Source: Olsenella uli
Lineage (GTDB): Bacteria; Actinomycetota; Coriobacteriia; Coriobacteriales; Atopobiaceae
Assembly (NCBI RefSeq): GCF_016899935.1
Contig: NZ_JACJJK010000003.1
Location: forward strand, 1-64,000
Reading direction: 5' to 3'
Length of the DNA stretch: 64,000 nt
Position numbers and translations under genes: made by a program. The stretch's first letter is position 1. Every line of letters begins with the position of its first letter. Under the pieces are notes generated by a model. That model searched no databases, was not told the DNA's origin, and worked only from the letters and a program-made list of their open reading frames with translations. This document shows positions 1 to 64,000 of the stretch, one piece after another.

Positions 1-351
1 GACGGGGACGCCTCGGCGGGGGCTGTCGCGCCGGTCGGGGGCGGGGAGGACCCCGATGCTGGCGCGGCGTGCGGGACGCCCGGCGGCTCCGGCGGGGAGG
101 ACGGTCGCACGGCCGAGGGGGACGTCGCGGAGGCGGCGGCCGACCTTCTGGAGGAGCGCCGGTCGCGCGGCGACTGCGTGCTCGTGCGAAGCGGGTACCT
201 GGACCTGTTGGGAGGGACGTGGGGATGCGTGCTGCAGGGGAACGGCTGGGTGGAGGTCTGCCTCGTCTCCGAGGGGGACGGGGGCGAGGGGTGCGACGTC
301 GTCACCTGGCGCATGGACGCCGCCGACGCCGCGCGCGTCGCGGGCCCGTGA
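1..351 (+). CDS. Hypothetical protein, 5' truncated by window edge (Tad locus)
   Basis: An open frame runs from base 1 to the TGA at 349-351; its start lies outside the window, so only the last 116 residues are visible. The early part is Gly/Ala/Asp-rich and low complexity, the end is more structured (around residues 48-110, with VLVRSGYLDLLGG and a Trp-rich stretch). I do not recognise a family. The next gene starts at GTG 348 and overlaps this stop by GTGA, so it is translationally coupled to the pilin-like gene and probably belongs to the same Tad/Flp operon. No function is claimed. Confidence 0.55.
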   Translation, partial: DGDASAGAVAPVGGGEDPDAGAACGTPGGSGGEDGRTAEGDVAEAAADLLEERRSRGDCVLVRSGYLDLLGGTWGCVLQGNGWVEVCLVSEGDGGEGCDVVTWRMDAADAARVAGP

Positions 352-542
352 GGGACGAGAGGGGACAGTCGACTGTCGAGTACCTGCTCGTCCTCGTCGC
401 CTTCGTCTCGCTCGTTGGGGCGCTCGGGCTGCTGTGGCACGCGGGCCGGGACGGGGTGCTCGTGGGGCTGGCCACGCGCAGCGCCTCGCACGGCGTGGAG
501 CAGGGAAACGTGTCCCTGCTCAAGGACGTCCTGGGGTACTGA
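348..542 (+). CDS. Flp-type pilin-like small prepilin
   Basis: A 64-residue protein starting at GTG 348, overlapping the upstream stop. The N-terminus reads MRDERGQSTVEYLLVLVAF: a short basic leader, Gly, then a hydrophobic helix with Glu at +5 after the Gly. That is the class III/Flp prepilin pattern, in which a TadV-type peptidase cuts after Gly and the Glu is kept. The length also suits Flp pilins. It sits directly ahead of TadE-like genes, so it is probably the pilin or a minor pseudopilin of a Tad pilus. Longer upstream ATG starts in this frame run through the preceding gene and have no comparable ribosome site. Confidence 0.7.
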   Translation: MRDERGQSTVEYLLVLVAFVSLVGALGLLWHAGRDGVLVGLATRSASHGVEQGNVSLLKDVLGY

Positions 543-543
543 G

Positions 544-1017
544 ATGGGCGGGGGACGCGGGCGCTCGGGCCAGATGAGCGTCGAGGCCGCGCTGCTGCTG
601 CCGGTCGCCCTGACGCTCGTCGCGCTTCTCGCCCAGCCGGCTTGCGTGCTGTACACGCGCACCGTCATGGCGGCGACGGCGGGGGAGCTCGCCCGTCTTG
701 CCGCGACGTCCCGGGGCACCGAGGGGGACCTCCGCTCCTTTGCGCTGCGTCGTCTCGCGGCCGTGCCCGACCTGTCGATCTTTCACGAGGGCGGGCCTGC
801 GGACTGGGAGATCGAGGTCACGGGGCCGGACGACGGCGGCAGGGTCACGGTGGCGCTCGAGGGACGCGTGCGGCCCCTGCCCCTGTTCGGCGCGCTCGTC
901 TCGGCGCTGGGCACGGCGGTGGACGGGACGGTGGTCGTGCGGGTGGAAACGAGCGGGGACATGCGGGCGGACTGGATTGGGGGAGGCTATGAGGACTGGA
1001 TCGGCATGTGGGGATAG
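544..1017 (+). CDS. TadE-like pseudopilin
   Basis: A 157-residue protein starting two bases after the previous stop. The N-terminus (MGGGRGRSGQMSVEAALLLP) has a basic leader, the motif SGQMSVEAALLLPV and a single membrane helix to about residue 38, then a roughly 115-residue exported domain. SVEAALLLP is the hallmark of the TadE/TadE-like family, whose members are processed like prepilins and help assemble Tad/Flp pili. Tight spacing to its neighbours indicates one operon. The exact subclass (TadE or TadF) cannot be set from sequence alone. Confidence 0.75.
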   Translation: MGGGRGRSGQMSVEAALLLPVALTLVALLAQPACVLYTRTVMAATAGELARLAATSRGTEGDLRSFALRRLAAVPDLSIFHEGGPADWEIEVTGPDDGGRVTVALEGRVRPLPLFGALVSALGTAVDGTVVVRVETSGDMRADWIGGGYEDWIGMWG

Positions 1018-1030
1018 CGGGGAGCGCCCC

Positions 1031-3046
1031 GTGAGCGTCCTCTCCGTCTTTCGTGACGACGAGGGCGGGTTCACGACGGTCACCGTGGCCGTCGCGCTGC
1101 TGCTGAGCCTGACGCTCGTCTTTGCCGCCGCGTCGGCCGGATGGGTCAGCTCGCGCTCCTCCGAGGTGCAGCGCGTGGCGGACGCCTCGGCGCTCGCGGG
1201 CTCCAACGCCGTGGCCGCCTTCACGACGGTCTCCCAGGTCCTGGACGCCTGTACGCTGAGCCTCGGGCTCGCGGGCATCATCGTGTACGGGGCCGGGCTC
1301 GTCACCTCGTGCGTTCCCGGCCTCACGGGCGTCGGGGTGGAGATGTGCTCCGTGGGAGGGCGCATCCTCGACGCGCGCGGCCGCTTCGCGCAGTCGGCGG
1401 CGCGCGGCCTGGAGCGGCTGGAGGCCGCCCTGCCGCTGCTCGTGGTGGCGAACTCGGCGTCGTGCGTCGCGGCCAACTCCGAGGAGGGGCTGGGATACGT
1501 GGGGTGCGCCCTCCCGCTGCCGCTGACGTCCGCCTCGGACTTCTCGGCGATCGAGACTGAGGTGGGAGACGCCGGCATGGACGACCTCTCCGCCGAGATG
1601 CGGGAGGCCTCCGAGGAGGCGGAGGAGGCGCGGGACCGCGCGATGGAGGCGCTCGAGCGGGGGTGGACGGCGGACTGCGGGTCCTCGCCCTACTCGCTCT
1701 ACGAGCGGGCGGCCTCCCTGGCCGGTCTCTCGGGCGCGGAGAACCCCTTCTACGCCTCGCCGGAGACGTGGGGCTTTGGCGTCCCGCTCGAGCGGGCGCG
1801 CGCCTACTACGCCGCCCGCCTCGCCGCCGAGCGCGTGGAGGGCGCCACGGCGGAGGAGCTCACGGACGCCGCGTGCCGGAAGGCGTTCTACGAGTACGCG
1901 CTCTCCGAGGTCCGGTCCGGCTCCTGGGTCGAGCATGAGGACGGGACGGTGGACGCCAACCTCCCGAGCCTGCCGAGAAACGCCGACGACACGCGCGCGT
2001 GCTCGCTCTACACGGAGGTGCGCTGGCCCTGCACCGACGAGGACGGCACCCGGACGCTCCATGCGGCACCCGGCTGCCCGGGCGCGCAGGGGCCCTCCTC
2101 GGGCAGCGCGTCGCTCGCCCAGCTCGACTCCGGCCTCGTCGCGCTCTGTCCCTCGTGCCAGATGGACGTCGGCGAGCTGGGCCGCGTCGCCGCCGCGTCC
2201 ACCTCCATCGACAACGGCTTCGAGCACCACTGGAGCATCATCGTGGACGCGTCCGAGGACTACGAGGCCGCACGCGACGACTGGGCAGCCGCCGAGGCGA
2301 GGACGCGCGAGCTCGCGGAGGAGGGGGAGGAGGCGTTCTCGACCGCGCTCGACCAGCTCGGCGGCGAGCGCCCCGTCCTCTGCCCGCCCGGGGCGTGGGG
2401 GTGCGTCGCCGTGGTCGCGCGCTCCGAGGGGACGGTCGTTCCGACCGAGCTCACGGCCTCCTTCCTGTCGTCGGCCGAGCTCCCTGCGGGGGCGGCCGTC
2501 TCCGCCGCCACGCTCGCCCCGGACGAGTCGACCGCCGAGAACAACGTCCTGGCGAGCTTCTTCGACGCGCTCTCGGGCGGGGACTCGGCGCTCGGCGGCT
2601 CGCTCGACGGCGTGATGGAGCTCTGGGGATCGCTGCTGGTCGGCTACGGGTCCGCCTACGGCAGCCTGGCCGAGGTGGGCGGCGACTTCCTCGACGGCCT
2701 CGACGGGGTCATGGGAGGGACCGTGGGGGCGTGGCTGAAGGATCAGCTCAAGGGGGTCATGCGCGACGCCGGCCTGGAGCCCGTCGACATGCGCCTGAGA
2801 AAGCCGGTGTTGACCAACACCCAGGACGTGCTCGACCAGGCCGGCCTCGATACCTCCACGATCCGGGAGCTCGTGGCACGGCTTCCGGACGCCACCTCGG
2901 CGGCGGACCTGGCCCGATCGGTGGGGATCGACCTGGGGAGCTGGGCGGGAGGCGACTCGATCACGGTGGCGGAGCTGCCCCTTCCGGGCACGGGGGCATC
3001 CATCCCGCTCACCGTGGACCTGCGGACCCTGGCGGGCGTGCCATGA
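1031..3046 (+). CDS. TadG-like large pseudopilin/pilus assembly protein
   Basis: A 671-residue protein from GTG 1031, preceded by a GGGGAG ribosome site; an in-frame ATG at 989 would overlap the upstream gene. The N-terminus (DDEGGFTTVTVAVALLLSLTLVF) is a prepilin-like leader and membrane helix; the following RSSEVQRVADASALAGSNAV is the segment typical of TadG/TadE-like proteins with a large extracellular domain. Residues around 180-220 and 430-470 are Glu/Ala-rich and probably helical. It likely anchors or caps the Tad pilus on the outer face of the membrane. It overlaps the next gene by ATGA. Confidence 0.65.
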   Translation: MSVLSVFRDDEGGFTTVTVAVALLLSLTLVFAAASAGWVSSRSSEVQRVADASALAGSNAVAAFTTVSQVLDACTLSLGLAGIIVYGAGLVTSCVPGLTGVGVEMCSVGGRILDARGRFAQSAARGLERLEAALPLLVVANSASCVAANSEEGLGYVGCALPLPLTSASDFSAIETEVGDAGMDDLSAEMREASEEAEEARDRAMEALERGWTADCGSSPYSLYERAASLAGLSGAENPFYASPETWGFGVPLERARAYYAARLAAERVEGATAEELTDAACRKAFYEYALSEVRSGSWVEHEDGTVDANLPSLPRNADDTRACSLYTEVRWPCTDEDGTRTLHAAPGCPGAQGPSSGSASLAQLDSGLVALCPSCQMDVGELGRVAAASTSIDNGFEHHWSIIVDASEDYEAARDDWAAAEARTRELAEEGEEAFSTALDQLGGERPVLCPPGAWGCVAVVARSEGTVVPTELTASFLSSAELPAGAAVSAATLAPDESTAENNVLASFFDALSGGDSALGGSLDGVMELWGSLLVGYGSAYGSLAEVGGDFLDGLDGVMGGTVGAWLKDQLKGVMRDAGLEPVDMRLRKPVLTNTQDVLDQAGLDTSTIRELVARLPDATSAADLARSVGIDLGSWAGGDSITVAELPLPGTGASIPLTVDLRTLAGVP

Positions 3047-3525
3047 GCGGGGCGTGCGCGCAGCGCCTGCGGGCACGGAGCGGCCAGATGACGGTCGAGC
3101 TGGCGGTGGTCACGCCCGTGGTCATCGTGATCGCGCTCGTGATCTTGAACCTCATGGGGTTCGTCGAGGCGTGTGCGGCCTTCGACCAGGCCGCGCAGGA
3201 CGCGGTGCTCGCGCAGGGGGTGGCGCCGTCGGGGGAGCAGAGCGAGGGACATGCGACGGAGGAGGTCAGAGCCATGATCGAGGAGCTGCTCGACAGGCCG
3301 GGGAGCTGCGAGGTCGAGGTGAGGGCGGAGGCGGCCGCCTCTGCGTCCGGGAGCCGGGGGACGTTCGCGGTCTCCCCGCTGCTGACGCGCTACGTGTGTA
3401 CGCTGACGTACCGCCCGTGGCCGAGGGAGCTGCGCCTCCCGGGCGTCACGTACGAGGCGCCGCTCGCGCTGCAGCACGAGTGCGAGCTCGTCGTGGACCG
3501 CTACCGGCCGGGCGTGGTGGTCTGA
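3043..3525 (+). CDS. TadE-like pseudopilin, second copy
   Basis: A 160-residue protein starting at ATG 3043 within the stop of the large pseudopilin (ATGA overlap). The N-terminus has RSGQMTVELAVVTPVVIVIALVI, the same leader, Glu and hydrophobic helix as the other TadE-like gene in this operon, then a short exported domain with Cys residues near 93, 117 and 149. Together with its neighbours it completes a set of one pilin-like and three pseudopilin-like products. No TadA, TadB, TadC or TadZ gene is visible; they probably lie left of the window. Confidence 0.72.
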   Translation: MSGACAQRLRARSGQMTVELAVVTPVVIVIALVILNLMGFVEACAAFDQAAQDAVLAQGVAPSGEQSEGHATEEVRAMIEELLDRPGSCEVEVRAEAAASASGSRGTFAVSPLLTRYVCTLTYRPWPRELRLPGVTYEAPLALQHECELVVDRYRPGVVV

Positions 3526-3526
3526 G

Positions 3527-3886
3527 ATGGGGTTCGCGCGGCTCGCCTCGGACGAGCGCCCGGGCCTCACGCTCGAGCTCAGGGTCCTGACCACGTGGGC
3601 GGCCAGGCTGCGCGGGCTGCTGGGGACCGGCCCCGACGCGGACCCGGTCATGCTCGCCCGCTGCCCGTCGGTCCATACCTTCGGGATGCGCTACCCGATC
3701 GACGTGGCGCTCGTGGGCGAGCGGGGCGAGGTGCTCGCGGTGCGCCGCTCCGTCCCGCCGCGCGAGCTCGTCTCCCACCCGGAGGCGTGCTGCGCCATAG
3801 AGCGCCCGGCCGCGGCGGGGGAGTGGCTCGAGGAGGGGGAGCACCTCTGGGTGACGGCGGTCGCCCCGGAGACGATGGGCGGATGA
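3527..3886 (+). CDS. DUF192 family protein
   Basis: A 119-residue protein one base after the preceding stop. It shows the DUF192 pattern: WAARLRGLLG near residue 25, CPSVHTFGMRYPIDVALVG around 46-64, and PPRELVSHPEACCAIE near 80. Family members are small beta-rich proteins of unproven function, often encoded in Tad/type IV secretion loci. Many carry a signal peptide; this one does not, so it is probably cytosolic. The close spacing suggests it is transcribed with the pilus genes. Confidence 0.75.
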   Translation: MGFARLASDERPGLTLELRVLTTWAARLRGLLGTGPDADPVMLARCPSVHTFGMRYPIDVALVGERGEVLAVRRSVPPRELVSHPEACCAIERPAAAGEWLEEGEHLWVTAVAPETMGG

Positions 3887-3899
3887 AAGGAGAAGAGGG

Positions 3900-4460
3900 A
3901 TGGGAGACTCAGGCAGGGGCGGCGTCACGGGCTACCAGACGAAGGTCTGCCCGCGCTGCGGCGCGCGGCTCTACGCCGACATGGACATCTGCTACGGGTG
4001 CCTGTACGACTTCACGCGGGACGCGTCGGGCCTCGAGGGGCCCGCGCTGCCCCTCGGGCGGATCGGGGAGGACGCCGACGAGACGCTCGACCTCGGGGCG
4101 GGCTCCGCAGGCGACGCCGGGGGCGAGGTGGGCATGCTCGTGAGGACGCCCTCGGTGGACGTGTGGGTGGGCGTGCCCCCGCAGGGCGTGTCGGTCGGGC
4201 GGGGACCGGGAAACGACGTCGTGCTCCACTCCCGCGCCGTCTCGCGCGGCCACCTGCGCCTCGTGCCCACGCCCGACGGCATGGAGGTCCGCGACCTCGG
4301 TGCCACGAACCCGGCCCGCTACCAGGGGAGGGACCTGCGCGGCACGCTCGTCGTCCCCTACGGGGACACGATCGACGTCTGCGGCTGCGTCCTCACCATG
4401 ACCGGCCCCGGCGCGGCGTCCGAAAAAATGTCTTTGACACGTGCGGCGAGTTTGGTATAG
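3900..4460 (+). CDS. Zinc-ribbon and FHA domain protein
   Basis: A 186-residue protein. Residues 17-38 form a zinc ribbon with two CxxC pairs (CPRCGARLY and CYGCLYDF); residues 80-175 form an FHA domain with GVSVGRGPGNDVVLHSRAVS, the conserved Gly-Arg and Ser-Arg-x-His phosphothreonine-binding residues (SRGHLRL). FHA domains read phosphothreonine and often partner Hanks-type kinases or control secretion and pilus machinery, so a regulatory role for the adjacent Tad locus is plausible but inferred. Its start follows AGGAGAAGAGGG. The last codons overlap the promoter of the tRNA gene. Confidence 0.75.
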   Translation: MGDSGRGGVTGYQTKVCPRCGARLYADMDICYGCLYDFTRDASGLEGPALPLGRIGEDADETLDLGAGSAGDAGGEVGMLVRTPSVDVWVGVPPQGVSVGRGPGNDVVLHSRAVSRGHLRLVPTPDGMEVRDLGATNPARYQGRDLRGTLVVPYGDTIDVCGCVLTMTGPGAASEKMSLTRAASLV

Positions 4461-4461
4461 T
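4434..4461 (+). promoter_or_regulatory. Promoter of tRNA-Phe gene
   Basis: TTGACA at 4434-4439 and TATAGT at 4456-4461 are separated by 16 bp and stand 16 bp ahead of the tRNA. This near-consensus promoter is embedded in the last codons of the zinc-ribbon/FHA gene. Confidence 0.8.
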
Positions 4462-4477
4462 AAGCGCTGCACCAAAT

Positions 4478-4553
4478 GGCTGGGTAGCTCAGTTGGTAGA
4501 GCAGGGGACTGAAAATCCCCGTGTCAGGGGTTCGACTCCCTTCCCCGCCACCA
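4478..4553 (+). tRNA. tRNA-Phe (anticodon GAA)
   Basis: A 76-nt cloverleaf with encoded CCA at 4551-4553. The anticodon arm is GGGGA-CTGAAAA-TCCCC, giving GAA for phenylalanine; the T loop reads TTCGACT. The acceptor stem GGCTGGG pairs with CCCCGCC except at position 4, where T faces C (4:69 mismatch). A G at position 4 would give a perfect stem, so this is either a real mismatch or a sequencing error. Confidence 0.93.
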
Positions 4554-4561
4554 GAACTTGA

Positions 4562-4596
4562 GGCCCCTGGTCGCCCGCGCGGCCAGGGGTTTTCTC
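4562..4596 (+). terminator. Terminator after tRNA-Phe
   Basis: The arms CCCCTGG and CCAGGGG enclose a GC-rich loop and are followed by TTTT, forming a classic intrinsic terminator just after the tRNA and ahead of the convergent acylphosphatase gene. Confidence 0.8.
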
Positions 4597-4622
4597 ATAG
4601 GCCCCCGCCGCGCGGCCCCGTC

Positions 4623-4961
4623 CTAGTAGCGCACCTCAAAGCCCCGCTCGCCCCGGACCACGGGAATCTCGTCGCGCTGGTCGATCGTGTAGCTCGCGCG
4701 CTGCCCGCGCCCCGAGAACTCCTCCAGCATGCGCGAGAAGAACGCGCCCACGTGGTCCGGCTCGCCCTGGACCTCCGCCGTGACGGACCCGTCGGGCTCG
4801 TTTCTCACCCAGCCGGTCAGGGAGAGCCCGCGCGCGACCATCGACGCGGTCCAGCGGAACCCCACGCCCTGCACCCGCCCGACGAAGCGGACGTGCAGGC
4901 GCCGCGCGTTCTCGGGCGTGGGCGTCTCCTCGCGCGGCTCCCTCCTCCAGAACGCGGCCAT
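4623..4961 (-). CDS. acyP: Acylphosphatase
   Basis: A 112-residue protein hydrolysing carboxyl-phosphate bonds such as acetyl or carbamoyl phosphate. The signature is clear: [20 protein letters not shown] at 21-40 with the catalytic Arg of GFR, and [18 protein letters not shown] at about 50-67 with the catalytic Asn. The usual acylphosphatase is about 90 residues; here there is a 20-residue charged N-terminal extension. The ribosome site GGAGGGAG precedes ATG 4961. The gene is convergent with tRNA-Phe and divergent from the tannase-like lipoprotein gene. Confidence 0.9.
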
Positions 4962-5076
4962 GGCGGCTCCCTCCGACGCGGCATCAAGAATGTGGTGGTC
5001 GCATGGCCCGCGCGGCGCGCCTGCGGCCCGTTGCTACAATAGTATGCGCGCTTTCGTGCCGACACGGGGAGGGACC

Positions 5077-6984
5077 ATGGGCTGTACACGAAGAGAGTTT
5101 CTCGCTCTCGCGTCTGCGGGGACGATCGCCGGGATGGCCGGCTGCTCCCCCGCCCAGCGCTCGCCGGAGACGCCGACGGAGGATCCGCAGGCAGAGACCC
5201 CCGTTGACGCCTCCAAGTTTGAGAAGCTCGCGCTCGATTCCTCGGCGTGGCGCTTTGACAGCGAGAGCAACGTCTACTACCAGCTCGGCCTCACCTACTG
5301 CCTCAACCCCGCGACCGAGACCTACGAGTCGCTGGCGATCTTCGTGCCCGGCGCCTACTTCAACGCCGAGAAGAACGGTGACACCTACACCTGCACGGTG
5401 AACGAGAAGGCCGTGGTCGGGAGCTTCACCCCCGCGACGGCCCCCGTCCTCATGCCCGTCAACACCGGCACCCTCGCCGCGCAGGCGAGCCCGACGGCCT
5501 ATGACGGGGACGGCCTCTCCCCCTACCTCGGGGAGGGTTGCGTCTACGTCTACGCCGGCTTCCGCGGGCGCTCGGCCGCCGTGGACACAGCGACCGGCTC
5601 CGACGAGCTCATCCCCGGCGGGTCGCCCTGGCCCGTGGTGGACCTCAAGGCCGCAATCCGCTACCTGCGCTACAACGCGGCGGCCCTGCCCTGCGACGTC
5701 AGCCGCACCTTCGTCTTTGGCTTCGGCGCGGGCGGCGGCCTCTCCGCCGTCCTGGGCGCTTCCGGCGACTCGGCCCTCTTCGACCCCTATCTCGCCGAGA
5801 TCGGCGCGATCACCCACGACGCCACCGGCGCCGCCGTGTCCGACGCCATCGCGGGCAGCGCGTCCTGGTGCCCCGTCACCTCCTACGACATGGCCGACGC
5901 CGCCTACGAGTGGTGCCAGGGCCAGTACGCGACCAGCGACACGCGCGCGGACGGCACCTGGACCCAGCTGCTCTCGCGCGACCTCGCCGGCGCCTACGGG
6001 GCCTGGGTGAACGAGATGGACCTGCGCGACGCCGACGACGCCCAGCTCACGCTCGACGAGACCGAGACCGGGATCTACGCGATGGGCTCCTACGCCCAGG
6101 CCCTTCTCGCCGAGGTGGACGACGCGGCGACCTACTTCGTCCAGAACACCGCCTTCCCCTACACCTACACCCCCCAGCGCCTGGACGAGCCGGTCTTCCC
6201 GGGAGACCCCAACCTCGTCGCCACGCGCGAGGCGGACGCTCTCTCGCAGGGCTCCTCGGGCGAGGCGACGGCCGACGGGACCGGCGAGAGCGAGGCGGGC
6301 CGCGCGGACGTCTCCGACGCGACCACGGGCGTGGCCCAGGTCCAGTCCACGATCTACGACTCCCCGCAGAGCTACTTCTCGTCGCTCAACGCGGGGGCGT
6401 GGTGGATCAACTACAACCACCGCTCCGCGAGCGTCTCGGTCTCGAGCCTGCGCGACTACGTCATGCACCTGCGCCCGGCGCGGCTCGCCGCGGCCCCCTT
6501 CGACCGGCCCGACCGCAGCTCCCGCGCGAACCAGCTCTTTGGCGTGGGGGAAGAGTCCACGCTGCACTTCTCGGCCTGCGAGGCCGAGATCGTCGCGGCG
6601 GGCGTCGACCGCTACGTGGAGTGCGAGGGCTGGAACCCCACCTACGAGACCGCGTGGGAGGACGACCTCGAGACAGCCGACGCGCTCGGGACCTCGATCG
6701 CCGACCGCGTGGCCATGATGAACCCCCTCACGTGGCTGAGCGGCCACTACGACGGCTACGGGCAGGCCACGGTGGCGCCGCACTGGCGCGTCAACGAGGG
6801 CCTCTTCGACACCGACACCTCGCTGTGCACCGCCGCCAACATCGTCTTCGCGCTGCGCAAGTATGACGGCGTGACGGACGTGGCGCACACGCCGGTCTGG
6901 GGCCAGGGCCACGTGCTCGCCGAGCGCTCCGGCTCCGCGACGTCCAACCTGGTCGCGTGGGTCGTCTCCTGCTGCGCCTCGTAG
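5077..6984 (+). CDS. Tat-exported lipoprotein of tannase/alpha-beta hydrolase type lacking the usual nucleophile
   Basis: A 635-residue protein. The N-terminus MGCTRREFLALASAGTIAGM has a twin-arginine signal and the lipobox MAGC, so it should be a surface lipoprotein. The body resembles subtype-B tannases and related feruloyl-esterase-like hydrolases: an oxyanion region VYAGFRGRSA near 158, FVFGFGAGGGLSA near 211-225, HWRVNEGLFDTDTSL near 569 and a possible catalytic His in WGQGHVLAE at residue 612. The nucleophile elbow, normally GxSxG, reads GFGAG, with Gly 217 in the Ser position. Activity on gallate esters is therefore doubtful. The promoter -10 may be TACAAT at 5034-5039; the start follows GGGGAGGG. 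Confidence 0.7.
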   Translation: MGCTRREFLALASAGTIAGMAGCSPAQRSPETPTEDPQAETPVDASKFEKLALDSSAWRFDSESNVYYQLGLTYCLNPATETYESLAIFVPGAYFNAEKNGDTYTCTVNEKAVVGSFTPATAPVLMPVNTGTLAAQASPTAYDGDGLSPYLGEGCVYVYAGFRGRSAAVDTATGSDELIPGGSPWPVVDLKAAIRYLRYNAAALPCDVSRTFVFGFGAGGGLSAVLGASGDSALFDPYLAEIGAITHDATGAAVSDAIAGSASWCPVTSYDMADAAYEWCQGQYATSDTRADGTWTQLLSRDLAGAYGAWVNEMDLRDADDAQLTLDETETGIYAMGSYAQALLAEVDDAATYFVQNTAFPYTYTPQRLDEPVFPGDPNLVATREADALSQGSSGEATADGTGESEAGRADVSDATTGVAQVQSTIYDSPQSYFSSLNAGAWWINYNHRSASVSVSSLRDYVMHLRPARLAAAPFDRPDRSSRANQLFGVGEESTLHFSACEAEIVAAGVDRYVECEGWNPTYETAWEDDLETADALGTSIADRVAMMNPLTWLSGHYDGYGQATVAPHWRVNEGLFDTDTSLCTAANIVFALRKYDGVTDVAHTPVWGQGHVLAERSGSATSNLVAWVVSCCAS

Positions 6985-7078
6985 GCGGCGCGGCGGCCCC
7001 GGCTCCCGGCATGCGGGGCGTCCGGGCGGCCGTCCTTCTCGCCCGCGCCCTGCCGACCACCGACCGAAAGGATTTCGC

Positions 7079-7753
7079 ATGACCGTCTCGAACAGGGGAA
7101 AGCGGCTGCTCCCGCTCGTCCTTCTCGCCGTCGCGGCCGTCCTGGTCCTGCTGGTGGTGAGCTCGCTGCCGACGGGGGACGCCCCGGCCGAGAAGGACGC
7201 CCCCTCGGAGGCTCCCGCGCAGGAGGCCGCAGACCCGGACGACCCGTACGCCACGGGCGTCCACCACGCGCGCATCGAGGTTGAGGGCTACGGCACCATC
7301 GAGGTGACCCTCAACGCCAACGTCGCGCCGATCACCGTGTCCAACTTCTGCCACCTGGCCGAGGAGGGCTTCTACGACGGCCTCACGTTCCACCGCGTGG
7401 TCCCGGGCTTCATGATCCAGGGCGGCGACCCGGCGGGCGACGGCACGGGCGGCTCGGGGCGGACCATCACCGGCGAGTTCTCCGCCAACGGGGTCCCCAA
7501 CAGCATCCCGCACGTGCGCGGCACGATCTCCATGGCGCGCGCGAGCGACCCGGACTCGGCGAGCTCGCAGTTCTTCATCATGCAGGAGACCACGCCCTCG
7601 CTCGACGGGCAGTACGCGGCCTTTGGCACCGTGACCTCGGGCATGGAGGTCGTGGACGCGATCTGCGAGGACGTCCCGGTGGCCGACGAGGCGAGCGGCC
7701 TGGTGGCGCCCGAGGACCAGCCGGTCATCTCCTCGATCGAGGTCCTCGACTGA
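7079..7753 (+). CDS. Membrane-anchored cyclophilin-type peptidyl-prolyl isomerase
   Basis: A 224-residue protein with an N-terminal membrane helix or signal anchor (residues 8-30), an acidic Pro/Ala linker to about 60 and a cyclophilin domain from 62. Diagnostic motifs are FYDGLTFHRVVPGFMIQGGD near 100-119 (catalytic Arg in FHRV), ISMAR near 149 and SSQFFIM near 160. It probably assists folding of exported proteins on the outer face of the membrane. The start follows GAAAGGA. The linker encodes AEKDAP, one of many copies of a GAGAAGGAC word in this window. No operon partner is evident. Confidence 0.88.
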   Translation: MTVSNRGKRLLPLVLLAVAAVLVLLVVSSLPTGDAPAEKDAPSEAPAQEAADPDDPYATGVHHARIEVEGYGTIEVTLNANVAPITVSNFCHLAEEGFYDGLTFHRVVPGFMIQGGDPAGDGTGGSGRTITGEFSANGVPNSIPHVRGTISMARASDPDSASSQFFIMQETTPSLDGQYAAFGTVTSGMEVVDAICEDVPVADEASGLVAPEDQPVISSIEVLD

Positions 7754-7812
7754 CATCCGGCTCGGCAGGCGCCCAAAGGGTAAACGCTAAAACTTACCCA
7801 TCTGACCGCCCG

Positions 7813-7866
7813 TTGACAATACCCTTTCCGCAAACGGCGTGAAAACACCCCTTTCCGTGGTATACT
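7813..7866 (+). promoter_or_regulatory. Promoter region of the CarD gene
   Basis: TTGACA stands at 7813-7818 and a consensus TATACT at 7861-7866, too far apart to form one promoter. TATACT most likely pairs with GTGAAA at 7839-7844 (16 bp spacing); TTGACA may belong to a second, upstream promoter. The CarD start codon lies 25 bp after TATACT. Confidence 0.5.
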
Positions 7867-7890
7867 CGAACCACGTGAAAGGAGCGGCCT

Positions 7891-8391
7891 ATGTATTCCG
7901 TGGGAGACTATCTCGTCCATCCCGGCCAGGGCGTCTGTCAGGTGAGGGACGTGACGAGCGGTCCGCAGGCGGTCTACCAGCTGCTTCCCATCGGCAAGCG
8001 CCATCCGGTGCACATCAGCTTCCCGGTCGCCAACGAGGGTCGCCTCCGCCCGGTGCTCTCGCGCGACGAGGCCGAGCGGATCATCGATGACTACCCCACG
8101 ATCGAGGTCGAGCGCTTCCAGGCGCGCAACAACTCCCTCGAGGAGGAGCACTACCGCACCGAGATGCGCCAGGGCTCCTGCCGCGACTCCGTGCGCATCG
8201 TGAAGACCTTCCGGGCCCGCATCGACGAGCTCTCCGCGCGCAACAAGAAGCCGCCGGTGGCCTACGAGCGCATCCTCAAGGAGGCTCGCGAGCGCTCGAC
8301 GGTCGAGCTGGCGGTCGCGCTCGACTGCACGCCGGAGGACGTGGTCGAGCTGCTCCAGCGCAGCACGGGCGTGGTCCCCGAGGAGAACTAG
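7891..8391 (+). CDS. carD: CarD/CdnL-family RNA polymerase-interacting regulator
   Basis: A 166-residue protein starting MYSVGDYLVHPGQGVCQVRD, the usual CarD N-terminus (a Tudor-like RNA-polymerase-interacting domain, residues 1-60). The helical C-terminal domain (90-166) normally contacts DNA at the -10 upstream edge. CarD proteins stabilise open complexes at rRNA and other promoters in actinobacteria. The ribosome site GAAAGGAG precedes ATG 7891. The length matches the family (about 160). Coriobacteria often carry more than one CarD-like paralog, so the single-copy role seen in mycobacteria should not be assumed. Confidence 0.88.
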   Translation: MYSVGDYLVHPGQGVCQVRDVTSGPQAVYQLLPIGKRHPVHISFPVANEGRLRPVLSRDEAERIIDDYPTIEVERFQARNNSLEEEHYRTEMRQGSCRDSVRIVKTFRARIDELSARNKKPPVAYERILKEARERSTVELAVALDCTPEDVVELLQRSTGVVPEEN

Positions 8392-8507
8392 GGCCGCAGG
8401 CGTCTCCCGTTACCGTTTGTGCTCCACCTCATGTGGGAGCTGTGCGGCCGCGCCCCCAGCTCGTACAATGGTGGGCACGCTAACGACTCGTATCAGGGAG
8501 GATCACC

Positions 8508-8798
8508 ATGTCGTCCAATCAGGGAGCCTGTGACAACCGGGCCGTCATCACCGTTCTGGGAAGCGACCGCCCGGGCATCGTCGCGGCGGTCGCCGGCGCG
8601 CTCTCCGAGCGAGAGGCCAACATCCTGGACATCTCGCAGACCATCCTGCAGGGCATCTTCACGATGACCATGCTGGTCGACCTCGCCCAGGCGGACTTTT
8701 CCGAGCTCAAGGCCCGTCTCGACCAGCTCTCCGAGACCCTCGGAGTGCAGATTATGATGCAGCGCGAGGAGGTCTTTCGCTACATGTATCGCCTCTAG
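8508..8798 (+). CDS. ACT-domain regulatory protein (UPF0237 type)
   Basis: A 96-residue protein made of one ACT domain: VITVLGSDRPGIVAAVAGAL (13-32), NILDISQTILQG (38-49) and the terminal VFRYMYRL. This fits the UPF0237/GcvR-like family of small ligand-binding regulators. In many genomes such a gene precedes a PFL-like DUF711 gene; here citrate synthase follows 48 bp later, so co-expression with central metabolism is possible. The ribosome site is GGGAGG before ATG 8508 and TACAAT at 8463-8468 is a candidate -10. The ligand is unknown. Confidence 0.85.
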   Translation: MSSNQGACDNRAVITVLGSDRPGIVAAVAGALSEREANILDISQTILQGIFTMTMLVDLAQADFSELKARLDQLSETLGVQIMMQREEVFRYMYRL

Positions 8799-8846
8799 GC
8801 GCCCATCGAGCGGGCCGGCCGTCCCCGGCCCCGGGAGGAGGTTCCG

Positions 8847-10301
8847 ATGATTCATCTGCCCAAGGGCGGCGGGAGGCCCATCCTCACCCCGCGCGACACC
8901 CCCGCCTTCGACCACGTGGCGGACGCCTACCCGATGCCGTCGGTGGGCCTGGGCCTGCCCCCCGTCTCCGACGGCCTCTACCACGGCTACGAGGACGTGG
9001 ACGTGGTGCCCTCCGAGCTCTACGCCAAGTACGACGTCAAGCGGGGCCTGCGCAACGCGGACGGCTCGGGCGTGCTCGTGGGCCTCACGACGATCTCCAA
9101 CGTGCACGGCTACAACAAGACCGACCACGGCGTGGAGCCCGACGAGGGCGATCTGATCTATCGCGGGTACCGCGTGGCCGACCTCATCGGTCACTCGCAG
9201 GCCGAGGACCGCTTTGGCTACGAGGAGGTCGCGTACCTGCTCATCGCCGGCAAGCTGCCCACGCGCGAGGAGCTCGACGACTTCCGTGCCCGCATCGACG
9301 CGCGCAAGCAGCTGCCCGAGGGCTACTTCGGCATCTTCCCCCGCGCCACCTACAGCCACAACATCATGAACGTGCTGCAGCGCGCGACGCTGCTCCTCTA
9401 CGCCTTCGACCCCAACCCGGACGACACCTCGCCCACGCACGAGATCGACGTGGCGCTGTCGCTGCTCGGCCGCTGGCCGCGCACGGCGGCCGTGGCCCAC
9501 GCCGCCCACAAGGCGGCGCTTGCGGACGAGAAGCTCATGGTGCCGCCCGTGCGCGAAGGCTACTCGATGGCCGAGACCGTCCTCGACGTCCTGCGCAGCG
9601 ACGAGGGCTTCTCGCACGAGGAGGCGATGCTGCTGGACGTCATGCTTATCCTGCACGCGGAGCACGGCGGCGGCAACAACTCCACGTTCACCACGCGCGT
9701 CCTGTCGTCGTCCGGGACCGACGCCTACTCGGCCTACGCGGCGGCGATCGGCTCGCTCAAGGGGCCCAAGCACGGCGGCGCCAACTTCAAGGTGAGCGGC
9801 ATGATCGACGACGTGGCCGCCCACGTGCGCCACTGGGACTCTGAGGACGAGGTCGCGAGCTACCTGGCCAAGATCGTCCGCAAGGAGGCTTTCGACAAGA
9901 GCGGCCTCATCTACGGCCTGGGCCACGCCGTCTACACGCTCTCCGACCCGCGTGCGCAGATCGTGAAGACGTACGCGCGCCGCGTGGCCGCCGACAAGGG
10001 CCTCTCCGAGCGCTTCGACCTCATCGAGAGCATCGAGCGCCTGGGCCCGCAGGTCATGCGCGACGTCAAGGGCTCCGGCAAGGCGATCTGCGCCAACATC
10101 GACCTCTACACCGGCTTCATCTACTCGATGCTGGGGATCGAGCCGGACCTCTACACGGCAATCTTCGCGATGGCGCGCCTCGCCGGCTGGACCGCGCACC
10201 GCATGGAAGAGCTCTACGGCGCCGGGCGCATCATTCGCCCCGCCTACAACTCCGTCATGCCCCACGGCGGCGACTACGTCCCGATCGACGAGCGCCCCTA
10301 A
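8847..10301 (+). CDS. Citrate synthase
   Basis: A 484-residue protein condensing oxaloacetate and acetyl-CoA. The active-site His regions are visible: LHAEHGGGNNSTFTTRVLSS near 268, SLKGPKHGGAN near 303 and GLGHAVYTLSDPRAQ near 354, with the catalytic Asp in the last segment. It is longer than type II actinobacterial enzymes (about 430) because of a roughly 60-residue N-terminal extension, as seen in clostridial and coriobacterial citrate synthases. The start follows GGGAGGAGG. A REP-like palindrome begins 3 bp after the stop, then a terminator shared with the convergent kup gene. Confidence 0.9.
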   Translation: MIHLPKGGGRPILTPRDTPAFDHVADAYPMPSVGLGLPPVSDGLYHGYEDVDVVPSELYAKYDVKRGLRNADGSGVLVGLTTISNVHGYNKTDHGVEPDEGDLIYRGYRVADLIGHSQAEDRFGYEEVAYLLIAGKLPTREELDDFRARIDARKQLPEGYFGIFPRATYSHNIMNVLQRATLLLYAFDPNPDDTSPTHEIDVALSLLGRWPRTAAVAHAAHKAALADEKLMVPPVREGYSMAETVLDVLRSDEGFSHEEAMLLDVMLILHAEHGGGNNSTFTTRVLSSSGTDAYSAYAAAIGSLKGPKHGGANFKVSGMIDDVAAHVRHWDSEDEVASYLAKIVRKEAFDKSGLIYGLGHAVYTLSDPRAQIVKTYARRVAADKGLSERFDLIESIERLGPQVMRDVKGSGKAICANIDLYTGFIYSMLGIEPDLYTAIFAMARLAGWTAHRMEELYGAGRIIRPAYNSVMPHGGDYVPIDERP

Positions 10302-10303
10302 AA

Positions 10304-10337
10304 CTTGCTGAAAAGGGGTCAGACCCCTTTTAGGCAA
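10304..10337. repeat. REP-like palindrome, GGGGTCAGACCCC type, copy 1
   Basis: The core AAAAGGGGTCAGACCCCTTT is a near-perfect palindrome flanked by TTGC and GGCAA. It lies 3 bp after the citrate synthase stop. The second copy is at 14978-15009. Elements with this core are known as REP sequences linked to RAYT (Y1) transposases. Confidence 0.8.
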
Positions 10338-10370
10338 AAGCCCGGCCCGCACGTGGCGGACCGGGCTTTC
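10337..10370. terminator. Bidirectional terminator between citrate synthase and kup
   Basis: AAAGCCCGG pairs with CCGGGCTTT around a short loop; the T and A ends allow termination from both sides, matching the convergent genes. Confidence 0.85.
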
Positions 10371-10393
10371 TCGTGGCATATGCGGGCGAGGGG

Positions 10394-12637
10394 CTACTCG
10401 TCGTCCTTCTCGGCCGACTCCTCGTCCCCCTCGTCCTCGTCGATGACGAGCGGGCGGAACACGGCGGTGTCGCCGCCGACGAGCCCGCGCACGGCCTCCT
10501 CGGCCTGCGCCTCGCGCTCGTCGCGCATGTGGACGGAGAAGATGTCCTCGTCGTCCTCCGCGCCCGCGCGGATCTCGGCCTGCTTGGCGGCCACCTGCGG
10601 CGCCACCTCGGCGAGCGGCCGGCGGGTCAGCTTGTGCTGGCGCTTGGTCTTGGAGAAGAGCAGCACGTACTCAAAGATCACGCTCGAGTTCTCCAGGCCG
10701 TACCAGCGCGCCGGAGAGCCGCAGACGCCGCGGATGAGGTACTTGAGCTCGATGAGGCGCTGGTCGAAGCCGGAGATATCCGTCTCGGGGGAGATCATCT
10801 TGCGGATGAGGCAGAAGCGGAAGTCGCCCACGGTGCTGTGCTCGCGGTAGATCGAGTACTTGTGGTTCTGCGGGGCGAGCTGGCCGCGCTCCATGAGGTC
10901 GGCCACGATCTGGTAGAGGTAGGTGTTGATGCGCTGGTTGACCTTGAAGCCCAGGCGCAGCTGCACCTTGAAGAGGAAGTCCGTGTCAAAGTCGTTGACG
11001 ATGAACTCGTGGGTGTGCGGCTCGTCGGTCACCTGGACGTTGAGGAAGTAGTAGGCCTTGGCGCGCTTGGGGCGCTTGTCCAGGATCGAGTAGAGGATGT
11101 CGCGGTCGAGCTTGTCAAAGGACGAGTCGTTGGTGAGAAAGACCAGGTTGTCCGCGAGCAGCGGGTAGTCCTCGTCGTGGGAGAGGTCGAAGATCTGGTC
11201 CAGGTACTCGCGCACCGGCAGGTAGACGGTCTGCGTGCGCTCCACGGCGGTGCCGCGGCGCCACACGTACATGACCACGAAGATGAGCGCGCTCATGATC
11301 ACGGTGACGTAGCCGCCGTGGAAGAACTTCGTGAGGCTCGAGAAGAAGAACATGAACTCGATGGCGCCGAAGAAGACCGCGAAGGGCACGGCCAGCGCGG
11401 TCAGGTGCCGCACCTTCGAGAGGTAGGACGTGAGCAGGATCGTGGTCATGAGCATCGTGACCGTGATGGCCAGGCCGTAGGCGGCCTCCATGTGCGCGGA
11501 GGTCTGGAACAGCAGCACCACGCAGATGCAGCCGACCCACATGATGCTGTTGACCAGCGGGATGTAGATCTGGCCCTTGGTCTCGGAGGGGTAGTTGATG
11601 CGCATGTGGGGCATGAGGTCCAGGCGCACCGCCTCGGAGACGATGGAGTAGGAGCCGGTGATGAGCGCCTGGGAGGCGATGATTGCGGCAAAGGTGGAGA
11701 GCAGGACGGCAAAGACGCGGATCTGCTCGGGCAGCATCTGGAAGAACGGGTTGAGGTCGGGGACGGCGGCGAGGTCGGCGCTGCCGGCGTTGGCGATGAT
11801 CCAGGCGCCCTGGCCCAGGTAGTTGAGGATCAGGCACACCTTCACGAACGGCCAGGTGGCGTAGATGTTGGGCTTGCCCACGTGGCCCATGTCGGAGTAG
11901 AGGGCCTCGGCGCCGGTGGTGCACAGGAACACGTTGCCCAGGACCATGAGGCCGGCGGCGTTGAGGTTGCCGTCAAAGAGGAACGTGATGCCGCGCAGCG
12001 GGTTGAAGGCGCGCAGGACGTTGAGGTCCAGCCCGACGTTCATGAGGCCGGCGACGGCCAGGAACAGGAACCACAGCGTCATGACCGGGCCAAAGAGCTT
12101 GCCGATGGCGGAGGTGCCCGCCTTCTGCATGAAGAACAGCACGCACAGGATGCAGATCACGATGGCCACGACGATGCCCTGGTTGTCGCCGATGACGGAG
12201 TAGATGAAGTCCACGGTCCGCAGGCCCTCGATGGCGGTGGTCACGGTCACGGCCGGCGTGAGGATGCCGTCCGCCAGAAGCGCCGCGCCGCCGATCATGG
12301 CCGGGATGATGAGCCAGCGCCCGCAGCGCTTGACCAGGCTGTAGAGCGCGAAGATGCCGCCCTCGTTGTGGTTGTCGGCCTTCATGGCCACGAGGACGTA
12401 CTTGACCGTGGTGATGAGGGTGAGCGTCCAGATGATGAGGGAGAGGGCGCCGAGCACCACGTCGCGCGACATGGTGGGCAGGCCGCCGTTGCCGGAGATG
12501 ATGGCCTTCAGGGTGTACATCGGGCTCGTGCCGATGTCGCCGTAGACGACGCCCAGGGTGACCAAGATCATGCCGGCCGAGAGAGGGATGCCCGTGTAGC
12601 GGCTTCTGCGCGCGGGCACCGCAGCCTTCGTTGTCAT
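10394..12637 (-). CDS. kup: Kup-family potassium uptake protein
   Basis: A 747-residue membrane protein that imports K+ by proton symport. The first helix region LGVVYGDIGTSPMYTLKAII (28-47) is the Kup signature, and about twelve membrane segments extend to residue 450. The cytosolic tail is long, so the protein exceeds the usual 620-670 residues; it ends in an acidic stretch rich in Asp and Glu (final 25 residues). The start follows GGAG. The gene faces away from the rRNA methyltransferase gene, and no c-di-AMP (ydaO) riboswitch is visible in the 125 bp gap. Confidence 0.92.
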   Translation of the reverse strand: MTTKAAVPARRSRYTGIPLSAGMILVTLGVVYGDIGTSPMYTLKAIISGNGGLPTMSRDVVLGALSLIIWTLTLITTVKYVLVAMKADNHNEGGIFALYSLVKRCGRWLIIPAMIGGAALLADGILTPAVTVTTAIEGLRTVDFIYSVIGDNQGIVVAIVICILCVLFFMQKAGTSAIGKLFGPVMTLWFLFLAVAGLMNVGLDLNVLRAFNPLRGITFLFDGNLNAAGLMVLGNVFLCTTGAEALYSDMGHVGKPNIYATWPFVKVCLILNYLGQGAWIIANAGSADLAAVPDLNPFFQMLPEQIRVFAVLLSTFAAIIASQALITGSYSIVSEAVRLDLMPHMRINYPSETKGQIYIPLVNSIMWVGCICVVLLFQTSAHMEAAYGLAITVTMLMTTILLTSYLSKVRHLTALAVPFAVFFGAIEFMFFFSSLTKFFHGGYVTVIMSALIFVVMYVWRRGTAVERTQTVYLPVREYLDQIFDLSHDEDYPLLADNLVFLTNDSSFDKLDRDILYSILDKRPKRAKAYYFLNVQVTDEPHTHEFIVNDFDTDFLFKVQLRLGFKVNQRINTYLYQIVADLMERGQLAPQNHKYSIYREHSTVGDFRFCLIRKMISPETDISGFDQRLIELKYLIRGVCGSPARWYGLENSSVIFEYVLLFSKTKRQHKLTRRPLAEVAPQVAAKQAEIRAGAEDDEDIFSVHMRDEREAQAEEAVRGLVGGDTAVFRPLVIDEDEGDEESAEKDDE

Positions 12638-12681
12638 GGAACTCCAAACTCGAGGTTACAGAGACGCGCATAGTGTAGCGT

Positions 12682-12698
12682 TTCTCGCCGGGCGAGAA
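12682..12698. repeat. Inverted pair of the TTCTCGCC/GGCGAGAA word
   Basis: TTCTCGCC-G-GGCGAGAA is a perfect 17 bp palindrome between the divergent kup and methyltransferase genes. It is a head-to-head pair of the word that is scattered through the window. Confidence 0.6.
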
Positions 12699-12762
12699 GG
12701 ACGCGGGGTCGGCGTTCGTGCGAGAATGACGGGGTAGGTAGCGACGGGCGAGAGGTGACCCG

Positions 12763-14985
12763 ATGGAGTTTGTGGCGACGTGTCCCAAGGGCTTTGAGCG
12801 ACTGCTGGCCGACGAGCTTTCCGCGCTGGGCGTTCCGCAGGTCAGGCCGCTGGCCGGGCAGGTGGCGTTTGGCGGGGAGGTCGCGGACGCGTACCGGGCG
12901 TGCCTGTGGTCGCGGCTGGCGTCGCGCGTGCTGCTGGTGCTCGCGCGCGTGGACGCGGCGGACGCGAACGCGCTCTACGAGGGCGTCTCCGGGATTGCCT
13001 GGGAGGACCAGCTCGCGCCCGGCGCCACCTTCGTCGTGGACGCCCACGGCACGAACGCGCAGCTCAGAAACACGCAGTTCGTGGCGTTGCGCACCAAGGA
13101 CGCCGTCATGGACCGCGTGCTCGCCGTGCGCGGGACGCGCCCCGTGGTGGACACGGCCCGCGCCGACCTCACCGTCTCCGTGCGCCTCTCCGGGCAGCGG
13201 GCGACGGTCTCGGTCGACCTCGCGGGCGAGCCGCTCTTCCGGCGCGGCTACGCGTTGCGCGGGGACGCCCGCCTGAGCTCGCTGCGGCCGGACTACGCCG
13301 CCGCGCTTCTCGCCTGCGGCGGGTGGGGCGAGCTCGTGGCTGCGGGCCGGGCGAGCCTCGCCGCGCTCTGGCCGGGGCAGGGGAGCGTGCTCGTGGAGGC
13401 GGCCGGTGCGGCACTCGACCGCGCCCCGGGCCTGCTGCGCACGCGCTGGGGCCTCACGGGCTGGGCCGGGCACGACGACGCGGCCTGGCGGGCGCTGCTC
13501 GACGAGGCGGACGAGCGCGCGGCGGCGGGCGAGAAGAACCCCTGCTCGCTGGCCGTCGTGGACCCCCGGCCCGGTGCGCTCTCGGCCTGCCGCCAGGCGC
13601 TGCGGGCCGCCGGGATTGCACTTGAGGTTGAGGGGCGCGCCGTCGGCGAGGTCCCGGACGAGGCTGCCCTCATCGTCGGCGACCTCTCCTGGGTCGGCGA
13701 GGACGACCTCGCGGTCGAGGCCGGCGCGCTCTCCGACCTGGTCCTCGTCGCCGGCAGGCGCCTCGCGCTGCTCGCGCGCGACGCGGCCCCGGACGCGGCC
13801 CTGCGCCGCGAGCCCGCCTCCGTCACCGAGGTCATCGTGGGTCGCGACCCGGGGACCATCCGCCGCTACGAGGCGGCCGACGTGGCGCCGGCGCCCGTGG
13901 TGGAGCTTCCCGGCGGCGCGCGCACGGGCGTGCTCGTGGCGGCGTCGGACCAGTTCGCGCGCCGGCTCGCCAAGGTGGCGAAGCTGCGGGCCAAGTGGGC
14001 GCGGCGCGAGGACGTGACCTGCTACCGCGTCTACGACGCCGACCTGCCGGACTACGCCGTCGCGATCGAGCTCTACGAGGGCTCGGAGACGCCGGGCCGG
14101 TGGCTCACGGTCTCCGAGTACGCTGCGCCGCGCGGGGTGGACCCCGAGCTCGCCCGTCGTCGCCTGCTCGATGTGCTCACGATCGCGCCGCGCGTCCTCG
14201 GGGTCGACCCGGCGGACGTGAGCGTGCGCGTGCGGACGCGCTCGCGCGGCGGCTCGCAGTACGCCGACGAGGGTCGCGCGTCGCGACGCGGGCCGCAGCG
14301 GGACCGTTCTTCTCGCCCGGGAACGCGCGTGGAGCTGCCGGCGGGCTCGCACCTCGTGGACGAGGGCGGCCTCACCTTTGAGGTCAACTTTGACGCGCGC
14401 CACGACTGCGGCATCTTCCTGGACCACCGCGAGACCCGCGCGCGCATCCGCGAGATGATGAAGCGGACCAAGGGGTCCAAGCGCTTCCTCAACCTCTTTG
14501 CGTACACCGGGACGGCCACGGTCTACGCGGCCGACGGCGGGGCGCGCCACACCACGACGGTGGACCTCTCGCGGCCCTCGCTCGAGTGGGCGCGGCGCAA
14601 CATGGCGCGCAACGGCTTTGTGGGTCCGGAGCACGAGTTCGTGCAGGCGGACGTGCTCGCGTGGGTCTCCGAGCAGCGCCACACGCGCAACCGCTGGGAC
14701 CTGATTTTCTGCGACGTGCCCACGTTCTCCAACTCGGCCCGGATGCGCAAGGCGTCCTTCGACGTGCAGCGCGACCACACGGAGCTGGTCATTGGCGTGT
14801 CGCGCCTGCTCGTGCGCGGCGGGCGGGCGATCTTCTCGTGCAACCTGCGGACGTTCAAGCCGGACGTGGAGAAGCTCGAGCGCGCGGGCGTCCGCCTCAC
14901 CGACATCACGGACGAGACCATCCCCGAGGACTTCGCGCGCAACCGCAAGATCCACCACGCCTACCTTGTCGAGCGAGTTGCCTAA
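12763..14985 (+). CDS. rlmKL: RlmKL-type 23S rRNA methyltransferase with degenerate N-terminal catalytic domain
   Basis: A 740-residue protein with the order THUMP domain (1-155), RlmL-like methyltransferase (about 160-400) and RlmK-like methyltransferase (about 430-740), as in RlmKL, which makes m2G2445 and m7G2069. The C-terminal half has an intact SAM site (FLNLFAYTGTATVYAADGGA near 570) and CDVPTFSNSARM near 650 (family DPPTFSNS). In the N-terminal half the expected DPMCGSGT reads ALWPGQGS near 202 and NPPYG is absent, although the flanking APGLLRTRWGLTGWAGHD is kept. The m2G activity may thus be lost. The TAA stop lies inside a REP-like palindrome. Confidence 0.85.
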   Translation: MEFVATCPKGFERLLADELSALGVPQVRPLAGQVAFGGEVADAYRACLWSRLASRVLLVLARVDAADANALYEGVSGIAWEDQLAPGATFVVDAHGTNAQLRNTQFVALRTKDAVMDRVLAVRGTRPVVDTARADLTVSVRLSGQRATVSVDLAGEPLFRRGYALRGDARLSSLRPDYAAALLACGGWGELVAAGRASLAALWPGQGSVLVEAAGAALDRAPGLLRTRWGLTGWAGHDDAAWRALLDEADERAAAGEKNPCSLAVVDPRPGALSACRQALRAAGIALEVEGRAVGEVPDEAALIVGDLSWVGEDDLAVEAGALSDLVLVAGRRLALLARDAAPDAALRREPASVTEVIVGRDPGTIRRYEAADVAPAPVVELPGGARTGVLVAASDQFARRLAKVAKLRAKWARREDVTCYRVYDADLPDYAVAIELYEGSETPGRWLTVSEYAAPRGVDPELARRRLLDVLTIAPRVLGVDPADVSVRVRTRSRGGSQYADEGRASRRGPQRDRSSRPGTRVELPAGSHLVDEGGLTFEVNFDARHDCGIFLDHRETRARIREMMKRTKGSKRFLNLFAYTGTATVYAADGGARHTTTVDLSRPSLEWARRNMARNGFVGPEHEFVQADVLAWVSEQRHTRNRWDLIFCDVPTFSNSARMRKASFDVQRDHTELVIGVSRLLVRGGRAIFSCNLRTFKPDVEKLERAGVRLTDITDETIPEDFARNRKIHHAYLVERVA

Positions 14986-15009
14986 AAGGGGTCAGACCCC
15001 TTTAGGCAA
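14978..15009. repeat. REP-like palindrome, GGGGTCAGACCCC type, copy 2
   Basis: The palindrome has arms TTGCCTAAAAGGGG and CCCCTTTAGGCAA. It supplies the TAA stop (14983-14985) of the methyltransferase gene. It shares its 20 bp core with the copy at 10304-10337. Confidence 0.85.
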
Positions 15010-15150
15010 GTTTGCGGGCTCCGTCCGCCGACGCGGGGCATCCATCGGACAAGCCGAGGCATACGGTGCGTCCGGACGCGACTACTATTGCTTCATACGT
15101 GTGGATTCGGCGCGGCAGGTCCGCGCCCCGAGCAAATGGGGGAACACACT

Positions 15151-16872
15151 ATGGATGCAAGCATCGAGGCCACGGTCAAGACCTGGCAGGCCAACGTCAC
15201 CGAGCCTGACCTGGTGGTCGAGCTCAACGAGCTCTGCGGCGAGGGCAACGAGGACAAGCTCTTTGACGCCTTCTACCGCGACCTCGCCTTTGGCACGGCG
15301 GGCCTGCGCGGCACGCTCGGCGTGGGCACCAACCGCATGAACGTCTACGTGGTCGCGCAGGCCACCCAGGGCGTGGCGGACTACCTGAACGCCCACTACG
15401 AGAACCCCACGCTCGCGCTCGCGCGCGACTCGCGTAACAAGGGCGAGGACTTCCAGCGCGTGGCGGCGGGCGTCCTGGCCGCCAACGGCATCCACGTCTA
15501 CGTGTACCCGCGCATCGAGCCCGTCCCCACGCTGTCCTTCGCGGTGCGCCACCTCGGCACCTCCGCCGGCATCGTGCTCACGGCCTCCCACAACCCGGCA
15601 CCCTACAACGGCTACAAGGTCTACAACGACAACGGCGGCCAGATCACCGACGAGGCCGCGGCGGAGATCTCCGCGAACATCGCCAAGGTGGACCCGTTCG
15701 CCGTGGAGGTCATGGACTTCGAGGAGGGCATCGAGAAGGGCCTGATCGAGTGGACGCCCGAGGAGGTCCTCGACGCCTTCATCGAGAACATCAAGAAGGT
15801 CTCCGTCCCCGGCTTCAAGGCCTCCGACGACTACTCCGTGGTCTACACCCCGCTCAACGGCACGGGCATGGAGCTCGTGACCCGCATCCTCAAGGAGATC
15901 GGCGTCGAGAAGGTCTCCGTGGTGCCCGAGCAGGCCAACCCGGACGGCAACTTCCCCACGTGCACCTACCCCAACCCCGAGTTCCGCGAGGCGCTCGACC
16001 TGGCGCTCAAGCTCGCCGAGGAGGTCAAGCCCAACCTCGTCGTGGCCACTGACCCGGACGCCGACCGCATGGGCACCGCCATCCCGCACGACGGCGACTA
16101 CGTCCTGCTCTCCGGCAACGAGATGGGCGTCCTGCTGATGGACTGGCTCGCCACGATGGCCCGCGACCGCGGCGAGGACGTGAGCCGCAAGGTGGCCGTG
16201 TCCACAATCGTCTCGTCCTCGATGCCGGACGCGCTCGCTCGCGACTGGGGCTTTGAGATGCGGCGCGTGCTCACCGGCTTCAAGTACATCGGCGACCAGA
16301 TCGACCAGCTCAAGGACGAGGGCGAGGAGGACCGCTTCCTCATGGGCTTCGAGGAGTCCTACGGCTACCTCGTGGGCACGCACGCGCGCGACAAGGACGC
16401 CATCGTCGCCACGATGCTCTGCGTCGAGATGGCCAGCTACTACGCCGAGAAGGGCATGGACCTCTACGAGGCCATGGACGCCCTCTACCAGAAGTACGGC
16501 TACTACCTCAACGGCACCGTCAACGCGAGCTTCCCGGGTGCCGCCGGCGCGGACAAGATGGCCGCTATCATGACCGGCCTGCGCGAGAACCCGCCCGCCG
16601 AGATCGCCGGCTACAAGGTCGTCGGCATGACCGACTACGCCACCGGCCCCGAGATGCCGCGCGTCTCGGGACTCCAGAAGGAGGCCGCTCAGGAGCTGCC
16701 GTCGGCCAACGTCATCGAGTTCCGCCTCGAGGACGACAACAAGGTCATCTTCCGTCCGTCCGGCACCGAGCCCAAGGTGAAGGCGTATCTCTTCTCCAAG
16801 GGCGCCACGCGCGAGGAGTCCGAGGCCGTGCGCGCCAAGCTCGAGGCCGCCAGCAAGGAGATCCTGTCGTAG
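15151..16872 (+). CDS. Phosphoglucomutase/phosphomannomutase
   Basis: A 573-residue alpha-D-phosphohexomutase interconverting hexose 1- and 6-phosphates. The phosphoserine loop TASHNPAPYNGYKVYN lies near 146-161, the metal site ATDPDADRMG near 295, the sugar-specificity loop GFEESYGYLVG near 397 and the phosphate-binding FRPSGTEPKVKAY near 535. The length fits the PgcA-type enzymes of Gram-positives. ATG 15151 was chosen because GGGGGAA lies 7 bp upstream; ATG 15136 is in frame but lacks a site. A long nested hairpin follows the stop. Confidence 0.92.
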   Translation: MDASIEATVKTWQANVTEPDLVVELNELCGEGNEDKLFDAFYRDLAFGTAGLRGTLGVGTNRMNVYVVAQATQGVADYLNAHYENPTLALARDSRNKGEDFQRVAAGVLAANGIHVYVYPRIEPVPTLSFAVRHLGTSAGIVLTASHNPAPYNGYKVYNDNGGQITDEAAAEISANIAKVDPFAVEVMDFEEGIEKGLIEWTPEEVLDAFIENIKKVSVPGFKASDDYSVVYTPLNGTGMELVTRILKEIGVEKVSVVPEQANPDGNFPTCTYPNPEFREALDLALKLAEEVKPNLVVATDPDADRMGTAIPHDGDYVLLSGNEMGVLLMDWLATMARDRGEDVSRKVAVSTIVSSSMPDALARDWGFEMRRVLTGFKYIGDQIDQLKDEGEEDRFLMGFEESYGYLVGTHARDKDAIVATMLCVEMASYYAEKGMDLYEAMDALYQKYGYYLNGTVNASFPGAAGADKMAAIMTGLRENPPAEIAGYKVVGMTDYATGPEMPRVSGLQKEAAQELPSANVIEFRLEDDNKVIFRPSGTEPKVKAYLFSKGATREESEAVRAKLEAASKEILS

Positions 16873-16880
16873 GTCACCCT

Positions 16881-16966
16881 CACGCGTGAGCTGGAGCCCC
16901 GCCGTTTCCACGAGGAAGTGCGCTTTGCGGAACTTCCTCTTAGGAAACGGCGGGGCTCCTCGCGTG
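16881..16966. repeat. Nested intergenic hairpin
   Basis: Three nested arm pairs are present: CACGCG/CGCGTG, GAGCCCCGCCGTTTCC (16894-16909)/GGAAACGGCGGGGCTC (16943-16958) and GAGGAAGT/ACTTCCTC. It starts 9 bp after the phosphohexomutase stop. It may act as a terminator or be a mobile palindrome; no T-run follows. Confidence 0.75.
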
Positions 16967-17031
16967 TCGATTGGCTCCTCAGCCGAGGGGACTGTGGCAG
17001 AATGGGCGTCATGGGTCGAAAGGGGACTGGG

Positions 17032-17718
17032 ATGGCGCGGGTGCTGGTCGTGGAGGATGATGCGGCGATCAATGACGTGGTGGCCACGCGCCTCGCGCGC
17101 GACGGGCACACGGTCGCGCAGGCGTTCTCCGGCTCCGAGGCGCGGCTGCTCCTGGGCGAGAAGAACGTCGCCTTTGACGTGGTCGTTTGCGACCTCATGC
17201 TGCCGGGCGTCACGGGCGAGGAGCTCGTCGGGCTCATTCGCGGGCGCGACGTCGCGGTCCCGATCGTCGTGATTTCCGCCCGCACGACGCCGGCCGACAA
17301 GATCGGCCTTCTGGCCCTGGGCGCCGACGACTACCTGGCCAAGCCCTTCGACCTAGACGAGCTGGCGGCGCGCGTGGAGGTGCAGCTGCGCCATCGTGGA
17401 GCGGCCGGCTCGGCGGCGGGCGCCGTGCTGCACTACCGGCGCTGGGCGTTGGACACCGAGGCGCGCACGCTCACCGTGGATGCCGACACGGACGTTCCCC
17501 TCACCAGGATCGAGTTCAACATCCTCGAGGCGCTGGTCCGCCGGCCGAACAAGGTGTTCTCCAAGTCCGAGCTCTTTGAGGCGGCGTGGGGAGAGCCGTT
17601 CGCCGGGGACGAGTCGACGGTGGCCGTCCACGTCTCCAACATCCGCGCCAAGCTGCGCGCCACCGGCACCGACGACTACGTCAAGACCGTCTGGGGCATG
17701 GGCTTCAAGCTCGCGTGA
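17032..17718 (+). CDS. OmpR/PhoB-family response regulator
   Basis: A 228-residue regulator. The receiver domain (1-120) has the acidic pair ED (8-9), phospho-acceptor D54 in VVCDLMLPG and K104 in YLAKPFDL. A winged-helix domain follows (130-228) with TRIEFNILEALVRRPNKVFS and VHVSNIRAKL. ATG 17032 follows AAAGGGG; earlier ATGs at 17002 and 17011 are in frame but poorly spaced. It most likely pairs with the histidine kinase at 20636, from which it is separated by a repeat array and three ABC transporter genes. The stop codon lies in a palindrome. Confidence 0.9.
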   Translation: MARVLVVEDDAAINDVVATRLARDGHTVAQAFSGSEARLLLGEKNVAFDVVVCDLMLPGVTGEELVGLIRGRDVAVPIVVISARTTPADKIGLLALGADDYLAKPFDLDELAARVEVQLRHRGAAGSAAGAVLHYRRWALDTEARTLTVDADTDVPLTRIEFNILEALVRRPNKVFSKSELFEAAWGEPFAGDESTVAVHVSNIRAKLRATGTDDYVKTVWGMGFKLA

Positions 17719-17747
17719 GACAAATGAACCCGTCCCCTTTGTCTCAC
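17715..17747. repeat. REP-like palindrome at the response regulator stop codon
   Basis: GTGAGACAAA (17715-17724) and TTTGTCTCAC (17738-17747) enclose TGAACCCGTCCCC. The TGA stop of the regulator is bases 17716-17718, inside the left arm. The sequence differs from the other REP types but occupies the same position. Confidence 0.75.
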
Positions 17748-17750
17748 TGA

Positions 17751-17981
17751 CTGCAAAACGGCCTCTCGTGTGATGATTTTCCCGTTCTGACTGCAAAACG
17801 GCCGCTCGTGTGATGAGATTTTTGCCCCTGTGACGTGTCGAGAGGCTTTCTCAGTAGGAAAAGGCCAGTTGGTAAAATCAACAATGAAATCGAATTCCCG
17901 AAAAAAGGGAGAATCGGCATCACACGAGAGGCCGTTTTGCAGCGTGCGGCATCGATTTATCACACGAGAGGCCGTTTTGCA
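17751..17981. repeat. Four-copy array of a 26 bp unit, two direct then two inverted
   Basis: The unit CTGCAAAACGGCCTCTCGTG continues with TGATGA. Copies lie at 17751-17776 and 17791-17816 on the plus strand (40 bp period; the second has one change, GCC to CGC context) and, inverted, at about 17918-17942 and 17959-17981 (41 bp period). The 100 bp between the pairs are AT-rich for this genome and include GAATTCCCG-AAAAAA-GGGAGAATC-like hairpin arms. The array fills the 376 bp gap between the regulator and the ABC operon, where I see no credible gene. Confidence 0.8.
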
Positions 17982-18022
17982 TGACACGGACACGTGCGAC
18001 CCGCAGTGGACCCTCAAGCTTT

Positions 18023-18050
18023 CTTTAGATTTGGCTCACGGTTTCTAAAG
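18023..18050. promoter_or_regulatory. Inverted repeat upstream of the ABC transporter operon
   Basis: CTTTAGA (18023-18029) and TCTAAAG (18044-18050) are separated by 14 bp and stand 45 bp ahead of the ATPase start; CTCTAGAAAGG follows. The position suits an operator for the nearby response regulator, but this is inference. Confidence 0.45.
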
Positions 18051-18094
18051 GCCCGCCTGCCATCATGGGGGTCAGCCTCTAGAAAGGAGCTCGC

Positions 18095-19024
18095 GTGAAC
18101 GTCATTGAGACGCACGGCCTCACCAAGCGCTACCGCCGCAAGCTGGCCGTGGACAACCTGGACATGACCGTCGCTGCCGGCGACATCTACGGCTTTGTGG
18201 GCAAGAACGGCTCGGGCAAGTCGACCACGATGAAGATGGTCTGCGGGCTCGCGCGCCCCACGGCGGGCGAGGTTGTTCTTTTCGGCGACCCTGAGAACGG
18301 AGGCGCCACGCCGCAGGGCTTCTCCCGCGTCGGCGCCCTCATCGAGAGCCCGGGCGTGCTCGCCAGCCTCACGGCGCGGGACAACCTCGTCGCCAAGGCG
18401 CTCGCGCTCGGCATGACGCATGCCGGCCAGGTGGCGGACGACCTGCTCGAGCTCGTGGGGCTGGACCCGCGCGACCATCGCCGCGTGAAGGCCTACTCGC
18501 TCGGCATGAAGCAGCGCCTGGGCCTCGCGCTCGCGCTCGTGGGTGCGCCCGACCTGCTGCTTCTGGACGAGCCCTTCAACGGCCTGGACCCGGAGGCCAC
18601 GCGCGCCATGCGCCTCGCGCTCGTGCGCCTCAACCACGAGCACGGCGTCACGATCATGATCTCCAGCCACGTGCTGGACCAGCTCGACCGCGTGGCCACG
18701 CGCTTTGGCATCATCGCAAACGGTCGTCTCACGGCCGAGTTCACCGACGCGGAGCTTCACGAGCGCTGCGGCAGCTCGGTGCGCCTGCGTCTCGCGCAGC
18801 CGGAGCGCGGGCTGGCCCTCCTCGAGCAGGCGCTCCCGCAGGCGATCTTCCGCGCGGAGCCCGACGGCGCTCTCGTGGTCACGGGCGTCGCGCTCGAGGA
18901 GGTCAGCGCCGTATGCTTCTCCGCCGGCGTGGAGGTCCGCGAGCTCGCCCAGCAGGAGCGCGACATCGAGGAGTACTTCGTCGAGCTCATGGAGGCGGGC
19001 GAGAAGGACGGTGGCGCCCGATGA
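18095..19024 (+). CDS. ABC transporter ATPase, BcrA/LanF type
   Basis: A 309-residue ATPase: Walker A GKNGSGKSTT near 40, Q-loop region ALIESPG near 84, signature YSLGMKQRLGLALAL near 136, Walker B LLLLDEPFNGLDPEA near 154 and switch His in SSHVLDQL near 190. This subfamily (BcrA, NisF) energises ABC-2 exporters that remove bacitracin or lantibiotics from the membrane. GTG 18095 follows AAAGGAG. The gene is coupled by ATGA to the first permease. The extreme C-terminus encodes GEKDGG, a copy of the dispersed GAGAAGGAC word. Confidence 0.9.
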   Translation: MNVIETHGLTKRYRRKLAVDNLDMTVAAGDIYGFVGKNGSGKSTTMKMVCGLARPTAGEVVLFGDPENGGATPQGFSRVGALIESPGVLASLTARDNLVAKALALGMTHAGQVADDLLELVGLDPRDHRRVKAYSLGMKQRLGLALALVGAPDLLLLDEPFNGLDPEATRAMRLALVRLNHEHGVTIMISSHVLDQLDRVATRFGIIANGRLTAEFTDAELHERCGSSVRLRLAQPERGLALLEQALPQAIFRAEPDGALVVTGVALEEVSAVCFSAGVEVRELAQQERDIEEYFVELMEAGEKDGGAR

Positions 19025-19821
19025 CCGCCCTGCTCCGCTCTGATGCCTACCGCGTCCTGCACTCCCGCTGGATCTGGGTGGCCGTCGCCATCGTGACCTT
19101 CCTGACGTTCGCGCCGGCGCTGCTCATGCGCTGGACCGGGATGGGGCCCGTCGCCTTTGACAGCATCACCGGCTCCGCCCTCAGCCTCGGCGGCGTCGAG
19201 ATCCTCGTCGCCGTCATGGCCGCGATCGTGTGCTGCGATAAGACGGACCTCGGCTTTGGTCGCTCGGTCCTCTCGTCGCTCAGCCCGCGCGCCCGCAGGG
19301 CCTGGTTTGCCGAGAAGTGCGTCTTCTCGGTGCTCCTTACTGCGGCCACGGCGCTCTTTGCTCTTGCGCTTGGTCTTCTCGCCCTGCCGATCGCCGGCGT
19401 TCCGATCCTTGCGCCCGAGCCTGCCTGGCAGGTCGCCGCTTGGTTTGGGTGCAACTGGCTTGTGGGCTCGACCTACGCCGTGCTCACCGTGCTCGTGGCG
19501 CACCTCACGCGCAACGAGACCGTGACCGTGGGCTTTGCGGTCCTGGCGTCCACAGGCATCCTCGAGGGCGGCATCGTCATCGGCATCGACGCCCTGTGCT
19601 ACCTCGCCGGCGGCCGCTTCTTGGACTTCTCCTCGGCTGTCGCCCCGTGGCTGCCCGCGCAGGTCGTGAGCGCCATCGGGGAGAGTGCCGGCGCGCTCCT
19701 CGCGCCCGACACCGTCACGGGCCTGGCGCCCGCCGTCCGCGCGCTCATCGTCTGTCTGCCGCTTGCCGTTGCGGCCACGGCCGTCGATGCGCTGCTCGTC
19801 TCAAGGAGGGATGTCGCATGA
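19021..19821 (+). CDS. ABC-2 type permease, LanE/LanG type (first copy)
   Basis: A 266-residue permease with six predicted membrane helices (about 18-38, 57-75, 100-122, 142-166, 175-200, 235-258). It is paralogous to the next gene: both begin with LLxSDxYR and share PxWQVAAW and a final RALIVCxPL block, indicating gene duplication. The pair with the upstream ATPase matches the LanFEG/BcrAB design. Start ATG 19021 overlaps the ATPase stop and the stop overlaps the next start (ATGA). Confidence 0.82.
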   Translation: MTALLRSDAYRVLHSRWIWVAVAIVTFLTFAPALLMRWTGMGPVAFDSITGSALSLGGVEILVAVMAAIVCCDKTDLGFGRSVLSSLSPRARRAWFAEKCVFSVLLTAATALFALALGLLALPIAGVPILAPEPAWQVAAWFGCNWLVGSTYAVLTVLVAHLTRNETVTVGFAVLASTGILEGGIVIGIDALCYLAGGRFLDFSSAVAPWLPAQVVSAIGESAGALLAPDTVTGLAPAVRALIVCLPLAVAATAVDALLVSRRDVA

Positions 19822-20639
19822 TCGCGCTGCTCAAGTCCGACCTCTACCGCACGCTGCGTGCGCGCTGGCCATGGGTGGTGCTCGGCCTCGTGGCGCTCGT
19901 CACGCTGGGCTCGGCCATCCTCACGATCTGGTGGCCGCTCGAGCCCGGCCTTGTCTACGACGGGCTCACCAGCCGTTACGGCGCCTTTCGCCTTGCTGGG
20001 CGCGGCGCCTCCATTGCGCTCGTCTCAACGATCGCGCCGTTCGTGGCGGCGTACCTCTCCTGCGTGGATACCGACGCCGGCTTTGACCGCACGCTCCTTG
20101 CGTCCCTGCGTGGCCGCGTCACGTACTTTGCCGAGAAGTACCTGCTCACGGTCATCATCTCGGGTGCCATTCTGCTCGCCTACCTCATGTTCAGTGGCTT
20201 CGGCGCCCTCGTGACCATGCGGTCCGTGACAAACGTCGAGCCGCTCTGGCAGGTCGCGGCGTGGGCGGGCGAGGGCTGGCTCGCGGCGTGCGCCTACGCG
20301 CTGCTGGTGCTGCTCGTGGGTCAGCTCACGCGCAGTCGCGCGATCGCGTTCATCGTGACGTTTCTGCTGCTCACGGCGGCCGTCGAGCAGGGGTTCTTCT
20401 CGTTTCTGCTGCTCGTGAGCAACGTGTTTGACCTGGGATGGCTCCCCGCCCTGGAGGCGGCCTGGGCTTGGGCGCCCTACGTCACCACCGCCGCCGTGGG
20501 CAACGGCGCTGCGGACATGCTTGCCGTGGATGCCACCGGCTTTGCCCCGGCCGCCCGCGCGCTCATCGTCTGCGTGCCGCTCTGCCTCGCCTGCGCTGGG
20601 CTCGGCACCCTCGTGGGCACGAGACGTGACCTCGCGTGA
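19818..20639 (+). CDS. ABC-2 type permease, LanE/LanG type (second copy)
   Basis: A 273-residue six-helix permease starting at ATG 19818 after AAGGAGGG. It aligns along its whole length with the preceding permease (MIALLKSDLYRTLRARW versus MTALLRSDAYRVLHSRW; LWQVAAW versus AWQVAAW). It probably forms the heteromeric membrane part of a peptide-antibiotic exporter. The stop overlaps the GTG of the histidine kinase gene, so all four genes form one operon. No lantibiotic precursor or modification gene is visible nearby. Confidence 0.82.
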   Translation: MIALLKSDLYRTLRARWPWVVLGLVALVTLGSAILTIWWPLEPGLVYDGLTSRYGAFRLAGRGASIALVSTIAPFVAAYLSCVDTDAGFDRTLLASLRGRVTYFAEKYLLTVIISGAILLAYLMFSGFGALVTMRSVTNVEPLWQVAAWAGEGWLAACAYALLVLLVGQLTRSRAIAFIVTFLLLTAAVEQGFFSFLLLVSNVFDLGWLPALEAAWAWAPYVTTAAVGNGAADMLAVDATGFAPAARALIVCVPLCLACAGLGTLVGTRRDLA

Positions 20640-21685
20640 TGCGTGACGCGCTTCTCGAGCAGCTCTACCGCTGGCTGGAGCCGTTCGTGGACTGGCTGCT
20701 CGCAAGCTCTAGGATGGAATGGTGGGCCGGCGTCATGGAGGGGCTTCACATGGCTGATGCGATCATGCTCGCGGTGATGCTGCTGGTCGGCGTCGGGCTC
20801 GGCGCCGTCCTCGTCGTCGCCTGCTACGTGAGCGAGCTCGGCCGCCAGGCGCGCTTCCTGGGCGTCCGCGACCGCGCGAGCAACGCGCGGCTCACGAGCG
20901 GCAGCCGCCTGCCGGGCGTCGTGGGCCTCGTGGACGCCGTGAACGCCGAGCTCGATGCGGCGGACGCGGAGCGCGTGGAGGCCCTGCGCGCCGCCGACGA
21001 GTTCTCGCGCGGGCTCTCGGCGCTCTCCCACGACGTCCGGACGCCGCTCACCGGCGCGCGCGGCTACCTGCAGCTGGCGCGCGAGGAGACGGACCCGACG
21101 CGCAGGGACGCCCAGCTCGCGGCGGCCGACGCACGCCTCGCGGCCATGACGGGCCTGCTCGACGAGCTCTTCTCCTACGCGCGCGCCGCCGATCCGGACA
21201 CCCCGCTCGAGCTGGCGCCCGTGGCGCTGCGCCCCTTGCTGGAGCAGGTTCTTCTCGGCCATTACCCGGAGTTCGAGGCGCGCGGCTGGGAGCCGGAGCT
21301 GACCTGCGGGGACGTCACGGTGACGGCGGACGCCGAGGCCCTCGCGCGCATCGCGGAGAACCTCGTGGCTAACGCGCTGCGCCACGGATGCGGCCCGCTC
21401 TCGGTGACGGTCCGTCCGTCAGCCGAGAAGAACCGCGTGGCCGTGGAGTTCTCCAACCCCGTGGCGGACCCCGCCGCGATCGAGGCCGACCGCCTCTTCG
21501 AGCGCTTCTACCAGGCCGACGCCTCGCGCGCGACCGACGGCTCCGGCCTCGGGCTCGCCGTCGCCGCCGAGCTCGCCGCCGCCCAGGGCATGACGCTCTC
21601 CGCCCGCCTGGACGGCCCCGCCCTCACCATCACCCTTGACTGTGAATTGGGGACAGTCCCCAATTCACACAAATCGTTTATGTAA
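20636..21685 (+). CDS. Membrane sensor histidine kinase with repeat-derived C-terminus
   Basis: A 349-residue kinase. One membrane helix (42-63) is followed by a linker, a HisKA domain with H132 in [13 protein letters not shown], and a HATPase domain with N box [11 protein letters not shown] near 242 and GSGLGLAVA near 303. It resembles kinases that control LanFEG/BcrAB transporters and very probably phosphorylates the regulator at 17032. The last 15 or so residues ([14 protein letters not shown]) are encoded by a REP-like palindrome, so the original C-terminus ended near LTITLD. Confidence 0.88.
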
Positions 21686-21708
21686 ATTGGGGACTGTCCC
21701 CAATTCAC
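21642..21708. repeat. Inverted pair of GGGGACAGTCCCC REP-like palindromes
   Basis: The first copy (21642-21668) has core TTGGGGACAGTCCCCAA; the second (21682-21708) has the opposite centre TTGGGGACTGTCCCCAA, so the two units face each other like a BIME. The first lies in the kinase frame. Further copies are at 28675-28705 and, as a shortened form, 59573-59601. Confidence 0.88.
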
Positions 21709-21723
21709 AGAGAGGAGACGCGC

Positions 21724-22044
21724 ATGATCGTCACGACCACCAACTCCGTCGAGGGCTGCGAGATCCGCGGCTACCTCGGCATCGTCACCGGCGAGGCCGT
21801 GAGCGGCATCAACATGTTCCGCGACATCGGCGCGAGCGTGCGCAACATCTTCGGCGGCCGCTCGGCCGGCTACGAGGAGGAGCTCCAGCAGGCGCGCGAG
21901 GAGGTCCTCGCCGAGATGCAGCAGCGCGCCCAGGCGCTCGGCGCGGACGCCGTCGTGGGCGCCTCCATCGGCTACGAGACCTTCGAGGGCATGATCATGA
22001 CCTGCTGCTCCGGCACGGCGGTCAAGCTCGCGCGCCGCGCCTAG
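21724..22044 (+). CDS. YbjQ/UPF0145 family protein
   Basis: A 106-residue protein with the family signature: [20 protein letters not shown] at the start, [21 protein letters not shown] (27-47), and [13 protein letters not shown] (78-90). The family (DUF74/YbjQ) forms a small homopentameric fold of unknown function. ATG 21724 follows GAGAGGAG, just after the paired palindromes, and the gene is convergent with the C39-like gene. The hairpin at 22048-22068 (ACCGGGG/CCCCGG) may separate the two transcripts. Confidence 0.88.
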
Positions 22045-22066
22045 CGGGTACCGGGGCAGGCCCCGG

Positions 22067-23173
22067 CTACTCCGTCGCCGCGTCCCCGCCGTTCGAGTCG
22101 GCGGCACTGAGCGCGTAGAGCGTCTCGCACGAGCCGGCGATCGTGGCGGGGTCCCATGGCCGCGCGCTCACCTCGGGCGACGTGGGGTCGAAGACCTGCA
22201 CCGAGCCGTCGGAGTTCTCGGTCACGACGATCACCCAGTGGGCGGCGTCGGTGAGGGTGCCCGCCTGCGCCTCGAGCAGGAGGTAGGTCCCCGTGTCGAG
22301 CACCTGCGTGAGGTTGTCCGCGTTGGACGTGTAGGTCGAGCAGGTGAGGCCAAACGCGCCGAGGGCATCGGCGTCCTCGAGGTAGCTGCCGGAGAGGCAG
22401 GAGTCGCCGCTCGCCATCCCCGCGTCGCTCGCTGCCTGGGCAAAGTCGGCCGGGGTGCGGTCCCCCTTGCCGGTGATCGCCATGTAGGCCATCGAGAGCG
22501 CGGTGGGGCCGGAGCCGGTCAGCGCGAGCGGCGCGCCGGCGTAGTCGACGTTGCCCCAGCGGGCGTCCCAGCAGTAGAGCTCGGGCACAGTGCCGACGCT
22601 CGTCTCGCCGTCGTAGGGCTGGGCGGTCTTCTCCGCATCGGGATAGGCGGCGACGAAGTCAATCGCCGCCGGCTGCGCGAGGGCGAGCTCCAACAGCGCG
22701 GTGTTCTCGTACCTGTCCGCGTTCTCCGCGATCTGCGCGAGCTTCTCGCCCTGGTCGAGCTCGGCGGAAAACTCGCGCGTGAGGTCCTCGCTCACGCCCG
22801 CCGCCACGCGTGCGTCGATGGGGTTGGCCTCGGCGCTCGCTTGGTCGGCGCTGCAGCTCCGGACGCAGCTGGAGATGCCCACGACCAGCAGGACGAGAAG
22901 AACGACGACCAGGGCGGCGAGGAAGAGCAGGCGGCGGTTGGTGCTCAGCCGGCGCGCGCGGCCGCTCTGGAAGTTGATGTTACGCGTGCGCAGGGGGTAG
23001 CCGGGCCCCGAGGACCGGCGCGGGGAGGAGGGGCGCTGCCGGGTGCCGCGCGGGCCGTGGTAGCTGCCCTGCATGGGGATGCGCTCGCGCGAGCCCTGCG
23101 TGTAGGGACGAGAGGAGCTTGAGCGCGGGGCCGAGCCCTGGCGAGATCGCCCACCATGGTCGTTGTACGTCAT
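22067..23173 (-). CDS. Membrane-anchored C39-like protein with Cys-to-Ser change
   Basis: A 368-residue protein with a basic, Ser/Arg-rich cytosolic N-terminus (1-85), one membrane helix (about 86-108) and an exported papain-like C39_2 domain from about 200. The family motif around the nucleophile normally reads GDSGCGPTA; here it is LALTGSGPTALSM with Ser 221 at the Cys position. The later His (AHWVIVV, residue 312) and Asp (VFDPTSPE) are present. It is therefore either an inactive binding domain or uses Ser. The start at 23173 follows GGGGAGG; a longer frame upstream lacks a site. Confidence 0.72.
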   Translation of the reverse strand: MTYNDHGGRSRQGSAPRSSSSRPYTQGSRERIPMQGSYHGPRGTRQRPSSPRRSSGPGYPLRTRNINFQSGRARRLSTNRRLLFLAALVVVLLVLLVVGISSCVRSCSADQASAEANPIDARVAAGVSEDLTREFSAELDQGEKLAQIAENADRYENTALLELALAQPAAIDFVAAYPDAEKTAQPYDGETSVGTVPELYCWDARWGNVDYAGAPLALTGSGPTALSMAYMAITGKGDRTPADFAQAASDAGMASGDSCLSGSYLEDADALGAFGLTCSTYTSNADNLTQVLDTGTYLLLEAQAGTLTDAAHWVIVVTENSDGSVQVFDPTSPEVSARPWDPATIAGSCETLYALSAADSNGGDAATE

Positions 23174-23242
23174 ACGTCCTCCCCGACGATCCAGCTGCAG
23201 AAAGCCTCTTGTCGCATGATACGGCAGCGCCCGCATATGAGG

Positions 23243-23281
23243 GCGCGGGCGCCGCCCCCAATCGGGGAGCGGCGCCCGCGC
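23243..23281 (-). terminator. GC-rich hairpin after the PBP gene
   Basis: GCGCGGGCGCCGC and GCGGCGCCCGCGC form a perfect 13 bp stem 32 bp downstream of the PBP stop and ahead of the C39-like gene. No strong T-run follows. Confidence 0.6.
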
Positions 23282-23312
23282 GCGTCGGTGAGGCGTGTTG
23301 GCGTCACCGGGG

Positions 23313-25487
23313 TCACTGCTGCGGCTGCGGCTCCACGGGCTCGGTGGGCGTCGTGCCGCCGCCGCCCGTCGTGTCGCCGCCTTCGGTGGGAGGCGTCGGC
23401 GTGGGCTCGGTCGGTTCCGTGGGCTCGCCGGTGTCGTCCGGGGCGTCGGTTTCGGGCTCGTCCGTCTCCTCGGGCTCCTCGTCCGGCTGCTCGACGGGCT
23501 CCTCGCTCCAGCCGGTGGTGTTCACCGCAGTGCTCGTGCCGATGAACGTCCAGGAGTCGTTGGGCTTGTACTCGGGCTCGTGGTCGGAGGTGGGGAACTC
23601 GCCGCGCTCCACGCCCGCGAGCGCCGCGTTCATGTAGGTGCCCCAGATGGGGATCGCGGTGGTGGCGGTGGAGCCGCTCGTGCCGCCAAAGTAGACGCGC
23701 GCGGTGCCGCTGTCGGGGTTGCCCACCCAGACGGCGGTGGTGAGCTGGGGCGTGAAGCCGCAGAACCAGAGGTTGGAGTAGTTGTCGGCCGTGCCGGTCT
23801 TGCCGGCGACGGGCTGGTTCTGGCGGAAGTAGTTGCGCAGGCTGGTGGCGCTGCCCTGGGTGACGACGGTCTCGAGGATGTTGGTGGCCTCCACGGCGAT
23901 CGCCGAGTCGACGACCTGCTCGGGGTCGTCCTCGTGCTCGTAGACCACGTTGCCGTTGCGGTCCTCGATCTTGGTGATCGCCACGGGGTTGCGGTGGACG
24001 CCGCCGTTGGCGATCGTCGAGAAGGCCTCGCACATCTCGAGCGGCGTGAGCTCCGAGGTGCCGAGGCTCGCCGCGAGGCCGGAGTCGATCGGGTTGTCGA
24101 TGCCGAGGCGCGCCGCCATGTCCGCGACCTTGTCCATGCCGATGGCCTCGGCCACCTGGACGTAGCCGGTGTTGGAGGAGACGGCCGTCGCGCGCGCCAG
24201 GGTGATGACGCCGTAGTTGATGTGCTGGATGTTGCTCGGCGCCCACGTGGGCGTGACCTGGAGCGTGGCCTGGCAGTTGATGCGGACGTCCGGGCTCATG
24301 CCCTGCTCGAGCGCCGCCATCAGCACGATGGCCTTGAAGCTGGAGCCGGTCTGGCACTTGCTCGTGGCGAGGTTGACCGTGCTCTGGCCCGCCTCGGTGT
24401 CGTTGCCGTAGTTTTGGCCGCCCACCATCGCCACGATGTGCCCGTTGGAGTTGTCGATCGAGACGAGCGCCGCCGCGATGTCGGGGTTGCCGCCCGCCGC
24501 GATGCGGTCGCTGCACGCCTGTTCGGCGGCCGCCTGCTTGTCGGGCTCGATCGTGGTGTAGACCTTGAGGCCGCCCTGGGCGATCGTGTCGGACGAGAAG
24601 TCCTGCAGCAGCAGGTTGCGCACGTAGTCGGTGAAGTAGGGGTAGGTGCTGTCGGAGTCGGTGAGCTGGCCGGGGTTGAGCGGGATCTCCTCCGCGACGG
24701 TGGCGTCGTACTCCTCCTGCGTGATGTCGCCCGCCTCGAGCATGCGCGAGAGGACCAGGTTGCGGCGGCTCTTGCAGTTGTCGTAGTTGGTGAAGGGGTC
24801 AAAGGCGGTGGGCGAGTTGGGGATGCCCACGAGCGTGGCGGCCTCGTTGAGCGTGAGGTCGGCGGCGCTCTTGTTGAAGTAGGTGATGGCCGCCGCCTCG
24901 ATGCCGTAGGCGCCGTTGCCGTAGAAGATGGTGTTGAGGTACATGTTGAGGATCTGGTCCTTCGTGTACGTCTTCTCCATCTGGATGGCGATGTAGGCCT
25001 CGCGGACCTTGCGGCGCAGTGTGTTCTCGAACTGCTCGTCGGAGAGGACCGTCCAGCGCACGAGCTGCTGGGTGATCGTGGAGCCGCCGCCCTGCTCGCC
25101 GCCGCCGAAGACCTGGCCCACGGCCGCGCGCAGGATGCCCTCGGGGTCCACGCCGTTGTGCTGGTAGAAGCGCTTGTCCTCGGTGTCGATCGTGCCGCGC
25201 TTGACGTAGTCGGAGACCTGGTCGAGGGTGACCGAGCGACGGTTCTGCAGGTAGTAGGCCACGATCTCGTTGCCGTCGGCGTCGTAGACGCGGGTGGGCT
25301 CGGCGACGAGGAAGGCGTCGGCCGAGGTGTAGTCGGGCAGGTCCTCGAGCCAGCTGGACACCACGGCGCCCAGCGAGAGCGCGAGCGTCACGCAGAGAAG
25401 CGCGATGAAGCCCAGCAGCCCCGCGAGGCCAAAGCCCACGAAGTGGGTCTTCGAGTGCGCTCGAGCCCGGCGCGTTCTGATTCCCAT
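23313..25487 (-). CDS. Bifunctional penicillin-binding protein 1A (GT51 transglycosylase/transpeptidase)
   Basis: A 724-residue class A PBP that polymerises and cross-links peptidoglycan outside the membrane. After a basic tail and one helix (20-44), the GT51 domain shows TEDKRFYQHNGVDPEG near 101 (catalytic Glu) and GGSTITQQLVRW near 133. The transpeptidase domain has SxxK as TGSSFK near 380, SSN near 433 and KTGT near 562. The last 90 residues are a Pro/Glu/Thr-rich tail typical of actinobacterial PBPs. The start follows AAGGAGTG. The gene is divergent from tyrS. Confidence 0.95.
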   Translation of the reverse strand: MGIRTRRARAHSKTHFVGFGLAGLLGFIALLCVTLALSLGAVVSSWLEDLPDYTSADAFLVAEPTRVYDADGNEIVAYYLQNRRSVTLDQVSDYVKRGTIDTEDKRFYQHNGVDPEGILRAAVGQVFGGGEQGGGSTITQQLVRWTVLSDEQFENTLRRKVREAYIAIQMEKTYTKDQILNMYLNTIFYGNGAYGIEAAAITYFNKSAADLTLNEAATLVGIPNSPTAFDPFTNYDNCKSRRNLVLSRMLEAGDITQEEYDATVAEEIPLNPGQLTDSDSTYPYFTDYVRNLLLQDFSSDTIAQGGLKVYTTIEPDKQAAAEQACSDRIAAGGNPDIAAALVSIDNSNGHIVAMVGGQNYGNDTEAGQSTVNLATSKCQTGSSFKAIVLMAALEQGMSPDVRINCQATLQVTPTWAPSNIQHINYGVITLARATAVSSNTGYVQVAEAIGMDKVADMAARLGIDNPIDSGLAASLGTSELTPLEMCEAFSTIANGGVHRNPVAITKIEDRNGNVVYEHEDDPEQVVDSAIAVEATNILETVVTQGSATSLRNYFRQNQPVAGKTGTADNYSNLWFCGFTPQLTTAVWVGNPDSGTARVYFGGTSGSTATTAIPIWGTYMNAALAGVERGEFPTSDHEPEYKPNDSWTFIGTSTAVNTTGWSEEPVEQPDEEPEETDEPETDAPDDTGEPTEPTEPTPTPPTEGGDTTGGGGTTPTEPVEPQPQQ

Positions 25488-25605
25488 CTATCACTCCTTG
25501 TCCGGGACGTCCGTCCACAGTTGCTCGTCATTATACTATGCTAGTTGGCTATGCCGCCGCCTGCAGGCGGTTCAGAGAGACGTAGACCCTATGGAGGACA
25601 GCGCG

Positions 25606-26823
25606 ATGCTCCCAGTTGACGAGCAACTCAAGGTGATCACTTCCGGCACGATGCAGATCGTGCCGCTGGACGAGCTCAAGAAGAAGCTCGAGAAGGGCAC
25701 GCCGCTCAACATCAAGCTGGGCGTCGACCCCACCTCGCCCGACCTGCACCTCGGCCACGCCGTGCCGCTGCGCAAGATGCGCCAGTTCCAGGACCTCGGC
25801 CACAACGTGACGCTCATCATCGGCAACGGCACCGCGCTGATCGGCGACCCGTCCGGCCGTGACTCCACCCGCCCGCCGCTCACCGAGGAGCAGGTGGAGG
25901 CCAACGCCAAGACCTACGTCGAGCAGGCCATGAAGGTGCTCGACCCCGAGAAGACCACGGTCCTGCACAACGGCGAGTGGCTCAAGGGCCTGAACCTCGC
26001 CGAGATGCTCAAGATCATGAGCCAGTTCAACGTGGCGCGCATCCTCGAGCGCGAGGACTTCCACAACCGCTACACCGAGGGCAAGTCCATCGGCCTGCAC
26101 GAGTTCATCTACCCGGTGCTGCAGGCCTACGACTCGGTGGTCATCAAGGCCGACCTCGAGATGGGCGGCAACGACCAGATCTTCAACCTGCTCGCCGGCC
26201 GCGACCTCATGCGCGCGATGGGCATGGAGCCGCAGGTGGCCCTCACGATGCCGCTGCTGGTGGGCACCGACGGCCACAAGAAGATGTCCAAGAGCTACGG
26301 CAACTACGTGGGCCTGACCGACGAGCCGGCGGACATGTACGGCAAAGTCATGTCCATCACCGACGAGTTGGTGCCGCTCTACTGGCGCCTCTGCTCCACC
26401 GCGGACATGGACAAGCTCGACGCGATCGACGCCGCCTTCGCGGACGGATCCGCCGACCCGTATGCGCTCAAGCGCGAGCTGGCCGCCAACATCGTGGACC
26501 TCTACCACGGCGAGGGCGCCGGCGCCGCGGCGAGCGCCGCCTTCGACGCGCAGTTCAAGCGCGCCGAGGCGCCTTCGGACATGCCGGAGTTCCCCGTGAG
26601 CGTCGTCGAGGTCAACGACGAGGGCAAGGTCTACCTGGGCAAGCTGCTCGTGGAGGTCGGCATCGCCAAGTCCGCCGGCGAGGCGCGCCGCCTCGTGGAC
26701 GGCGGCGGCGTCAAGATCAACGGCGAGGCCGTGGCGCCCAAGTGCTACAACGTCGAGCCGTCGCTCTTCTCGGCCGGCACGACGGTCCAGTCCGGCAAGA
26801 AGCGCTGGGCGCGCCTGGTGTAG
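25606..26823 (+). CDS. tyrS: Tyrosyl-tRNA synthetase
   Basis: A 405-residue class I synthetase. The HIGH-type motif is HLGHAVPL near 43, the KMSKS motif KKMSKSYGN near 223, and an S4-type RNA-binding domain is at 340-405 (VYLGKLLVEVGIAKSAGEARRLVDGG). The arrangement of short spacing and KMSKS without TyrS-typical KFGKT places it in the TyrZ-like group. ATG 25606 has GGAGG 8 bp upstream; ATG 25591 is an alternative adding five residues. No T-box leader is recognisable in the 118 bp upstream. A terminator follows. Confidence 0.95.
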   Translation: MLPVDEQLKVITSGTMQIVPLDELKKKLEKGTPLNIKLGVDPTSPDLHLGHAVPLRKMRQFQDLGHNVTLIIGNGTALIGDPSGRDSTRPPLTEEQVEANAKTYVEQAMKVLDPEKTTVLHNGEWLKGLNLAEMLKIMSQFNVARILEREDFHNRYTEGKSIGLHEFIYPVLQAYDSVVIKADLEMGGNDQIFNLLAGRDLMRAMGMEPQVALTMPLLVGTDGHKKMSKSYGNYVGLTDEPADMYGKVMSITDELVPLYWRLCSTADMDKLDAIDAAFADGSADPYALKRELAANIVDLYHGEGAGAAASAAFDAQFKRAEAPSDMPEFPVSVVEVNDEGKVYLGKLLVEVGIAKSAGEARRLVDGGGVKINGEAVAPKCYNVEPSLFSAGTTVQSGKKRWARLV

Positions 26824-26842
26824 GCTCGCGACCCAACGTGAC

Positions 26843-26875
26843 GGGCGACGCCGCTGCCGTGGCGTCGCCCTTTTT
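26843..26875 (+). terminator. Terminator after tyrS
   Basis: GGGCGACGCC and GGCGTCGCCC form a perfect 10 bp stem followed by TTTTT. Confidence 0.9.
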
Positions 26876-26891
26876 GTTGGGCGTGGCGGAT

Positions 26892-26966
26892 TAGCATACA
26901 CTGGCGCCTCTACGGCGTTGCGTTTTCCCAGTTGGGTGCGATTTTTCAGGGAGCCAGTGTATGCTA
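26892..26966. repeat. Long intergenic hairpin upstream of the U32 gene
   Basis: TAGCATACACTGGC (26892-26905) and GCCAGTGTATGCTA (26953-26966) are perfect 14 bp arms around a 47 bp loop, ending 23 bp before the U32 start. It may be an operator or a mobile palindrome. Confidence 0.7.
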
Positions 26967-26988
26967 TTGACCGGTCGCGCTGTAAGAG

Positions 26989-29520
26989 ATGGGTAACAAC
27001 ATGGCGAGAAGGACCACGTTTCTGCAGGAGCACGGCGTTCCGGAGCTGCTGGCGCCCGCCGGCGGCCCCGCCCCGTTCAACGCCGCGCTCGCGGCCGGGG
27101 CCGACGCCATCTACTGCGGCCTGGGCAACGACTTCAACGCCCGGCGCGGCGCGGACAACTTCGACGACGCGTCCTTCTCGGCTGCGTGCCGCCGCGCGCA
27201 CCTGGCCGGCGCGCGGGTTTACGTGACGGTCAACGTGGCCGTCTCCACCGAGGAGCTGCCGCGCGTGCTGGGGCTGGTGCGCCGCGCGTGGAACCTGGGC
27301 GCGGACGCCTTCATCATCCAGGACTGGGGCCTCATGGCCGAGGTCCGCCGCCGGTGGCCGCAGGTGGAGACGCACGTCTCCACGCAGGCCAACGTTCACG
27401 ACGCGCGCGGCGTGGCCTGGTGCAGGGACGTCTGGGGGGTCGACCGCGTGACGCTCTCGCGCGAGCTCTCCCTCGCGGAGATCTCCCGCATCGCCGAGGA
27501 GGGCGTTGAGCTGGAGTGCTTTGGCCACGGGGCGCTCTGCTTCTGCTACTCGGGCGTATGCCTGATGAGCTCGCTGCGCGGCGGGCGCTCGGCCAACCGC
27601 GGCCTCTGCGCGCAGCCGTGCCGCCTGCCGTACGACCTCGTTGACGAGGCCGGCGCCGTGATGGAGATTCCCGGCGTCGCCACGCAGGGCGTCCCCGAGA
27701 CGAGCCGCGGCGTGGGCGGGACGCGCCTGCTCTGCCCCAAGGACTACCGCACGGTGGACCGCGTGCGCGAGCTGCGCGACGCGGGCGTGGGCTCGCTCAA
27801 GATCGAGGGGCGCATGAAGGCGCCCGACTATGTGTTCTCCGTGGTGGCGGCCTACCGCGACGCGCTGGACGAGCTCGCGCGGGGCGAGAAGGACGACGCG
27901 GGCTCGCGCGCCGCTCGCGACCGGCGCCTGCGCCGCGCCTTCAACCGGGACTTCACCGAGAGCTACCTCTGGGGCGGCTCGGACAACGACATGATGAGCT
28001 ACGAGCGCTCCAACAACCGCGGCGAGCTCGTGGGGCGCGTCGTGGGGTCGCGTGCGCTCGAGGACGCGCTCGTGCGGCGTGGCGGCGGCAACGGCGGGCG
28101 CGAGCGGATGCGCCGCGTCACGCGCGCGGACGTGGAGGTCCTTCTCGACCAGCCGGTGGGCGCCGGCGACCTGCTGGAGATCCGCCCGGTCTCCGACCCG
28201 TCGCAGTTCCTGACCGCGCACGCCGAGAAGGACGCCGAGGCGGGGGAGACCATCACCTGCCGCGCCGCGCGCCCGATGGAGGTCGGCTCGCTCGTGCGCG
28301 TGATCCGCTCGCAGGCGGCGCTCGACGAGGCGGCGCGTGTGGCCGAGAAGGACGCGCCGCGCCGCCGCCCGGTGCGCGTGCGCGTGACCGCGCGGCTGGG
28401 GGAGCCGTTTGCGGTGGAGCTCGCCACGCTCGACGGCGTCGCGTCGGCGCGCGCGGAGGGCTTCGTCGTGGAGGCCGCGCGCACGCGCCCGGTCACCGAG
28501 GAGGACCTCGTGGAGCACGTAGGTCGCATGGGCCAGAGCGCCTTTGAGCCCGTGAGCTGGGACGTCGCGCTCGACGCCGGCTGCGGGATGTCCTTCTCGG
28601 CCGTGCACAAGGTCCGCGCCGAGGCGTGCCGCCGCCTGGAGGAGGCCATCCTGGCCCCCTACGCCGCCCGCTCTCTGTCAATTGGGGACAGTCCCCAATT
28701 GACAGACGTGTCCGGTCGCGGCGAGGAGCCGTGCGTGTGCGCGCTGGTGACGACGCCGGAGGCCGCCGAGGCGGCGCTTGCGGCCGGGGCGACGCGCGTC
28801 TACGCCCCCGCAGACGACCTCGCGCGCGGTGCGTGGCCGACCGGCGCGATCCCCTGGCTGGACGAGGTCTGCCGCGAGGCCGACCACACGCGCCTGGACC
28901 CCTGGGTGTGCGCTGGTGAGCCCGTGGCCGTGGGCAACGTCTCTGAGCTCGCCCTCGCCGCCGAGCGCGGCGCGGCCCCCGAGGTCCGCTCCTGCATCCC
29001 GGTCCACAACGCGCCCGCCCTCGCGGCGCTGGCCGAGGCGGGCGCGGCCGGCGTCTGGCTCTCCCCGGAGCTCACGCTCGAGCAGGTCTGTGACCTCGCC
29101 CGCACCGCGCCGATACCGGTGGGCCTCTCCGTTTTTGGCCGCGAGCGCGTGATGACGAGCGAGCACTGCGTCCTGCAGGCGCTCGGTCGCTGCCGGCACG
29201 ACTGCGCTCGCTGCCCGGAGCGCGCCCGCGCCCTCTCCCTGCGCGACATCGACGGCAACCTCCTGCCCGTGCGCACGGACCTGAACGGCCGCTCGCGCAT
29301 CTGGTCCGCGCGCCCGCTCGACGCCACGCCGCAGGTCCCGGAGCTCGTCGCGGCCGGCGTCTCGCGCCTGCTCGTGGACGCGCAGCTCATGAGCGCCGAG
29401 GAGACCCGCGCCGCCGTCGCGCGCACCGTGGCGGCGCTCGCGGCCGCCCGCGCCGGCCGACGCCCCGAGCCGCGCCTCAAGGGCGCCACGTCGGGTCATC
29501 TCTTCTCGCCCATTGGGTAA
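26989..29520 (+). CDS. Peptidase U32 family protein with an in-frame palindrome
   Basis: An 843-residue U32 protein: ELLAPAGGPAPFNAALAAGADAIYCG near 19-44 is the N-terminal barrel, and the Cys cluster CFGHGALCFCYSGVCLMSS near 176-194 with CAQPCRLPY is the iron-sulfur site seen in RlhA/TrhP-type RNA hydroxylation proteins. A second U32-like part follows residue 570. Substrate is unknown; RNA modification is at least as likely as collagenase activity. Residues 563-573 (LSIGDSPQLTD) are encoded by a 31 bp REP-like palindrome without loss of frame. ATG 27001 is an alternative start. Confidence 0.85.
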   Translation: MGNNMARRTTFLQEHGVPELLAPAGGPAPFNAALAAGADAIYCGLGNDFNARRGADNFDDASFSAACRRAHLAGARVYVTVNVAVSTEELPRVLGLVRRAWNLGADAFIIQDWGLMAEVRRRWPQVETHVSTQANVHDARGVAWCRDVWGVDRVTLSRELSLAEISRIAEEGVELECFGHGALCFCYSGVCLMSSLRGGRSANRGLCAQPCRLPYDLVDEAGAVMEIPGVATQGVPETSRGVGGTRLLCPKDYRTVDRVRELRDAGVGSLKIEGRMKAPDYVFSVVAAYRDALDELARGEKDDAGSRAARDRRLRRAFNRDFTESYLWGGSDNDMMSYERSNNRGELVGRVVGSRALEDALVRRGGGNGGRERMRRVTRADVEVLLDQPVGAGDLLEIRPVSDPSQFLTAHAEKDAEAGETITCRAARPMEVGSLVRVIRSQAALDEAARVAEKDAPRRRPVRVRVTARLGEPFAVELATLDGVASARAEGFVVEAARTRPVTEEDLVEHVGRMGQSAFEPVSWDVALDAGCGMSFSAVHKVRAEACRRLEEAILAPYAARSLSIGDSPQLTDVSGRGEEPCVCALVTTPEAAEAALAAGATRVYAPADDLARGAWPTGAIPWLDEVCREADHTRLDPWVCAGEPVAVGNVSELALAAERGAAPEVRSCIPVHNAPALAALAEAGAAGVWLSPELTLEQVCDLARTAPIPVGLSVFGRERVMTSEHCVLQALGRCRHDCARCPERARALSLRDIDGNLLPVRTDLNGRSRIWSARPLDATPQVPELVAAGVSRLLVDAQLMSAEETRAAVARTVAALAAARAGRRPEPRLKGATSGHLFSPIG
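28675..28705. repeat. REP-like palindrome inside the U32 reading frame
   Basis: CTGTCAATTGGGGAC and GTCCCCAATTGACAG surround a single centre base, giving a perfect 31 bp palindrome within the coding sequence. It has the same core as 21642-21668. The frame stays open across it. Confidence 0.9.
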
Positions 29521-29582
29521 GATGTCTCTCGGACAACAACCGCGCCCGGCCGCCGCGCCGCGCGCCCACAGAAAGGAACACC

Positions 29583-29819
29583 ATGGCTGTTGACCGCGCA
29601 CTCCTCGACGCCACCCTCGACGTCATCCGCCAGAGCCTCCAGGCCGACGGCGGCGACGTCGCCCTCATCGACGTCACCGATGACGGCGTCGTCACCCTGG
29701 AGATGCAGGGCGCCTGCGCCGGCTGCCCCCTCTCCACGCTCGACATGTCCGAGGGCATCGAGCGCATCCTCATGGAGCACGTCCCCGGCGTGACGCGCGT
29801 CCAGCCGGCCGCCTTCTAG
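29583..29819 (+). CDS. NFU-domain iron-sulfur carrier protein
   Basis: A 78-residue protein consisting of one NifU C-terminal (NFU) domain: LQADGGDVALIDVTDDGVV (19-37) and the cluster-binding CAGCP at 45-49. Such proteins bind a 4Fe-4S cluster between two monomers and pass it to target proteins. The start follows GAAAGGAA. The upstream U32 protein probably holds an Fe-S cluster and the big activase downstream does too, so local co-occurrence makes sense, though co-regulation is not shown. Confidence 0.9.
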   Translation: MAVDRALLDATLDVIRQSLQADGGDVALIDVTDDGVVTLEMQGACAGCPLSTLDMSEGIERILMEHVPGVTRVQPAAF

Positions 29820-29835
29820 CGCGGGCGAGAAGACC

Positions 29836-30666
29836 GTGTTCCTGAACGACATCTACCACGCCCTCGACCCCGTGGCCTTCTCGGTGGGGCCGCTCTCGGT
29901 GCGCTGGTACGCCCTGGCCTACCTCGCCGGCTTTGTCTGCGCGGGCGTGGTGATGTGGCGCACGCAGCGGCGCTGGGGCCTCGGCCTCACGGTCGATGAC
30001 GTGCTCACGATCGTGATCGGCATCGTCTTTGGCATCATCATCGGCGCGCGCCTCTTCTACGTGGTCTTCTACGGCGCCGGCTACTACCTCGAGCACCCGC
30101 TCGAGATCGTGATGCTCAACCACGGCGGCATGAGCTTCCACGGGGGCCTCGTGGGCGCCGTCGTGGGCGGCAGCCTGGTGTGCCGCCGCTACGGCATCTC
30201 CATCGCATCAGTCTGCGACCTGGGCGTCATCGGCGCGCCGATCGGCCTCTTCTTCGGTCGCTGCGCCAACTTCGTGAACGGCGAGCTCTGGGGCAAGGAG
30301 ACGGACCTGCCCTGGGGCGTCATGTTCGAGACGGGCGGCGCGGTCTACCGCCATCCCTCGCAGCTCTATGAGGCGGTCCTCGAGGGCCTCGTGATCTTCG
30401 CGGTGCTCTACGCGCTCTCGCGCCGTGTGCCGCCGCGCCCGCAGGGCACGTTCATGGGATGGTTCCTCACGCTCTACGGGGTCTTCCGCTTCCTGATTGA
30501 GTTCGTGCGCGTGCCGGACGCCCAGCTCGGCTACCTCCTCGGCCCCATCACGATGGGCCAGCTGCTGAGCCTGCCGCTCGTGCTTCTCGGCGTCGCGATC
30601 CTGGTGGCGGCGCACCGGCTGAACCGCCCGCAGCGGGGGTACCTGGACGTCGACGGCTCCGAATAA
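29836..30666 (+). CDS. lgt: Prolipoprotein diacylglyceryl transferase
   Basis: A 276-residue integral membrane enzyme that attaches diacylglycerol to the lipobox Cys of prolipoproteins. Signatures are the N-terminal VRWYALAYLAGF (23-34), HGGMSFHGGLVGA near 95-107 with the essential His, and GRCANFVNGELWGKETDLPWG near 141-161. About seven membrane helices are present. GTG 29836 is the start; the site is weak and overlaps a GCGAGAAGAC word. The TAA stop (30664-30666) lies in the left arm of an inverted repeat. Its products would include the lipoprotein at 5077. Confidence 0.93.
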   Translation: MFLNDIYHALDPVAFSVGPLSVRWYALAYLAGFVCAGVVMWRTQRRWGLGLTVDDVLTIVIGIVFGIIIGARLFYVVFYGAGYYLEHPLEIVMLNHGGMSFHGGLVGAVVGGSLVCRRYGISIASVCDLGVIGAPIGLFFGRCANFVNGELWGKETDLPWGVMFETGGAVYRHPSQLYEAVLEGLVIFAVLYALSRRVPPRPQGTFMGWFLTLYGVFRFLIEFVRVPDAQLGYLLGPITMGQLLSLPLVLLGVAILVAAHRLNRPQRGYLDVDGSE

Positions 30667-30739
30667 CGCGCTCGATTAAGCACAACTTTCTATATTCGCA
30701 GGCAAGAATAACGCGCTTGTACGATCGAGCGCGTTATTC
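30661..30739. repeat. Inverted repeat with a third half-copy, overlapping the lgt stop
   Basis: GAATAACGCGCTCGAT (30661-30676) is inverted perfectly at 30724-30739; a third partial copy GAATAACGCGCTT lies at 30706-30718. The left arm supplies the lgt TAA stop. Confidence 0.8.
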
Positions 30740-30845
30740 TCATGCCCGGTGGACACGCCCAACAAGGTGCCTGTGATTTTTGTACAACCTGTCTAAAAAT
30801 CGCCCGCGATTGGTACAGTCCCTACGTGGAAACGAAGGGGGACGC

Positions 30846-33800
30846 ATGGGCGAGAAGAACGGGCGGCGAGAAGAGCTCCGGGTCGGTATCGACGTGGGCT
30901 CCACGACGGTCAAGGTCGTGGCGCTCGTGCCGGACGGGAGTACGGTCTTCTCGCGCTACGTGCGTCACGGCGCGCGGCAGGCGCGCACGGCGGCCGCCGT
31001 CCTGACCGAGCTTGCCGCCTCGTTCCCGGACGCCCGGATCCGCGCCGCGCTCACCGGCTCCGGCGCGCCCACGCTCGCCGACGCCCTCCGCCTGCCCTAC
31101 GTGCAGGAGGTCGTCGCCAACTCCATCGCCGTGCGCGCGCTCTACCCACGGGCGCGTACGGCCATCGAGCTGGGTGGCCAGGACGCCAAGATCGTCTTCT
31201 TCGAGCCCGACCCGCGCACGGGCGAGCTCACGGTCTCCAACATGCGCATGAACGGCTCGTGCGCGGGCGGCACCGGCGCCTTCCTGGACGAGATCGCGTC
31301 GCTGCTCAAGGTGGCGCCCGAGGACTACGATGCCCTCGCCGCCGCCGGCACCACGGTCTACGACATCTCCGGCCGTTGCGGCGTCTACGCCAAGACGGAC
31401 ATCCAGCCCCTGATCAACCAGGGCGTCTCCAAGGCCGACATCGCGCTCTCGGCGCTGCACGCCATCGCCAAGCAGACGATCGGCGGCCTCGCGCAGGGGC
31501 TCGACATCGTGGCGCCCGTCGTCTTTGAGGGCGGCCCGCTCACCTTTGACCCCACGCTCGTGCGCGTCTTCACCGAGCGCCTGGGGCTCGCCGCGGACGA
31601 GGCGCTCGTCCCCGAGCACGCCGAGACGATCATGGCGCTCGGCGCCGCGCTCGCGTGCGACCAGCTCTTCGCCGACCGGCCCGCCGCGCTCGACGTCGCG
31701 GCGGCCACAACGGCGCTTGAGGAGCTCGACCGGCACCCCGTCGTGGCGCACGAGGAACCGGCCCGCCCGTTCTTCTCGTCCGACGAGGAGCGCGCGGACT
31801 TCGAGCGCCGCCACGCCGCGCCGCCTGACCCCGCCCCGGCCGCGCCGAAAGACGGCGTCCTGCGCTGCTATCTGGGCATCGACTCCGGCAGCACCACCAC
31901 CAAGTTTGCCCTGATCGACGAGGCGGGCGCGCTCGTGGACTCCTTCTACGCCTCCAACGAGGGCGCCCCGCTCGACGTGGCCGCCCGCGCCCTGCGCGAG
32001 CTGGACGCTCGCCACCGCGCCGCCGGCCACACGCTCGAGGTCCTGGGCGTGGGCACCACGGGCTACGGCGAGCTCATGTTTGCCAAGGCCTTCGGCGCGG
32101 ACCACCACGTGGTGGAGACCGTGGCGCACGCCCGCGCGGTCCGCGACCTCGTGCCCGACGCCACCTTCGTGCTGGACATCGGCGGCCAGGACATGAAGGC
32201 CATCTGGCTCGACCACGGCGTCATCACCAACGTCGTGGTCAACGAGGCGTGCTCCTCGGGCTGCGGCTCCTTCCTGGAGACCTTTGCGGGCACGCTCGGC
32301 ATCCTGGTGGAGGGCATCGCCGAGGCGGCCTTCCGCGCGCCGGTGCCGGCCCGGCTGGGCAGCCGCTGCACCGTCTTCATGACGAGCTCCATCGTGACCG
32401 AGCAGCGCAACGGCGCCACCCCGGACGACATCATGGCCGGCCTCTGCCGCTCGATCATCGAGAACGTGTTCACCAAGGTCATCCGCGTGCCGAGCATGGA
32501 CGCGCTGGGCGAGAAGATCGTGGTGCAGGGCGGCACGTTCCTGAACGACGCGGTGCTGCGCGCCTTCGAGCAGCGCGTGGGCCGCCCCGTCACGCGCGCG
32601 CCGCACGCCGGCCTCATGGGGGCCATCGGCGCGGCCCAGCTCGTGCGCGAGCGCGCCGAGGAGGGCCTGCGCGCGACCGGCCACCTGCCGCGCACGTCCT
32701 TCGTGGGCTTTGACGCGCTCGCGGGCTTCTCCTATAAGACCGAGACGGGCCTGCGCTGCCCGTTCTGCCAGAACCACTGCAGCCGCACGCGCATCACGTT
32801 CTCGAGCGGCGCCTCGTGGGTCACCGGCAACCGCTGCCCACGCGGCGAGGTCGTGGGCGACCCGCATGACGAGGGCGTCCGCGCCCAGGAGCGCAAGGTC
32901 CGCGAGCGCACCGCCCGCGTGCCCAACCTCTTCGCGGAGCGCGAGCGGCTGCTCTTCCGCGAGTACCCCGTGGAGCCCGCGCGCGACCTCGGCGACGACG
33001 CGCCCGTGATCGGCCTGCCGCGCGTGCTGGCGCTCTGGGAGTGGGCGCCGTTCTGGACCACGCTGCTGCGCGCCGTGGGCTACCGCGTCCACCTCTCGCG
33101 CAGGAGCACGCGCGCGATGTATGAGCGGGGCCTTCCGGCCGTGACCTCGGACACCGTGTGCTTCCCGGCCAAGCTCGTTCACGGCCACCTGCGCGACCTG
33201 CGCGACGCCGGCGTGGACCGCATCCTCATGCCGTCGATCACCACGGTCCCCTCGGACAACGCCTCGCCCACGAGCCAGTCCATGTGCGCCGTGGTCAAGG
33301 GCTACCCGCTCGTGGTGAGGAACTCCGACAACCCCGAGCGCCGCTGGGGCATCCCCTTTGACGCGCCGCTCTTCCACTGGTACAGCGAGAAGGACCGCGA
33401 GGCGCAGCTCATGGACTGGCTGCGCGACTGGGCGGGCGTCACCCGCGTCCAGGCCCGCTCGGCGATCCGGCAGGCCACGGCGGCCCAGCGCGCCTTCCGC
33501 GAGGAGCTGGAGCGCCGCGGGCGCGAGGTCCTCGAGCAGGTGGAGCGCGACGGCGGCTACGCGGTGGTGCTCGCCTCCCGGCCGTACCAGAACGACGCGC
33601 TCGTGAACCATGAGCTGCCGGACGCCTTCGTGCGGATGGGCGTGCCCGTGCTCACGGCGGACGCGGTGCCCGGCGTCCACGACGTGGACCTCTCGGCCAG
33701 CCGCATCGACGTGGTGAACAACTTCCACGAGCGCATGCTCGGCTCGGCCGTGATCGCCGCGCGCGACCCGCGCCTGGAGTACGTCCAGCTCGTGAGCTTT

Positions 33801-35270
33801 GGCTGCGGGCACGACGCCTACCTCTCCGACGAGATCGTCCGCCTCATGCACGAGATCGGGAGCAAGGCCCCGCTGGTCCTCAAGCTGGACGAGTCCGACG
33901 CCACGGGCCCGCTCGGCATCCGCGTGCGCTCGTTCGTGGAGACCGTGCGCGAGCGGCGCGCGGCGGAGCGGGCCGCCGGCGGCGCGGGGGCGCCCCGAGA
34001 GCTCACGGACCCGTACCCCGTGAAGTTCGAGCGCGGGGACGAGAAGGTCTACGAGGTGATCGTCCCCAACACCAGCCACGCGTTCTCGCGCCTCATGGCG
34101 GCCGTGGTGAGCCGCCAGGGCCTGCGCGCGGTGCCGCTGGAGGTTGGCCGAGAGGAGGCCATCCGCCTCGGCAAGCGCTACGTCCACAACGACATCTGCT
34201 TCCCGGCGCAGATCGTGATCGGAGAGATCCTCGCCGAGCTCGAGCGCGGCGGGCACGACCCCGACCGCACGGCCGTCATGATGGCCAAGTACGTGGGCGA
34301 CTGCCGCCTCACGCACTACGGCGCCCTCCTGCGCAAGGCGCTCGACGACGCGGGCTACGCGCAGGTCCCCATCATCACCAACGACGGCGCGGACTCCCAC
34401 GACCTGCACCCGGGCTTCCGCCTGGGCGTGCCGGCCTCGGCGGACTTCGTGCTGGGCATCGCGATGGTGGACGTCTACGAGGCGCTGCTGCGCAAGGTGC
34501 GCCCGTACGAGACGGAGGCGGGCGCGGCCGACGCCGCCTTCGAGCGCGCGATGGACGGCCTGATCGACGGCGTCGTCGCACGCGGGGCTCGGGGCGCGCT
34601 CGACGCGTTCGCGCGCGGCCTCGAGGAGCTCTCGGCGGTGCCGTACGACCGCTCCCACCTGCGGCCGCGCGTCCTTATCGTCGGCGAGTACCTCCTCAAC
34701 TTCCACCCCGGCGCCAACCACGAGATCGAGCGCTACCTGGAGGCCAACGGCCTCGAGATCGTGGAGGCGCGCATGGCCGACGTCATCCGCAAGAGCTACT
34801 CCTACAAGCACGCGCAGGCCCGCGAGTACCACGCGAGCATCCCGGCGCGCGAGCGCGCGTGGAACGCCCTGGCCGACGGGCTCTTCTCGACCGCCCTTGC
34901 CCTGGTCGACCGCGTGGCGCGCGACTTTCCGCTATACGAGCGCCCCGCGAGCATGGCCCAGCTGGCCGAGAAGAGCGACCCGATCATCCCGCACACCTTT
35001 GACGCGGGCGAGGGCATCCTCATCCCGGCGGAGATCCTGGAGCAGGCCGAGCGCGGCGTGCGCAACTTCGTGATCCTGCAGCCGTTTGGGTGCCTTCCCA
35101 ACCACGTGGTGGGCCGCGGCATCATCAAGCGCGTGAAGGAACTCTACCCGGACGCGCAGGTGCTGCCGCTGGATTACGACCCGGACGTGAGCCAGGCCAA
35201 CATCGAGAACCGCCTGCAGATGCTCGTCATGGACGCGCGGCCGGACGTGGCGCCGGAGGGGGAGCGATGA
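30846..35270 (+). CDS. Giant fused 2-hydroxyacyl-CoA dehydratase-type activase (BadF/BcrA x2 plus DUF2229/HgdB-like)
   Basis: A 1474-residue protein with two BadF/BcrAD/HgdC ASKHA ATPase domains (GIDVGSTTVKVV near 14 and GIDSGSTTTKFALID near 344) and a long C-terminal DUF2229/HgdB-like half (CPFCQNHCSRTR near 638; DICFPAQIVIGE near 1118). NEACSSGCGSFLETFAG near 466 has the Cys ligands of the bridging 4Fe-4S cluster. HgdC-type activases use ATP to deliver one electron to a dehydratase or reductase. Here activator and acceptor-like parts are fused; the substrate is unknown. ATG 30846 follows AAGGGGG, with a possible -10 TACAGT near 30813. The TetR gene overlaps by ATGA. Confidence 0.85.
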   Translation: MGEKNGRREELRVGIDVGSTTVKVVALVPDGSTVFSRYVRHGARQARTAAAVLTELAASFPDARIRAALTGSGAPTLADALRLPYVQEVVANSIAVRALYPRARTAIELGGQDAKIVFFEPDPRTGELTVSNMRMNGSCAGGTGAFLDEIASLLKVAPEDYDALAAAGTTVYDISGRCGVYAKTDIQPLINQGVSKADIALSALHAIAKQTIGGLAQGLDIVAPVVFEGGPLTFDPTLVRVFTERLGLAADEALVPEHAETIMALGAALACDQLFADRPAALDVAAATTALEELDRHPVVAHEEPARPFFSSDEERADFERRHAAPPDPAPAAPKDGVLRCYLGIDSGSTTTKFALIDEAGALVDSFYASNEGAPLDVAARALRELDARHRAAGHTLEVLGVGTTGYGELMFAKAFGADHHVVETVAHARAVRDLVPDATFVLDIGGQDMKAIWLDHGVITNVVVNEACSSGCGSFLETFAGTLGILVEGIAEAAFRAPVPARLGSRCTVFMTSSIVTEQRNGATPDDIMAGLCRSIIENVFTKVIRVPSMDALGEKIVVQGGTFLNDAVLRAFEQRVGRPVTRAPHAGLMGAIGAAQLVRERAEEGLRATGHLPRTSFVGFDALAGFSYKTETGLRCPFCQNHCSRTRITFSSGASWVTGNRCPRGEVVGDPHDEGVRAQERKVRERTARVPNLFAERERLLFREYPVEPARDLGDDAPVIGLPRVLALWEWAPFWTTLLRAVGYRVHLSRRSTRAMYERGLPAVTSDTVCFPAKLVHGHLRDLRDAGVDRILMPSITTVPSDNASPTSQSMCAVVKGYPLVVRNSDNPERRWGIPFDAPLFHWYSEKDREAQLMDWLRDWAGVTRVQARSAIRQATAAQRAFREELERRGREVLEQVERDGGYAVVLASRPYQNDALVNHELPDAFVRMGVPVLTADAVPGVHDVDLSASRIDVVNNFHERMLGSAVIAARDPRLEYVQLVSFGCGHDAYLSDEIVRLMHEIGSKAPLVLKLDESDATGPLGIRVRSFVETVRERRAAERAAGGAGAPRELTDPYPVKFERGDEKVYEVIVPNTSHAFSRLMAAVVSRQGLRAVPLEVGREEAIRLGKRYVHNDICFPAQIVIGEILAELERGGHDPDRTAVMMAKYVGDCRLTHYGALLRKALDDAGYAQVPIITNDGADSHDLHPGFRLGVPASADFVLGIAMVDVYEALLRKVRPYETEAGAADAAFERAMDGLIDGVVARGARGALDAFARGLEELSAVPYDRSHLRPRVLIVGEYLLNFHPGANHEIERYLEANGLEIVEARMADVIRKSYSYKHAQAREYHASIPARERAWNALADGLFSTALALVDRVARDFPLYERPASMAQLAEKSDPIIPHTFDAGEGILIPAEILEQAERGVRNFVILQPFGCLPNHVVGRGIIKRVKELYPDAQVLPLDYDPDVSQANIENRLQMLVMDARPDVAPEGER

Positions 35271-35887
35271 GCACGCGCGCGGCGGACCGGATGCGGGGGC
35301 GCCTCGCGGACGCGCTCTGGGAGCTTTTGGAGACGCGGCGGCTCACGGAGATCGTCGTGGGCGACGTCATCGAGGCGGCGGGCGTGAGCAGGGGGTCGTT
35401 CTACTACCACTTCTCCGACCTGGACCACCTGGTGGCGTGGGCGATCTCCCAGGAACTGCTGAACTCGGACCGCGAGGGGCACTCGTTCGCGGCGATCGCG
35501 GCGTGCGAGGAGCCGCCCGCCGAGACGCCGGTGGTGTCGCGGAGCCTCTGCCGCGTGTGCCTGCTTCTGGACCGGGGCGGCATGAGCGCGGTCTTTGACG
35601 TGGCGCTCGAGGCGATGCTGGCCCTCTGGACGGCGGCGCTCTGCCCGGACGGCGGCGCGCTGCCGGACGCGGTGGAGGCGCAGCTGGAGTATGCGGTGGG
35701 CGGCACGGTGGGCATGCTCGCGCGCTCGAGCGCCTCCACCGAGGCCAAGCGGCGCGCGTCGATCGCGTTCATGCACGAGCGGCACCTCTGGCTCGTGGCG
35801 CGCGTCGCCGAGGTGCTGGGCGAGACCCCGCGCGACGTGACGGCCCTTCTCGCCCGCGCCCGGGAGCGCGTCCTCACCGCCGTCTGA
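35267..35887 (+). CDS. TetR-family transcriptional regulator
   Basis: A 206-residue regulator. Residues 10-58 form the TetR helix-turn-helix (LTEIVVGDVIEAAGVSRGSFYYHFSDLDHL, with the usual GVSRGSFYYHF); the rest is a helical ligand domain with Cys residues at about 77, 91 and 94. The start overlaps the stop of the giant activase, so the two are translationally coupled and the regulator probably controls that transcript. The effector is unknown. Confidence 0.88.
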   Translation: MSTRAADRMRGRLADALWELLETRRLTEIVVGDVIEAAGVSRGSFYYHFSDLDHLVAWAISQELLNSDREGHSFAAIAACEEPPAETPVVSRSLCRVCLLLDRGGMSAVFDVALEAMLALWTAALCPDGGALPDAVEAQLEYAVGGTVGMLARSSASTEAKRRASIAFMHERHLWLVARVAEVLGETPRDVTALLARARERVLTAV

Positions 35888-35942
35888 CGAGCGGGCGACT
35901 CTTCTCGTTGCCCATACCTCGCCGCCACTCCTGCCCGCTTTC

Positions 35943-36012
35943 GCCGAGGCGGAGCATCCGCGGAAATGCGTCTAGAAATCGGGTCCCTTTTCCGTAGTTG
36001 CTCCGTCTCGGC
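35943..36012. repeat. Intergenic hairpin between TetR and the CmpB-type gene
   Basis: GCCGAGGCGGAGCA (35943-35956) pairs with TGCTCCGTCTCGGC (35999-36012) with one mismatch; inner GCGGAAA/TTTCCG arms also pair. The core CGTCTAGAAATCGGG resembles CGTCTAAGAATCGGG at 40228-40242, suggesting a shared family. Confidence 0.65.
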
Positions 36013-36075
36013 GCGTGAGTGCGGGATAGGACGAGAAGGGCGCCGCGCCGGGCAGAAGAACGTGTCGCCCGGGCC

Positions 36076-37287
36076 CTATGCGCGGGCGGCGTCCTCCGGC
36101 GTGATCGTCATGGACTGGAAGCGGTTGGCCATGTAGGCGTCATCATAGTGCTCCGCGTAGAACTCCTCCACCGGCGACGTCGGCGCCAGGCCGCACTCGC
36201 GCTGGTACCAGCATTCGAGGGACTGCAGCGTCATGACGGCGTTCACGAGCATGAGCGCGGCGCAGACGGCGGTCACGGAGTAGCGCGCCTGCCAGGGGAT
36301 GAGGTTGATCAGCTTGAGCAGCCACGGCAGGCAGAACTTGATCCAGACAAAGCCCAGCGCGCCCCACATGCACATGAAGAGCGTGGAGGTGCGCCCGCCC
36401 ATGAGCGCGGCCACCGGGTCCGGGAAGAGGCCAAAGATCGTGGAGCCCGAGTAGTCCCAGGCCACGGCGCCAAAGCCGACCTGCATGAACCAGGAGACCG
36501 CCGCCTCGAAGAGCCCGCCGATCACGGCGGACACCACAAAGATCACCACCGGGTTGGCGCGCCAGAAGCGGTTAAGCGCCACGGTCATGAGCACCGCGCC
36601 CACGCCGTAGATGGGCGAGAAGGGCCCGTAGAGCAGCCCCGCGCGGTCCTGGTAGACGCCCGGGTCCACCACGACCATGTGCCAGACGACCTCCAGCACG
36701 AGCCCCAGCACGCTGCAGACCACGAAGACCCAGAACAGGTTGAAGAAGTCCAGCTCGATGAAGCCGCGGTCGCCCTTGGCGCGCCCGAGCGTGCCGGCCT
36801 CGGCGGCCTCCTCGGTCTCCATGTCGCGCAGCTTGCGCTGGAGCTGGCGCTCGGAGATGAGCGTGGGGTCGATGGTGGCTGAGATCACGACGAGGATGAG
36901 CAGCCGCACCCCGTCGTAGACGAGGTTGTCGCCAAAGCCGTTGAGCATGATCTCCAGCACGAGGTTGGCGATGCCCACGCCGATGAGCGCGTAGGCGATC
37001 TGCGCCACGTGCCGGCGGCGGTTCTTGAGCACGAGCACGCCAAAGGCGACGTAGCCGGCCGCGCCGAGCGCCAGCGTCACGATCTGCACGAGGTAGAGCG
37101 TTGTCGTGAGCGTGACGTCATGGCGCTCGCGGAAGAGCTGGGCGCCGTACTGCGCGAGCGGGACCGCGATGAGCGCGATCAGCGCGAGGACCGCGGCGGC
37201 GGTCACGAGGCAGTAGACGCCGTAGACCTTGAGAAGGACCGAGATCTTGCGGCTCTCGGAGGGGACGGGGGCGGCTGCTGTGCTCAT
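36076..37287 (-). CDS. Putative ABC transporter permease of the CmpB family
   Basis: A 403-residue membrane protein with about eight to nine helices. The N-terminal half has hydrophobic segments near 18-40, 55-80 and 92-130; the C-terminal half (from about 190) has the ABC_trans_CmpB pattern NLFWVFVVCSVLGLVLEVVW, GPFSPIYGVGAVLM and AAVSWFMQ. Despite the name, no ATPase gene is adjacent and the function is unproven. ATG 37287 has GAGGAGC upstream; a longer frame to 37338 lacks a site. It is convergent with TetR and divergent from the zinc-ribbon genes. Confidence 0.75.
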   Translation of the reverse strand: MSTAAAPVPSESRKISVLLKVYGVYCLVTAAAVLALIALIAVPLAQYGAQLFRERHDVTLTTTLYLVQIVTLALGAAGYVAFGVLVLKNRRRHVAQIAYALIGVGIANLVLEIMLNGFGDNLVYDGVRLLILVVISATIDPTLISERQLQRKLRDMETEEAAEAGTLGRAKGDRGFIELDFFNLFWVFVVCSVLGLVLEVVWHMVVVDPGVYQDRAGLLYGPFSPIYGVGAVLMTVALNRFWRANPVVIFVVSAVIGGLFEAAVSWFMQVGFGAVAWDYSGSTIFGLFPDPVAALMGGRTSTLFMCMWGALGFVWIKFCLPWLLKLINLIPWQARYSVTAVCAALMLVNAVMTLQSLECWYQRECGLAPTSPVEEFYAEHYDDAYMANRFQSMTITPEDAARA

Positions 37288-37460
37288 GGGGCTCCTCGGT
37301 TCGGGGTCGGTAGCGGCATCGTACCCACTCGGCGGCACCTCTAACGCGTCTCAGCCTGCCGTTGGGGGCTGAGGCTTTCAGAGTGCTTTGAGGTTTGGCT
37401 ATTATGTCGCAGAAGGTTTGTGCGCCCCGTGCGCGGGGCGCCGACGAGGGGAGGCTCGTT

Positions 37461-38192
37461 ATGTTCTGTCCCAACTGTGGTAACCAGCTGCCGGACGGCA
37501 GCAAATTCTGCGGGAAGTGCGGCGCCCAGCTCGGCTCCGCCCCGGCGCCCCAGACGCCGCCGCAGACCCCGCCCAGCTACGGCGGCGCGCCGGTCACCCC
37601 CGGCGTGCCCCCCCAGAAGTCCAAGGGCAAGACCGGCCTCATCGTCGCGCTCGTCGCGGCGGTGGCAGTCGTCGCGCTCGCCATCTGGGGCATCGTGAGC
37701 TGCGTCGGTGGCGGCGGGCACGGTTCCGCGCAGGCGGTCGCCGACGGCGTCAACTCCGCCGTGAACACCGTCATCGACGGAGACTTCTCCGCCGATGCCA
37801 TCCAGAAGGGCATGAACGGCCTCATCGACCTCATGCCGCAGGAGGCCGTTGAGAACTCGCTCGCCCAGCAGGGCATGACGCGCGAGGACCTTGACGACGA
37901 GATGTCGACGATGCTCGGAAGCGCCGATCAGCTGAGCGCCGTCGCGAGCCTGGCCGACATCAAGTTCTCCACCTCGGTCGGCGCGCCGCTCGATTCCGAC
38001 GAGCTCGCGAGCGTCAACGAGGACCTGGCCGAGGCCGGCATGAGCGCCAACGTGACCGAGGGCAACCACATCTCCTTCTCGATCGAGGCCTCCGCGCTCG
38101 GGCAGACGCAGTCCCAGGACATGGACGAGTCCGGCCTGTACGCCATCAACATCGACGGCTCCTGGTACCTGTGGGGCGGCAGCCTCTTCTAG
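37461..38192 (+). CDS. Zinc-ribbon membrane protein, tandem copy 1
   Basis: A 243-residue protein: an N-terminal zinc ribbon (MFCPNCGNQLPDGSKFCGKC, two CxxC pairs), a Pro-rich linker to 52, one membrane helix (58-80) and an extracytoplasmic domain of about 160 residues ending YAINIDGSWYLWGG. The next gene is a close paralog including its leader, so both come from a tandem duplication. Start ATG 37461 follows GAGGGGAGG. A likely -10 is TATTAT at 37399-37404. The function of the exported domain is unknown; the architecture suggests sensing or envelope stress. Confidence 0.75.
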   Translation: MFCPNCGNQLPDGSKFCGKCGAQLGSAPAPQTPPQTPPSYGGAPVTPGVPPQKSKGKTGLIVALVAAVAVVALAIWGIVSCVGGGGHGSAQAVADGVNSAVNTVIDGDFSADAIQKGMNGLIDLMPQEAVENSLAQQGMTREDLDDEMSTMLGSADQLSAVASLADIKFSTSVGAPLDSDELASVNEDLAEAGMSANVTEGNHISFSIEASALGQTQSQDMDESGLYAINIDGSWYLWGGSLF

Positions 38193-38310
38193 TACCGCTG
38201 ACGCCAGAGCTCCGCGCGTCACCCGATCAGACGGCCGTCCCGGTGATTCCGGGGCGGCCGTTCTTCTCGCCGGCCCTTCTCGCCGAAACAGAGAAACGGC
38301 ACACATGGCC

Positions 38311-38380
38311 ACCGAGACAGAGCTGCGGCACAAAATCGGACCTCCGGGAGGCCTGCTTTGTGCCGCAGCTCTGTCTCGGT
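38311..38380. repeat. 24 bp perfect-stem hairpin between the tandem zinc-ribbon genes
   Basis: Arms 38311-38334 and 38357-38380 are perfectly complementary over 24 bp (starting ACCGAGACAGAGCTGCGGCA) around a 22 nt loop. It lies 119 bp after copy 1 and ends 92 bp before copy 2. A GTTCTTCTCG word stands just upstream at 38260. Confidence 0.85.
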
Positions 38381-38472
38381 GACAGGCGTTATTGGCGTTT
38401 CGAGATTGGCTATGATGTCGCAGAAGACTTGTGCGCCCCGTGACGTGGGACGCCGGCGAGGGGAGGCCCGTT

Positions 38473-39288
38473 ATGTTCTGTTCCAACTGTGGCACCCAGC
38501 TGCCGGACGGCAGCAGGTTCTGCTGGAAGTGCGGCGCCCAGCTCGGCTCCGCCCCGGTGCAGCCGCAGGTGCCCCAGACGCCGCCGCAGACCCCGCCCAG
38601 CTACGGCGCCGCGCCGGTCACCCCCGCCGTGCCCCCGCAGAAGCCCAAGAGCAAGACCGGTCTCATCGTTGCGATCGTTGCGGTGGCGGTAGTTGTTGTC
38701 GTTGGGCTCGCTGTCTGGGGCATCGTGAGCCTAGTTGGCACTCAAAACTCCAGCCAGACGGTCGCAGAGGGCTCGCTCGGTTCTGCGCAGATGGTCCCCG
38801 ACGGCCCGCACAGCTCCGCGCAGAAGGTCGCCGACGGCGTCGACTCCGCCATGGACACCATCATCGACGGGGACTTCTCCGCCGATGCCACGCAGAGGGG
38901 AATGGATGACCTCGTCGACCTCATGCCGCAGGAGGCCGTCGACCATGAGCTCGCCGAGCAGGGCATGACGCGCGATGACCTCAGAGACGAGATGTCGTCG
39001 GCGCTTGGAGACCCCGACGAGCTGAGCTCCGTCGCGAGCCTGGCCGACATCGAGTTCTCCGCCACCGTCGGCGCGCCGCTCGACGCCGACGAGCTCGCGG
39101 ACGTCAACGAGGAGCTGGCCGAGGCCGGCATGAGCGCCAACGTGACCGACGGCAACCACATCTCCTACTCGATGGAGATCAGCGCCCTCGGGCAGTCGGA
39201 CTCTCAGGACATGGAGGAGTCCGGCCTGTACGCCATCAACATCGACGGCTCCTGGTACCTGTGGGGGGAGGGCGGCCTCGGCCTCTAG
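38473..39288 (+). CDS. Zinc-ribbon membrane protein, tandem copy 2
   Basis: A 271-residue paralog of the preceding gene with the same zinc ribbon (MFCSNCGTQLPDGSRFCWKC), Pro-rich linker, membrane helix (70-92) and exported domain ending INIDGSWYLWGEGG. The extra 28 residues are mostly an insertion after the helix containing a repeated SSQTVAEG/SSAQKVADG unit. The 75 bp leader is also duplicated (GGCTATGATGTCGCAGA versus GGCTATTATGTCGCAGA), so each copy carries its own promoter and ribosome site GAGGGGAGG. Confidence 0.75.
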   Translation: MFCSNCGTQLPDGSRFCWKCGAQLGSAPVQPQVPQTPPQTPPSYGAAPVTPAVPPQKPKSKTGLIVAIVAVAVVVVVGLAVWGIVSLVGTQNSSQTVAEGSLGSAQMVPDGPHSSAQKVADGVDSAMDTIIDGDFSADATQRGMDDLVDLMPQEAVDHELAEQGMTRDDLRDEMSSALGDPDELSSVASLADIEFSATVGAPLDADELADVNEELAEAGMSANVTDGNHISYSMEISALGQSDSQDMEESGLYAINIDGSWYLWGEGGLGL

Positions 39289-39329
39289 TCCCGTCACGCT
39301 CGCTGAGCGCGACGTTCTTCTCGTCCGCC

Positions 39330-39959
39330 CTACCCGAGCAGCGTGTCGATGAGCCAGCTGCCAGCGTAGCCGAGGAGCCATCCCACGGCGCACCCGATGA
39401 GCACCCAGCCCACGTTGCGGACCCCCTTCATCCAGAGGGGCATGATCCGCTCGCGCCGGCCGCGCTCGGTGTCGCGGTCCACGGGCTCGCCGTTCCAGAA
39501 GGAGAGGACCTCCCGGTAGGTGACGAGGTCGTGCTCCTTCTTGATGCGCCCGGCCCACGCGGCGGCAAACAGGGCGATCCCCCACAGCACGAGCGCCAGC
39601 GTCAGGGTGGGCAGCGTCTGCAGCAGCGAGAGGTCCCAGGCGGTCATCTGGACCACCCACCAGACCATGACGAGCACCATCAGCGCGATGAACCCGATCA
39701 TCGCGCAGCTCAACCTCTTGAGCAGCCGCATGTCCCTCTCGACGGTTTCCTTCATGACGTCCACGTCTCCTCTCACGAGCTCGTCGATGGTCGTGCCAAA
39801 GACGTTGGCGAGGAGCAGCAGGCTCTGGACGTCCGGGTACGTCTTGTCGTTCTCCCAGGAACTGATCGTCTGGCGGCTCACGTAGATGCGGCCCGCCAGC
39901 TCGTCCTGCGAGATGCCGAGCTGTGCGCGGTGCTCCCTGATGCGGCTTCCCAGCTCCAT
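39330..39959 (-). CDS. XRE-family regulator with C-terminal membrane domain
   Basis: A 209-residue protein: a helix-turn-helix at 7-62 (LGISQDELAGRIYVSRQTISSWENDKTYP) followed by membrane segments near 85-107, 115-137 and 185-205. XRE proteins of this design bind DNA from the membrane and often control their own expression. The start follows GGAGGGAGG. The 352 bp upstream hold an imperfect hairpin (40151-40241) and the promoter of the ArsR-like gene, but no other gene. Confidence 0.83.
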   Translation of the reverse strand: MELGSRIREHRAQLGISQDELAGRIYVSRQTISSWENDKTYPDVQSLLLLANVFGTTIDELVRGDVDVMKETVERDMRLLKRLSCAMIGFIALMVLVMVWWVVQMTAWDLSLLQTLPTLTLALVLWGIALFAAAWAGRIKKEHDLVTYREVLSFWNGEPVDRDTERGRRERIMPLWMKGVRNVGWVLIGCAVGWLLGYAGSWLIDTLLG

Positions 39960-40150
39960 GCCTGCCTCCCTCCGGCTACGGCGCGACCCTGTCGAGAAGA
40001 ACGTGACGCTTCCGGCGAAATCCTACCATCAAAGGTGGGGGACATCGCGGCGCGGGCGGCAGTCCAGGGCTGTCAAATGTGCTTGACAGTGGTGTTGAGC
40101 TGGGGTTTTTGGTTCGGCTCACTCGGGGCGGCGCGTTGACGGGCGGGCAA

Positions 40151-40241
40151 CCTCCCGATTTTTCGGACGCCGAAACTGGGCCATCTACCTGGTATTTCTC
40201 GTGTTTACGCAGGTAGATAGACGTCTAAGAATCGGGGAGTT
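40151..40241. repeat. Imperfect nested hairpin in the XRE/ArsR intergenic region
   Basis: Inner arms ATCTACCTG (40183-40191) and CAGGTAGAT (40210-40218) are perfect; outer CTCCC-GATT and AATC-GGGGAG arms are imperfect. TACCTGCG-like sequence links it to the three-copy hairpin element at 42194. Confidence 0.6.
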
Positions 40242-40254
40242 TGTTCGGCACCTG

Positions 40255-40283
40255 TTGACATTACAAAGCGTGTAACGTACCAT
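40255..40283 (+). promoter_or_regulatory. Promoter and operator of the ArsR-like gene
   Basis: TTGACA (40255-40260) and TACCAT (40278-40283) are 17 bp apart. Between them TTACA-AAGCG-TGTAA is a perfect inverted repeat (40261-40275), well placed for repression by the encoded winged-helix protein. Confidence 0.6.
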
Positions 40284-40311
40284 GACATGCAACGTCAACG
40301 GAGGAGGCACC

Positions 40312-40881
40312 ATGCCCAAGCGGACCCTGGACATCACCACGCGCAAGCAGCTGGACATCTACATGAACCCGCAGCGCCAGCGCCTGCTGCACGAGATGCA
40401 GGTCCTCGCGCGGCCGGCCACGTGCAAGCAGCTGGCGGACGTCATGGGGATCTCCGCCTCGTCGGTCACGCACCACATGAAGAAGCTGGAGACCCTGGGC
40501 CTGGTGGAGGTGGACCACACGGAGGTCGTGCGCGGCATCACCGCGCGCTACTGGCGGGCGGTGCCCACGGATGTGGCCCTGCGCGCCTCCGAGCAGGGCG
40601 ACCTCCAGGAGGAGAAGATGCTCCTGGTGGACTACCTCAGCCAGCAGGTCATGGCGGGGCTGCACGCCTACACCGCTTCCGGCGCGGTGGAGCGCGAGAA
40701 GAAGCTGGGCCTCGCCCACGGCGACCTGCGCAGCGGCGTGATGTACCTCACGGAGGACGAGGCACGGGAGTTCCAGCGCCTGGTGAGCGAGTTTGTCGAG
40801 AAGCACGACGAGCCGCGCGCGGACACGGTGCCGTGGGAGGTCAGCGTGGCCTGCTACCCGCACAGGGACCTCACGGCGTAG
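40312..40881 (+). CDS. ArsR-like winged-helix regulator
   Basis: A 189-residue protein. Residues 18-85 form a winged helix (QLDIYMNPQRQRLLHEMQVL, PATCKQLADVMGISASSVTHHMKKLETLGLV), followed by a helical C-terminal part with a second putative regulatory region. It stands 73 bp ahead of an MFS transporter gene on the same strand and likely controls it. ATG 40312 follows GGAGGAGG; ATG 40282 in the same frame overlaps the promoter and is less likely. The ligand is unknown. Confidence 0.83.
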   Translation: MPKRTLDITTRKQLDIYMNPQRQRLLHEMQVLARPATCKQLADVMGISASSVTHHMKKLETLGLVEVDHTEVVRGITARYWRAVPTDVALRASEQGDLQEEKMLLVDYLSQQVMAGLHAYTASGAVEREKKLGLAHGDLRSGVMYLTEDEAREFQRLVSEFVEKHDEPRADTVPWEVSVACYPHRDLTA

Positions 40882-40954
40882 GCGCCCGCGGCTCTGCCGC
40901 CTCTGGTCACAACCCAATCTGCATGTTGTCCGCCTGACAGGGGGAGGGTCCGTC

Positions 40955-42175
40955 ATGGAGAAGAACCGTGTTCTGCCCGTCTCGCACGCGCTCGTGTTCC
41001 TGCTGGTCAACCTGGGGGTCGGCCTGGCCAACCCGGTGCTCTCGCTGCTGCTTCTGGCTCGCGGGGCCACGCTGGAGACGCTGCCGCTCGCGATCGGCGT
41101 GACGCTTGTCATCACGGTGGCCTGCGAGGTGCCGAGCGGCATCGCGGCGGACGTCCTGGGGCGGCGCCGGGTCTTCGTGTGTTCCATGGCGCTGCAGGTG
41201 GCGACGTACGCGGTGCTGCTGGCGGGCCCGAGCCCCGTTGCGGTGGCGGTCTCCGGCGTCCTGCGGGGGCTCGCCCTCGCGGCGCGTACGGGGACGCTCG
41301 AGGCGATCGAGCTGGACCGTGTGGTGGCGGAGCACCCGGATGCGGCAGAGCGCCTGGCCGCGCTCGACGCGCTCAACGGACGGTTCGCGCTGCTGGAGTC
41401 CGCGGGCGTGGGGGCGGGCGCACTCGCCGGCGGGGCGCTGGCGGCGTTCGACCCCAGCTACACGCTGCTCATTCTGTGCGTGATGGGCGTGGGTGCGGCG
41501 GCGCTGGTCGGCGGCCTGGCGCTCTTCCCGGCAGACGCTCGCGGGGAGGGCTCGGCGCGCGGGCGGCTGCGGGGCGTGCTCGCGGAGATGCGCTCGGCGA
41601 TTGCGCGGCCGGGCGACGTGCGGACGGTGCTCGTGGCGTCCGCCTCGGCGGGCGTGGTCATGCTGATGGTGGAGACGTACTGGCAGCTGGCCTTCGAGGG
41701 CTTCGTGGGGCCGGAGGGCGCGTGGCTGCTCGGCTTTGTGAACTGCGCGGGCATGGTTGCGGCGGCGGTCGGCAGCGCGGCGGCCATGCGGTGGGGGAGC
41801 GAGGCGTCCGCGCGGCTCGGCGCGGGCGGGCGGCGCGCGCTGTACCTGGCGCTGCAGGGGGCGGCGATCGTCTGCCTGGCGCTCTTCTCGGCGGCGGGGA
41901 GCGCGGTCGCGTTCGTGGTCGTCTACGCGGCGCTCTATGTTGCGCTGGGGGCGCGCAGCGTGGTCGAGCAGACCGTGCTCCACAACGCGGTGCCCTCCGA
42001 GGAGCGCTCCGGGATGGCCTCCGTGCAGTCGATCGCGCTGCGCGCTGGCGGCATGGCGGCGACGGCGGTGAGCGGCCCGGTCGTGGGTGCGTTCGCGCTG
42101 GCCGGTGCGTGGCCGGTCCTCGCCGCGCTCGCCGCCGGCATCGCCGCGCTCGGCTTTCGCCGCCGTCGTGCGTGA
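40955..42175 (+). CDS. MFS transporter
   Basis: A 406-residue major facilitator protein with about twelve helices. The loop 2-3 motif is seen as GIAADVLGRRRVFV near 64-77 (consensus GxLaDrxGrrr), confirming the family. It resembles small drug or metabolite exporters; substrate cannot be assigned. The start follows GGGGGAGGG and the N-terminus MEKNRVLPV is encoded over a GAGAAGAAC word. It is probably regulated by the winged-helix gene upstream. The first copy of the long hairpin element begins 19 bp after the stop. Confidence 0.85.
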   Translation: MEKNRVLPVSHALVFLLVNLGVGLANPVLSLLLLARGATLETLPLAIGVTLVITVACEVPSGIAADVLGRRRVFVCSMALQVATYAVLLAGPSPVAVAVSGVLRGLALAARTGTLEAIELDRVVAEHPDAAERLAALDALNGRFALLESAGVGAGALAGGALAAFDPSYTLLILCVMGVGAAALVGGLALFPADARGEGSARGRLRGVLAEMRSAIARPGDVRTVLVASASAGVVMLMVETYWQLAFEGFVGPEGAWLLGFVNCAGMVAAAVGSAAAMRWGSEASARLGAGGRRALYLALQGAAIVCLALFSAAGSAVAFVVVYAALYVALGARSVVEQTVLHNAVPSEERSGMASVQSIALRAGGMAATAVSGPVVGAFALAGAWPVLAALAAGIAALGFRRRRA

Positions 42176-42193
42176 GCCCCGCTAGCCCCCTCC

Positions 42194-42298
42194 GGGTGTG
42201 TACGAAGTTGCAACGTTGATGTTCTTCTCGCCAACTCGTCTACCTGCGGAAACGTAATCGCAAGGTACCGTATTAGTTTTGCAACTTCGTACACACCC
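42194..42298. repeat. Three-copy hairpin element, copy 1
   Basis: About 105 bp: terminal inverted repeats GGGTGTGTACGAAGTTGCAA and its complement at 42279-42298, with an internal GTTGATGTTCTTCTCG and TCTACCTGCGGAAACG. Copies 2 and 3 are at 49151 and 53261; copy 3 is in the opposite orientation. No coding capacity; MITE-like. Confidence 0.88.
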
Positions 42299-42349
42299 GA
42301 GAAGGGAAGGGCAAGGCCAAGGTGCAACAAAGCACGGCGAGAAGAACCG

Positions 42350-43528
42350 CTACTGGAAGAGCGGGACCCTTCCCAGAAGGAAGTCCTCCACGGGGAACTC
42401 GTCCGAGCCGATAACAAGGGCATAGGTCCCCGGGAACCTCTGGACGAACTCGCCAAGCCCCTTGAGGCTCTTGACGCGGCCGCTCTTGACCTCGATTGCC
42501 GTCCTCTTCCTGCCTTGCGTCACCACGAAGTCCACCTCTGCCGAGCCGTCCCTCCACCAGTTGACCGAGAAGTGCCCCATCTTCGATCGTGCGAGGAGGT
42601 AGGTGCCAACCGCCGTCTCCACAAGGTGACCGCGGCGATCGCTGTCCTCGAGCAGCCTTGCTCTGCTCTCACCGGAGGCGACCACCATGAGCGAGGTGTC
42701 GTGTACGAGCAGCCTCGGCGAGCTGCCGCGCTCCTTGATGATCTTCTCGTCGTACTTCCTGAGGCCGCTCATGAGCCCCGCATGCGAGAGCAGCTCCAGG
42801 TAGTGGGCGATGGTGTCCGTATTGCCTCGGTCGTCGAGCTGGCCAAGGAGCTTGCGGTAGGAAATCTCCTGGGCAGAATAAGCGGCGCCCACCTCAAACA
42901 GCGCGCGGAGCAGCGCCGGCTTGCGAACCGTCTCCATCTCGAGGATGTCCTGCGTCAGCGTGGGCTCGATGATGGCATCGCGCACATACGCGCCCCATCG
43001 GGGCTCGTCGTCGCGGAGCTGAACCGCGCCGGGGTATCCACCAAAGTAGAGATACTCATCCAGCGTGCACCCAAAGGCCTCTCGACACTCGCCGTAGGTC
43101 CACTGGGTCGAGGGAATGAGCTCGTAGCGCCCCTTGAGGGACTCGGACATGCCTCGCTGCAGGGTGAGTGTGGAGGATCCCGTAAGGACGACCTTGACGC
43201 CGCGTCCGGACCTCGTGTCCTCGTCCCAGAGGTACTTCACCGTCGAAGCCCAGTCGGGGACCTTCTGCACCTCATCGAGGGAGAGAATGACATCATTCCC
43301 GTCCACGGCGGCCTCGCGTGCGGACTCCCAGACCTCCTCCAGCTTGCGAGCGCGCCGATCCCGCGGGCGGTCGAAGGCAAACTCGACGCGGGGAGTCTCC
43401 ACATGAGAGAGCGCCTGGCTCACAGCGGTGCTCTTGCCCGTCTGTCGCGAGCCGACCACGATCTGAATGAAGCGCCGTGGCTCGCTGAGGCGCTCCGCCA
43501 GCAGGCCCACACAAGCTCGTTCGTACAT
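42350..43528 (-). CDS. DUF4143-type AAA ATPase
   Basis: A 392-residue ATPase of the AAA_14/DUF4143 family: Walker A VVGSRQTGKSTAV near 24-36, Walker B VILSLDEVQKVPDW near 80-93, VVLTGSSTL near 113, and a C-terminal DUF4143 domain with GHLVETAVGTYLL and EVDFVVTQGRKRTAIEVKSG, a PD-(D/E)XK-like core. Such proteins are common in mobile or accessory regions; their role is unproven. The base composition here is less GC-rich than in the neighbours. The start follows AAGGGGG, downstream of a 24 bp perfect palindrome. Confidence 0.88.
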   Translation of the reverse strand: MYERACVGLLAERLSEPRRFIQIVVGSRQTGKSTAVSQALSHVETPRVEFAFDRPRDRRARKLEEVWESAREAAVDGNDVILSLDEVQKVPDWASTVKYLWDEDTRSGRGVKVVLTGSSTLTLQRGMSESLKGRYELIPSTQWTYGECREAFGCTLDEYLYFGGYPGAVQLRDDEPRWGAYVRDAIIEPTLTQDILEMETVRKPALLRALFEVGAAYSAQEISYRKLLGQLDDRGNTDTIAHYLELLSHAGLMSGLRKYDEKIIKERGSSPRLLVHDTSLMVVASGESRARLLEDSDRRGHLVETAVGTYLLARSKMGHFSVNWWRDGSAEVDFVVTQGRKRTAIEVKSGRVKSLKGLGEFVQRFPGTYALVIGSDEFPVEDFLLGRVPLFQ

Positions 43529-43574
43529 AAGGCCCCCTTATCCGGTCACGCTTCGTAACTCATGACGCGGTAAA

Positions 43575-43648
43575 TATCCTAGCATTTTCTCATATAGCTC
43601 GTTTTGCTAGGATATCCTAGCAAAAGTAAATGGTTTGCAATTTGCTAG
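43575..43648. promoter_or_regulatory. Operator-like palindrome cluster upstream of the ATPase gene
   Basis: A perfect 24 bp palindrome at 43602-43625 (half TTTTGCTAGGAT) is flanked by further half-sites TATCCTAGCA at 43575-43584 and TTTGCTAG at 43641-43648. The region is AT-rich and probably holds the ATPase promoter. It lies in the 198 bp gap between two minus-strand genes. Confidence 0.7.
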
Positions 43649-43726
43649 CTTAAGGCGAACAAGGGCCGATAACCGGATAGGAAGGGAACACGTCCTATTA
43701 GGACCAGAACGCGACCCTCAGGCAGA

Positions 43727-44314
43727 TCACACGCACGCGTGAATCGCGTCGCGCAGGAACTGCGCAGCACCCGGGGCCACCTTTTCGTAATAGGCGCGGA
43801 ACCGCTCGTCGGAGACGTAACCGTCGGCCAGGCTCTTGTGGGCCTCGGGCGTGTAGAGCCCGTCCGGCCAGTACATGCGCAGCCAGTGACCGTGCATCGC
43901 GACGAGCTTGCGCGCCTCCGGGCCGGCAGGGTCTCCCGCCTCCATCGCGCGGCGCAGCTGCTCGTTGATGGCGAGCGCCAGCTCCTCGGCCTGCAGGTGC
44001 GCCGCCTCGCCCATCGCCACGTACTTCTCGTTAGCGGCATCCATCACCTCGTCGCCGTAGGCGGCACGGACCTCCTCGCCGTAGGCCTCCTCGTTCTCGG
44101 CGACCTCGCGCCAGCGCTTGAGGTGCGGCAGCAGCGTGGCCATGAGCGAGACCGCCTCGTCGAGGGAGACGCCAAGCGCCTTGGCCTCCATGGGAGCCGT
44201 CGCCTCGATGAACTCGTCCATCGTCATGCCCTTGGCGGTGAAGTCACCGTGGTCGTAGCAGAACTTGCAGAAGTCCGCGTCTCTTTCCGAGCGGCCCGTT
44301 CTTCTCGCCCACAA
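43727..44314 (-). CDS. TipAS-like domain protein with truncated zinc ribbon
   Basis: A 195-residue product. Residues 13-55 match the second half of a zinc-ribbon domain (DADFCKFCYDHGDFTAKGMTMDEFIE) whose first CxxC, normally near the start, is missing. Residues about 60-190 resemble the TipAS antibiotic-recognition domain (helical, with HLKRWREVAENEEAYG, ADGYVSDERFRAYYEKVAPGAAQFLRDAI). The start would be TTG 44314; an in-frame stop lies just upstream. ATG near 44227 is an alternative. The 5' end overlaps a hairpin made of two inverted GTTCTTCTCGC words, so the gene may be a 5'-truncated remnant. Confidence 0.6.
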   Translation of the reverse strand: MWARRTGRSERDADFCKFCYDHGDFTAKGMTMDEFIEATAPMEAKALGVSLDEAVSLMATLLPHLKRWREVAENEEAYGEEVRAAYGDEVMDAANEKYVAMGEAAHLQAEELALAINEQLRRAMEAGDPAGPEARKLVAMHGHWLRMYWPDGLYTPEAHKSLADGYVSDERFRAYYEKVAPGAAQFLRDAIHACV

Positions 44315-44342
44315 CTCTGAACTGCGAGAACGCGAGAAGAAC
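44299..44342. repeat. Inverted GTTCTTCTCGC pair at the TipAS 5' end
   Basis: GTTCTTCTCGC (44299-44309) and GCGAGAAGAAC (44332-44342) are perfect 11 bp inverted copies of the dispersed word, 22 bp apart. Confidence 0.85.
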
Positions 44343-44410
44343 CATCAGTCAAGGGACGCACACCACATAACCTCGCGCGCCTGTGCTACGATTCCCTCGA
44401 CCCAACGGGT

Positions 44411-44452
44411 CTCTGACGAGGGCAGCCGTACCAGAATCGCAAAGACGGCGCA
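44411..44452 (+). ncRNA. Guanidine-III (ykkC-III) riboswitch
   Basis: The conserved elements GACGAGG, GCCGTACC and AAGACGGCGC occur in the known order. Interleaved pairing TCTG (44412-44415) with CAGA (44432-44435) and GCCGT (44425-44429) with ACGGC (44445-44449) gives the H-type pseudoknot of this class. The second strand ends 10 bp before the ribosome site GGGAGG of an SMR transporter gene, the usual target, so control of translation is likely. Confidence 0.88.
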
Positions 44453-44469
44453 TAATCTGGGAGGTTGTC

Positions 44470-44793
44470 ATGGATTGGGTCATTTTGGTCGTGTCGGGCG
44501 CGATGGAGGCCGTGTGGGCCCAGGCCCTCGACCGCTCCCAGGGCTTCACGCAGCCCGTCCCCTCTATCGTGTTTGTCGTCGCGCTTGCCGCGAGCATGCT
44601 CGGACTGAGCCACGCCGTCCGCACGATTCCGCTGGGCACCGCCTACGCCGTCTGGGTGGGCATCGGCGCCGCGCTCACGGTGGCGTGGGGCGTCGTCTCC
44701 GGCGCGGAGTCGTTCTCGTGGGCAAAGGCCCTGCTCATAGCGGGCCTCGTGGCATGCGTCGTCGGCCTCAAGCTGGTGGGCGAGGCGCACTAG
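44470..44793 (+). CDS. gdx: SMR-family guanidinium exporter (Gdx/SugE type)
   Basis: A 107-residue protein with four membrane helices. The essential Glu is in SGAMEAVWAQAL (near 13), and GTAYAVWVGIGA near 56-67 is the SMR helix 3 signature. Together with the guanidine-III riboswitch upstream it is best called a guanidinium exporter, which removes guanidinium by proton antiport, rather than a multidrug EmrE. Start ATG 44470 follows GGGAGG. Its 3' end overlaps the convergent EamA-type gene by 26 bp. SMR exporters are dual-topology dimers, so a single gene suffices. Confidence 0.88.
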   Translation: MDWVILVVSGAMEAVWAQALDRSQGFTQPVPSIVFVVALAASMLGLSHAVRTIPLGTAYAVWVGIGAALTVAWGVVSGAESFSWAKALLIAGLVACVVGLKLVGEAH

Positions 44794-45670
44794 GATCACG
44801 CGGCGCCACAAGCCATGTGCCAACAACCATAAGGACGAGCGCGAGGACAAACGTCGGCGCAAGCGGCGTGCGGAACAGAGCGAACGCCAGCGCACTGCCA
44901 ATGAAGGGGTTCACCGCGTAGAACGCGCTCGTTCGTGCCGCCCCCAGGTCGCGCTGGGCGCGCACATAGCAGGCGATAGACAGCCCGTATGAGACGAACC
45001 CGAGCAGGAGCGCAAGCCCCGCGTCAACGAGCGTCGGCAGGGCGTCGCCCGCGCAGAGCGCCACGACAAGCGCGCCGGTGCCCGAGCCCCACCCCTTGAT
45101 GACGACAACGTGAACCGGATCGCAGTCCGACAGCCTGTTCGTGCAGTTGTTCTCGATGCCCCAGCACAGGCATGCTGCAAGCGTGAGAAGCGAACCAGCG
45201 GAGAACCCACGCACGCCCGCGTCCCAAGACAGGAGAACGCACGCCAGAGAGATAACGCCGATGCCCGTCGCCGTACGCGCCCCCACCCGCTCCCCAAACG
45301 CGAGGCGGGCGATAAGGGCGGTCGCCACGATCTCAAAGTTGTTCAGCAGCGACACGCTCTCTGCCGACGAGAGGAAGAGCCCTGCCATGAGCAGCAGGGG
45401 CGCCGCCACATCGAGCACGACCATCGAGGCCACGTAGGGGGCGTCCGCGCGCTCGAGGGGCCGTCCGCGAACCTCGCCCGCATCTCCGCGTGCGCCGCTC
45501 GCGAGCGAAAGCGCCGTCATGCCGGCGCCCGCGCCGAGATACAGCAGCGCCGCCATCATGTTTGGCGCGACATCGGCAAGCAACACCTTGGAAAACGGCG
45601 TGCTCAGCGCATAGAGCGCCGCCGCGGCGAGCGCGAAGGCAACGCTTCGTCCTGTTCGACCGGACAGCAC
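44768..45670 (-). CDS. EamA/DMT-family transporter
   Basis: A protein of about 300 residues with ten predicted helices in two EamA repeats (ALYALSTPFSKVLLADVAPNMMAALLYLGAG in the first, ACLCWGIENNCTNRLS at the start of the second). The family exports amino acids or other metabolites; substrate unknown. GTG 45670 was chosen because GGGGAGG lies 9 bp upstream; a frame extending to 45748 adds 26 residues without a site. The gene is convergent with the SMR gene and divergent from the membrane protein gene at 45835. Confidence 0.82.
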   Translation of the reverse strand: MLSGRTGRSVAFALAAAALYALSTPFSKVLLADVAPNMMAALLYLGAGAGMTALSLASGARGDAGEVRGRPLERADAPYVASMVVLDVAAPLLLMAGLFLSSAESVSLLNNFEIVATALIARLAFGERVGARTATGIGVISLACVLLSWDAGVRGFSAGSLLTLAACLCWGIENNCTNRLSDCDPVHVVVIKGWGSGTGALVVALCAGDALPTLVDAGLALLLGFVSYGLSIACYVRAQRDLGAARTSAFYAVNPFIGSALAFALFRTPLAPTFVLALVLMVVGTWLVAPRDPSAPRPPA

Positions 45671-45834
45671 GCGCAAACGCCTCCCCGATTCAAAGCAGCC
45701 TGTCCTATGGCTACGATACCGTCCTTTCCCCACGGGACCGCGCCACAAACCCTGTCAGAGCGCTTACCGGCTCGTTACGCACGGCACGTGGCGCGCGACT
45801 ACCCTAGGCGCACCCTTAGGAAAGGATGCTCCGC

Positions 45835-46452
45835 ATGGCTGTGTTCGTAAGGCTGCCCACGTCCGACGAGATGCAGTACGCAGGTGACGTCATCCACGGC
45901 AAGAGGCGTCTCGACGTCGTGGTGTACGTCATATTCGCGCTGCTGGGCGCGGCGTTCGGCGCGGCGGTCGGCTTCGCGGGGACACGGGCGAACGATCAGC
46001 CCGTCGACCTTGGCTTCACGCTCGGCTGCGCCGCGGGCTTTGGCGTGGCGTTCTTCGTCTTCGCGATACTCATCATGAGCTCCATCAGGTCGCTCCAGGC
46101 GGTCTGCCGCGTCTGGCTGCCCGCGCGCGTCATCGTTGCGGTCGCGGTGGCAGCCTTCGCGCTCAGGGTGCTCGACACTGTGAAATTCGTTCTCATCGTC
46201 GGGCCAACGTCGATCATCCGGCAGGTTGTCCTGGGCGGCCTCGGATTCATCTTCGCCCTGCTGTTCCTGAACCTCGGCGTACGTCTCGTCTTCCTCGTCT
46301 ACTGCATGGCGACCGGGCGCGACGAGGATGAGATCGTCACGCGGAGCATCAGCGCGGAGTCTTCGCAAGAATGTCGCGGTAACGAGGATCGTCGCTCACA
46401 ATCCTCTGCCACTCAGGAGACGACGTGCGCTCGGCAAGACCCTGTCGAATGA
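45835..46452 (+). CDS. Hypothetical four-helix membrane protein
   Basis: A 205-residue protein with hydrophobic segments near 27-47, 60-82, 96-115 and 132-155, then a charged cytosolic tail. ATG 45835 follows AGGAAAGG with ideal spacing; ATG 45826 is in frame but too close. I do not recognise a family. The last 104 bp overlap the 3' end of the convergent XRE/TPR gene, so the tail residues (from about 172) are encoded opposite that gene and may not be conserved. Confidence 0.6.
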   Translation: MAVFVRLPTSDEMQYAGDVIHGKRRLDVVVYVIFALLGAAFGAAVGFAGTRANDQPVDLGFTLGCAAGFGVAFFVFAILIMSSIRSLQAVCRVWLPARVIVAVAVAAFALRVLDTVKFVLIVGPTSIIRQVVLGGLGFIFALLFLNLGVRLVFLVYCMATGRDEDEIVTRSISAESSQECRGNEDRRSQSSATQETTCARQDPVE

Positions 46453-47500
46453 GCAATCCTGCCTCGTCCGCTTGGCGAGACTTGTGAGCTGCCCATGCCT
46501 CGCCGGCACGGGCAGGTTCGAAACGGTCGTCCATGCGGTCCCAGAGCGGAGAGTCTGCCGCGTCCTGATGCCCCAGGGTCGCAGCGTCGATTGCTCGCGC
46601 AAGCGCCTCGAGCGCAGCGTCCTTCTCGCCAGCCTTGCGCAGCACCTCCGCCACCTCGAGGGACATCGTTGCCGAGAAGAACGGGTTCACTGCGCGCATG
46701 TCGAGTGCGGCGTAGACCGCCTCCGCGGCATCGCCGGCCGTCCGCGCGAATGCGGCCTCGCCCCGCATCCCAACCTCCTGCATGAGCGACGAGAGCACGA
46801 AGCTCGCCGCGCGCAGGCGCTCGGCCTGCAGCAGGTCGAGCGCCTCGTCGTTGCGGTCGAGCCTGCGGTAGGCTGAGGCGAGGAGCGTCGTCGGGGCACC
46901 CGCGTCCTGCCGGCGCACGAGCGGCTCCAGCAGCGTCGCCGCTTCGTCGTAGCGTCCGGCCTGGAAGAGCGTCGTGGCCTTTTGCTGCTGCGCGAGGTAG
47001 AGGGTCGCCGGATCCGTGGCCACCTCGAGCACGCGGTCGATCAGGGCGAGCGCCTCGTCGATGAGTGTGACGGCGTCGGGCGCGTCGTCCTTCTCGCCCG
47101 CCGGCGCAAACGGCGTCGCCATGCCGACTGCCCACACCGTGAGGAGCGAGGCCAGCATGAGCAGCAAGTTCGCGTCCGAGTAGTGCTCGGCGGCGAGTGC
47201 GTGCAGTCGGTCGTGCGCGGCGTGGAGGTCCTTCTCGCCCAGCGCGTAGACCTCGGCGTAGAGCGCGGCGGACTCCGCCTCCGTGAGCTCGTCGTGCCAG
47301 TCGAAGAGCTCGTCCAGGGTGAGCGAGAAGTATGCGGCGATGCGCGGCAGCAGGCTCACGTCCGGCAGACTCTGTGCGAGTTCCCACTTGGACACGGCCG
47401 CCTTGGAGACGCCCAGGTGGGCGGCCAGCTCCTCCTGCGTTATGCCTTTGTGACGGCGCTCCCGCGCGATTGTGCGGCCGATGTTGACGGTTGCGTTCAT
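46349..47500 (-). CDS. XRE-family regulator with TPR-like C-terminal domain
   Basis: A 383-residue protein: a helix-turn-helix at 9-62 (GITQEELAAHLGVSKAAVSKWELAQSLPDVSLLPRIAAYF) and a long helical region with TPR-like repeats (LYLAQQQKATTLFQAGRYDEAATLLEP near 166; LLASAYRRLDRNDEALDLLQ near 205). Such proteins resemble peptide-responsive regulators (Rgg/PlcR-like), though the peptide is unknown. ATG 47500 follows GAGGGAG. Three copies of GEKD in the helical region come from GAGAAGGAC words. It overlaps the membrane protein gene at the 3' ends. Confidence 0.85.
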   Translation of the reverse strand: MNATVNIGRTIARERRHKGITQEELAAHLGVSKAAVSKWELAQSLPDVSLLPRIAAYFSLTLDELFDWHDELTEAESAALYAEVYALGEKDLHAAHDRLHALAAEHYSDANLLLMLASLLTVWAVGMATPFAPAGEKDDAPDAVTLIDEALALIDRVLEVATDPATLYLAQQQKATTLFQAGRYDEAATLLEPLVRRQDAGAPTTLLASAYRRLDRNDEALDLLQAERLRAASFVLSSLMQEVGMRGEAAFARTAGDAAEAVYAALDMRAVNPFFSATMSLEVAEVLRKAGEKDAALEALARAIDAATLGHQDAADSPLWDRMDDRFEPARAGEAWAAHKSRQADEAGLLIRQGLAERTSSPEWQRIVSDDPRYRDILAKTPR

Positions 47501-47587
47501 GATGCACTCCCTCGATGCGGTGGATGGGCGGCGGCCGGCTGCCGTCTCCAGTATGCGGTCGAGTAGAGGTTGAATCAAAGGAGTGCT

Positions 47588-47615
47588 GGTTGACGTTTTG
47601 CGCGTGCCGTCAACC
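47588..47615. promoter_or_regulatory. Inverted repeat upstream of XRE/TPR and AlkD genes
   Basis: GGTTGACG (47588-47595) and CGTCAACC (47608-47615) are perfect 8 bp arms 12 bp apart, in the 199 bp divergent region. It may be an operator for the XRE protein; both arms include a TTGAC -35-like element. Confidence 0.5.
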
Positions 47616-47699
47616 GGCGTTCGATGGTTGAGCTGCGGTATAACGTGGTGTACAGACTAGATGCGCCAGGCGAGATGGACAGCGCGGGAAGGGGCAGCT

Positions 47700-48404
47700 A
47701 TGGACAACGCGATCGCGCGCATCCGGCGTGAGCTCGAGGCGCTTGTCGACCCTGAGTACCGGGACTTCCAGGCGGGGCTCGTGCCGACCGTCGACCCCGC
47801 GCGCATCCTCGGCGTGCGCACGCCGGCGCTGCGCAGCTACGCCAAGCAGCTTGCCCGCGAGCGAGCGTCCGACGCGCGTGCCTTTCTCGCCGCGCTCCCG
47901 CACGAGACCTACGACGAGAACAACCTGCACGGCGAGCTCATCGGGCTGCTCGCGAAGACGCCAGCGGAGGCGTTTGGCCTTCTCGACGCCTTTCTCCCGC
48001 ACGTCGACAACTGGGCGACCTGCGACCTCATCCGCGTCCCCGCCTTCAAGCGCGACCTGCCGGCAGTGTTCGGGCGCATCTGCGGCTGGGTCGCCGCGGA
48101 GCCGGAGTACGTGGTGCGCTTTGGCGTGGTCCAGCTCATGACGCTCTTCCTGGATGACGCCTTCGAGCCCGGGCACCTTGACCTCGTGGCCGCCATCGAC
48201 CGTCCGGAGTACTACGTCAACATGGCACGTGCCTGGTACTTCTCGTTTGCCCTGATCAAGCAGCCTGCGGCAACGCTGCCTCTCTTTGAGCGGCGGCCCT
48301 GTGCCCTCGACGCCTGGACGCACAACAAGGCGCTCCAGAAGGCGCGCGAGAGCCGTCGCGTCACGCCGGAGCAGAAGGCGTACCTGCAGTCGCTCAAGGT
48401 GTGA
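47700..48404 (+). CDS. AlkD-like DNA glycosylase/HEAT-repeat protein
   Basis: A 234-residue all-helical protein of the DNA_alkylation (AlkD) family, HEAT-like repeats removing 3- and 7-alkylpurines. Visible landmarks are VPTVDPARILGVRTPALRSYAKQLA (28-52), YDENNLHGELIGLL (73-86), FLPHVDNWATCDLI (100-113, carrying the Trp and Asp of the family) and EYYVNMARAWYFSFALIK near 170. The start follows GGAAGGGG. It is divergent from the XRE/TPR gene. The family also contains members without repair activity, so the assignment is by fold. Confidence 0.87.
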   Translation: MDNAIARIRRELEALVDPEYRDFQAGLVPTVDPARILGVRTPALRSYAKQLARERASDARAFLAALPHETYDENNLHGELIGLLAKTPAEAFGLLDAFLPHVDNWATCDLIRVPAFKRDLPAVFGRICGWVAAEPEYVVRFGVVQLMTLFLDDAFEPGHLDLVAAIDRPEYYVNMARAWYFSFALIKQPAATLPLFERRPCALDAWTHNKALQKARESRRVTPEQKAYLQSLKV

Positions 48405-48435
48405 GCCGAGGCATGGCCCCGCTCCGCCAGGGCGC

Positions 48436-48702
48436 TTACGCCGACGGTCTCAGCCTCGCCGCGAGCTCCGCGAAGTCCATGCGCCCCTGTGCGTCCGTCA
48501 TCACGAAGCTCGTTCGATCGAGCCCGCTATCCGTGGAAGGCTCGACTCGAACGCGGGTTGGTATGCCAGAGCTCTCGAACGTTGTCATCAAGCAGAGCAC
48601 GACGGAATCGAAGCCTCTTATCTTGTCGCTCTGCACGATGACAACCGGTCGTGCTTTGCTCGCGTAGAGGTCGTCCTTCATCGTCCAGATTTCACCGCGC
48701 AT
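48436..48702 (-). CDS. MazF/PemK-type toxin
   Basis: An 88-residue protein starting MRGEIWTMKDD, the MazF/PemK N-terminus, followed by KARPVVIVQSD (16-26) and RTSFVMTDAQGRM near 63-75. MazF-type toxins are sequence-specific RNases. The normal first strand RGDIWxxxLxP...G.RPV is somewhat degenerate but recognisable. Start ATG 48702 lies inside the last codons of the antitoxin gene (11 bp overlap), the usual coupled arrangement. Confidence 0.85.
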   Translation of the reverse strand: MRGEIWTMKDDLYASKARPVVIVQSDKIRGFDSVVLCLMTTFESSGIPTRVRVEPSTDSGLDRTSFVMTDAQGRMDFAELAARLRPSA

Positions 48703-49006
48703 CGTCCATCATCCTTAGCGCGAGTCGATCGGAAAACTCCGCCGCCTCCTGCTCGGAGGCGAAGGCCTCGATTTTGGGCTCAGGGAGGCGCACCTCAAAC
48801 GGGAAGCCGCGATGGGCATTGAACGCGGAGACGAAGATGCGCATCGCATTCGCCGGCGTGATGCCCAGCAGGCGGGTTGTCTCGCGGAAGCGAGCTGCCT
48901 CGGCATCTTCTACACGGGTGGCAAGTTGTGAACTCGTAACAGCCTCCAACATTTTGTTTAGATTTGTTATGAATTGTACCCAATACGTCACATTTGTTCC
49001 GCTCAC
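48692..49006 (-). CDS. RelB/DinJ-type antitoxin
   Basis: A 104-residue protein. Residues 32-66 match the RelB/DinJ ribbon-helix-helix pattern (RFRETTRLLGITPANAMRIF, FNAHRGFPFEV). It has an unusual 20-residue N-terminal extension that would be removed if translation began at an internal ATG near 48952, but that ATG has no ribosome site, while GTG 49006 follows AAGGAG. It pairs with a MazF-type toxin rather than RelE, a mixed but known combination. Antitoxin binding to its own promoter is likely. Confidence 0.82.
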   Translation of the reverse strand: MSGTNVTYWVQFITNLNKMLEAVTSSQLATRVEDAEAARFRETTRLLGITPANAMRIFVSAFNAHRGFPFEVRLPEPKIEAFASEQEAAEFSDRLALRMMDDAR

Positions 49007-49150
49007 TGCATCTCCTTTCCAAGTGCGGTAGATGTACCCTGTGGCGTCTTAGAGAAATCTTGCGGCAGACCAAGTTCGCTCCAAGCCTGCTTCTTCGACG
49101 GATAACGTGCCGGTATCGGAGATGACGGCGCGGCACGCGTGTTACCCCTT

Positions 49151-49256
49151 CGGGTGTGTACGAAGTTGCGGAGTTGATGTTCTTCTCGCCAGCGTGCTGA
49201 GCTGCGGAAACGCCGAGAAGGACCGTGAATCAGAAACTAAACTTCGTACACAACCG
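49151..49256. repeat. Three-copy hairpin element, copy 2
   Basis: Same terminal sequence (GGGTGTGTACGAAGTTGC) and internal GTTGATGTTCTTCTCG as copy 1, same orientation; the right half is more diverged, with GCCGAGAAGGACC forming an inverted pair with GTTCTTCTCGCC. The 363 bp gap 49007-49369 holds this element and the sigma gene promoter region; no gene is seen. Confidence 0.85.
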
Positions 49257-49369
49257 GAGAGGGGGGCCAAAAACACCGTCACATCTGGCGTGCGCCCGTG
49301 TGTATTAGATGACGGGGTGGCGGCCGCGCCCCGGCGGCACTATGACGGACGTGAGAGGAGGCGGGTTCG

Positions 49370-49903
49370 ATGCAGACGCAAGTCCCCCGGAGCGCGCTGG
49401 ACCGGGACCCCGAGCGGCTCGTGCGCGCCTACGCCGACCTGGTCCTGCGCGTGTGCTACACCTACCTGCGCTCGACGGCCGATGCCGAGGACGTCTGCCA
49501 GGACACCCTCGTGAAGCTGCTCCTGCGTGAGGAGCCGTTCCGTGACCCCGGCCACGAGCGCGCGTGGGTCGTCCGCGTGGCGGTGAACGCCTGCAAGAAC
49601 CTGCTGCGCGATCGCGGCGCCCATCCCGAGGCGGACCTCGACGCAGTGCCGGAGCCGGCAGCACCGCCGGTGCCGGGGGAGGACGCGCTCCGGCAGCGCG
49701 ACGACCGCGTGCTCGCGGCGGTGATGGCGCTCCCGCTCCCGCAGCGCGAGGCGGTCTACCTGCACTACTACGAAGGCTACCCCACGCGCGAGGTCGCGCG
49801 GATCGTGGGCGCCACGGACGCCGCCGTGCGCCAGCGCCTGAGCCGCGCCCGCGCCCGGCTGAGAGACGACCTGAAGGGAGACTACGATGACTTCCCCGCT
49901 TGA
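49370..49903 (+). CDS. ECF-type RNA polymerase sigma factor
   Basis: A 177-residue sigma factor: region 2 at about 18-75 (YADLVLRVCYTYLRSTADAEDVCQDTLVKLL) and region 4 at about 118-170 (LPLPQREAVYLHYYEGYPTREVARIVGATDAAVRQRLSRARARL). It lacks regions 1 and 3, as ECF factors do. The start follows GAGAGGAGG. The next gene overlaps by 17 bp and encodes a membrane protein with a DUF4179 domain, its probable anti-sigma factor. The target promoter cannot be set from the window. Confidence 0.9.
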   Translation: MQTQVPRSALDRDPERLVRAYADLVLRVCYTYLRSTADAEDVCQDTLVKLLLREEPFRDPGHERAWVVRVAVNACKNLLRDRGAHPEADLDAVPEPAAPPVPGEDALRQRDDRVLAAVMALPLPQREAVYLHYYEGYPTREVARIVGATDAAVRQRLSRARARLRDDLKGDYDDFPA

Positions 49904-51023
49904 TAGCTACACCGCCTCGTTGGACGGGCTGCGCTTCTCCGACGAGGCCAAGGCCCGAATGGTCGAGAGTCTGCGCGCGGCTGCGGCCGCAGGAGACGCC
50001 GAGAAGAACGCTCAGCTCGAAGCCCCTGCCGAGATCCTGACCATGCCAGCGCGCCGCCCTGCTCGGCACCCGCGTCGCTGGGCGCGCGTCGCCGCCGGGC
50101 TCGTGCTGGCGCTCACGCTGGGCGGGGGCGCCACCGTCGCCGTGGCGGCGGGCGTGCTGCCCAACCCGGCTGACGTGCTCTCGGACGTCTTCGGCGGCGC
50201 GCCGGCCCAGACCGAGCTCCTGAACGACGTGGGTCGTCCGATCGGCGCGAGCGCGACCTCGAACGGCGTCACCGTGACGGCCGAGGCCGTGGTGGGCGAC
50301 CGGTTCAATTACGCCGTCGCGTACTCCATCGAGTTTGAGGACCCCTCCGTGCTCGAGGGGGTCGAGCGTCACGAGGGCGGCACCCTGACCTACGTGGGGA
50401 ATGCGTTCCTGCGCGTGGACGGCGCGATGAGTGGCGGCGGCTTCGTCCGACTCTACGACGCCGACCCCGGTGACAACACGCTGCAGCTCGTGCAGGTCAT
50501 GGGGGTGCAGACGTGGAACGACGCGGGCATTGTGGGCCGCACGGCGCGCTTCTCGATGAGCAAGCTCGAGATCTTCACCGACGAGGGGGAGATTGAGACC
50601 CTGGCGGCCGGCGACTGGAACCTCAAGTTCGAGATGAACTACGTGGACACGACCGTCGACCTGCCGGCGGGCCAGACAACGACGTGGCAGGGGTCGGCCG
50701 TCACGATCGACGCCGTGGCGGTGTCCTCCCTCGGCGTCACGGTGGACTACACGATTGACCGGCAGATGGGCGACCTCGGCCCCTCGGGCAAGATGAGCGA
50801 CGAGGCCCTGGCTGAGCAGGCGGCCGTGATAGGCCTCCCCGTCGTCGTGACCTTTGCGGACGGCACGACGTTCGACGCCACGGACGCCAACGGTGGCTCC
50901 ACGAAGCAGGGCGACGGCAGGAGCACCGTCTCCAAGGCGACGACCTACGACCGCATTGTGGACGCGCACGACATCGTGAGCGTGACGGTGGGCGACGTGG
51001 AGATTCCCGTGAACGCCGCGTAG
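49887..51023 (+). CDS. DUF4179-type anti-sigma-like membrane protein
   Basis: A 378-residue protein: a cytosolic N-terminus with FSDEAKARMVESL (17-29), typical of anti-sigma domains in this class, one membrane helix (68-92) and an extracytoplasmic DUF4179-like domain from about 110. It overlaps the ECF sigma gene and almost certainly binds it, releasing it on an envelope signal. The AEKNAQLEAP stretch near 38-47 is encoded over a GAGAAGAAC word in the linker. A strong terminator follows the stop. Confidence 0.85.
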   Translation: MTSPLDSYTASLDGLRFSDEAKARMVESLRAAAAAGDAEKNAQLEAPAEILTMPARRPARHPRRWARVAAGLVLALTLGGGATVAVAAGVLPNPADVLSDVFGGAPAQTELLNDVGRPIGASATSNGVTVTAEAVVGDRFNYAVAYSIEFEDPSVLEGVERHEGGTLTYVGNAFLRVDGAMSGGGFVRLYDADPGDNTLQLVQVMGVQTWNDAGIVGRTARFSMSKLEIFTDEGEIETLAAGDWNLKFEMNYVDTTVDLPAGQTTTWQGSAVTIDAVAVSSLGVTVDYTIDRQMGDLGPSGKMSDEALAEQAAVIGLPVVVTFADGTTFDATDANGGSTKQGDGRSTVSKATTYDRIVDAHDIVSVTVGDVEIPVNAA

Positions 51024-51047
51024 ATCCACAACAACAGCGTGCTGCGG

Positions 51048-51080
51048 GAGGGGCGAGCCGTCCGAGCGGCTCGCCCCTCT
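51048..51080 (+). terminator. Terminator after the sigma/anti-sigma operon
   Basis: GAGGGGCGAGCCG and CGGCTCGCCCCTC form a perfect 13 bp stem with a 6 nt loop, followed by a T-rich stretch. It also faces the convergent minus-strand gene. Confidence 0.85.
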
Positions 51081-51103
51081 TGTCGCTCTTTTCCTGGCGT
51101 GAG

Positions 51104-51553
51104 TTACGCGCTGGACCGCAGGCCGCACCTGCGCTCGAGCTCCGCCACGAGGGCGTCGTTGTCCTTCACCGAGACGATGGCGTCGCCGTCTTGGGGCGCC
51201 TCGATGTAGACGCGGTCGAGCGAGTTGGCCGTCCCCGCCCAGAGCGTCCTGGTGCGCCGGACGCTCCTCACGTGGGCGTAGGGGATCGCCGTGCGCGTCC
51301 CGGCGTACACGACGACGAGGCGGTCGCCGTAGAGCTCGACGCGGTTGCTGCGGACGGGCAGGGCGGCCAGGGCCGCGAAGGCGGAGACGGGCAGGAGCGC
51401 GAGCCAGCCCCACGGGGACGAGGGGCCCGCGCCCGCGAAGCACGCCACGCACCCGAGGGAGAGTCCGCCCGCGACGATTGCCATGACCGCCACGAACCAC
51501 GGGTCGGTCCTGCCGGGGAGCACCCGCTCCGGCCGCTCGTTCTTCTCGCTCAT
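51104..51553 (-). CDS. PH-domain-like membrane protein
   Basis: A 149-residue protein with two membrane helices (about 19-42 and 45-65) and a C-terminal domain of beta-strand character (RVELYGDRLVVVYAGTRTAIPYAHVRSV) resembling the bPH_2/bPH-type domains found beside SdpI and ArsR genes. ATG 51553 follows GGGAGG; the N-terminus MSEKNERPERV lies over a GAGAAGAAC word. It sits 3' of the SdpI-like gene on the same strand (26 bp gap) and may belong to the same operon. No function is known. Confidence 0.65.
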   Translation of the reverse strand: MSEKNERPERVLPGRTDPWFVAVMAIVAGGLSLGCVACFAGAGPSSPWGWLALLPVSAFAALAALPVRSNRVELYGDRLVVVYAGTRTAIPYAHVRSVRRTRTLWAGTANSLDRVYIEAPQDGDAIVSVKDNDALVAELERRCGLRSSA

Positions 51554-51578
51554 CGCAGCCTCCCTCCCGACGCCCTCC

Positions 51579-52262
51579 CTAGCGGCCCTCGCGCCGCCAG
51601 ACAAGGAAGCTGTAGACGCCCACGACGAGGGTCGCGAGCAGGACCGCCACCATGCCGACCCAGAACGACGCCTCGGGCGCCACGGACGAGAGCAGGGCGG
51701 CGACGAGCATCGCCACGCCCGCGACCACGAAGACGGGGCCGGCGAAGCGGTGCGTGCGGTGCCAGTTGTCCTCGCTCGCGAGCGTCCAGGGCGTGCGGAT
51801 GCCGAAGGTGTAGTTGGGCTTGACGCGCGGCAGGTAGTTGCCGAGCGCGACCATGAGGGCGCCGAGCGCGAGGAGGATTACCGTCGAGACGAGCGAGCCT
51901 CCCTCGGGCACGAGGCCAGAGGCGGTGAGCGGCGTCATCCACGAGACGGCAACCATGAAGAGGGTGATCGCGGCGCTCATGCCCAGGTAGACGCCGCGGA
52001 AGCGCTCGAAGTTGCGCCCCTTGGGGTCGAGGCGCGGGACGGCGAGCATGACGAGCGCGACGACGAGCGGCATGGCCGCCATGGCGAGCGTGCCCGCCTT
52101 GTCGCCCCAGCCGTCGACCGCGCCGTCGGCGCCCCAGTGCGTGGGCACCGTCTGGGGCATGGCGGGGTAGGCCAGCAGCGCATACGCCGCCAGATGGACG
52201 ACCACCGCCGCGAACAGGACGACCCAGAAGACGCGCTCGCCGCGCCCAAGCTCAACCTTCAT
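51579..52262 (-). CDS. SdpI-family membrane protein
   Basis: A 227-residue protein with six helices and the DUF1648/SdpI pattern: AYPAMPQTVPTHWGADGAVDGWGDK (28-52), GNYLPRVKPNYTFGIRTPWTL near 139-159, and WHRTHRFAGPVFV near 165. In Bacillus subtilis SdpI gives immunity to the SDP toxin and traps the repressor SdpR at the membrane. Here no toxin gene is seen. ATG 52262 lies inside the ArsR gene (11 bp overlap); longer frames upstream read through that gene and are unlikely. Confidence 0.87.
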   Translation of the reverse strand: MKVELGRGERVFWVVLFAAVVVHLAAYALLAYPAMPQTVPTHWGADGAVDGWGDKAGTLAMAAMPLVVALVMLAVPRLDPKGRNFERFRGVYLGMSAAITLFMVAVSWMTPLTASGLVPEGGSLVSTVILLALGALMVALGNYLPRVKPNYTFGIRTPWTLASEDNWHRTHRFAGPVFVVAGVAMLVAALLSSVAPEASFWVGMVAVLLATLVVGVYSFLVWRREGR

Positions 52263-52527
52263 CCGAAGCCTCCGTTTCCGTGAGCCCGAGGAACCATGAG
52301 ATGAGGCCCTGCAGGACGGTGGTGTCCAGCCGGTAGAGGACGTTCCTGCCCCGGCGCTCCGCCTCCACAAGGCCCGCCTCGCGCAGGACCTCGAGGTGGT
52401 GCGAGAGCGTCGCCTTGTTCTGGGGGAAGTGCTCGCCGATCTCTCCCGCCGTCATGTCCCGCTCGCCGAGAAGCTCGAGGATGCGGCGCGTGGGGTCAGA
52501 GAGCGCCTTGAACCCGTCGCCGACCAT
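52252..52527 (-). CDS. SdpR-like ArsR-family repressor
   Basis: A 91-residue winged-helix protein: FKALSDPTRRILELLGERDMTAGEIGEHF (6-34) and ATLSHHLEVLREAGLVEAERRGRNVLYRL, without metal-binding Cys. This is the SdpR type that represses itself and SdpI. It overlaps the SdpI-like gene, as in Bacillus. The start follows AGAGGAGG. A palindrome 70 bp upstream (52597-52612) is a candidate operator. Confidence 0.88.
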   Translation of the reverse strand: MVGDGFKALSDPTRRILELLGERDMTAGEIGEHFPQNKATLSHHLEVLREAGLVEAERRGRNVLYRLDTTVLQGLISWFLGLTETEASDEG

Positions 52528-52596
52528 CTCGCCTCCTCTCGCTGCGGACCTCCTGCGGTGGAGTATACCCTCGTTGGTTCGATGGATGCCGTATAG

Positions 52597-52612
52597 TTCG
52601 ATGTTCGTCGAA
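52597..52612. promoter_or_regulatory. Candidate SdpR-type operator
   Basis: TTCGATGTTCGTCGAA has perfect 5 bp arms; a half copy TTCGATGG lies nearby at 52578. It is located in the divergent promoter region between the SdpR-like gene and the small gene at 52687. Confidence 0.4.
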
Positions 52613-52686
52613 ATGTTGGGCTGAGCGGCGGCATTTCCGGCGAGCCGAGACTATACTGCTCATACGTCGTCGCCCGGGGAGGTGCC

Positions 52687-52896
52687 ATGGGATACAGCAG
52701 GAGCGAGCCGCACCGCCCGTGCCTGCGGCGGCACAGCTACGGTGGCTCCGAGGTGTGGTTCACGAACAGCCCGGAGAGCGAGGGCGGCTTTGACACGCTG
52801 GACGTCGACATGGGCAAAGCCATTGCCGATCTGAGGCGACTTGCGGGCGGGGGCGCCGCAAACGATATGCCTTCCAAGGGAAAGGAAAGGCCGTGA
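52687..52896 (+). CDS. Small hypothetical protein, GG(S/T)xxW(F/Y)T family
   Basis: A 69-residue protein, start after GGGGAGG. It contains YGGSEVWFTNSPES (18-31) and a helical MGKAIADLRRLAGG, then a basic tail. The protein encoded at 53874-54095 on the other strand shares LGGTQIWYTDLPD and the helix MGEKDERAVDELKQLA, so the two are paralogs. I know no named family. The next gene starts in the stop (GTGA overlap). The function is unknown. Confidence 0.6.
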   Translation: MGYSRSEPHRPCLRRHSYGGSEVWFTNSPESEGGFDTLDVDMGKAIADLRRLAGGGAANDMPSKGKERP

Positions 52897-53216
52897 TTTC
52901 CGGGGTCGTGCTTGCCGTCGCAAGCGTTATATCGCTTCTAGCGGGTATCAAGATGGTTGCGAGAAGAACGTGCTCTCCGCTCAAGGCCGTCCACCGGAGC
53001 AATCTCACGCCGGAGGGCGAGCGGCGGCTCTCCCTCGTGTGCGGACCGGCGCTCCTGGTCGTCGGGGCCTCGTTTGCCGTGTCGGCGTATCTTGCCCTCT
53101 TCGTGGGGGATGCGGCCAGTGGTGCGCAGACGCTCATCGGGATTGTGGGCATAGCGCTTCCTGCCCTGATCATCTTGCTCGCCATCAGACGCTACAACGG
53201 GTCTGTCACGTCCTGA
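52893..53216 (+). CDS. Small membrane protein (DUF3784-like)
   Basis: A 107-residue protein with membrane segments at about 2-22, 50-72 and 78-100 and an intervening charged loop. GTG 52893 overlaps the stop of the preceding small gene and follows AAAGGAAAGG. The layout (three helices, loop with Arg/Lys between first and second) fits DUF3784-like proteins, but sequence identity is not sure. The loop includes RRT encoded next to a GAGAAGAAC word at 52961. Confidence 0.6.
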   Translation: MISGVVLAVASVISLLAGIKMVARRTCSPLKAVHRSNLTPEGERRLSLVCGPALLVVGASFAVSAYLALFVGDAASGAQTLIGIVGIALPALIILLAIRRYNGSVTS

Positions 53217-53260
53217 CGCTGAGAGCCGGGCGTCCTTCTCGCCATCAGCCCGTCCCTTTC

Positions 53261-53367
53261 CGGGTGTGTACGAAGTTGCAGAATTAATACGGTACCTAGC
53301 AGCAACATTTCCGCAGGTAAACGACGTAACGAGAAGAACATCAACTCTGCAACTCCGTACATAGCCG
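53261..53367. repeat. Three-copy hairpin element, copy 3 (inverted)
   Basis: The reverse complement of this copy matches copy 1 along its length: GTTGATGTTCTTCTCG, TTTACCTGCGGAAA and GGTACCGTATTA are all kept. The ends are GGGTGTGTACGAAGTTGCA and TGCAACTCCGTACATAGCC. It lies between the small membrane gene and the GNAT gene. Confidence 0.88.
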
Positions 53368-53427
53368 GAAGGACGGGAGGAAGAGGGGGCGACCTAGGCT
53401 ATGCTTTATGCGCCGCGAGGAGGTGCC

Positions 53428-53880
53428 ATGGGATACCAGCTCAGAACCATCAAGACGCCCGAGGTGGCGCGGCTCGAGCCGCTCTATCGCGAGCTCGCGC
53501 GGCACCATAACGAGGTCTCCGCGCACTTTGGCGGCAGCTATCCCAGCGTGCCGATCGAGGGCCAGCTGCGCGAGTGCGCCGAAGACCTCGCTGCGGGCAA
53601 GGCGGAGGTGGCGGTTATCGAGAAGTGCGGCGAGCTGATCGCCCTCTGCAAGGTAGACGTTGTCGGCAACCGCGGCTATCTCGACGAGCTGGTCGTCATG
53701 CCCGGACATCGCGGGCAGGGCCTTGGCTCGCGGCTCATGGACTGGGCGGACGGCGTCTTTCGGGCGCGCGACGTGCGCCAGGTCGAGCTCAGGGTCATCG
53801 TGGGCAACGAGGGCGCGCGACGCCTCTACGAGCGCCACGGCTTCCTGCCCTCGGTGCTGGAGATGCGACGGCCTCAGTAG
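53428..53880 (+). CDS. GNAT-family N-acetyltransferase
   Basis: A 150-residue acetyltransferase. The acetyl-CoA site is ELVVMPGHRGQGLGSRLMDWA (about 88-108; motif R/QxxGxG/A as RGQGLG), followed by RQVELRVIVGNEGARRLYERHGF near 117-139. Substrate unknown. ATG 53428 follows GAGGAGG and the leader is nearly identical to that of the small gene at 52687 (GAGGTGCCATGGGATA), hinting at a duplicated 5' end. The stop overlaps the small convergent gene at 53874 by 7 bp. Confidence 0.88.
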   Translation: MGYQLRTIKTPEVARLEPLYRELARHHNEVSAHFGGSYPSVPIEGQLRECAEDLAAGKAEVAVIEKCGELIALCKVDVVGNRGYLDELVVMPGHRGQGLGSRLMDWADGVFRARDVRQVELRVIVGNEGARRLYERHGFLPSVLEMRRPQ

Positions 53881-54095
53881 CGCGGCCGGCGAGCGCCGCC
53901 GTCCCGCTTGCCGCTTCGACCCGTCTTGGCGTTCGCGCCGTACTTCTCGGCCAGCTGCTTGAGCTCGTCTACGGCCCGCTCGTCCTTCTCGCCCATGCTG
54001 GGCACGTCAAAGGGGCAGTCGGGCAGGTCCGTGTACCAGATTTGCGTGCCGCCGAGGGAGTTCTTCTTCCAGTAGGGCCAGTGCGGGATGTCCAT
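53874..54095 (-). CDS. Small hypothetical protein, GG(S/T)xxW(F/Y)T family, second member
   Basis: A 73-residue protein starting MDIPHWPYWKKNSLGGTQIW after GGAGGC. It shares the GGTQIWYTD motif and a following helix with the protein at 52687. Relative to that paralog it has an extra EKDE after the MG of the helix, which is encoded exactly by the dispersed word GAGAAGGAC. The C-terminus is basic (KRDGGARRPRY). Function unknown. Confidence 0.6.
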   Translation of the reverse strand: MDIPHWPYWKKNSLGGTQIWYTDLPDCPFDVPSMGEKDERAVDELKQLAEKYGANAKTGRSGKRDGGARRPRY

Positions 54096-54171
54096 CTGCG
54101 CCTCCGTTGGAACGGACTGCGTCCAGTATCCAGTATAGGGCAGGGACCTACAGTAATCTGCTGAATGAGTG

Positions 54172-54221
54172 TTGACACTGGATACTATGCGTCATATAGT
54201 GTGTTTCACACAGTATATGAC
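54172..54221 (+). promoter_or_regulatory. Promoter and operator of the PadR operon
   Basis: TTGACA (54172-54177) and TATAGT (54195-54200) are exactly 17 bp apart. An inverted repeat GTCATATAGTGTG (54191-54203) and CACACAGTATATGAC (54207-54221) overlaps the -10, as expected for autorepression by PadR. Confidence 0.75.
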
Positions 54222-54237
54222 GAGAGGAGGTGTGCGG

Positions 54238-54558
54238 ATGGAGGCTCAGATGAAGCGCGGTTTCCTGGAGGCCTGCGTGCTCGCGGCCTTATGCGGCGAG
54301 GAGTCCTACGGCTACCAGATCGTCAAGGACGTGCCCGCCAGCATGGGGCTCACGGAGTCCACGCTTTACCCGCTGCTCAAGCGCCTGGAGAAGGCCGGCT
54401 GCATCACGGCGCGCTCCGCCGAGCACAACGGGCGGCTACGCCGGTACTACCGCATCACGGACGCCGGCCGCGAGCGCATCGAGGAGTTCCTGGCCGAATG
54501 GCCGTCCGTGCAGGAGATCTATCGTTACGTGGAGGGGGCGCACCATGACGCGCGATGA
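54238..54558 (+). CDS. PadR-family transcriptional regulator
   Basis: A 106-residue regulator: GFLEACVLAALCGEESYGYQ (7-26), LTESTLYPLLKRLEKAGCIT (38-57) and GRLRRYYRITDAGRERIEEF (65-84) are the PadR winged helix. ATG 54238 follows GAGAGGAGG; a longer frame starting at 54169 would cover the promoter. It precedes a DUF1700 gene with a 14 bp overlap, the standard PadR-DUF1700 pair that senses envelope stress in Gram-positives. Confidence 0.9.
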   Translation: MEAQMKRGFLEACVLAALCGEESYGYQIVKDVPASMGLTESTLYPLLKRLEKAGCITARSAEHNGRLRRYYRITDAGRERIEEFLAEWPSVQEIYRYVEGAHHDAR

Positions 54559-55171
54559 GTTCCTGGGCCGGCTGGGCGAGCTGCTCGCCTGCCTGCCGGC
54601 GGATCAGGTGGAGGAGACCAAGCAGTTCTACGCGGAGGCCATCGCCGACCGCATGGAGGACGGGATGTCCGAGGAGGAGGCCGTGGCCGCCATGGGCGCG
54701 CCCGGCGAGGTGGCGGAGGCCACGCTCGACGACCTGCCCGCCGTGCCGCGCGCGATTGCCCGGACGCGCCGGCGCAGCACCGCGCTGCTGTGGGTGCTCA
54801 CCATCGTGGGGCCGCCCGTGTGGGTGCCGCTGTTGCTGGCCTTTGCCGCCGTGGCCGTCACGATCTACGTCTGCATCTGGGTGCTGGCGCTCTGCGTATG
54901 GATCATCGCCGCGTGCTTCGGTGCCGTGGGGGTCACAAACCTCGCGCTCATGACCGTGGGCGTTAAGGTCGGCCTCATTCCGTACGCACTCGTGACGCTG
55001 GGATGCGGCATCGCGCTTCTCGGCGTGGCGCTTCTCGTTGGCGCGGGCGCCTGGGCGGTCTCCAAGCAGATCGCGCGCCTCTCGGCGCTCTGGGCGAAAA
55101 AGGCCGTCTCGCCCTTCTGGAAGAGCCGGGGCGAGAAGAACGGTGCGTCCGCTGCGCACCTCATGGCGTAG
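54545..55171 (+). CDS. DUF1700 membrane protein
   Basis: A 208-residue protein: an N-terminal helical domain (MTRDEFLGRLGELLACLPAD, with DGMSEEEAVAAMGAPGEVA near 38-56) followed by helices at about 78-105, 112-135 and 145-168. This is the DUF1700 pattern found next to PadR genes. The C-terminus (SRGEKNGASAAHLMA) lies over a GAGAAGAAC word. Probable role: membrane partner of the PadR switch, controlling the small gene that follows. Confidence 0.85.
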   Translation: MTRDEFLGRLGELLACLPADQVEETKQFYAEAIADRMEDGMSEEEAVAAMGAPGEVAEATLDDLPAVPRAIARTRRRSTALLWVLTIVGPPVWVPLLLAFAAVAVTIYVCIWVLALCVWIIAACFGAVGVTNLALMTVGVKVGLIPYALVTLGCGIALLGVALLVGAGAWAVSKQIARLSALWAKKAVSPFWKSRGEKNGASAAHLMA

Positions 55172-55186
55172 GAAGGGGCGAGCATT

Positions 55187-55465
55187 ATGACCAGTGCAAA
55201 GAGGATCTATCTTGCTGTGGCGGGCGGTCTTGTGGCTGCGGGCCTTGTCCTCGCGGGCATCGGATATGTTGCCTCGGGCTGCAACCCGGCCGTATTCACG
55301 ACGCAGCTTGACGCCCGCAGCGGGGAGATCGTTCTCGGAGGAGTTGAGGTGGAAGGCCCCATTGGCATGTACAACCTCGACCGAATCTTCGATCTGGGCC
55401 AGATTGACATCGCGGCTCCCGAGGCGCCGGAGGCTCCATTGGCGCCGTCAGCGGTGACCGAGTGA
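55187..55465 (+). CDS. Small anchored protein of the PadR operon
   Basis: A 92-residue protein with an N-terminal membrane helix (8-31) and a short extracytoplasmic part ending in an Ala/Pro/Glu-rich tail. In many PadR-DUF1700 operons the third gene encodes a DUF4097 adhesin-like protein with the same N-terminal region; this one seems to be a short version lacking the beta-helical DUF4097 body. The start follows GAAGGGG. No homolog can be named with confidence. Confidence 0.6.
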   Translation: MTSAKRIYLAVAGGLVAAGLVLAGIGYVASGCNPAVFTTQLDARSGEIVLGGVEVEGPIGMYNLDRIFDLGQIDIAAPEAPEAPLAPSAVTE

Positions 55466-55490
55466 GGCGGTTCAGACGCGTTGATCTTTC

Positions 55491-55558
55491 GCCGACCATA
55501 CATACCTGTCACTTTTACCCTCAAATAAGGCCAAAACTGACAGGTATGTATGGTCGGC
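55491..55558. repeat. 21 bp perfect-stem hairpin after the PadR operon
   Basis: Arms 55491-55511 (GCCGACCATACATACCTGTC plus A) and 55538-55558 are perfectly complementary, with further TTTT/AAAA pairing across one mismatch. It lies 26 bp after the stop. The 391 bp gap 55466-55856 otherwise holds only a possible coding remnant. Confidence 0.85.
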
Positions 55559-55690
55559 CGTTTTATACGCCCGGTCGGCAGCATGGAAATGTGCCGGGAA
55601 GCCCGTGACCCGCCGGGTCGCCGACGAGAGTGGTCGCGAAATCGTGACGTTTGACAGGCGGCCCGGCGCGCTGCTGGGCAGGGTAGGGGG

Positions 55691-55807
55691 CTAGCGGGCC
55701 AGCTCCCGAATGGCGTCGGCCACTGCCCTGATGTGCCCCTCTGTCGCGCGCGGCCGCCCCGCTCCGCGCCAAAAGTTATTCTCGGTTAACAACCTCTTCA
55801 GAATAGT
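55691..55807 (-). pseudogene. Possible coding remnant (C-terminal fragment)
   Basis: A minus-strand frame without ATG reads LLTENNFWRGAGRPRATEGH and ends IRELAR at TAG 55691-55693. The composition is protein-like, but there is no start or ribosome site and the frame is closed by TAA at 55808. It may be the tail of a decayed gene or chance. Confidence 0.22.
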
Positions 55808-55856
55808 TTACGCTGTCTAACAGAGTGGACCGCAGCAGGAGAGGGAGCAGCGCGTG

Positions 55857-57596
55857 ATGATTGACCGGAGGCTTGTCGGCGTCGTGCCGGGGAGCATGAA
55901 GTACGTGTGTGCGAGCGTGGTCCTCCAGTGGGCGTCGCTCGTGGCCAACATGGGCATGGTGCTCGTTATCTGCCGGACGCTGTCCCTGCTCTGGGCGGGC
56001 GTGGCGGGCGAGAAGGACCTCGTACTTCTCGCCGCCAGCGTGATTGTGACGGCCGTCGTGCGCGGCCTCGCCGCCGCAGGCTCCGTGCGCATGGGGTTTC
56101 TCGCCAGCCGTGAGGTCAAGCGCACGCTGCGCCACCGCATCTACGAGAAGCTCCTGCGCCTGGGGCCAAGCTACCGCGAGAGCGTGCGTACCTCCGAGGT
56201 CGTGCAGGTGGCGGTGGAGGGCTGCGACCAGCTGGAGACCTACTTCGGCGCATACCTGCCGCAGTTCTTCTACGCCTTGCTCGCGCCGCTCACGCTCTTT
56301 GTGGCCCTGGCCTTTGTGAACGTGCCGGCGGCCGTGGTGCTGCTCGTGTGCGTGCCGCTCATCCCGGTGGCCATCGCCGTGGTGCAGACCTGGGCAAAGA
56401 AGCTGCTCGGCCGCTACTGGGGCCAGTACACCGAGCTCGGCGACACGTTCCTGGAGAACCTCCAGGGCCTCACCACCCTCAAGGTCTATCAGGCTGACGA
56501 GTTCAAACAGGCCGAGATGAACGAGCAGGCCGAGAAGTTCCGGCGCATTACCATGCGCGTGCTCACGATGCAGCTCAACTCCATCACGATCATGGACCTC
56601 GTGGCATACGGCGGGGCGGCCGCCGGCGTGGCGGTGGCGCTCACGCAGATGACGGCGGGTGCCGTTGACCTGGGCGGGTGCCTCGCCATCATCCTGCTGG
56701 CGGCGGACTACTTCATTCCCATGCGCCAGCTGGGGTCGTTCTTCCACGTGGCCATGAACGGCATGGCAGCGAGCGAGAAGATCTTTCGGCTGCTGGGTCT
56801 GCTGGAGCCGCCGGCGGGTGGGGAGGCGTTTCCTGCGCGGTGCGACGTGCGTGTCCGTGACCTGCGCTTCTCCTACGACGGCGAACGCGAGGTGCTCTCC
56901 GGCGTGAGCCTCGACGTGCCGGCGGGCGGCTTCGTGGCCGTGGTGGGCGAGTCCGGCTGTGGCAAGTCCACGCTCGCGACGCTCCTGCTGGGGCGGCTGC
57001 GCGGGTATCGCGGCTCGCTTACGGTGGGCGGCGTGGAGGTGGGCGCGCTCGACGCGGCCGATCTGCTTGCCCACGTGACGTACGTGGGGCACGAGAGCTA
57101 CCTCTTCAAGGGGACGGTGCGAGAGAACCTGCTGGTCGCGGCGCCGGGGGCGAACGATGACGCGCTCTGGGCCGCGCTTGAGGACACGCGGCTGGCGTCC
57201 TTCCTGCGCGGCGAGGCCGGGCTGGACACGGTGCTTGCCGAACGCGGCTCCAACCTCTCCGGCGGTCAGCGCCAGCGCTTGGCCATCGCCCGCGCGCTCT
57301 TGCACGAGACACCGGTCTACGTCTTTGACGAGGCCACCTCCAACGTGGATGCGGAGAGCGAGGATGCCATCATGGCGGCTGTCCGCGGGCTGGCCGGGCG
57401 TGCGACGGTGGTCCTCATCTCGCACCGCCTGGCCAACGTGGTGGGGGCGGACGAGATCTTCGTGCTCGACGGCGGTCGCGTGGTGGAGTATGGGCGTCAC
57501 GACGAGCTCGTTGCCGCGGATGGCCGCTACGCGACGCTCTGGCGCGCCCAGCGCGAGCTCGAGGAATACGGCGAGACGAGGGGGATGGTCGCATGA
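55857..57596 (+). CDS. ABC half-exporter, CydD-like
   Basis: A 579-residue fused permease-ATPase. Six membrane helices (about 20-330) include FYALLAPLTLFVALAF; the ATPase has Walker A VVGESGCGKSTLATLLLGR near 363-381, signature LSGGQRQRLAIARALL near 467 and Walker B VYVFDEATSNVDAESE near 487. It resembles CydD and other thiol/heme-type half-exporters; no cydAB is in view. ATG 55857 follows GGAGAGGGAG. It is coupled by ATGA to the partner gene, so the two likely form a heterodimer. Confidence 0.87.
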   Translation: MIDRRLVGVVPGSMKYVCASVVLQWASLVANMGMVLVICRTLSLLWAGVAGEKDLVLLAASVIVTAVVRGLAAAGSVRMGFLASREVKRTLRHRIYEKLLRLGPSYRESVRTSEVVQVAVEGCDQLETYFGAYLPQFFYALLAPLTLFVALAFVNVPAAVVLLVCVPLIPVAIAVVQTWAKKLLGRYWGQYTELGDTFLENLQGLTTLKVYQADEFKQAEMNEQAEKFRRITMRVLTMQLNSITIMDLVAYGGAAAGVAVALTQMTAGAVDLGGCLAIILLAADYFIPMRQLGSFFHVAMNGMAASEKIFRLLGLLEPPAGGEAFPARCDVRVRDLRFSYDGEREVLSGVSLDVPAGGFVAVVGESGCGKSTLATLLLGRLRGYRGSLTVGGVEVGALDAADLLAHVTYVGHESYLFKGTVRENLLVAAPGANDDALWAALEDTRLASFLRGEAGLDTVLAERGSNLSGGQRQRLAIARALLHETPVYVFDEATSNVDAESEDAIMAAVRGLAGRATVVLISHRLANVVGADEIFVLDGGRVVEYGRHDELVAADGRYATLWRAQRELEEYGETRGMVA

Positions 57597-59233
57597 GGGT
57601 GATGCTGCGGCTCGTGGGGCTGGTGCGGCCGCTCATGGGATTCATGGCGCTGGCCGTCCTCATGGGGCTTCTCGGCCACGTCTGCGCGGCGGCGATCACG
57701 GTGCTCGGTGGCTACGGCGTGCTCGCGGTGCTGGACGCGGGCGCGGCGGCCCCGCTCGCGGGCCTCATCGTGGCGATGGTGGTCTGCGCCGTGGCGCGCG
57801 GCCTGCTCCGCTACGGCGAGCAGGCGTGCAACCACTTCATCGCGTTCAAGCTGCTCGCGCTTGTCCGCGACCGGGTGTTCCGGGCGCTTCGTCGCCTGAC
57901 CCCGGCCAAGCTCGAGGGGCGCGACCGCGGCGACCTCATCTCGCTCATCACCTCGGACATCGAGCTCCTCGAGGTCTTCTACGCACACACCATCTCGCCC
58001 GCCGCGATTGCGCTTCTCTTCTGTGCGGGCGCCTGTGCCTTCATCGGGAGCTTCCACCCGCTGCTCGCCGTCGTGGCCGCGGCGTCGTACCTCGCCGTGG
58101 GCGTGGCGTGCCCCTTCGTCGCGGCGCGCCTGGCCGGGGACGCCGGTGCGCGCTTCCGCGCTGGTGCGGGCGAGCTCTCGAGCTTCGTGCTGGAGAGCCT
58201 GCGCGGCCTGGACGAGATTCTGCAGTACGGCGCGGGCGCGGAGCGCCTGGCTCAGATGGACGAGCGGTCCTGCGCGCTCGCCGCGGACGAGGAGCGCATG
58301 AAGCGCGCCACCGGTCGCGCGACGGCGCTCACCAACACGGTCATTCTCGCCTGCGATCTGGTCATGCTGCTCGTTGCGGCGGCGCTTCACCGCGCCGGTG
58401 TCGTGAGCTTTGACGGGGTGCTCATCCCCGTGCTCGCGCTCATGAGCTCGTTCGGCCCGGTGGTGGCGCTCGCGAACCTGGGCTCCACGCTGCAGCCTAC
58501 CCTCGCGGCGGGGGAGCGCGTGCTCGCCATCCTGGACGAGGAGCCGGTCACGCCGGAGGTCATGGGCCAGGAGCAGGTGGGCTTTGACGGCGCCGCCGCG
58601 AGCCATGTGGGCTTCTCCTACGGAGACGAGCGCGTGCTCACGGACGTCTCGCTCGAGGCGCCGGCCGGCAGAATCGTGGGCATCACCGGGCGCTCCGGCT
58701 CCGGCAAGTCCACGCTGCTGCGCCTCTTCATGCGGTTCTGGGACGTAGATGAGGGGAGCGTATCCGTCTCCGGGCGCGACGTGCGACACGTGGACACGGC
58801 CAACCTGCGCGAGCTGGAGTCCCTCGTCACGCAGGAGACGCACCTCTTCCACGACAGCATCCGCAACAACCTGCGCATCGCGCGCCTCGACGCCACGGAC
58901 GAAGAGATCGAGGCGGCCTGCCGCAAGGCATCGGTCCATGACTTCGTGATGAGCCTGCCGGCGGGCTACGACATGCCGGTCGGCGAGCTCGGCGACACGC
59001 TCTCCGGCGGCGAGCGGCAGCGCCTGGGGCTTGCGCGCGCCTTCCTGCACGATGCCCCGTTCATGCTGCTCGACGAGCCCACGAGCAACCTCGACAGCCT
59101 GAACGAGGCCGTCATCCTGCGCTCCATTGCCGAGGAGCGCGCCGGGCGGACGGTCCTTCTCGTTTCCCACCGGCCGTCCACGATGCGCATCGCCGACACC
59201 GTGGTCTGCGTTGAGAACGGGAGGGTCAGCTGA
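57593..59233 (+). CDS. ABC half-exporter, CydC-like
   Basis: A 546-residue permease-ATPase, partner of the preceding gene: helices in 1-320, Walker A ITGRSGSGKSTLLRLFMRFW near 363-382, signature LSGGERQRLGLARAFL near 468 and Walker B FMLLDEPTSNLDSLNE near 487. With the CydD-like subunit it probably exports a reduced thiol, heme or peptide. The next gene (YgbA-like) starts at the last base of its stop, and three small genes for YgbA, DUF454 and HMA proteins follow on the same strand. Confidence 0.87.
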   Translation: MRVMLRLVGLVRPLMGFMALAVLMGLLGHVCAAAITVLGGYGVLAVLDAGAAAPLAGLIVAMVVCAVARGLLRYGEQACNHFIAFKLLALVRDRVFRALRRLTPAKLEGRDRGDLISLITSDIELLEVFYAHTISPAAIALLFCAGACAFIGSFHPLLAVVAAASYLAVGVACPFVAARLAGDAGARFRAGAGELSSFVLESLRGLDEILQYGAGAERLAQMDERSCALAADEERMKRATGRATALTNTVILACDLVMLLVAAALHRAGVVSFDGVLIPVLALMSSFGPVVALANLGSTLQPTLAAGERVLAILDEEPVTPEVMGQEQVGFDGAAASHVGFSYGDERVLTDVSLEAPAGRIVGITGRSGSGKSTLLRLFMRFWDVDEGSVSVSGRDVRHVDTANLRELESLVTQETHLFHDSIRNNLRIARLDATDEEIEAACRKASVHDFVMSLPAGYDMPVGELGDTLSGGERQRLGLARAFLHDAPFMLLDEPTSNLDSLNEAVILRSIAEERAGRTVLLVSHRPSTMRIADTVVCVENGRVS

Positions 59234-59607
59234 TGGCGCGCACGCCCGACACCGCGCGCGTGGCGGCCAAGCGCGAGAAGCGCATGGTGTCCGAGATGAT
59301 TGCGCTCTACTGCCGCAAGCGCCACGGCACGCGCGGCGGCGAGCTCTGCCCGGAGTGCGCCGAGCTCGCGGAGTACGCGCGGCAGCGCAGCGACCGCTGC
59401 CCCTTCATGGAGACCAAGACCTTCTGCTCAAACTGCCGCGTGCACTGCTACAAGGCGGAGATGCGCGAGAAGATCCGCGAGGTCATGCGCTTCTCGGGGC
59501 CGCGCATGATCTTCCACCACCCCGTGGCGGCCGTACGTCACGTCATCGAGACCAAGGCCGAGAAGAGGCGACTGTGGAAAAGGGACAGTCCCTTTTCCAC
59601 ATCGTAA
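59233..59607 (+). CDS. YgbA/nitrous oxide-stimulated promoter family protein
   Basis: A 124-residue protein starting at ATG 59233 (TGATG overlap). The family pattern is clear: REKRMVSEMIALYCRKRHG (14-32), LCPECAELAEYARQRSDRCPF (38-58), FCSNCRVHCYKAEMREKIREVMRFSGPRM (64-92). The Cys pairs (CPEC, CSNC, C) could bind a metal or Fe-S cluster. YgbA responds to nitrosative stress in enteric bacteria. The last ten residues (RLWKRDSPFSTS) are encoded by a REP-like palindrome. Confidence 0.87.
   Translation: MARTPDTARVAAKREKRMVSEMIALYCRKRHGTRGGELCPECAELAEYARQRSDRCPFMETKTFCSNCRVHCYKAEMREKIREVMRFSGPRMIFHHPVAAVRHVIETKAEKRRLWKRDSPFSTS
59573..59601. repeat. REP-like palindrome, GGGACAGTCCC type, in the YgbA gene 3' end
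   Basis: Arms TGTGGAAAAGGGAC and GTCCCTTTTCCACA surround a single A, giving 29 bp. It replaces the natural C-terminus of the YgbA-like protein; the frame ends in the following TCG-TAA. Confidence 0.88.
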
Positions 59608-59616
59608 GGAGGACGC

Positions 59617-60003
59617 ATGAAGGTGAAGAAGGTGTTGCTTGTTGCGCTGGGCTGTGTGGGACTTGCGCTGGGGGCCATCGGAGCGGTGGTTCCGCTGCTG
59701 CCGGCGTTTCCGTTTCTCATGCTCGCGGCGTTCTGCTTTGCCAAGAGCTCGGAGCGGCTGCACACGTGGTTCACGAACACCAAGCTCTACAAGAAGAACC
59801 TCGAGAGCTACGTGAGGGGCCAGGGCATGGACTGGGCCACCAAGATCCGCGTGATGGTCACGGTGACCGTGCTCATGTCCATCGGCTTTGTCATGATGCA
59901 CGCGGTGCGCGTGGGCCGGATCGTCCTCGCGTGCGTGTGGGTGTTCCACATCCTGTACTTCTGCTTCGGCGTGAAGACCCGCCGCGTCCCCGCCGAGGCG
60001 TGA
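59617..60003 (+). CDS. DUF454 (YbaN-type) inner membrane protein
   Basis: A 128-residue protein of the YbaN family: LLVALGCVGLALGAIGAVVPLLPAFPFLMLAAFCFAKSS (about 6-44) contains the conserved GxxxPLLPTxPFLLLAAxCFA-type segment; helices continue to about 120. The start follows AAGGAGG. In other bacteria DUF454 genes occur with heme or iron genes. Here it is in line with the CydDC-like, YgbA-like and HMA genes, supporting a redox/metal theme. A GCGAGAAGAAC word lies 9 bp after the stop. Confidence 0.87.
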   Translation: MKVKKVLLVALGCVGLALGAIGAVVPLLPAFPFLMLAAFCFAKSSERLHTWFTNTKLYKKNLESYVRGQGMDWATKIRVMVTVTVLMSIGFVMMHAVRVGRIVLACVWVFHILYFCFGVKTRRVPAEA

Positions 60004-60043
60004 GCGACGGGCGAGAAGAACGTGGGCTCGTAAGGAGGTTGCC

Positions 60044-60409
60044 ATGATCAACGTCATTATCGTTCTGGCCGTGGTGGCGGTCGTCCTTCTCGCCGCCCGC
60101 CGCTACCTGCGGACGCTGCGCCGGGGCGGCTGCGGCTGCGGGTGCTCCGGCGGGGGAGAGTCCCACGTCGCGCGCCCGACGGTCGCCGACACCAACGAGG
60201 CGCACTATCCCTACTCGGCCGAGCTCACCGTCGGGGGGATGCACTGCGAGCACTGCCTTGCCGCCGTGGAGACTGCGCTTGACGGCATCGGCGGCGTGTG
60301 GGCGCGCGCGAGCCTGCCCGACCGCGTGCGCGTGCTCTCCAAGGACCCGATCGACCCTGCGGCGCTGGCCGCGGCGGTCGAGGCGGCGGGCTATCGCGTG
60401 GCGGGGTAG
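60044..60409 (+). CDS. Membrane-anchored heavy-metal-associated (HMA) domain protein
   Basis: A 121-residue protein. Residues 3-20 are a membrane helix; 29-38 are Cys/Gly-rich (GCGCGCSGGG), as in FeoB-associated Cys-rich membrane proteins; 55-121 form an HMA domain with the metal motif GGMHCEHC (residues 64-71, CxxC). It probably binds Cu+ or a similar soft metal. The start follows AAGGAGG and the gene ends in a terminator, closing the operon that began with the CydDC-like pair. Confidence 0.82.
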   Translation: MINVIIVLAVVAVVLLAARRYLRTLRRGGCGCGCSGGGESHVARPTVADTNEAHYPYSAELTVGGMHCEHCLAAVETALDGIGGVWARASLPDRVRVLSKDPIDPAALAAAVEAAGYRVAG

Positions 60410-60436
60410 AGGCGGCCGGCTGGCCGCGCGCATGAG

Positions 60437-60472
60437 GAGGGGCCGCCCACGGGGTGCCGCGGGCGGCCCCTC
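60437..60472. terminator. Bidirectional terminator
   Basis: GAGGGGCCGCCC and GGGCGGCCCCTC form a perfect 12 bp stem between the convergent HMA gene and the ABC gene at 60496. Confidence 0.8.
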
Positions 60473-60495
60473 TGCACAACCGTCGCGCCGGGCGG

Positions 60496-62229
60496 CTACA
60501 GCGCCCAGTCCGCGCTCTCGCCCTGCAGGCGCACCATGCGGGCGAAGAGGCCGCCCGCTGCGAGCAGCTCCTCCGGCGAGCCCTGCTCGGCCACGCGGCC
60601 GTCCTCGAGCACCACGACCTTGTCCGCACTCAGGACGGTGCGCATGCGGTGGGCGATCACGATGACGGTCTTGCCGGCGAGCAGGCGCGAGAGCGCGCCC
60701 TGGACCTGCGTCTCGTTCTCCACGTCGAGCGACGCCGTTGCCTCGTCCAGAAGCACGACCGGCGCGTCCTTGAGGAGCGCCCGCGCGATGGAGATGCGCT
60801 GGCGCTCTCCGCCGGAGAGGCGCGCGCCGTTCTCGCCGATCATCGTGTCGTAGCCCTGGGGAAGTCGGCTCACGAACTCGTCGCAGTTAGCCGCCTGCGC
60901 CGCAGCGAGCACCTCCTCGTCGGTGGCGCCGCGCCGACCCAGTCGGATGTTGCCCATCACCGTGTCGTCAAAGAGCAGCACGTCCTGGAAGACCACGGAG
61001 AAGTCACCGAGAAGGACCTCGGGGTCCACGGCTGCCACGTCCACGCCGCCCACGGTTACGCGGCCCGTGTCGGCATCCCACAGGCGCGCAGCCAGGCGGG
61101 CGCAGGTGGACTTGCCGGAGCCGGACGGTCCCACGAGCGCCGTGACTTCGCCCTCGCGTGCCGTGAACGTCACGCCGTCCAGGACCTTCTCGCCACGATC
61201 GTAGGAGAAGGACACGTCCTCAAAGGTAACGTCGTGCCCGGCAGGCTCGTACGTCTCGCCGCCCTGCGCGAGCGGCTCCTCGTAGAAGCCCTTCATGCGC
61301 GCCGCAGCGGTCTTGGCCGAGAAGAGCTCGGCGATGAGCATGAGGCACTGGTCGAAGGGCGCGTAGATGCGGCTCACCACCACAAGGAAGGCGAAGAGCG
61401 TCATGAACGAGCAGGAGCCCTCCAGGATGAGCGCCGCGCCCACGAGCACCGTGGTGGCGAGGCCCAGGCGCAGCACGATCTGGGCCCCGTTCACGGCGAT
61501 GCCGCACGCGATCTCCGAGCGGGCGGCCTGGCGCTCCGCGGCGTCGACGTCCGCATGGATGTGCTCGAGGTAGCGCTCCTCCTGGTTGGTCGCGCGCACC
61601 TCGCGCACGCACTCGAGTGCCTCCTGGATGTCCTCCGAGGTGGCAAGGCCGCGCATGCGCGTGGCCTCCATCATGGGCTGGAGCGCACGCCGCGCGCCGA
61701 AGAGGATGGCGAGCCCCACCGGGCAGCTCCAGAGCGACGCGAGCGCGAGCCGCCAGTCAAAGGAGAACAGGCAGACGGCCGCCACGGCGAGCGTGATGTA
61801 GGCGCCGTAGAGCTCGGGCAGCACGTGGCTGTAGGCGTGCTCGGTGGTCTTGACGTCGGTCATGAGGGTCTCGGTGAGGTCGGCCAGGTCGCGACGGCCG
61901 AAGAAGCCCAGGGGCAGCTTGCGCAGGCGCTCGGCGAGACCGATGCGCTGCCTGCCGCTCTCCTTGTAGATGACGCCGTACTGGTAGTAGTAGGCCCAGT
62001 ACTCAGCCACAAAGAGCGCGACGGCAAAGGCGACGAGGCCAGCTGCGTACGGGAGGAGGTCAGGCAACGGCGCGCCCTCGGTGAGGTGCGCCACGAGCTC
62101 GCTCATGAGCAAGTAGAGGGCGCCCACGCCGCCAAAGACCACGAGGTTTGCCGCAGCCGTCCACACGGCGCCGAGCTTTACGTTCTTCAGACCCTCGTCG
62201 GTGAGGGCGTACTTCTCCTGGATGCTCAT
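60496..62229 (-). CDS. ABC half-exporter fold protein, IrtB/YbtQ-like
   Basis: A 577-residue permease-ATPase: six helices up to about 320, Walker A LVGPSGSGKSTCARLAARLW near 368-387, signature LSGGERQRISIARALLKDAP near 471 and Walker B VVLLDEATASLDVENE near 491. With the preceding gene on the same strand it forms a heterodimeric pair. The closest architecture is IrtAB or YbtPQ, which move siderophores inward despite the exporter fold; direction and substrate are not provable here. The start lies after the upstream stop with GGAG inside it. Confidence 0.83.
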   Translation of the reverse strand: MSIQEKYALTDEGLKNVKLGAVWTAAANLVVFGGVGALYLLMSELVAHLTEGAPLPDLLPYAAGLVAFAVALFVAEYWAYYYQYGVIYKESGRQRIGLAERLRKLPLGFFGRRDLADLTETLMTDVKTTEHAYSHVLPELYGAYITLAVAAVCLFSFDWRLALASLWSCPVGLAILFGARRALQPMMEATRMRGLATSEDIQEALECVREVRATNQEERYLEHIHADVDAAERQAARSEIACGIAVNGAQIVLRLGLATTVLVGAALILEGSCSFMTLFAFLVVVSRIYAPFDQCLMLIAELFSAKTAAARMKGFYEEPLAQGGETYEPAGHDVTFEDVSFSYDRGEKVLDGVTFTAREGEVTALVGPSGSGKSTCARLAARLWDADTGRVTVGGVDVAAVDPEVLLGDFSVVFQDVLLFDDTVMGNIRLGRRGATDEEVLAAAQAANCDEFVSRLPQGYDTMIGENGARLSGGERQRISIARALLKDAPVVLLDEATASLDVENETQVQGALSRLLAGKTVIVIAHRMRTVLSADKVVVLEDGRVAEQGSPEELLAAGGLFARMVRLQGESADWAL

Positions 62230-64000
62230 CTACTCCACCTCCGCGGCGCTCGTGATGCGCCAGCTCACGGACTTCTCGTAGTCGGCCCACATGCGGGCGT
62301 AGAGGCCGCCCGCCCCCAGCAGCTCGTCGTGCGTGCCCTGCTCGGCCACGCGACCGGCGTCAAGCACCACGATCTTGTCGGCGCTCCGCACCGTGGAGAG
62401 GCGGTGCGCGATCATGAGGACGGTGCGCGGCGAGCCGTCGCGCCCTCGGGCGAGGCGCTTGAAGGCGGCCTGGATCTTGACCTCGTTCTCGGGGTCGGCG
62501 AAGGCCGTCGCCTCGTCGAGCACCACCACCGGGGCATCCTTCAAGATGGCGCGGGCGATCATGAGGCGCTGCACCTCACCGCCGGAGAGGTGGGTGCCGC
62601 CCGTCCCCACGAGCGTGTCGGCACCCTGGGGGAGCTTCTCCAGGATGTCCGCGCACTGGGCGGCCTCAAGCGCGGCGAGCGCCTCCTCGCGGGTGGCCTC
62701 GGGGCGCGCGGCGCGCACGTTCTCCAGGATCGTCTGGCGGAAGGGCCGGTTGGCCTGGAAGACAAAGGCCACGCGGTCCATGAGGTCGTGCGGGTCCATC
62801 TCGCGCACGTCCACGCCGCCGAGCGTCACGCGCCCGGCGTCCACGTCCCAGAAGCGCGGCACGAGGCTCGCCGCCGTGGTCTTGCCGCCGCCGGAGGGGC
62901 CCACGAGCGCCACCGTCGCGCCGGCCGGCACCTCAAAGCTCACGTGGTCGAGCGCCGGAGCGTCCGCGCCCTCGTAGGTAAAGGTCACGTCCTCGAAGCG
63001 GATGGCGTTGCCCGCGGGCATGCGGGGCGCGACGGGGGCGGAGATCACGGGCGCGGCCAGCACCTCCTCGACGCGCGAGACCGCATCTGCGGCGGACTGG
63101 AACGCCTCGGACATGAACATCACGCGCGTCATGGCGGTGGGAATCACGGCCGAGAAGATCGCGTAGAACGCGAAGTTGGCCAGAAAGCGCGCGAAGTCGC
63201 CCTCGCCGGGTGCAACGAGGATGGCCACCGGCACGAGGAAGATCGCGACGCCGTTGATGATGGTGAGCGAGAGCGACTGCGGCGTCTGGCACCACGTGAC
63301 GGCGTAGTCCTGCGCGAGCCGTGTGAACTCCTCGATGGCGTCGTGGAACGCACGGAAGCTGTAGACCGTCTGCTGGAACACCTTGACCACGGGAATGCCG
63401 CGCACGTACTCGGTGCCGGTCTTGTTCATCTTGACGAGCGACTCCATGTAGCGCGTCATGAAGTCCATGCCACGCCCGCCCATCATGTAGAACATGCAGC
63501 CGAGCGAGATGATCACCGCGACAAGACACGCGAGCCCGAGTCGCCAGTCAAAGACGAAGAACAGGACGAGCATGCCAACGATCATGGCGATGCTGCCTGC
63601 GGTGTCCGGGAGCTTGTGGGCGAGAAGCCCCTCGGTCTCGGCGGCGCAGCCGTCCACCACGCGGCGAAGCGCGCCGCTCGCGTGCGTGTCGAAGTAGCCC
63701 AGGCTCGCGTGCATGAGGTGGTCCGTGGTGCGCTTACGCATGTTGGACGCGCAGCGGAAGGCCGCGAGGTGCGTGCACATGAGGCCTGCGAAGTAGAGCA
63801 GGATGCTCGTGGCCGCAAGGCCGAACGCCCACCAGCCGTACGTGGCGATTCCGGTGGCGGCACCCCAGGCGGGCGCCACGGCGATGAGGTCGCGCGCAAC
63901 GAGCCAGACGCAGACGTACGGACCAAAGCTCACGAACATCGAGACGGCCGAGAGCACGCAGCCCAGGTACGTGAGCGCCTTGCGCGGACCGGCGAAGGCG
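62230..64000 (-). CDS. ABC half-exporter fold protein, IrtA/YbtP-like, 5' truncated
   Basis: An open frame continues to the right window edge, so the N-terminus is missing; 590 residues remain. The first visible residues AFAGPRKALTYLGCVLSAVSMF match the start of YbtP/IrtA-type half transporters. The ATPase has Walker A LVGPSGGGKTTAASLVPRFW near 383, signature LSGGEVQRLMIARAILKDAP and Walker B VVVLDEATAFADPENE, where AFADPENE is characteristic of the IrtA/YbtP group. It is translationally adjacent to the partner gene and likely forms the heterodimer. Confidence 0.8.
   Translation of the reverse strand, partial: AFAGPRKALTYLGCVLSAVSMFVSFGPYVCVWLVARDLIAVAPAWGAATGIATYGWWAFGLAATSILLYFAGLMCTHLAAFRCASNMRKRTTDHLMHASLGYFDTHASGALRRVVDGCAAETEGLLAHKLPDTAGSIAMIVGMLVLFFVFDWRLGLACLVAVIISLGCMFYMMGGRGMDFMTRYMESLVKMNKTGTEYVRGIPVVKVFQQTVYSFRAFHDAIEEFTRLAQDYAVTWCQTPQSLSLTIINGVAIFLVPVAILVAPGEGDFARFLANFAFYAIFSAVIPTAMTRVMFMSEAFQSAADAVSRVEEVLAAPVISAPVAPRMPAGNAIRFEDVTFTYEGADAPALDHVSFEVPAGATVALVGPSGGGKTTAASLVPRFWDVDAGRVTLGGVDVREMDPHDLMDRVAFVFQANRPFRQTILENVRAARPEATREEALAALEAAQCADILEKLPQGADTLVGTGGTHLSGGEVQRLMIARAILKDAPVVVLDEATAFADPENEVKIQAAFKRLARGRDGSPRTVLMIAHRLSTVRSADKIVVLDAGRVAEQGTHDELLGAGGLYARMWADYEKSVSWRITSAAEVE

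Follow-up and report, generated by a model that had tools for sequence, protein, structure and literature searches.

Four-unit inverted arrays in Olsenella uli and its relatives, a dispersed set of candidate protein-assembly sites

The intergenic stretch of about 230 bp between a response regulator gene and an ABC ATPase gene of Olsenella uli contains a block of four asymmetric units of about 22 bp, two direct and two inverted (++/--). The block was analysed within a window comprising the first 64,000 nucleotides of contig NZ_JACJJK010000003.1, to which all coordinates refer. The adjoining response regulator is of the OmpR type (Pfam Response_reg and Trans_reg_C). The outer left unit u1 (17752-17776, plus strand, TGCAAAACGGCCTCTCGTGTGATGA) and the inner left unit u2 (17792-17816, plus strand) are separated by a left linker (17777-17791) that is unconserved between loci. 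The inner right unit u3 (17918-17941) and outer right unit u4 (17958-17981), both on the minus strand and, like u2, assigned by unit match, are separated by a right linker (17942-17957) defined by the conservation comparison. The start-to-start distance is 40 bp in the left and right pairs alike; the earlier note had given a period of 40-41 bp, of which the regularity holds and the value is narrowed to 40 bp in both pairs. The four units themselves, as described in the same note, are real: a 20-mer search allowing up to three mismatches gave four matches in the 64-kb window, compared with 0.01 expected, and four or more were found in 0 of 100 shuffles. The single within-unit difference is in one copy, with G for T at 17804. 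The unit consensus from many copies is GCAAAACGnnCnYTCGTGTGAT(GA), with free letters in mid-unit.

The 22-nt inner units enclose a core of 104 bp with 55% A+T. A T-tract/GCCCC zone lies 3' of the inner unit (17817-17830), and is visible in the consensus logo (core orientation partly set by A+T content) as weak conservation on both sides of the core. The asymmetric motif CAACTGG (17865-17871, minus strand) is central, with CTGG at 17865-17868 on the dyad axis at 17866.5, and is accompanied on its 5' side by an AT-rich stretch (17873-17892, minus strand) of the kind seen in the comparison of A+T across cores described below. A palindrome, TGAGACAAATGAACCCGTCCCCTTTGTCTCA, is located at 17716-17746, between the response regulator stop codon and the block, and has a near copy at the glnA-gpmA junction of genome G028 (L143).

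In the window's own genome (G000, 2.1 Mb), the same 20-mer search gave 33 matches, compared with none for a reversed control. All 33, and 52 of the 54 matches to a looser pattern, fall into 14 blocks with the ++/-- layout and 40-bp period, including the window block; all are intergenic by rough gene calls. Under a stricter unit definition, L112, L130 and L119 have fewer than four units each. Among these blocks the constant unit positions are 97-99% identical, compared with 35% for the linkers, 31% for the flanks and 29% for the next core segment. Since the sequence outside the units is unrelated, the 14 blocks are, on this comparison, not recent copies of one another. Many copies of the whole block at unrelated loci, which the earlier note had associated with a mobile element, are thus seen for the architecture, at 14 loci, but not for a copied sequence.

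Measured between 22-nt units, the inner spacing in G000 is 115 bp in three blocks, 124-126 bp in ten and 135 bp in one. By another count of the same distance, it is 116-118, 126-129, 136-138 or 158 in 63 of 64 blocks from several species, a list in which L223 is misregistered and L119 and L209 are off by one. The inner spacing thus changes in steps of about 10 bp, and in G000 a shift of roughly one turn of the helix separates the four remaining blocks from the main class. The sole exception seen to the 40-bp pair distance is the right pair of G144, at 41 bp. CTG[GC] is present at an offset of exactly 49 nt from an inner unit in 9 of the 14 cores of G000 (null mean 0.24) and in 14 of the 16 of G029 (null mean 0.23), the motif of the window block being one base off this position; by eye, most blocks whose arms are of another type also contain the central motif. 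With cores oriented by the motif alone, which left 31 of 40 usable, the sequence 5' of CTG[GC] has 71% A+T, compared with 44% on the other side, and the 5' value is higher in 27 of the 31. The helical-step spacing, together with unit conservation, supports the suggestion of a protein-binding array with looping geometry.

The neighbours of the G000 blocks, named by reading their proteins, appear functionally mixed and include glnA, yebC, ligA, yaaA, icd, engB and uvrA, among others; the same reading gave no candidate for a protein that binds the units. By a rough frame test, 10 of the 14 junctions are tandem, four are divergent and none is convergent; counting a short gene makes L103 tandem. 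Over five species, 4 of 63 loci are convergent, namely L124 and its orthologue L267, L289, and L270, the last a poor block. The core motif at tandem junctions points with the genes in five cases and against them in three, with no call in three, the counts being the same in G000 and G029. The proposal that the units serve as operators of the adjacent response regulator for the ABC/kinase operon fits poorly with these results, as the 13 other G000 blocks adjoin apparently unrelated genes. Moreover, the regulator helix STVAVHVSNIR is identical in five species with two unit types, the residue that follows being A in the TGAT-type genomes G000, G025 and G029, and G in G004 and G016. Because its recognition helix changes so little between species whose units differ, this regulator is an unlikely candidate for the reader of all blocks.

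A broader form of the regulatory hypothesis is that a single global regulator with many targets uses the blocks as operators, each controlling a neighbouring promoter by looping. The looping geometry, the conserved junctions described below and the absence of G000 blocks between convergent genes are in its favour, and the fact that few junctions are convergent (4 of 63 overall) leaves room for a promoter-linked role. However, the neighbours have no evident common pathway, the core motif takes either direction relative to the genes (five along them, three opposed), and convergent junctions do occur in relatives (L124/L267 and L289). In addition, no sigma-70-like promoter was found in 17600-18200, which counts weakly against this explanation. 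Overall, we regard such a regulon as improbable, though deserving of some weight.

The window's unit type is numerous in three of the 31 genus genomes (G000, G025 and G029), and a fourth contains one unit. A looser two-unit pattern matched 16 of 140 family genomes, compared with none for its reversed control; 28 of the 30 loci returned fit four units within 13 mismatches, giving 21 blocks after removal of repeats. A half-block profile, based on sequence only, found half-blocks in at least 25 of 395 genomes of the order, including at least 18 in the genus; about 11 candidates were scored per genome, making these counts lower bounds. Both the rarity of the window's unit type and the 13 of 31 genus genomes lacking a half-block among the roughly 11 candidates scored in each count against a chromosomal-site reading. 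None of the single weak matches in G227, G348, G353 and G120 was confirmed as a block. The one strong match outside the family, in G144, consists of four units on a 5-kb contig and might be contamination. No blocks were found in plasmids or phages or, with exact patterns, in viral contigs.

Units are alike within a genome and different between genomes, with 3' ends that include TGATGA, ATGAA, CRACAT, CAGCAT, TAGCGC, CCACA, ATGGA and AGGTG, among others; some genomes, such as G004, contain two unit types. In a two-gene tree of 29 genomes, which is poorly resolved, the three species of TGAT type do not form a single group, arguing against a simple single origin of that unit type. For the locus comparisons that follow, a four-unit finder reported 14 of 15 loci in G004, missing L262 and registering L270 poorly, and 8 of 17 in G014, with L287 misregistered, while the remaining G004 and G014 loci rest on half-block matches.

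Many blocks occupy conserved positions. Eleven of the 14 G000 blocks have a counterpart between the corresponding genes of G025 or G029, and a junction match on both sides to G000, G025 or G029 was found for 11 of the 15 loci in G004 and for 11 of the 17 in G014, these loci having been chosen by half-block matches. At the window junction (response regulator and ABC ATPase), blocks are also present in G025, G029 and G004. Junctions are also often empty, a unit pair being present at gpmA in 4 of 30 genomes and at yebC in 5 of 30. Among orthologous blocks of G000, G025 and G029 (54 half-block pairs at 11 junctions, the blocks not being independent), identity is 94-97% for the unit constants and 97-99.5% for the suffix, compared with 48-58% for the free unit letters, 58% for the linker and 51% for the outer flank. 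Conserved units amid diverged surroundings are characteristic of binding sites for one shared, putative protein.

Beneath the units, some cores are also inherited. Of 60 orthologous core pairs (omitting L287 and the G014 loci lacking a found block), 30 align in the same direction, 28 of them with z >3, one is inverted, and 29 have no clear alignment. Homologous cores with different unit types are seen in L098 and L115 compared with L280 (z 5.4 and 5.0), and in L092 compared with L261 (z 3.7). The pairs L121-L271 (z 2.8) and L116-L263 (z 2.5) are suggestive, and could arise by chance in a series of 60 tests. On these alignments, an inherited block clearly carries different units in different species at one junction, and an inherited core probably lies under different unit types at a second. 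The difference in unit ends over an inherited core would imply a co-evolving trans-acting protein. In most orthologous cores of differing unit type, divergence hides any homology, and independent arrival at the junction is possible there.

These comparisons bear on the possibility of a mobile element, also raised in the earlier note. The dispersed architecture agrees with it; by contrast, the copies have only a motif in common, often occupy conserved junctions and lack target-site duplications of 3 bp or more. A recent mobile element is disfavoured by the diverged linkers and flanks and by the lack of excess target-site duplications of 3-9 bp. An older alternative is that the arms are the ends of ancient, now immobile miniature transposons, with a transposase that bound two sites per end, and with conservation that is historical or reflects domestication. 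This would account for the dispersal, for presence and absence at orthologous junctions, and for the additional conservation at the outer boundary of the outer units (T 62% and C 29% at the position immediately beyond the G). A match of 2 bp at the very ends is also found in 11 of 73 distinct blocks, compared with 5.0 expected (sd 1.9). Against this, flank repeats of 3-9 bp show no excess, with one 5-bp match among the 73 blocks; linkers and flanks have diverged around conserved units; and the unit type differs over a homologous core, clearly at one junction. Plasmids, phages and viral contigs (the last by exact patterns) gave no examples, and no transposase of the rve type, the one family searched, was detected in G000 at E 1e-4, making a present partner of this type unlikely there. 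Transposon ends are thus an unlikely explanation.

The possibility that the blocks are invertible DNA segments, flipped through their inverted arms by a site-specific recombinase, is bounded by the same core alignments. One homologous core is inverted with respect to its genes (L091 compared with L126, flip z 6.2, same-direction z -1.0), and the motif score alone gives an opposite core direction in G004 at L265, L267 and L275, one of which is the window junction, with unclear core homology at these loci. However, only this one pair is flipped, compared with 30 of 60 in the same direction and 29 without clear alignment. No serine recombinase was found in G000, G003 or G028, which makes a serine invertase an unlikely candidate in these genomes. 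G003, G004 and G009 contain two tyrosine recombinases each (E 1e-8), presumably XerC and XerD, and G000 contains a third; with just two in three block-bearing genomes, an attachment site for a dedicated tyrosine recombinase is likewise disfavoured. Inversion is therefore considered very unlikely. Taken by class, tyrosine integrases beyond the two Xer-like genes, serine recombinases, rve transposases and RAYTs each went undetected in at least one block-bearing genome.

The inverted arms could also form RNA or single-strand hairpins, acting as a terminator, a processing site or a RAYT-mobilised BIME/REP-like element. The predicted RNA fold of the window block is indeed very stable (z -10.6), and Y1-type (RAYT-like) genes are common, occurring in 28 of 31 genus genomes. 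However, the units are not palindromes, and over 40 blocks the free letters of opposite arms agree barely more often than by chance, at 0.463 compared with 0.426 for the outer arms (115 of 1000 shuffles) and 0.494 compared with 0.433 for the inner arms (37 of 1000 shuffles). There is no Rfam match in 17000-19000. None of eight RAYT loci from six genomes contains a unit at 0-1 mismatch, the three loci analysed for repeats (L335, L336 and L338) are flanked by unrelated palindromes, and no Y1 gene was found in the block-bearing G014. A REPIN/RAYT system is disfavoured by the asymmetry of the units, the RAYT loci without units and the lack of a detected Y1 gene in G014, and hairpin explanations as a whole appear scarcely credible.

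The explanation that we prefer, with a confidence evenly poised between acceptance and doubt, is that the window block is one of a set of dispersed chromosomal protein-assembly sites, probably architectural, many of which are at conserved positions. A putative, fast-evolving DNA-binding protein, one for each unit type, would occupy every unit, and the two units of a pair would lie on nearly the same helix face. The complex may bend or wrap the core of about 100 bp to allow the arms to meet, and a second, more conserved factor (or domain) may read the central CTG[GC]. Looping, bridging or marking of the chromosome is the most likely role, rather than control of the two flanking genes, because the neighbours appear functionally mixed and the core motif points both ways. 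GC-skew sampling of the one closed chromosome (G029) gave no clear ori/ter pattern, which counts against this reading. More tentatively, and with doubt prevailing, the blocks might constitute a chromosome-organising system of about 15 compound, helically phased four-unit synapses per genome around an oriented centre, in which the specificity of a dedicated putative protein evolves fast and its sites are rewritten in concert between species. If true, this would be a bacterial parallel to centromere-type co-evolution. If one protein reads all the sites, they would provide a natural protein-site co-evolution series at a dozen conserved loci, and the protein could prove to be a global regulator, or a factor that organises the chromosome, in a lineage that has been little studied. 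The helical-step spacing provides a testable prediction of a wrapped or looped complex.

Among known sets of chromosomal sites, those of matS/MatP and Noc are single short palindromes, present at tens of chromosomal positions and read by one protein. The blocks resemble them in being a set of tens of chromosomal sites, and differ in being compound four-unit sites with an asymmetric centre, a changing specificity and a binding protein that is putative. The nearest known design is the enterobacterial BIME-1, in which oppositely oriented REPs surround an IHF-binding sequence, and species-specific arms co-evolve with a protein (PMC2817692). As described in that source, BIME-1 is likewise extragenic and dispersed, with two inverted arms of species-specific sequence around a protein-read stretch, which is putative in our blocks. 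By contrast, each arm here consists of two non-palindromic units spaced by 40 bp, while a REP is an imperfect palindrome; and the G000 genome has 14 blocks, compared with more than 100 REPs, with no RAYT link found. The cores of G000 also lack an excess of IHF sites: WATCARNNNNTTR, the IHF consensus, was found with up to one mismatch in 1 of 14 cores, compared with 1.28 in shuffles, while 40 cores of three species gave 9, compared with 4.5 (sd 2.1). An IHF-like core is thus unsupported in G000 and weakly supported over the 40 cores.

Bacterial MITEs such as Correia, ERIC and Chunjie are similarly short, intergenic elements with inverted ends and tens of copies (PMC10969869). By contrast, our blocks share only a motif, with no recognisable homology beyond the ends, and they combine a lack of target-site duplications of 3 bp or more with many fixed junctions and with units conserved relative to their surroundings. 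The invertible promoters of Bacteroides fragilis, acted on by the invertase FinA, likewise comprise many loci at which a short segment lies between inverted repeats (PMC3090145). The blocks differ from these in their orientation, which is mostly the same between species where it could be judged, in their mixed neighbours, and in that no serine recombinase was found in the window's own genome. Among the matches listed from open-licence full texts, none dealt with such repeats in Olsenella or Coriobacteria.

Several other repeats were observed in the course of this analysis. At the yebC junction, G016 (L176:1204-1358) contains a different unit family in 2+2 inverted sets, and G024 (L184:1022-1409) contains a different unit family with two inverted and about six direct units, both with a 41-42-bp period; these families are possibly further versions of the same design. 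A shorter element near yebC (L182:1293-1412, also in L176 and L179) has single inverted arms, TTGTGCACGAGTTA, and its core in L182 contains CCAACTGGGAAAAC, which resembles the core motif of the four-unit blocks; a diverged version of it is present in G028 (L174:1265-1390). One block, seen in L205 and L206 (G009 and G010), has nearly perfect arms including the linkers, unlike the others inspected by eye, suggesting local conversion or a recent inverted duplication. Finally, near-perfect palindromes like GTNAATTGGGGACAGTCCCCAATTNAC occur in the window at 21642-21668, 21682-21708 and 28677-28703, the first two being 40 bp apart. Because this palindrome also borders a RAYT-like gene at another place in the window's own genome (L335), the three copies look like REP elements of that gene.
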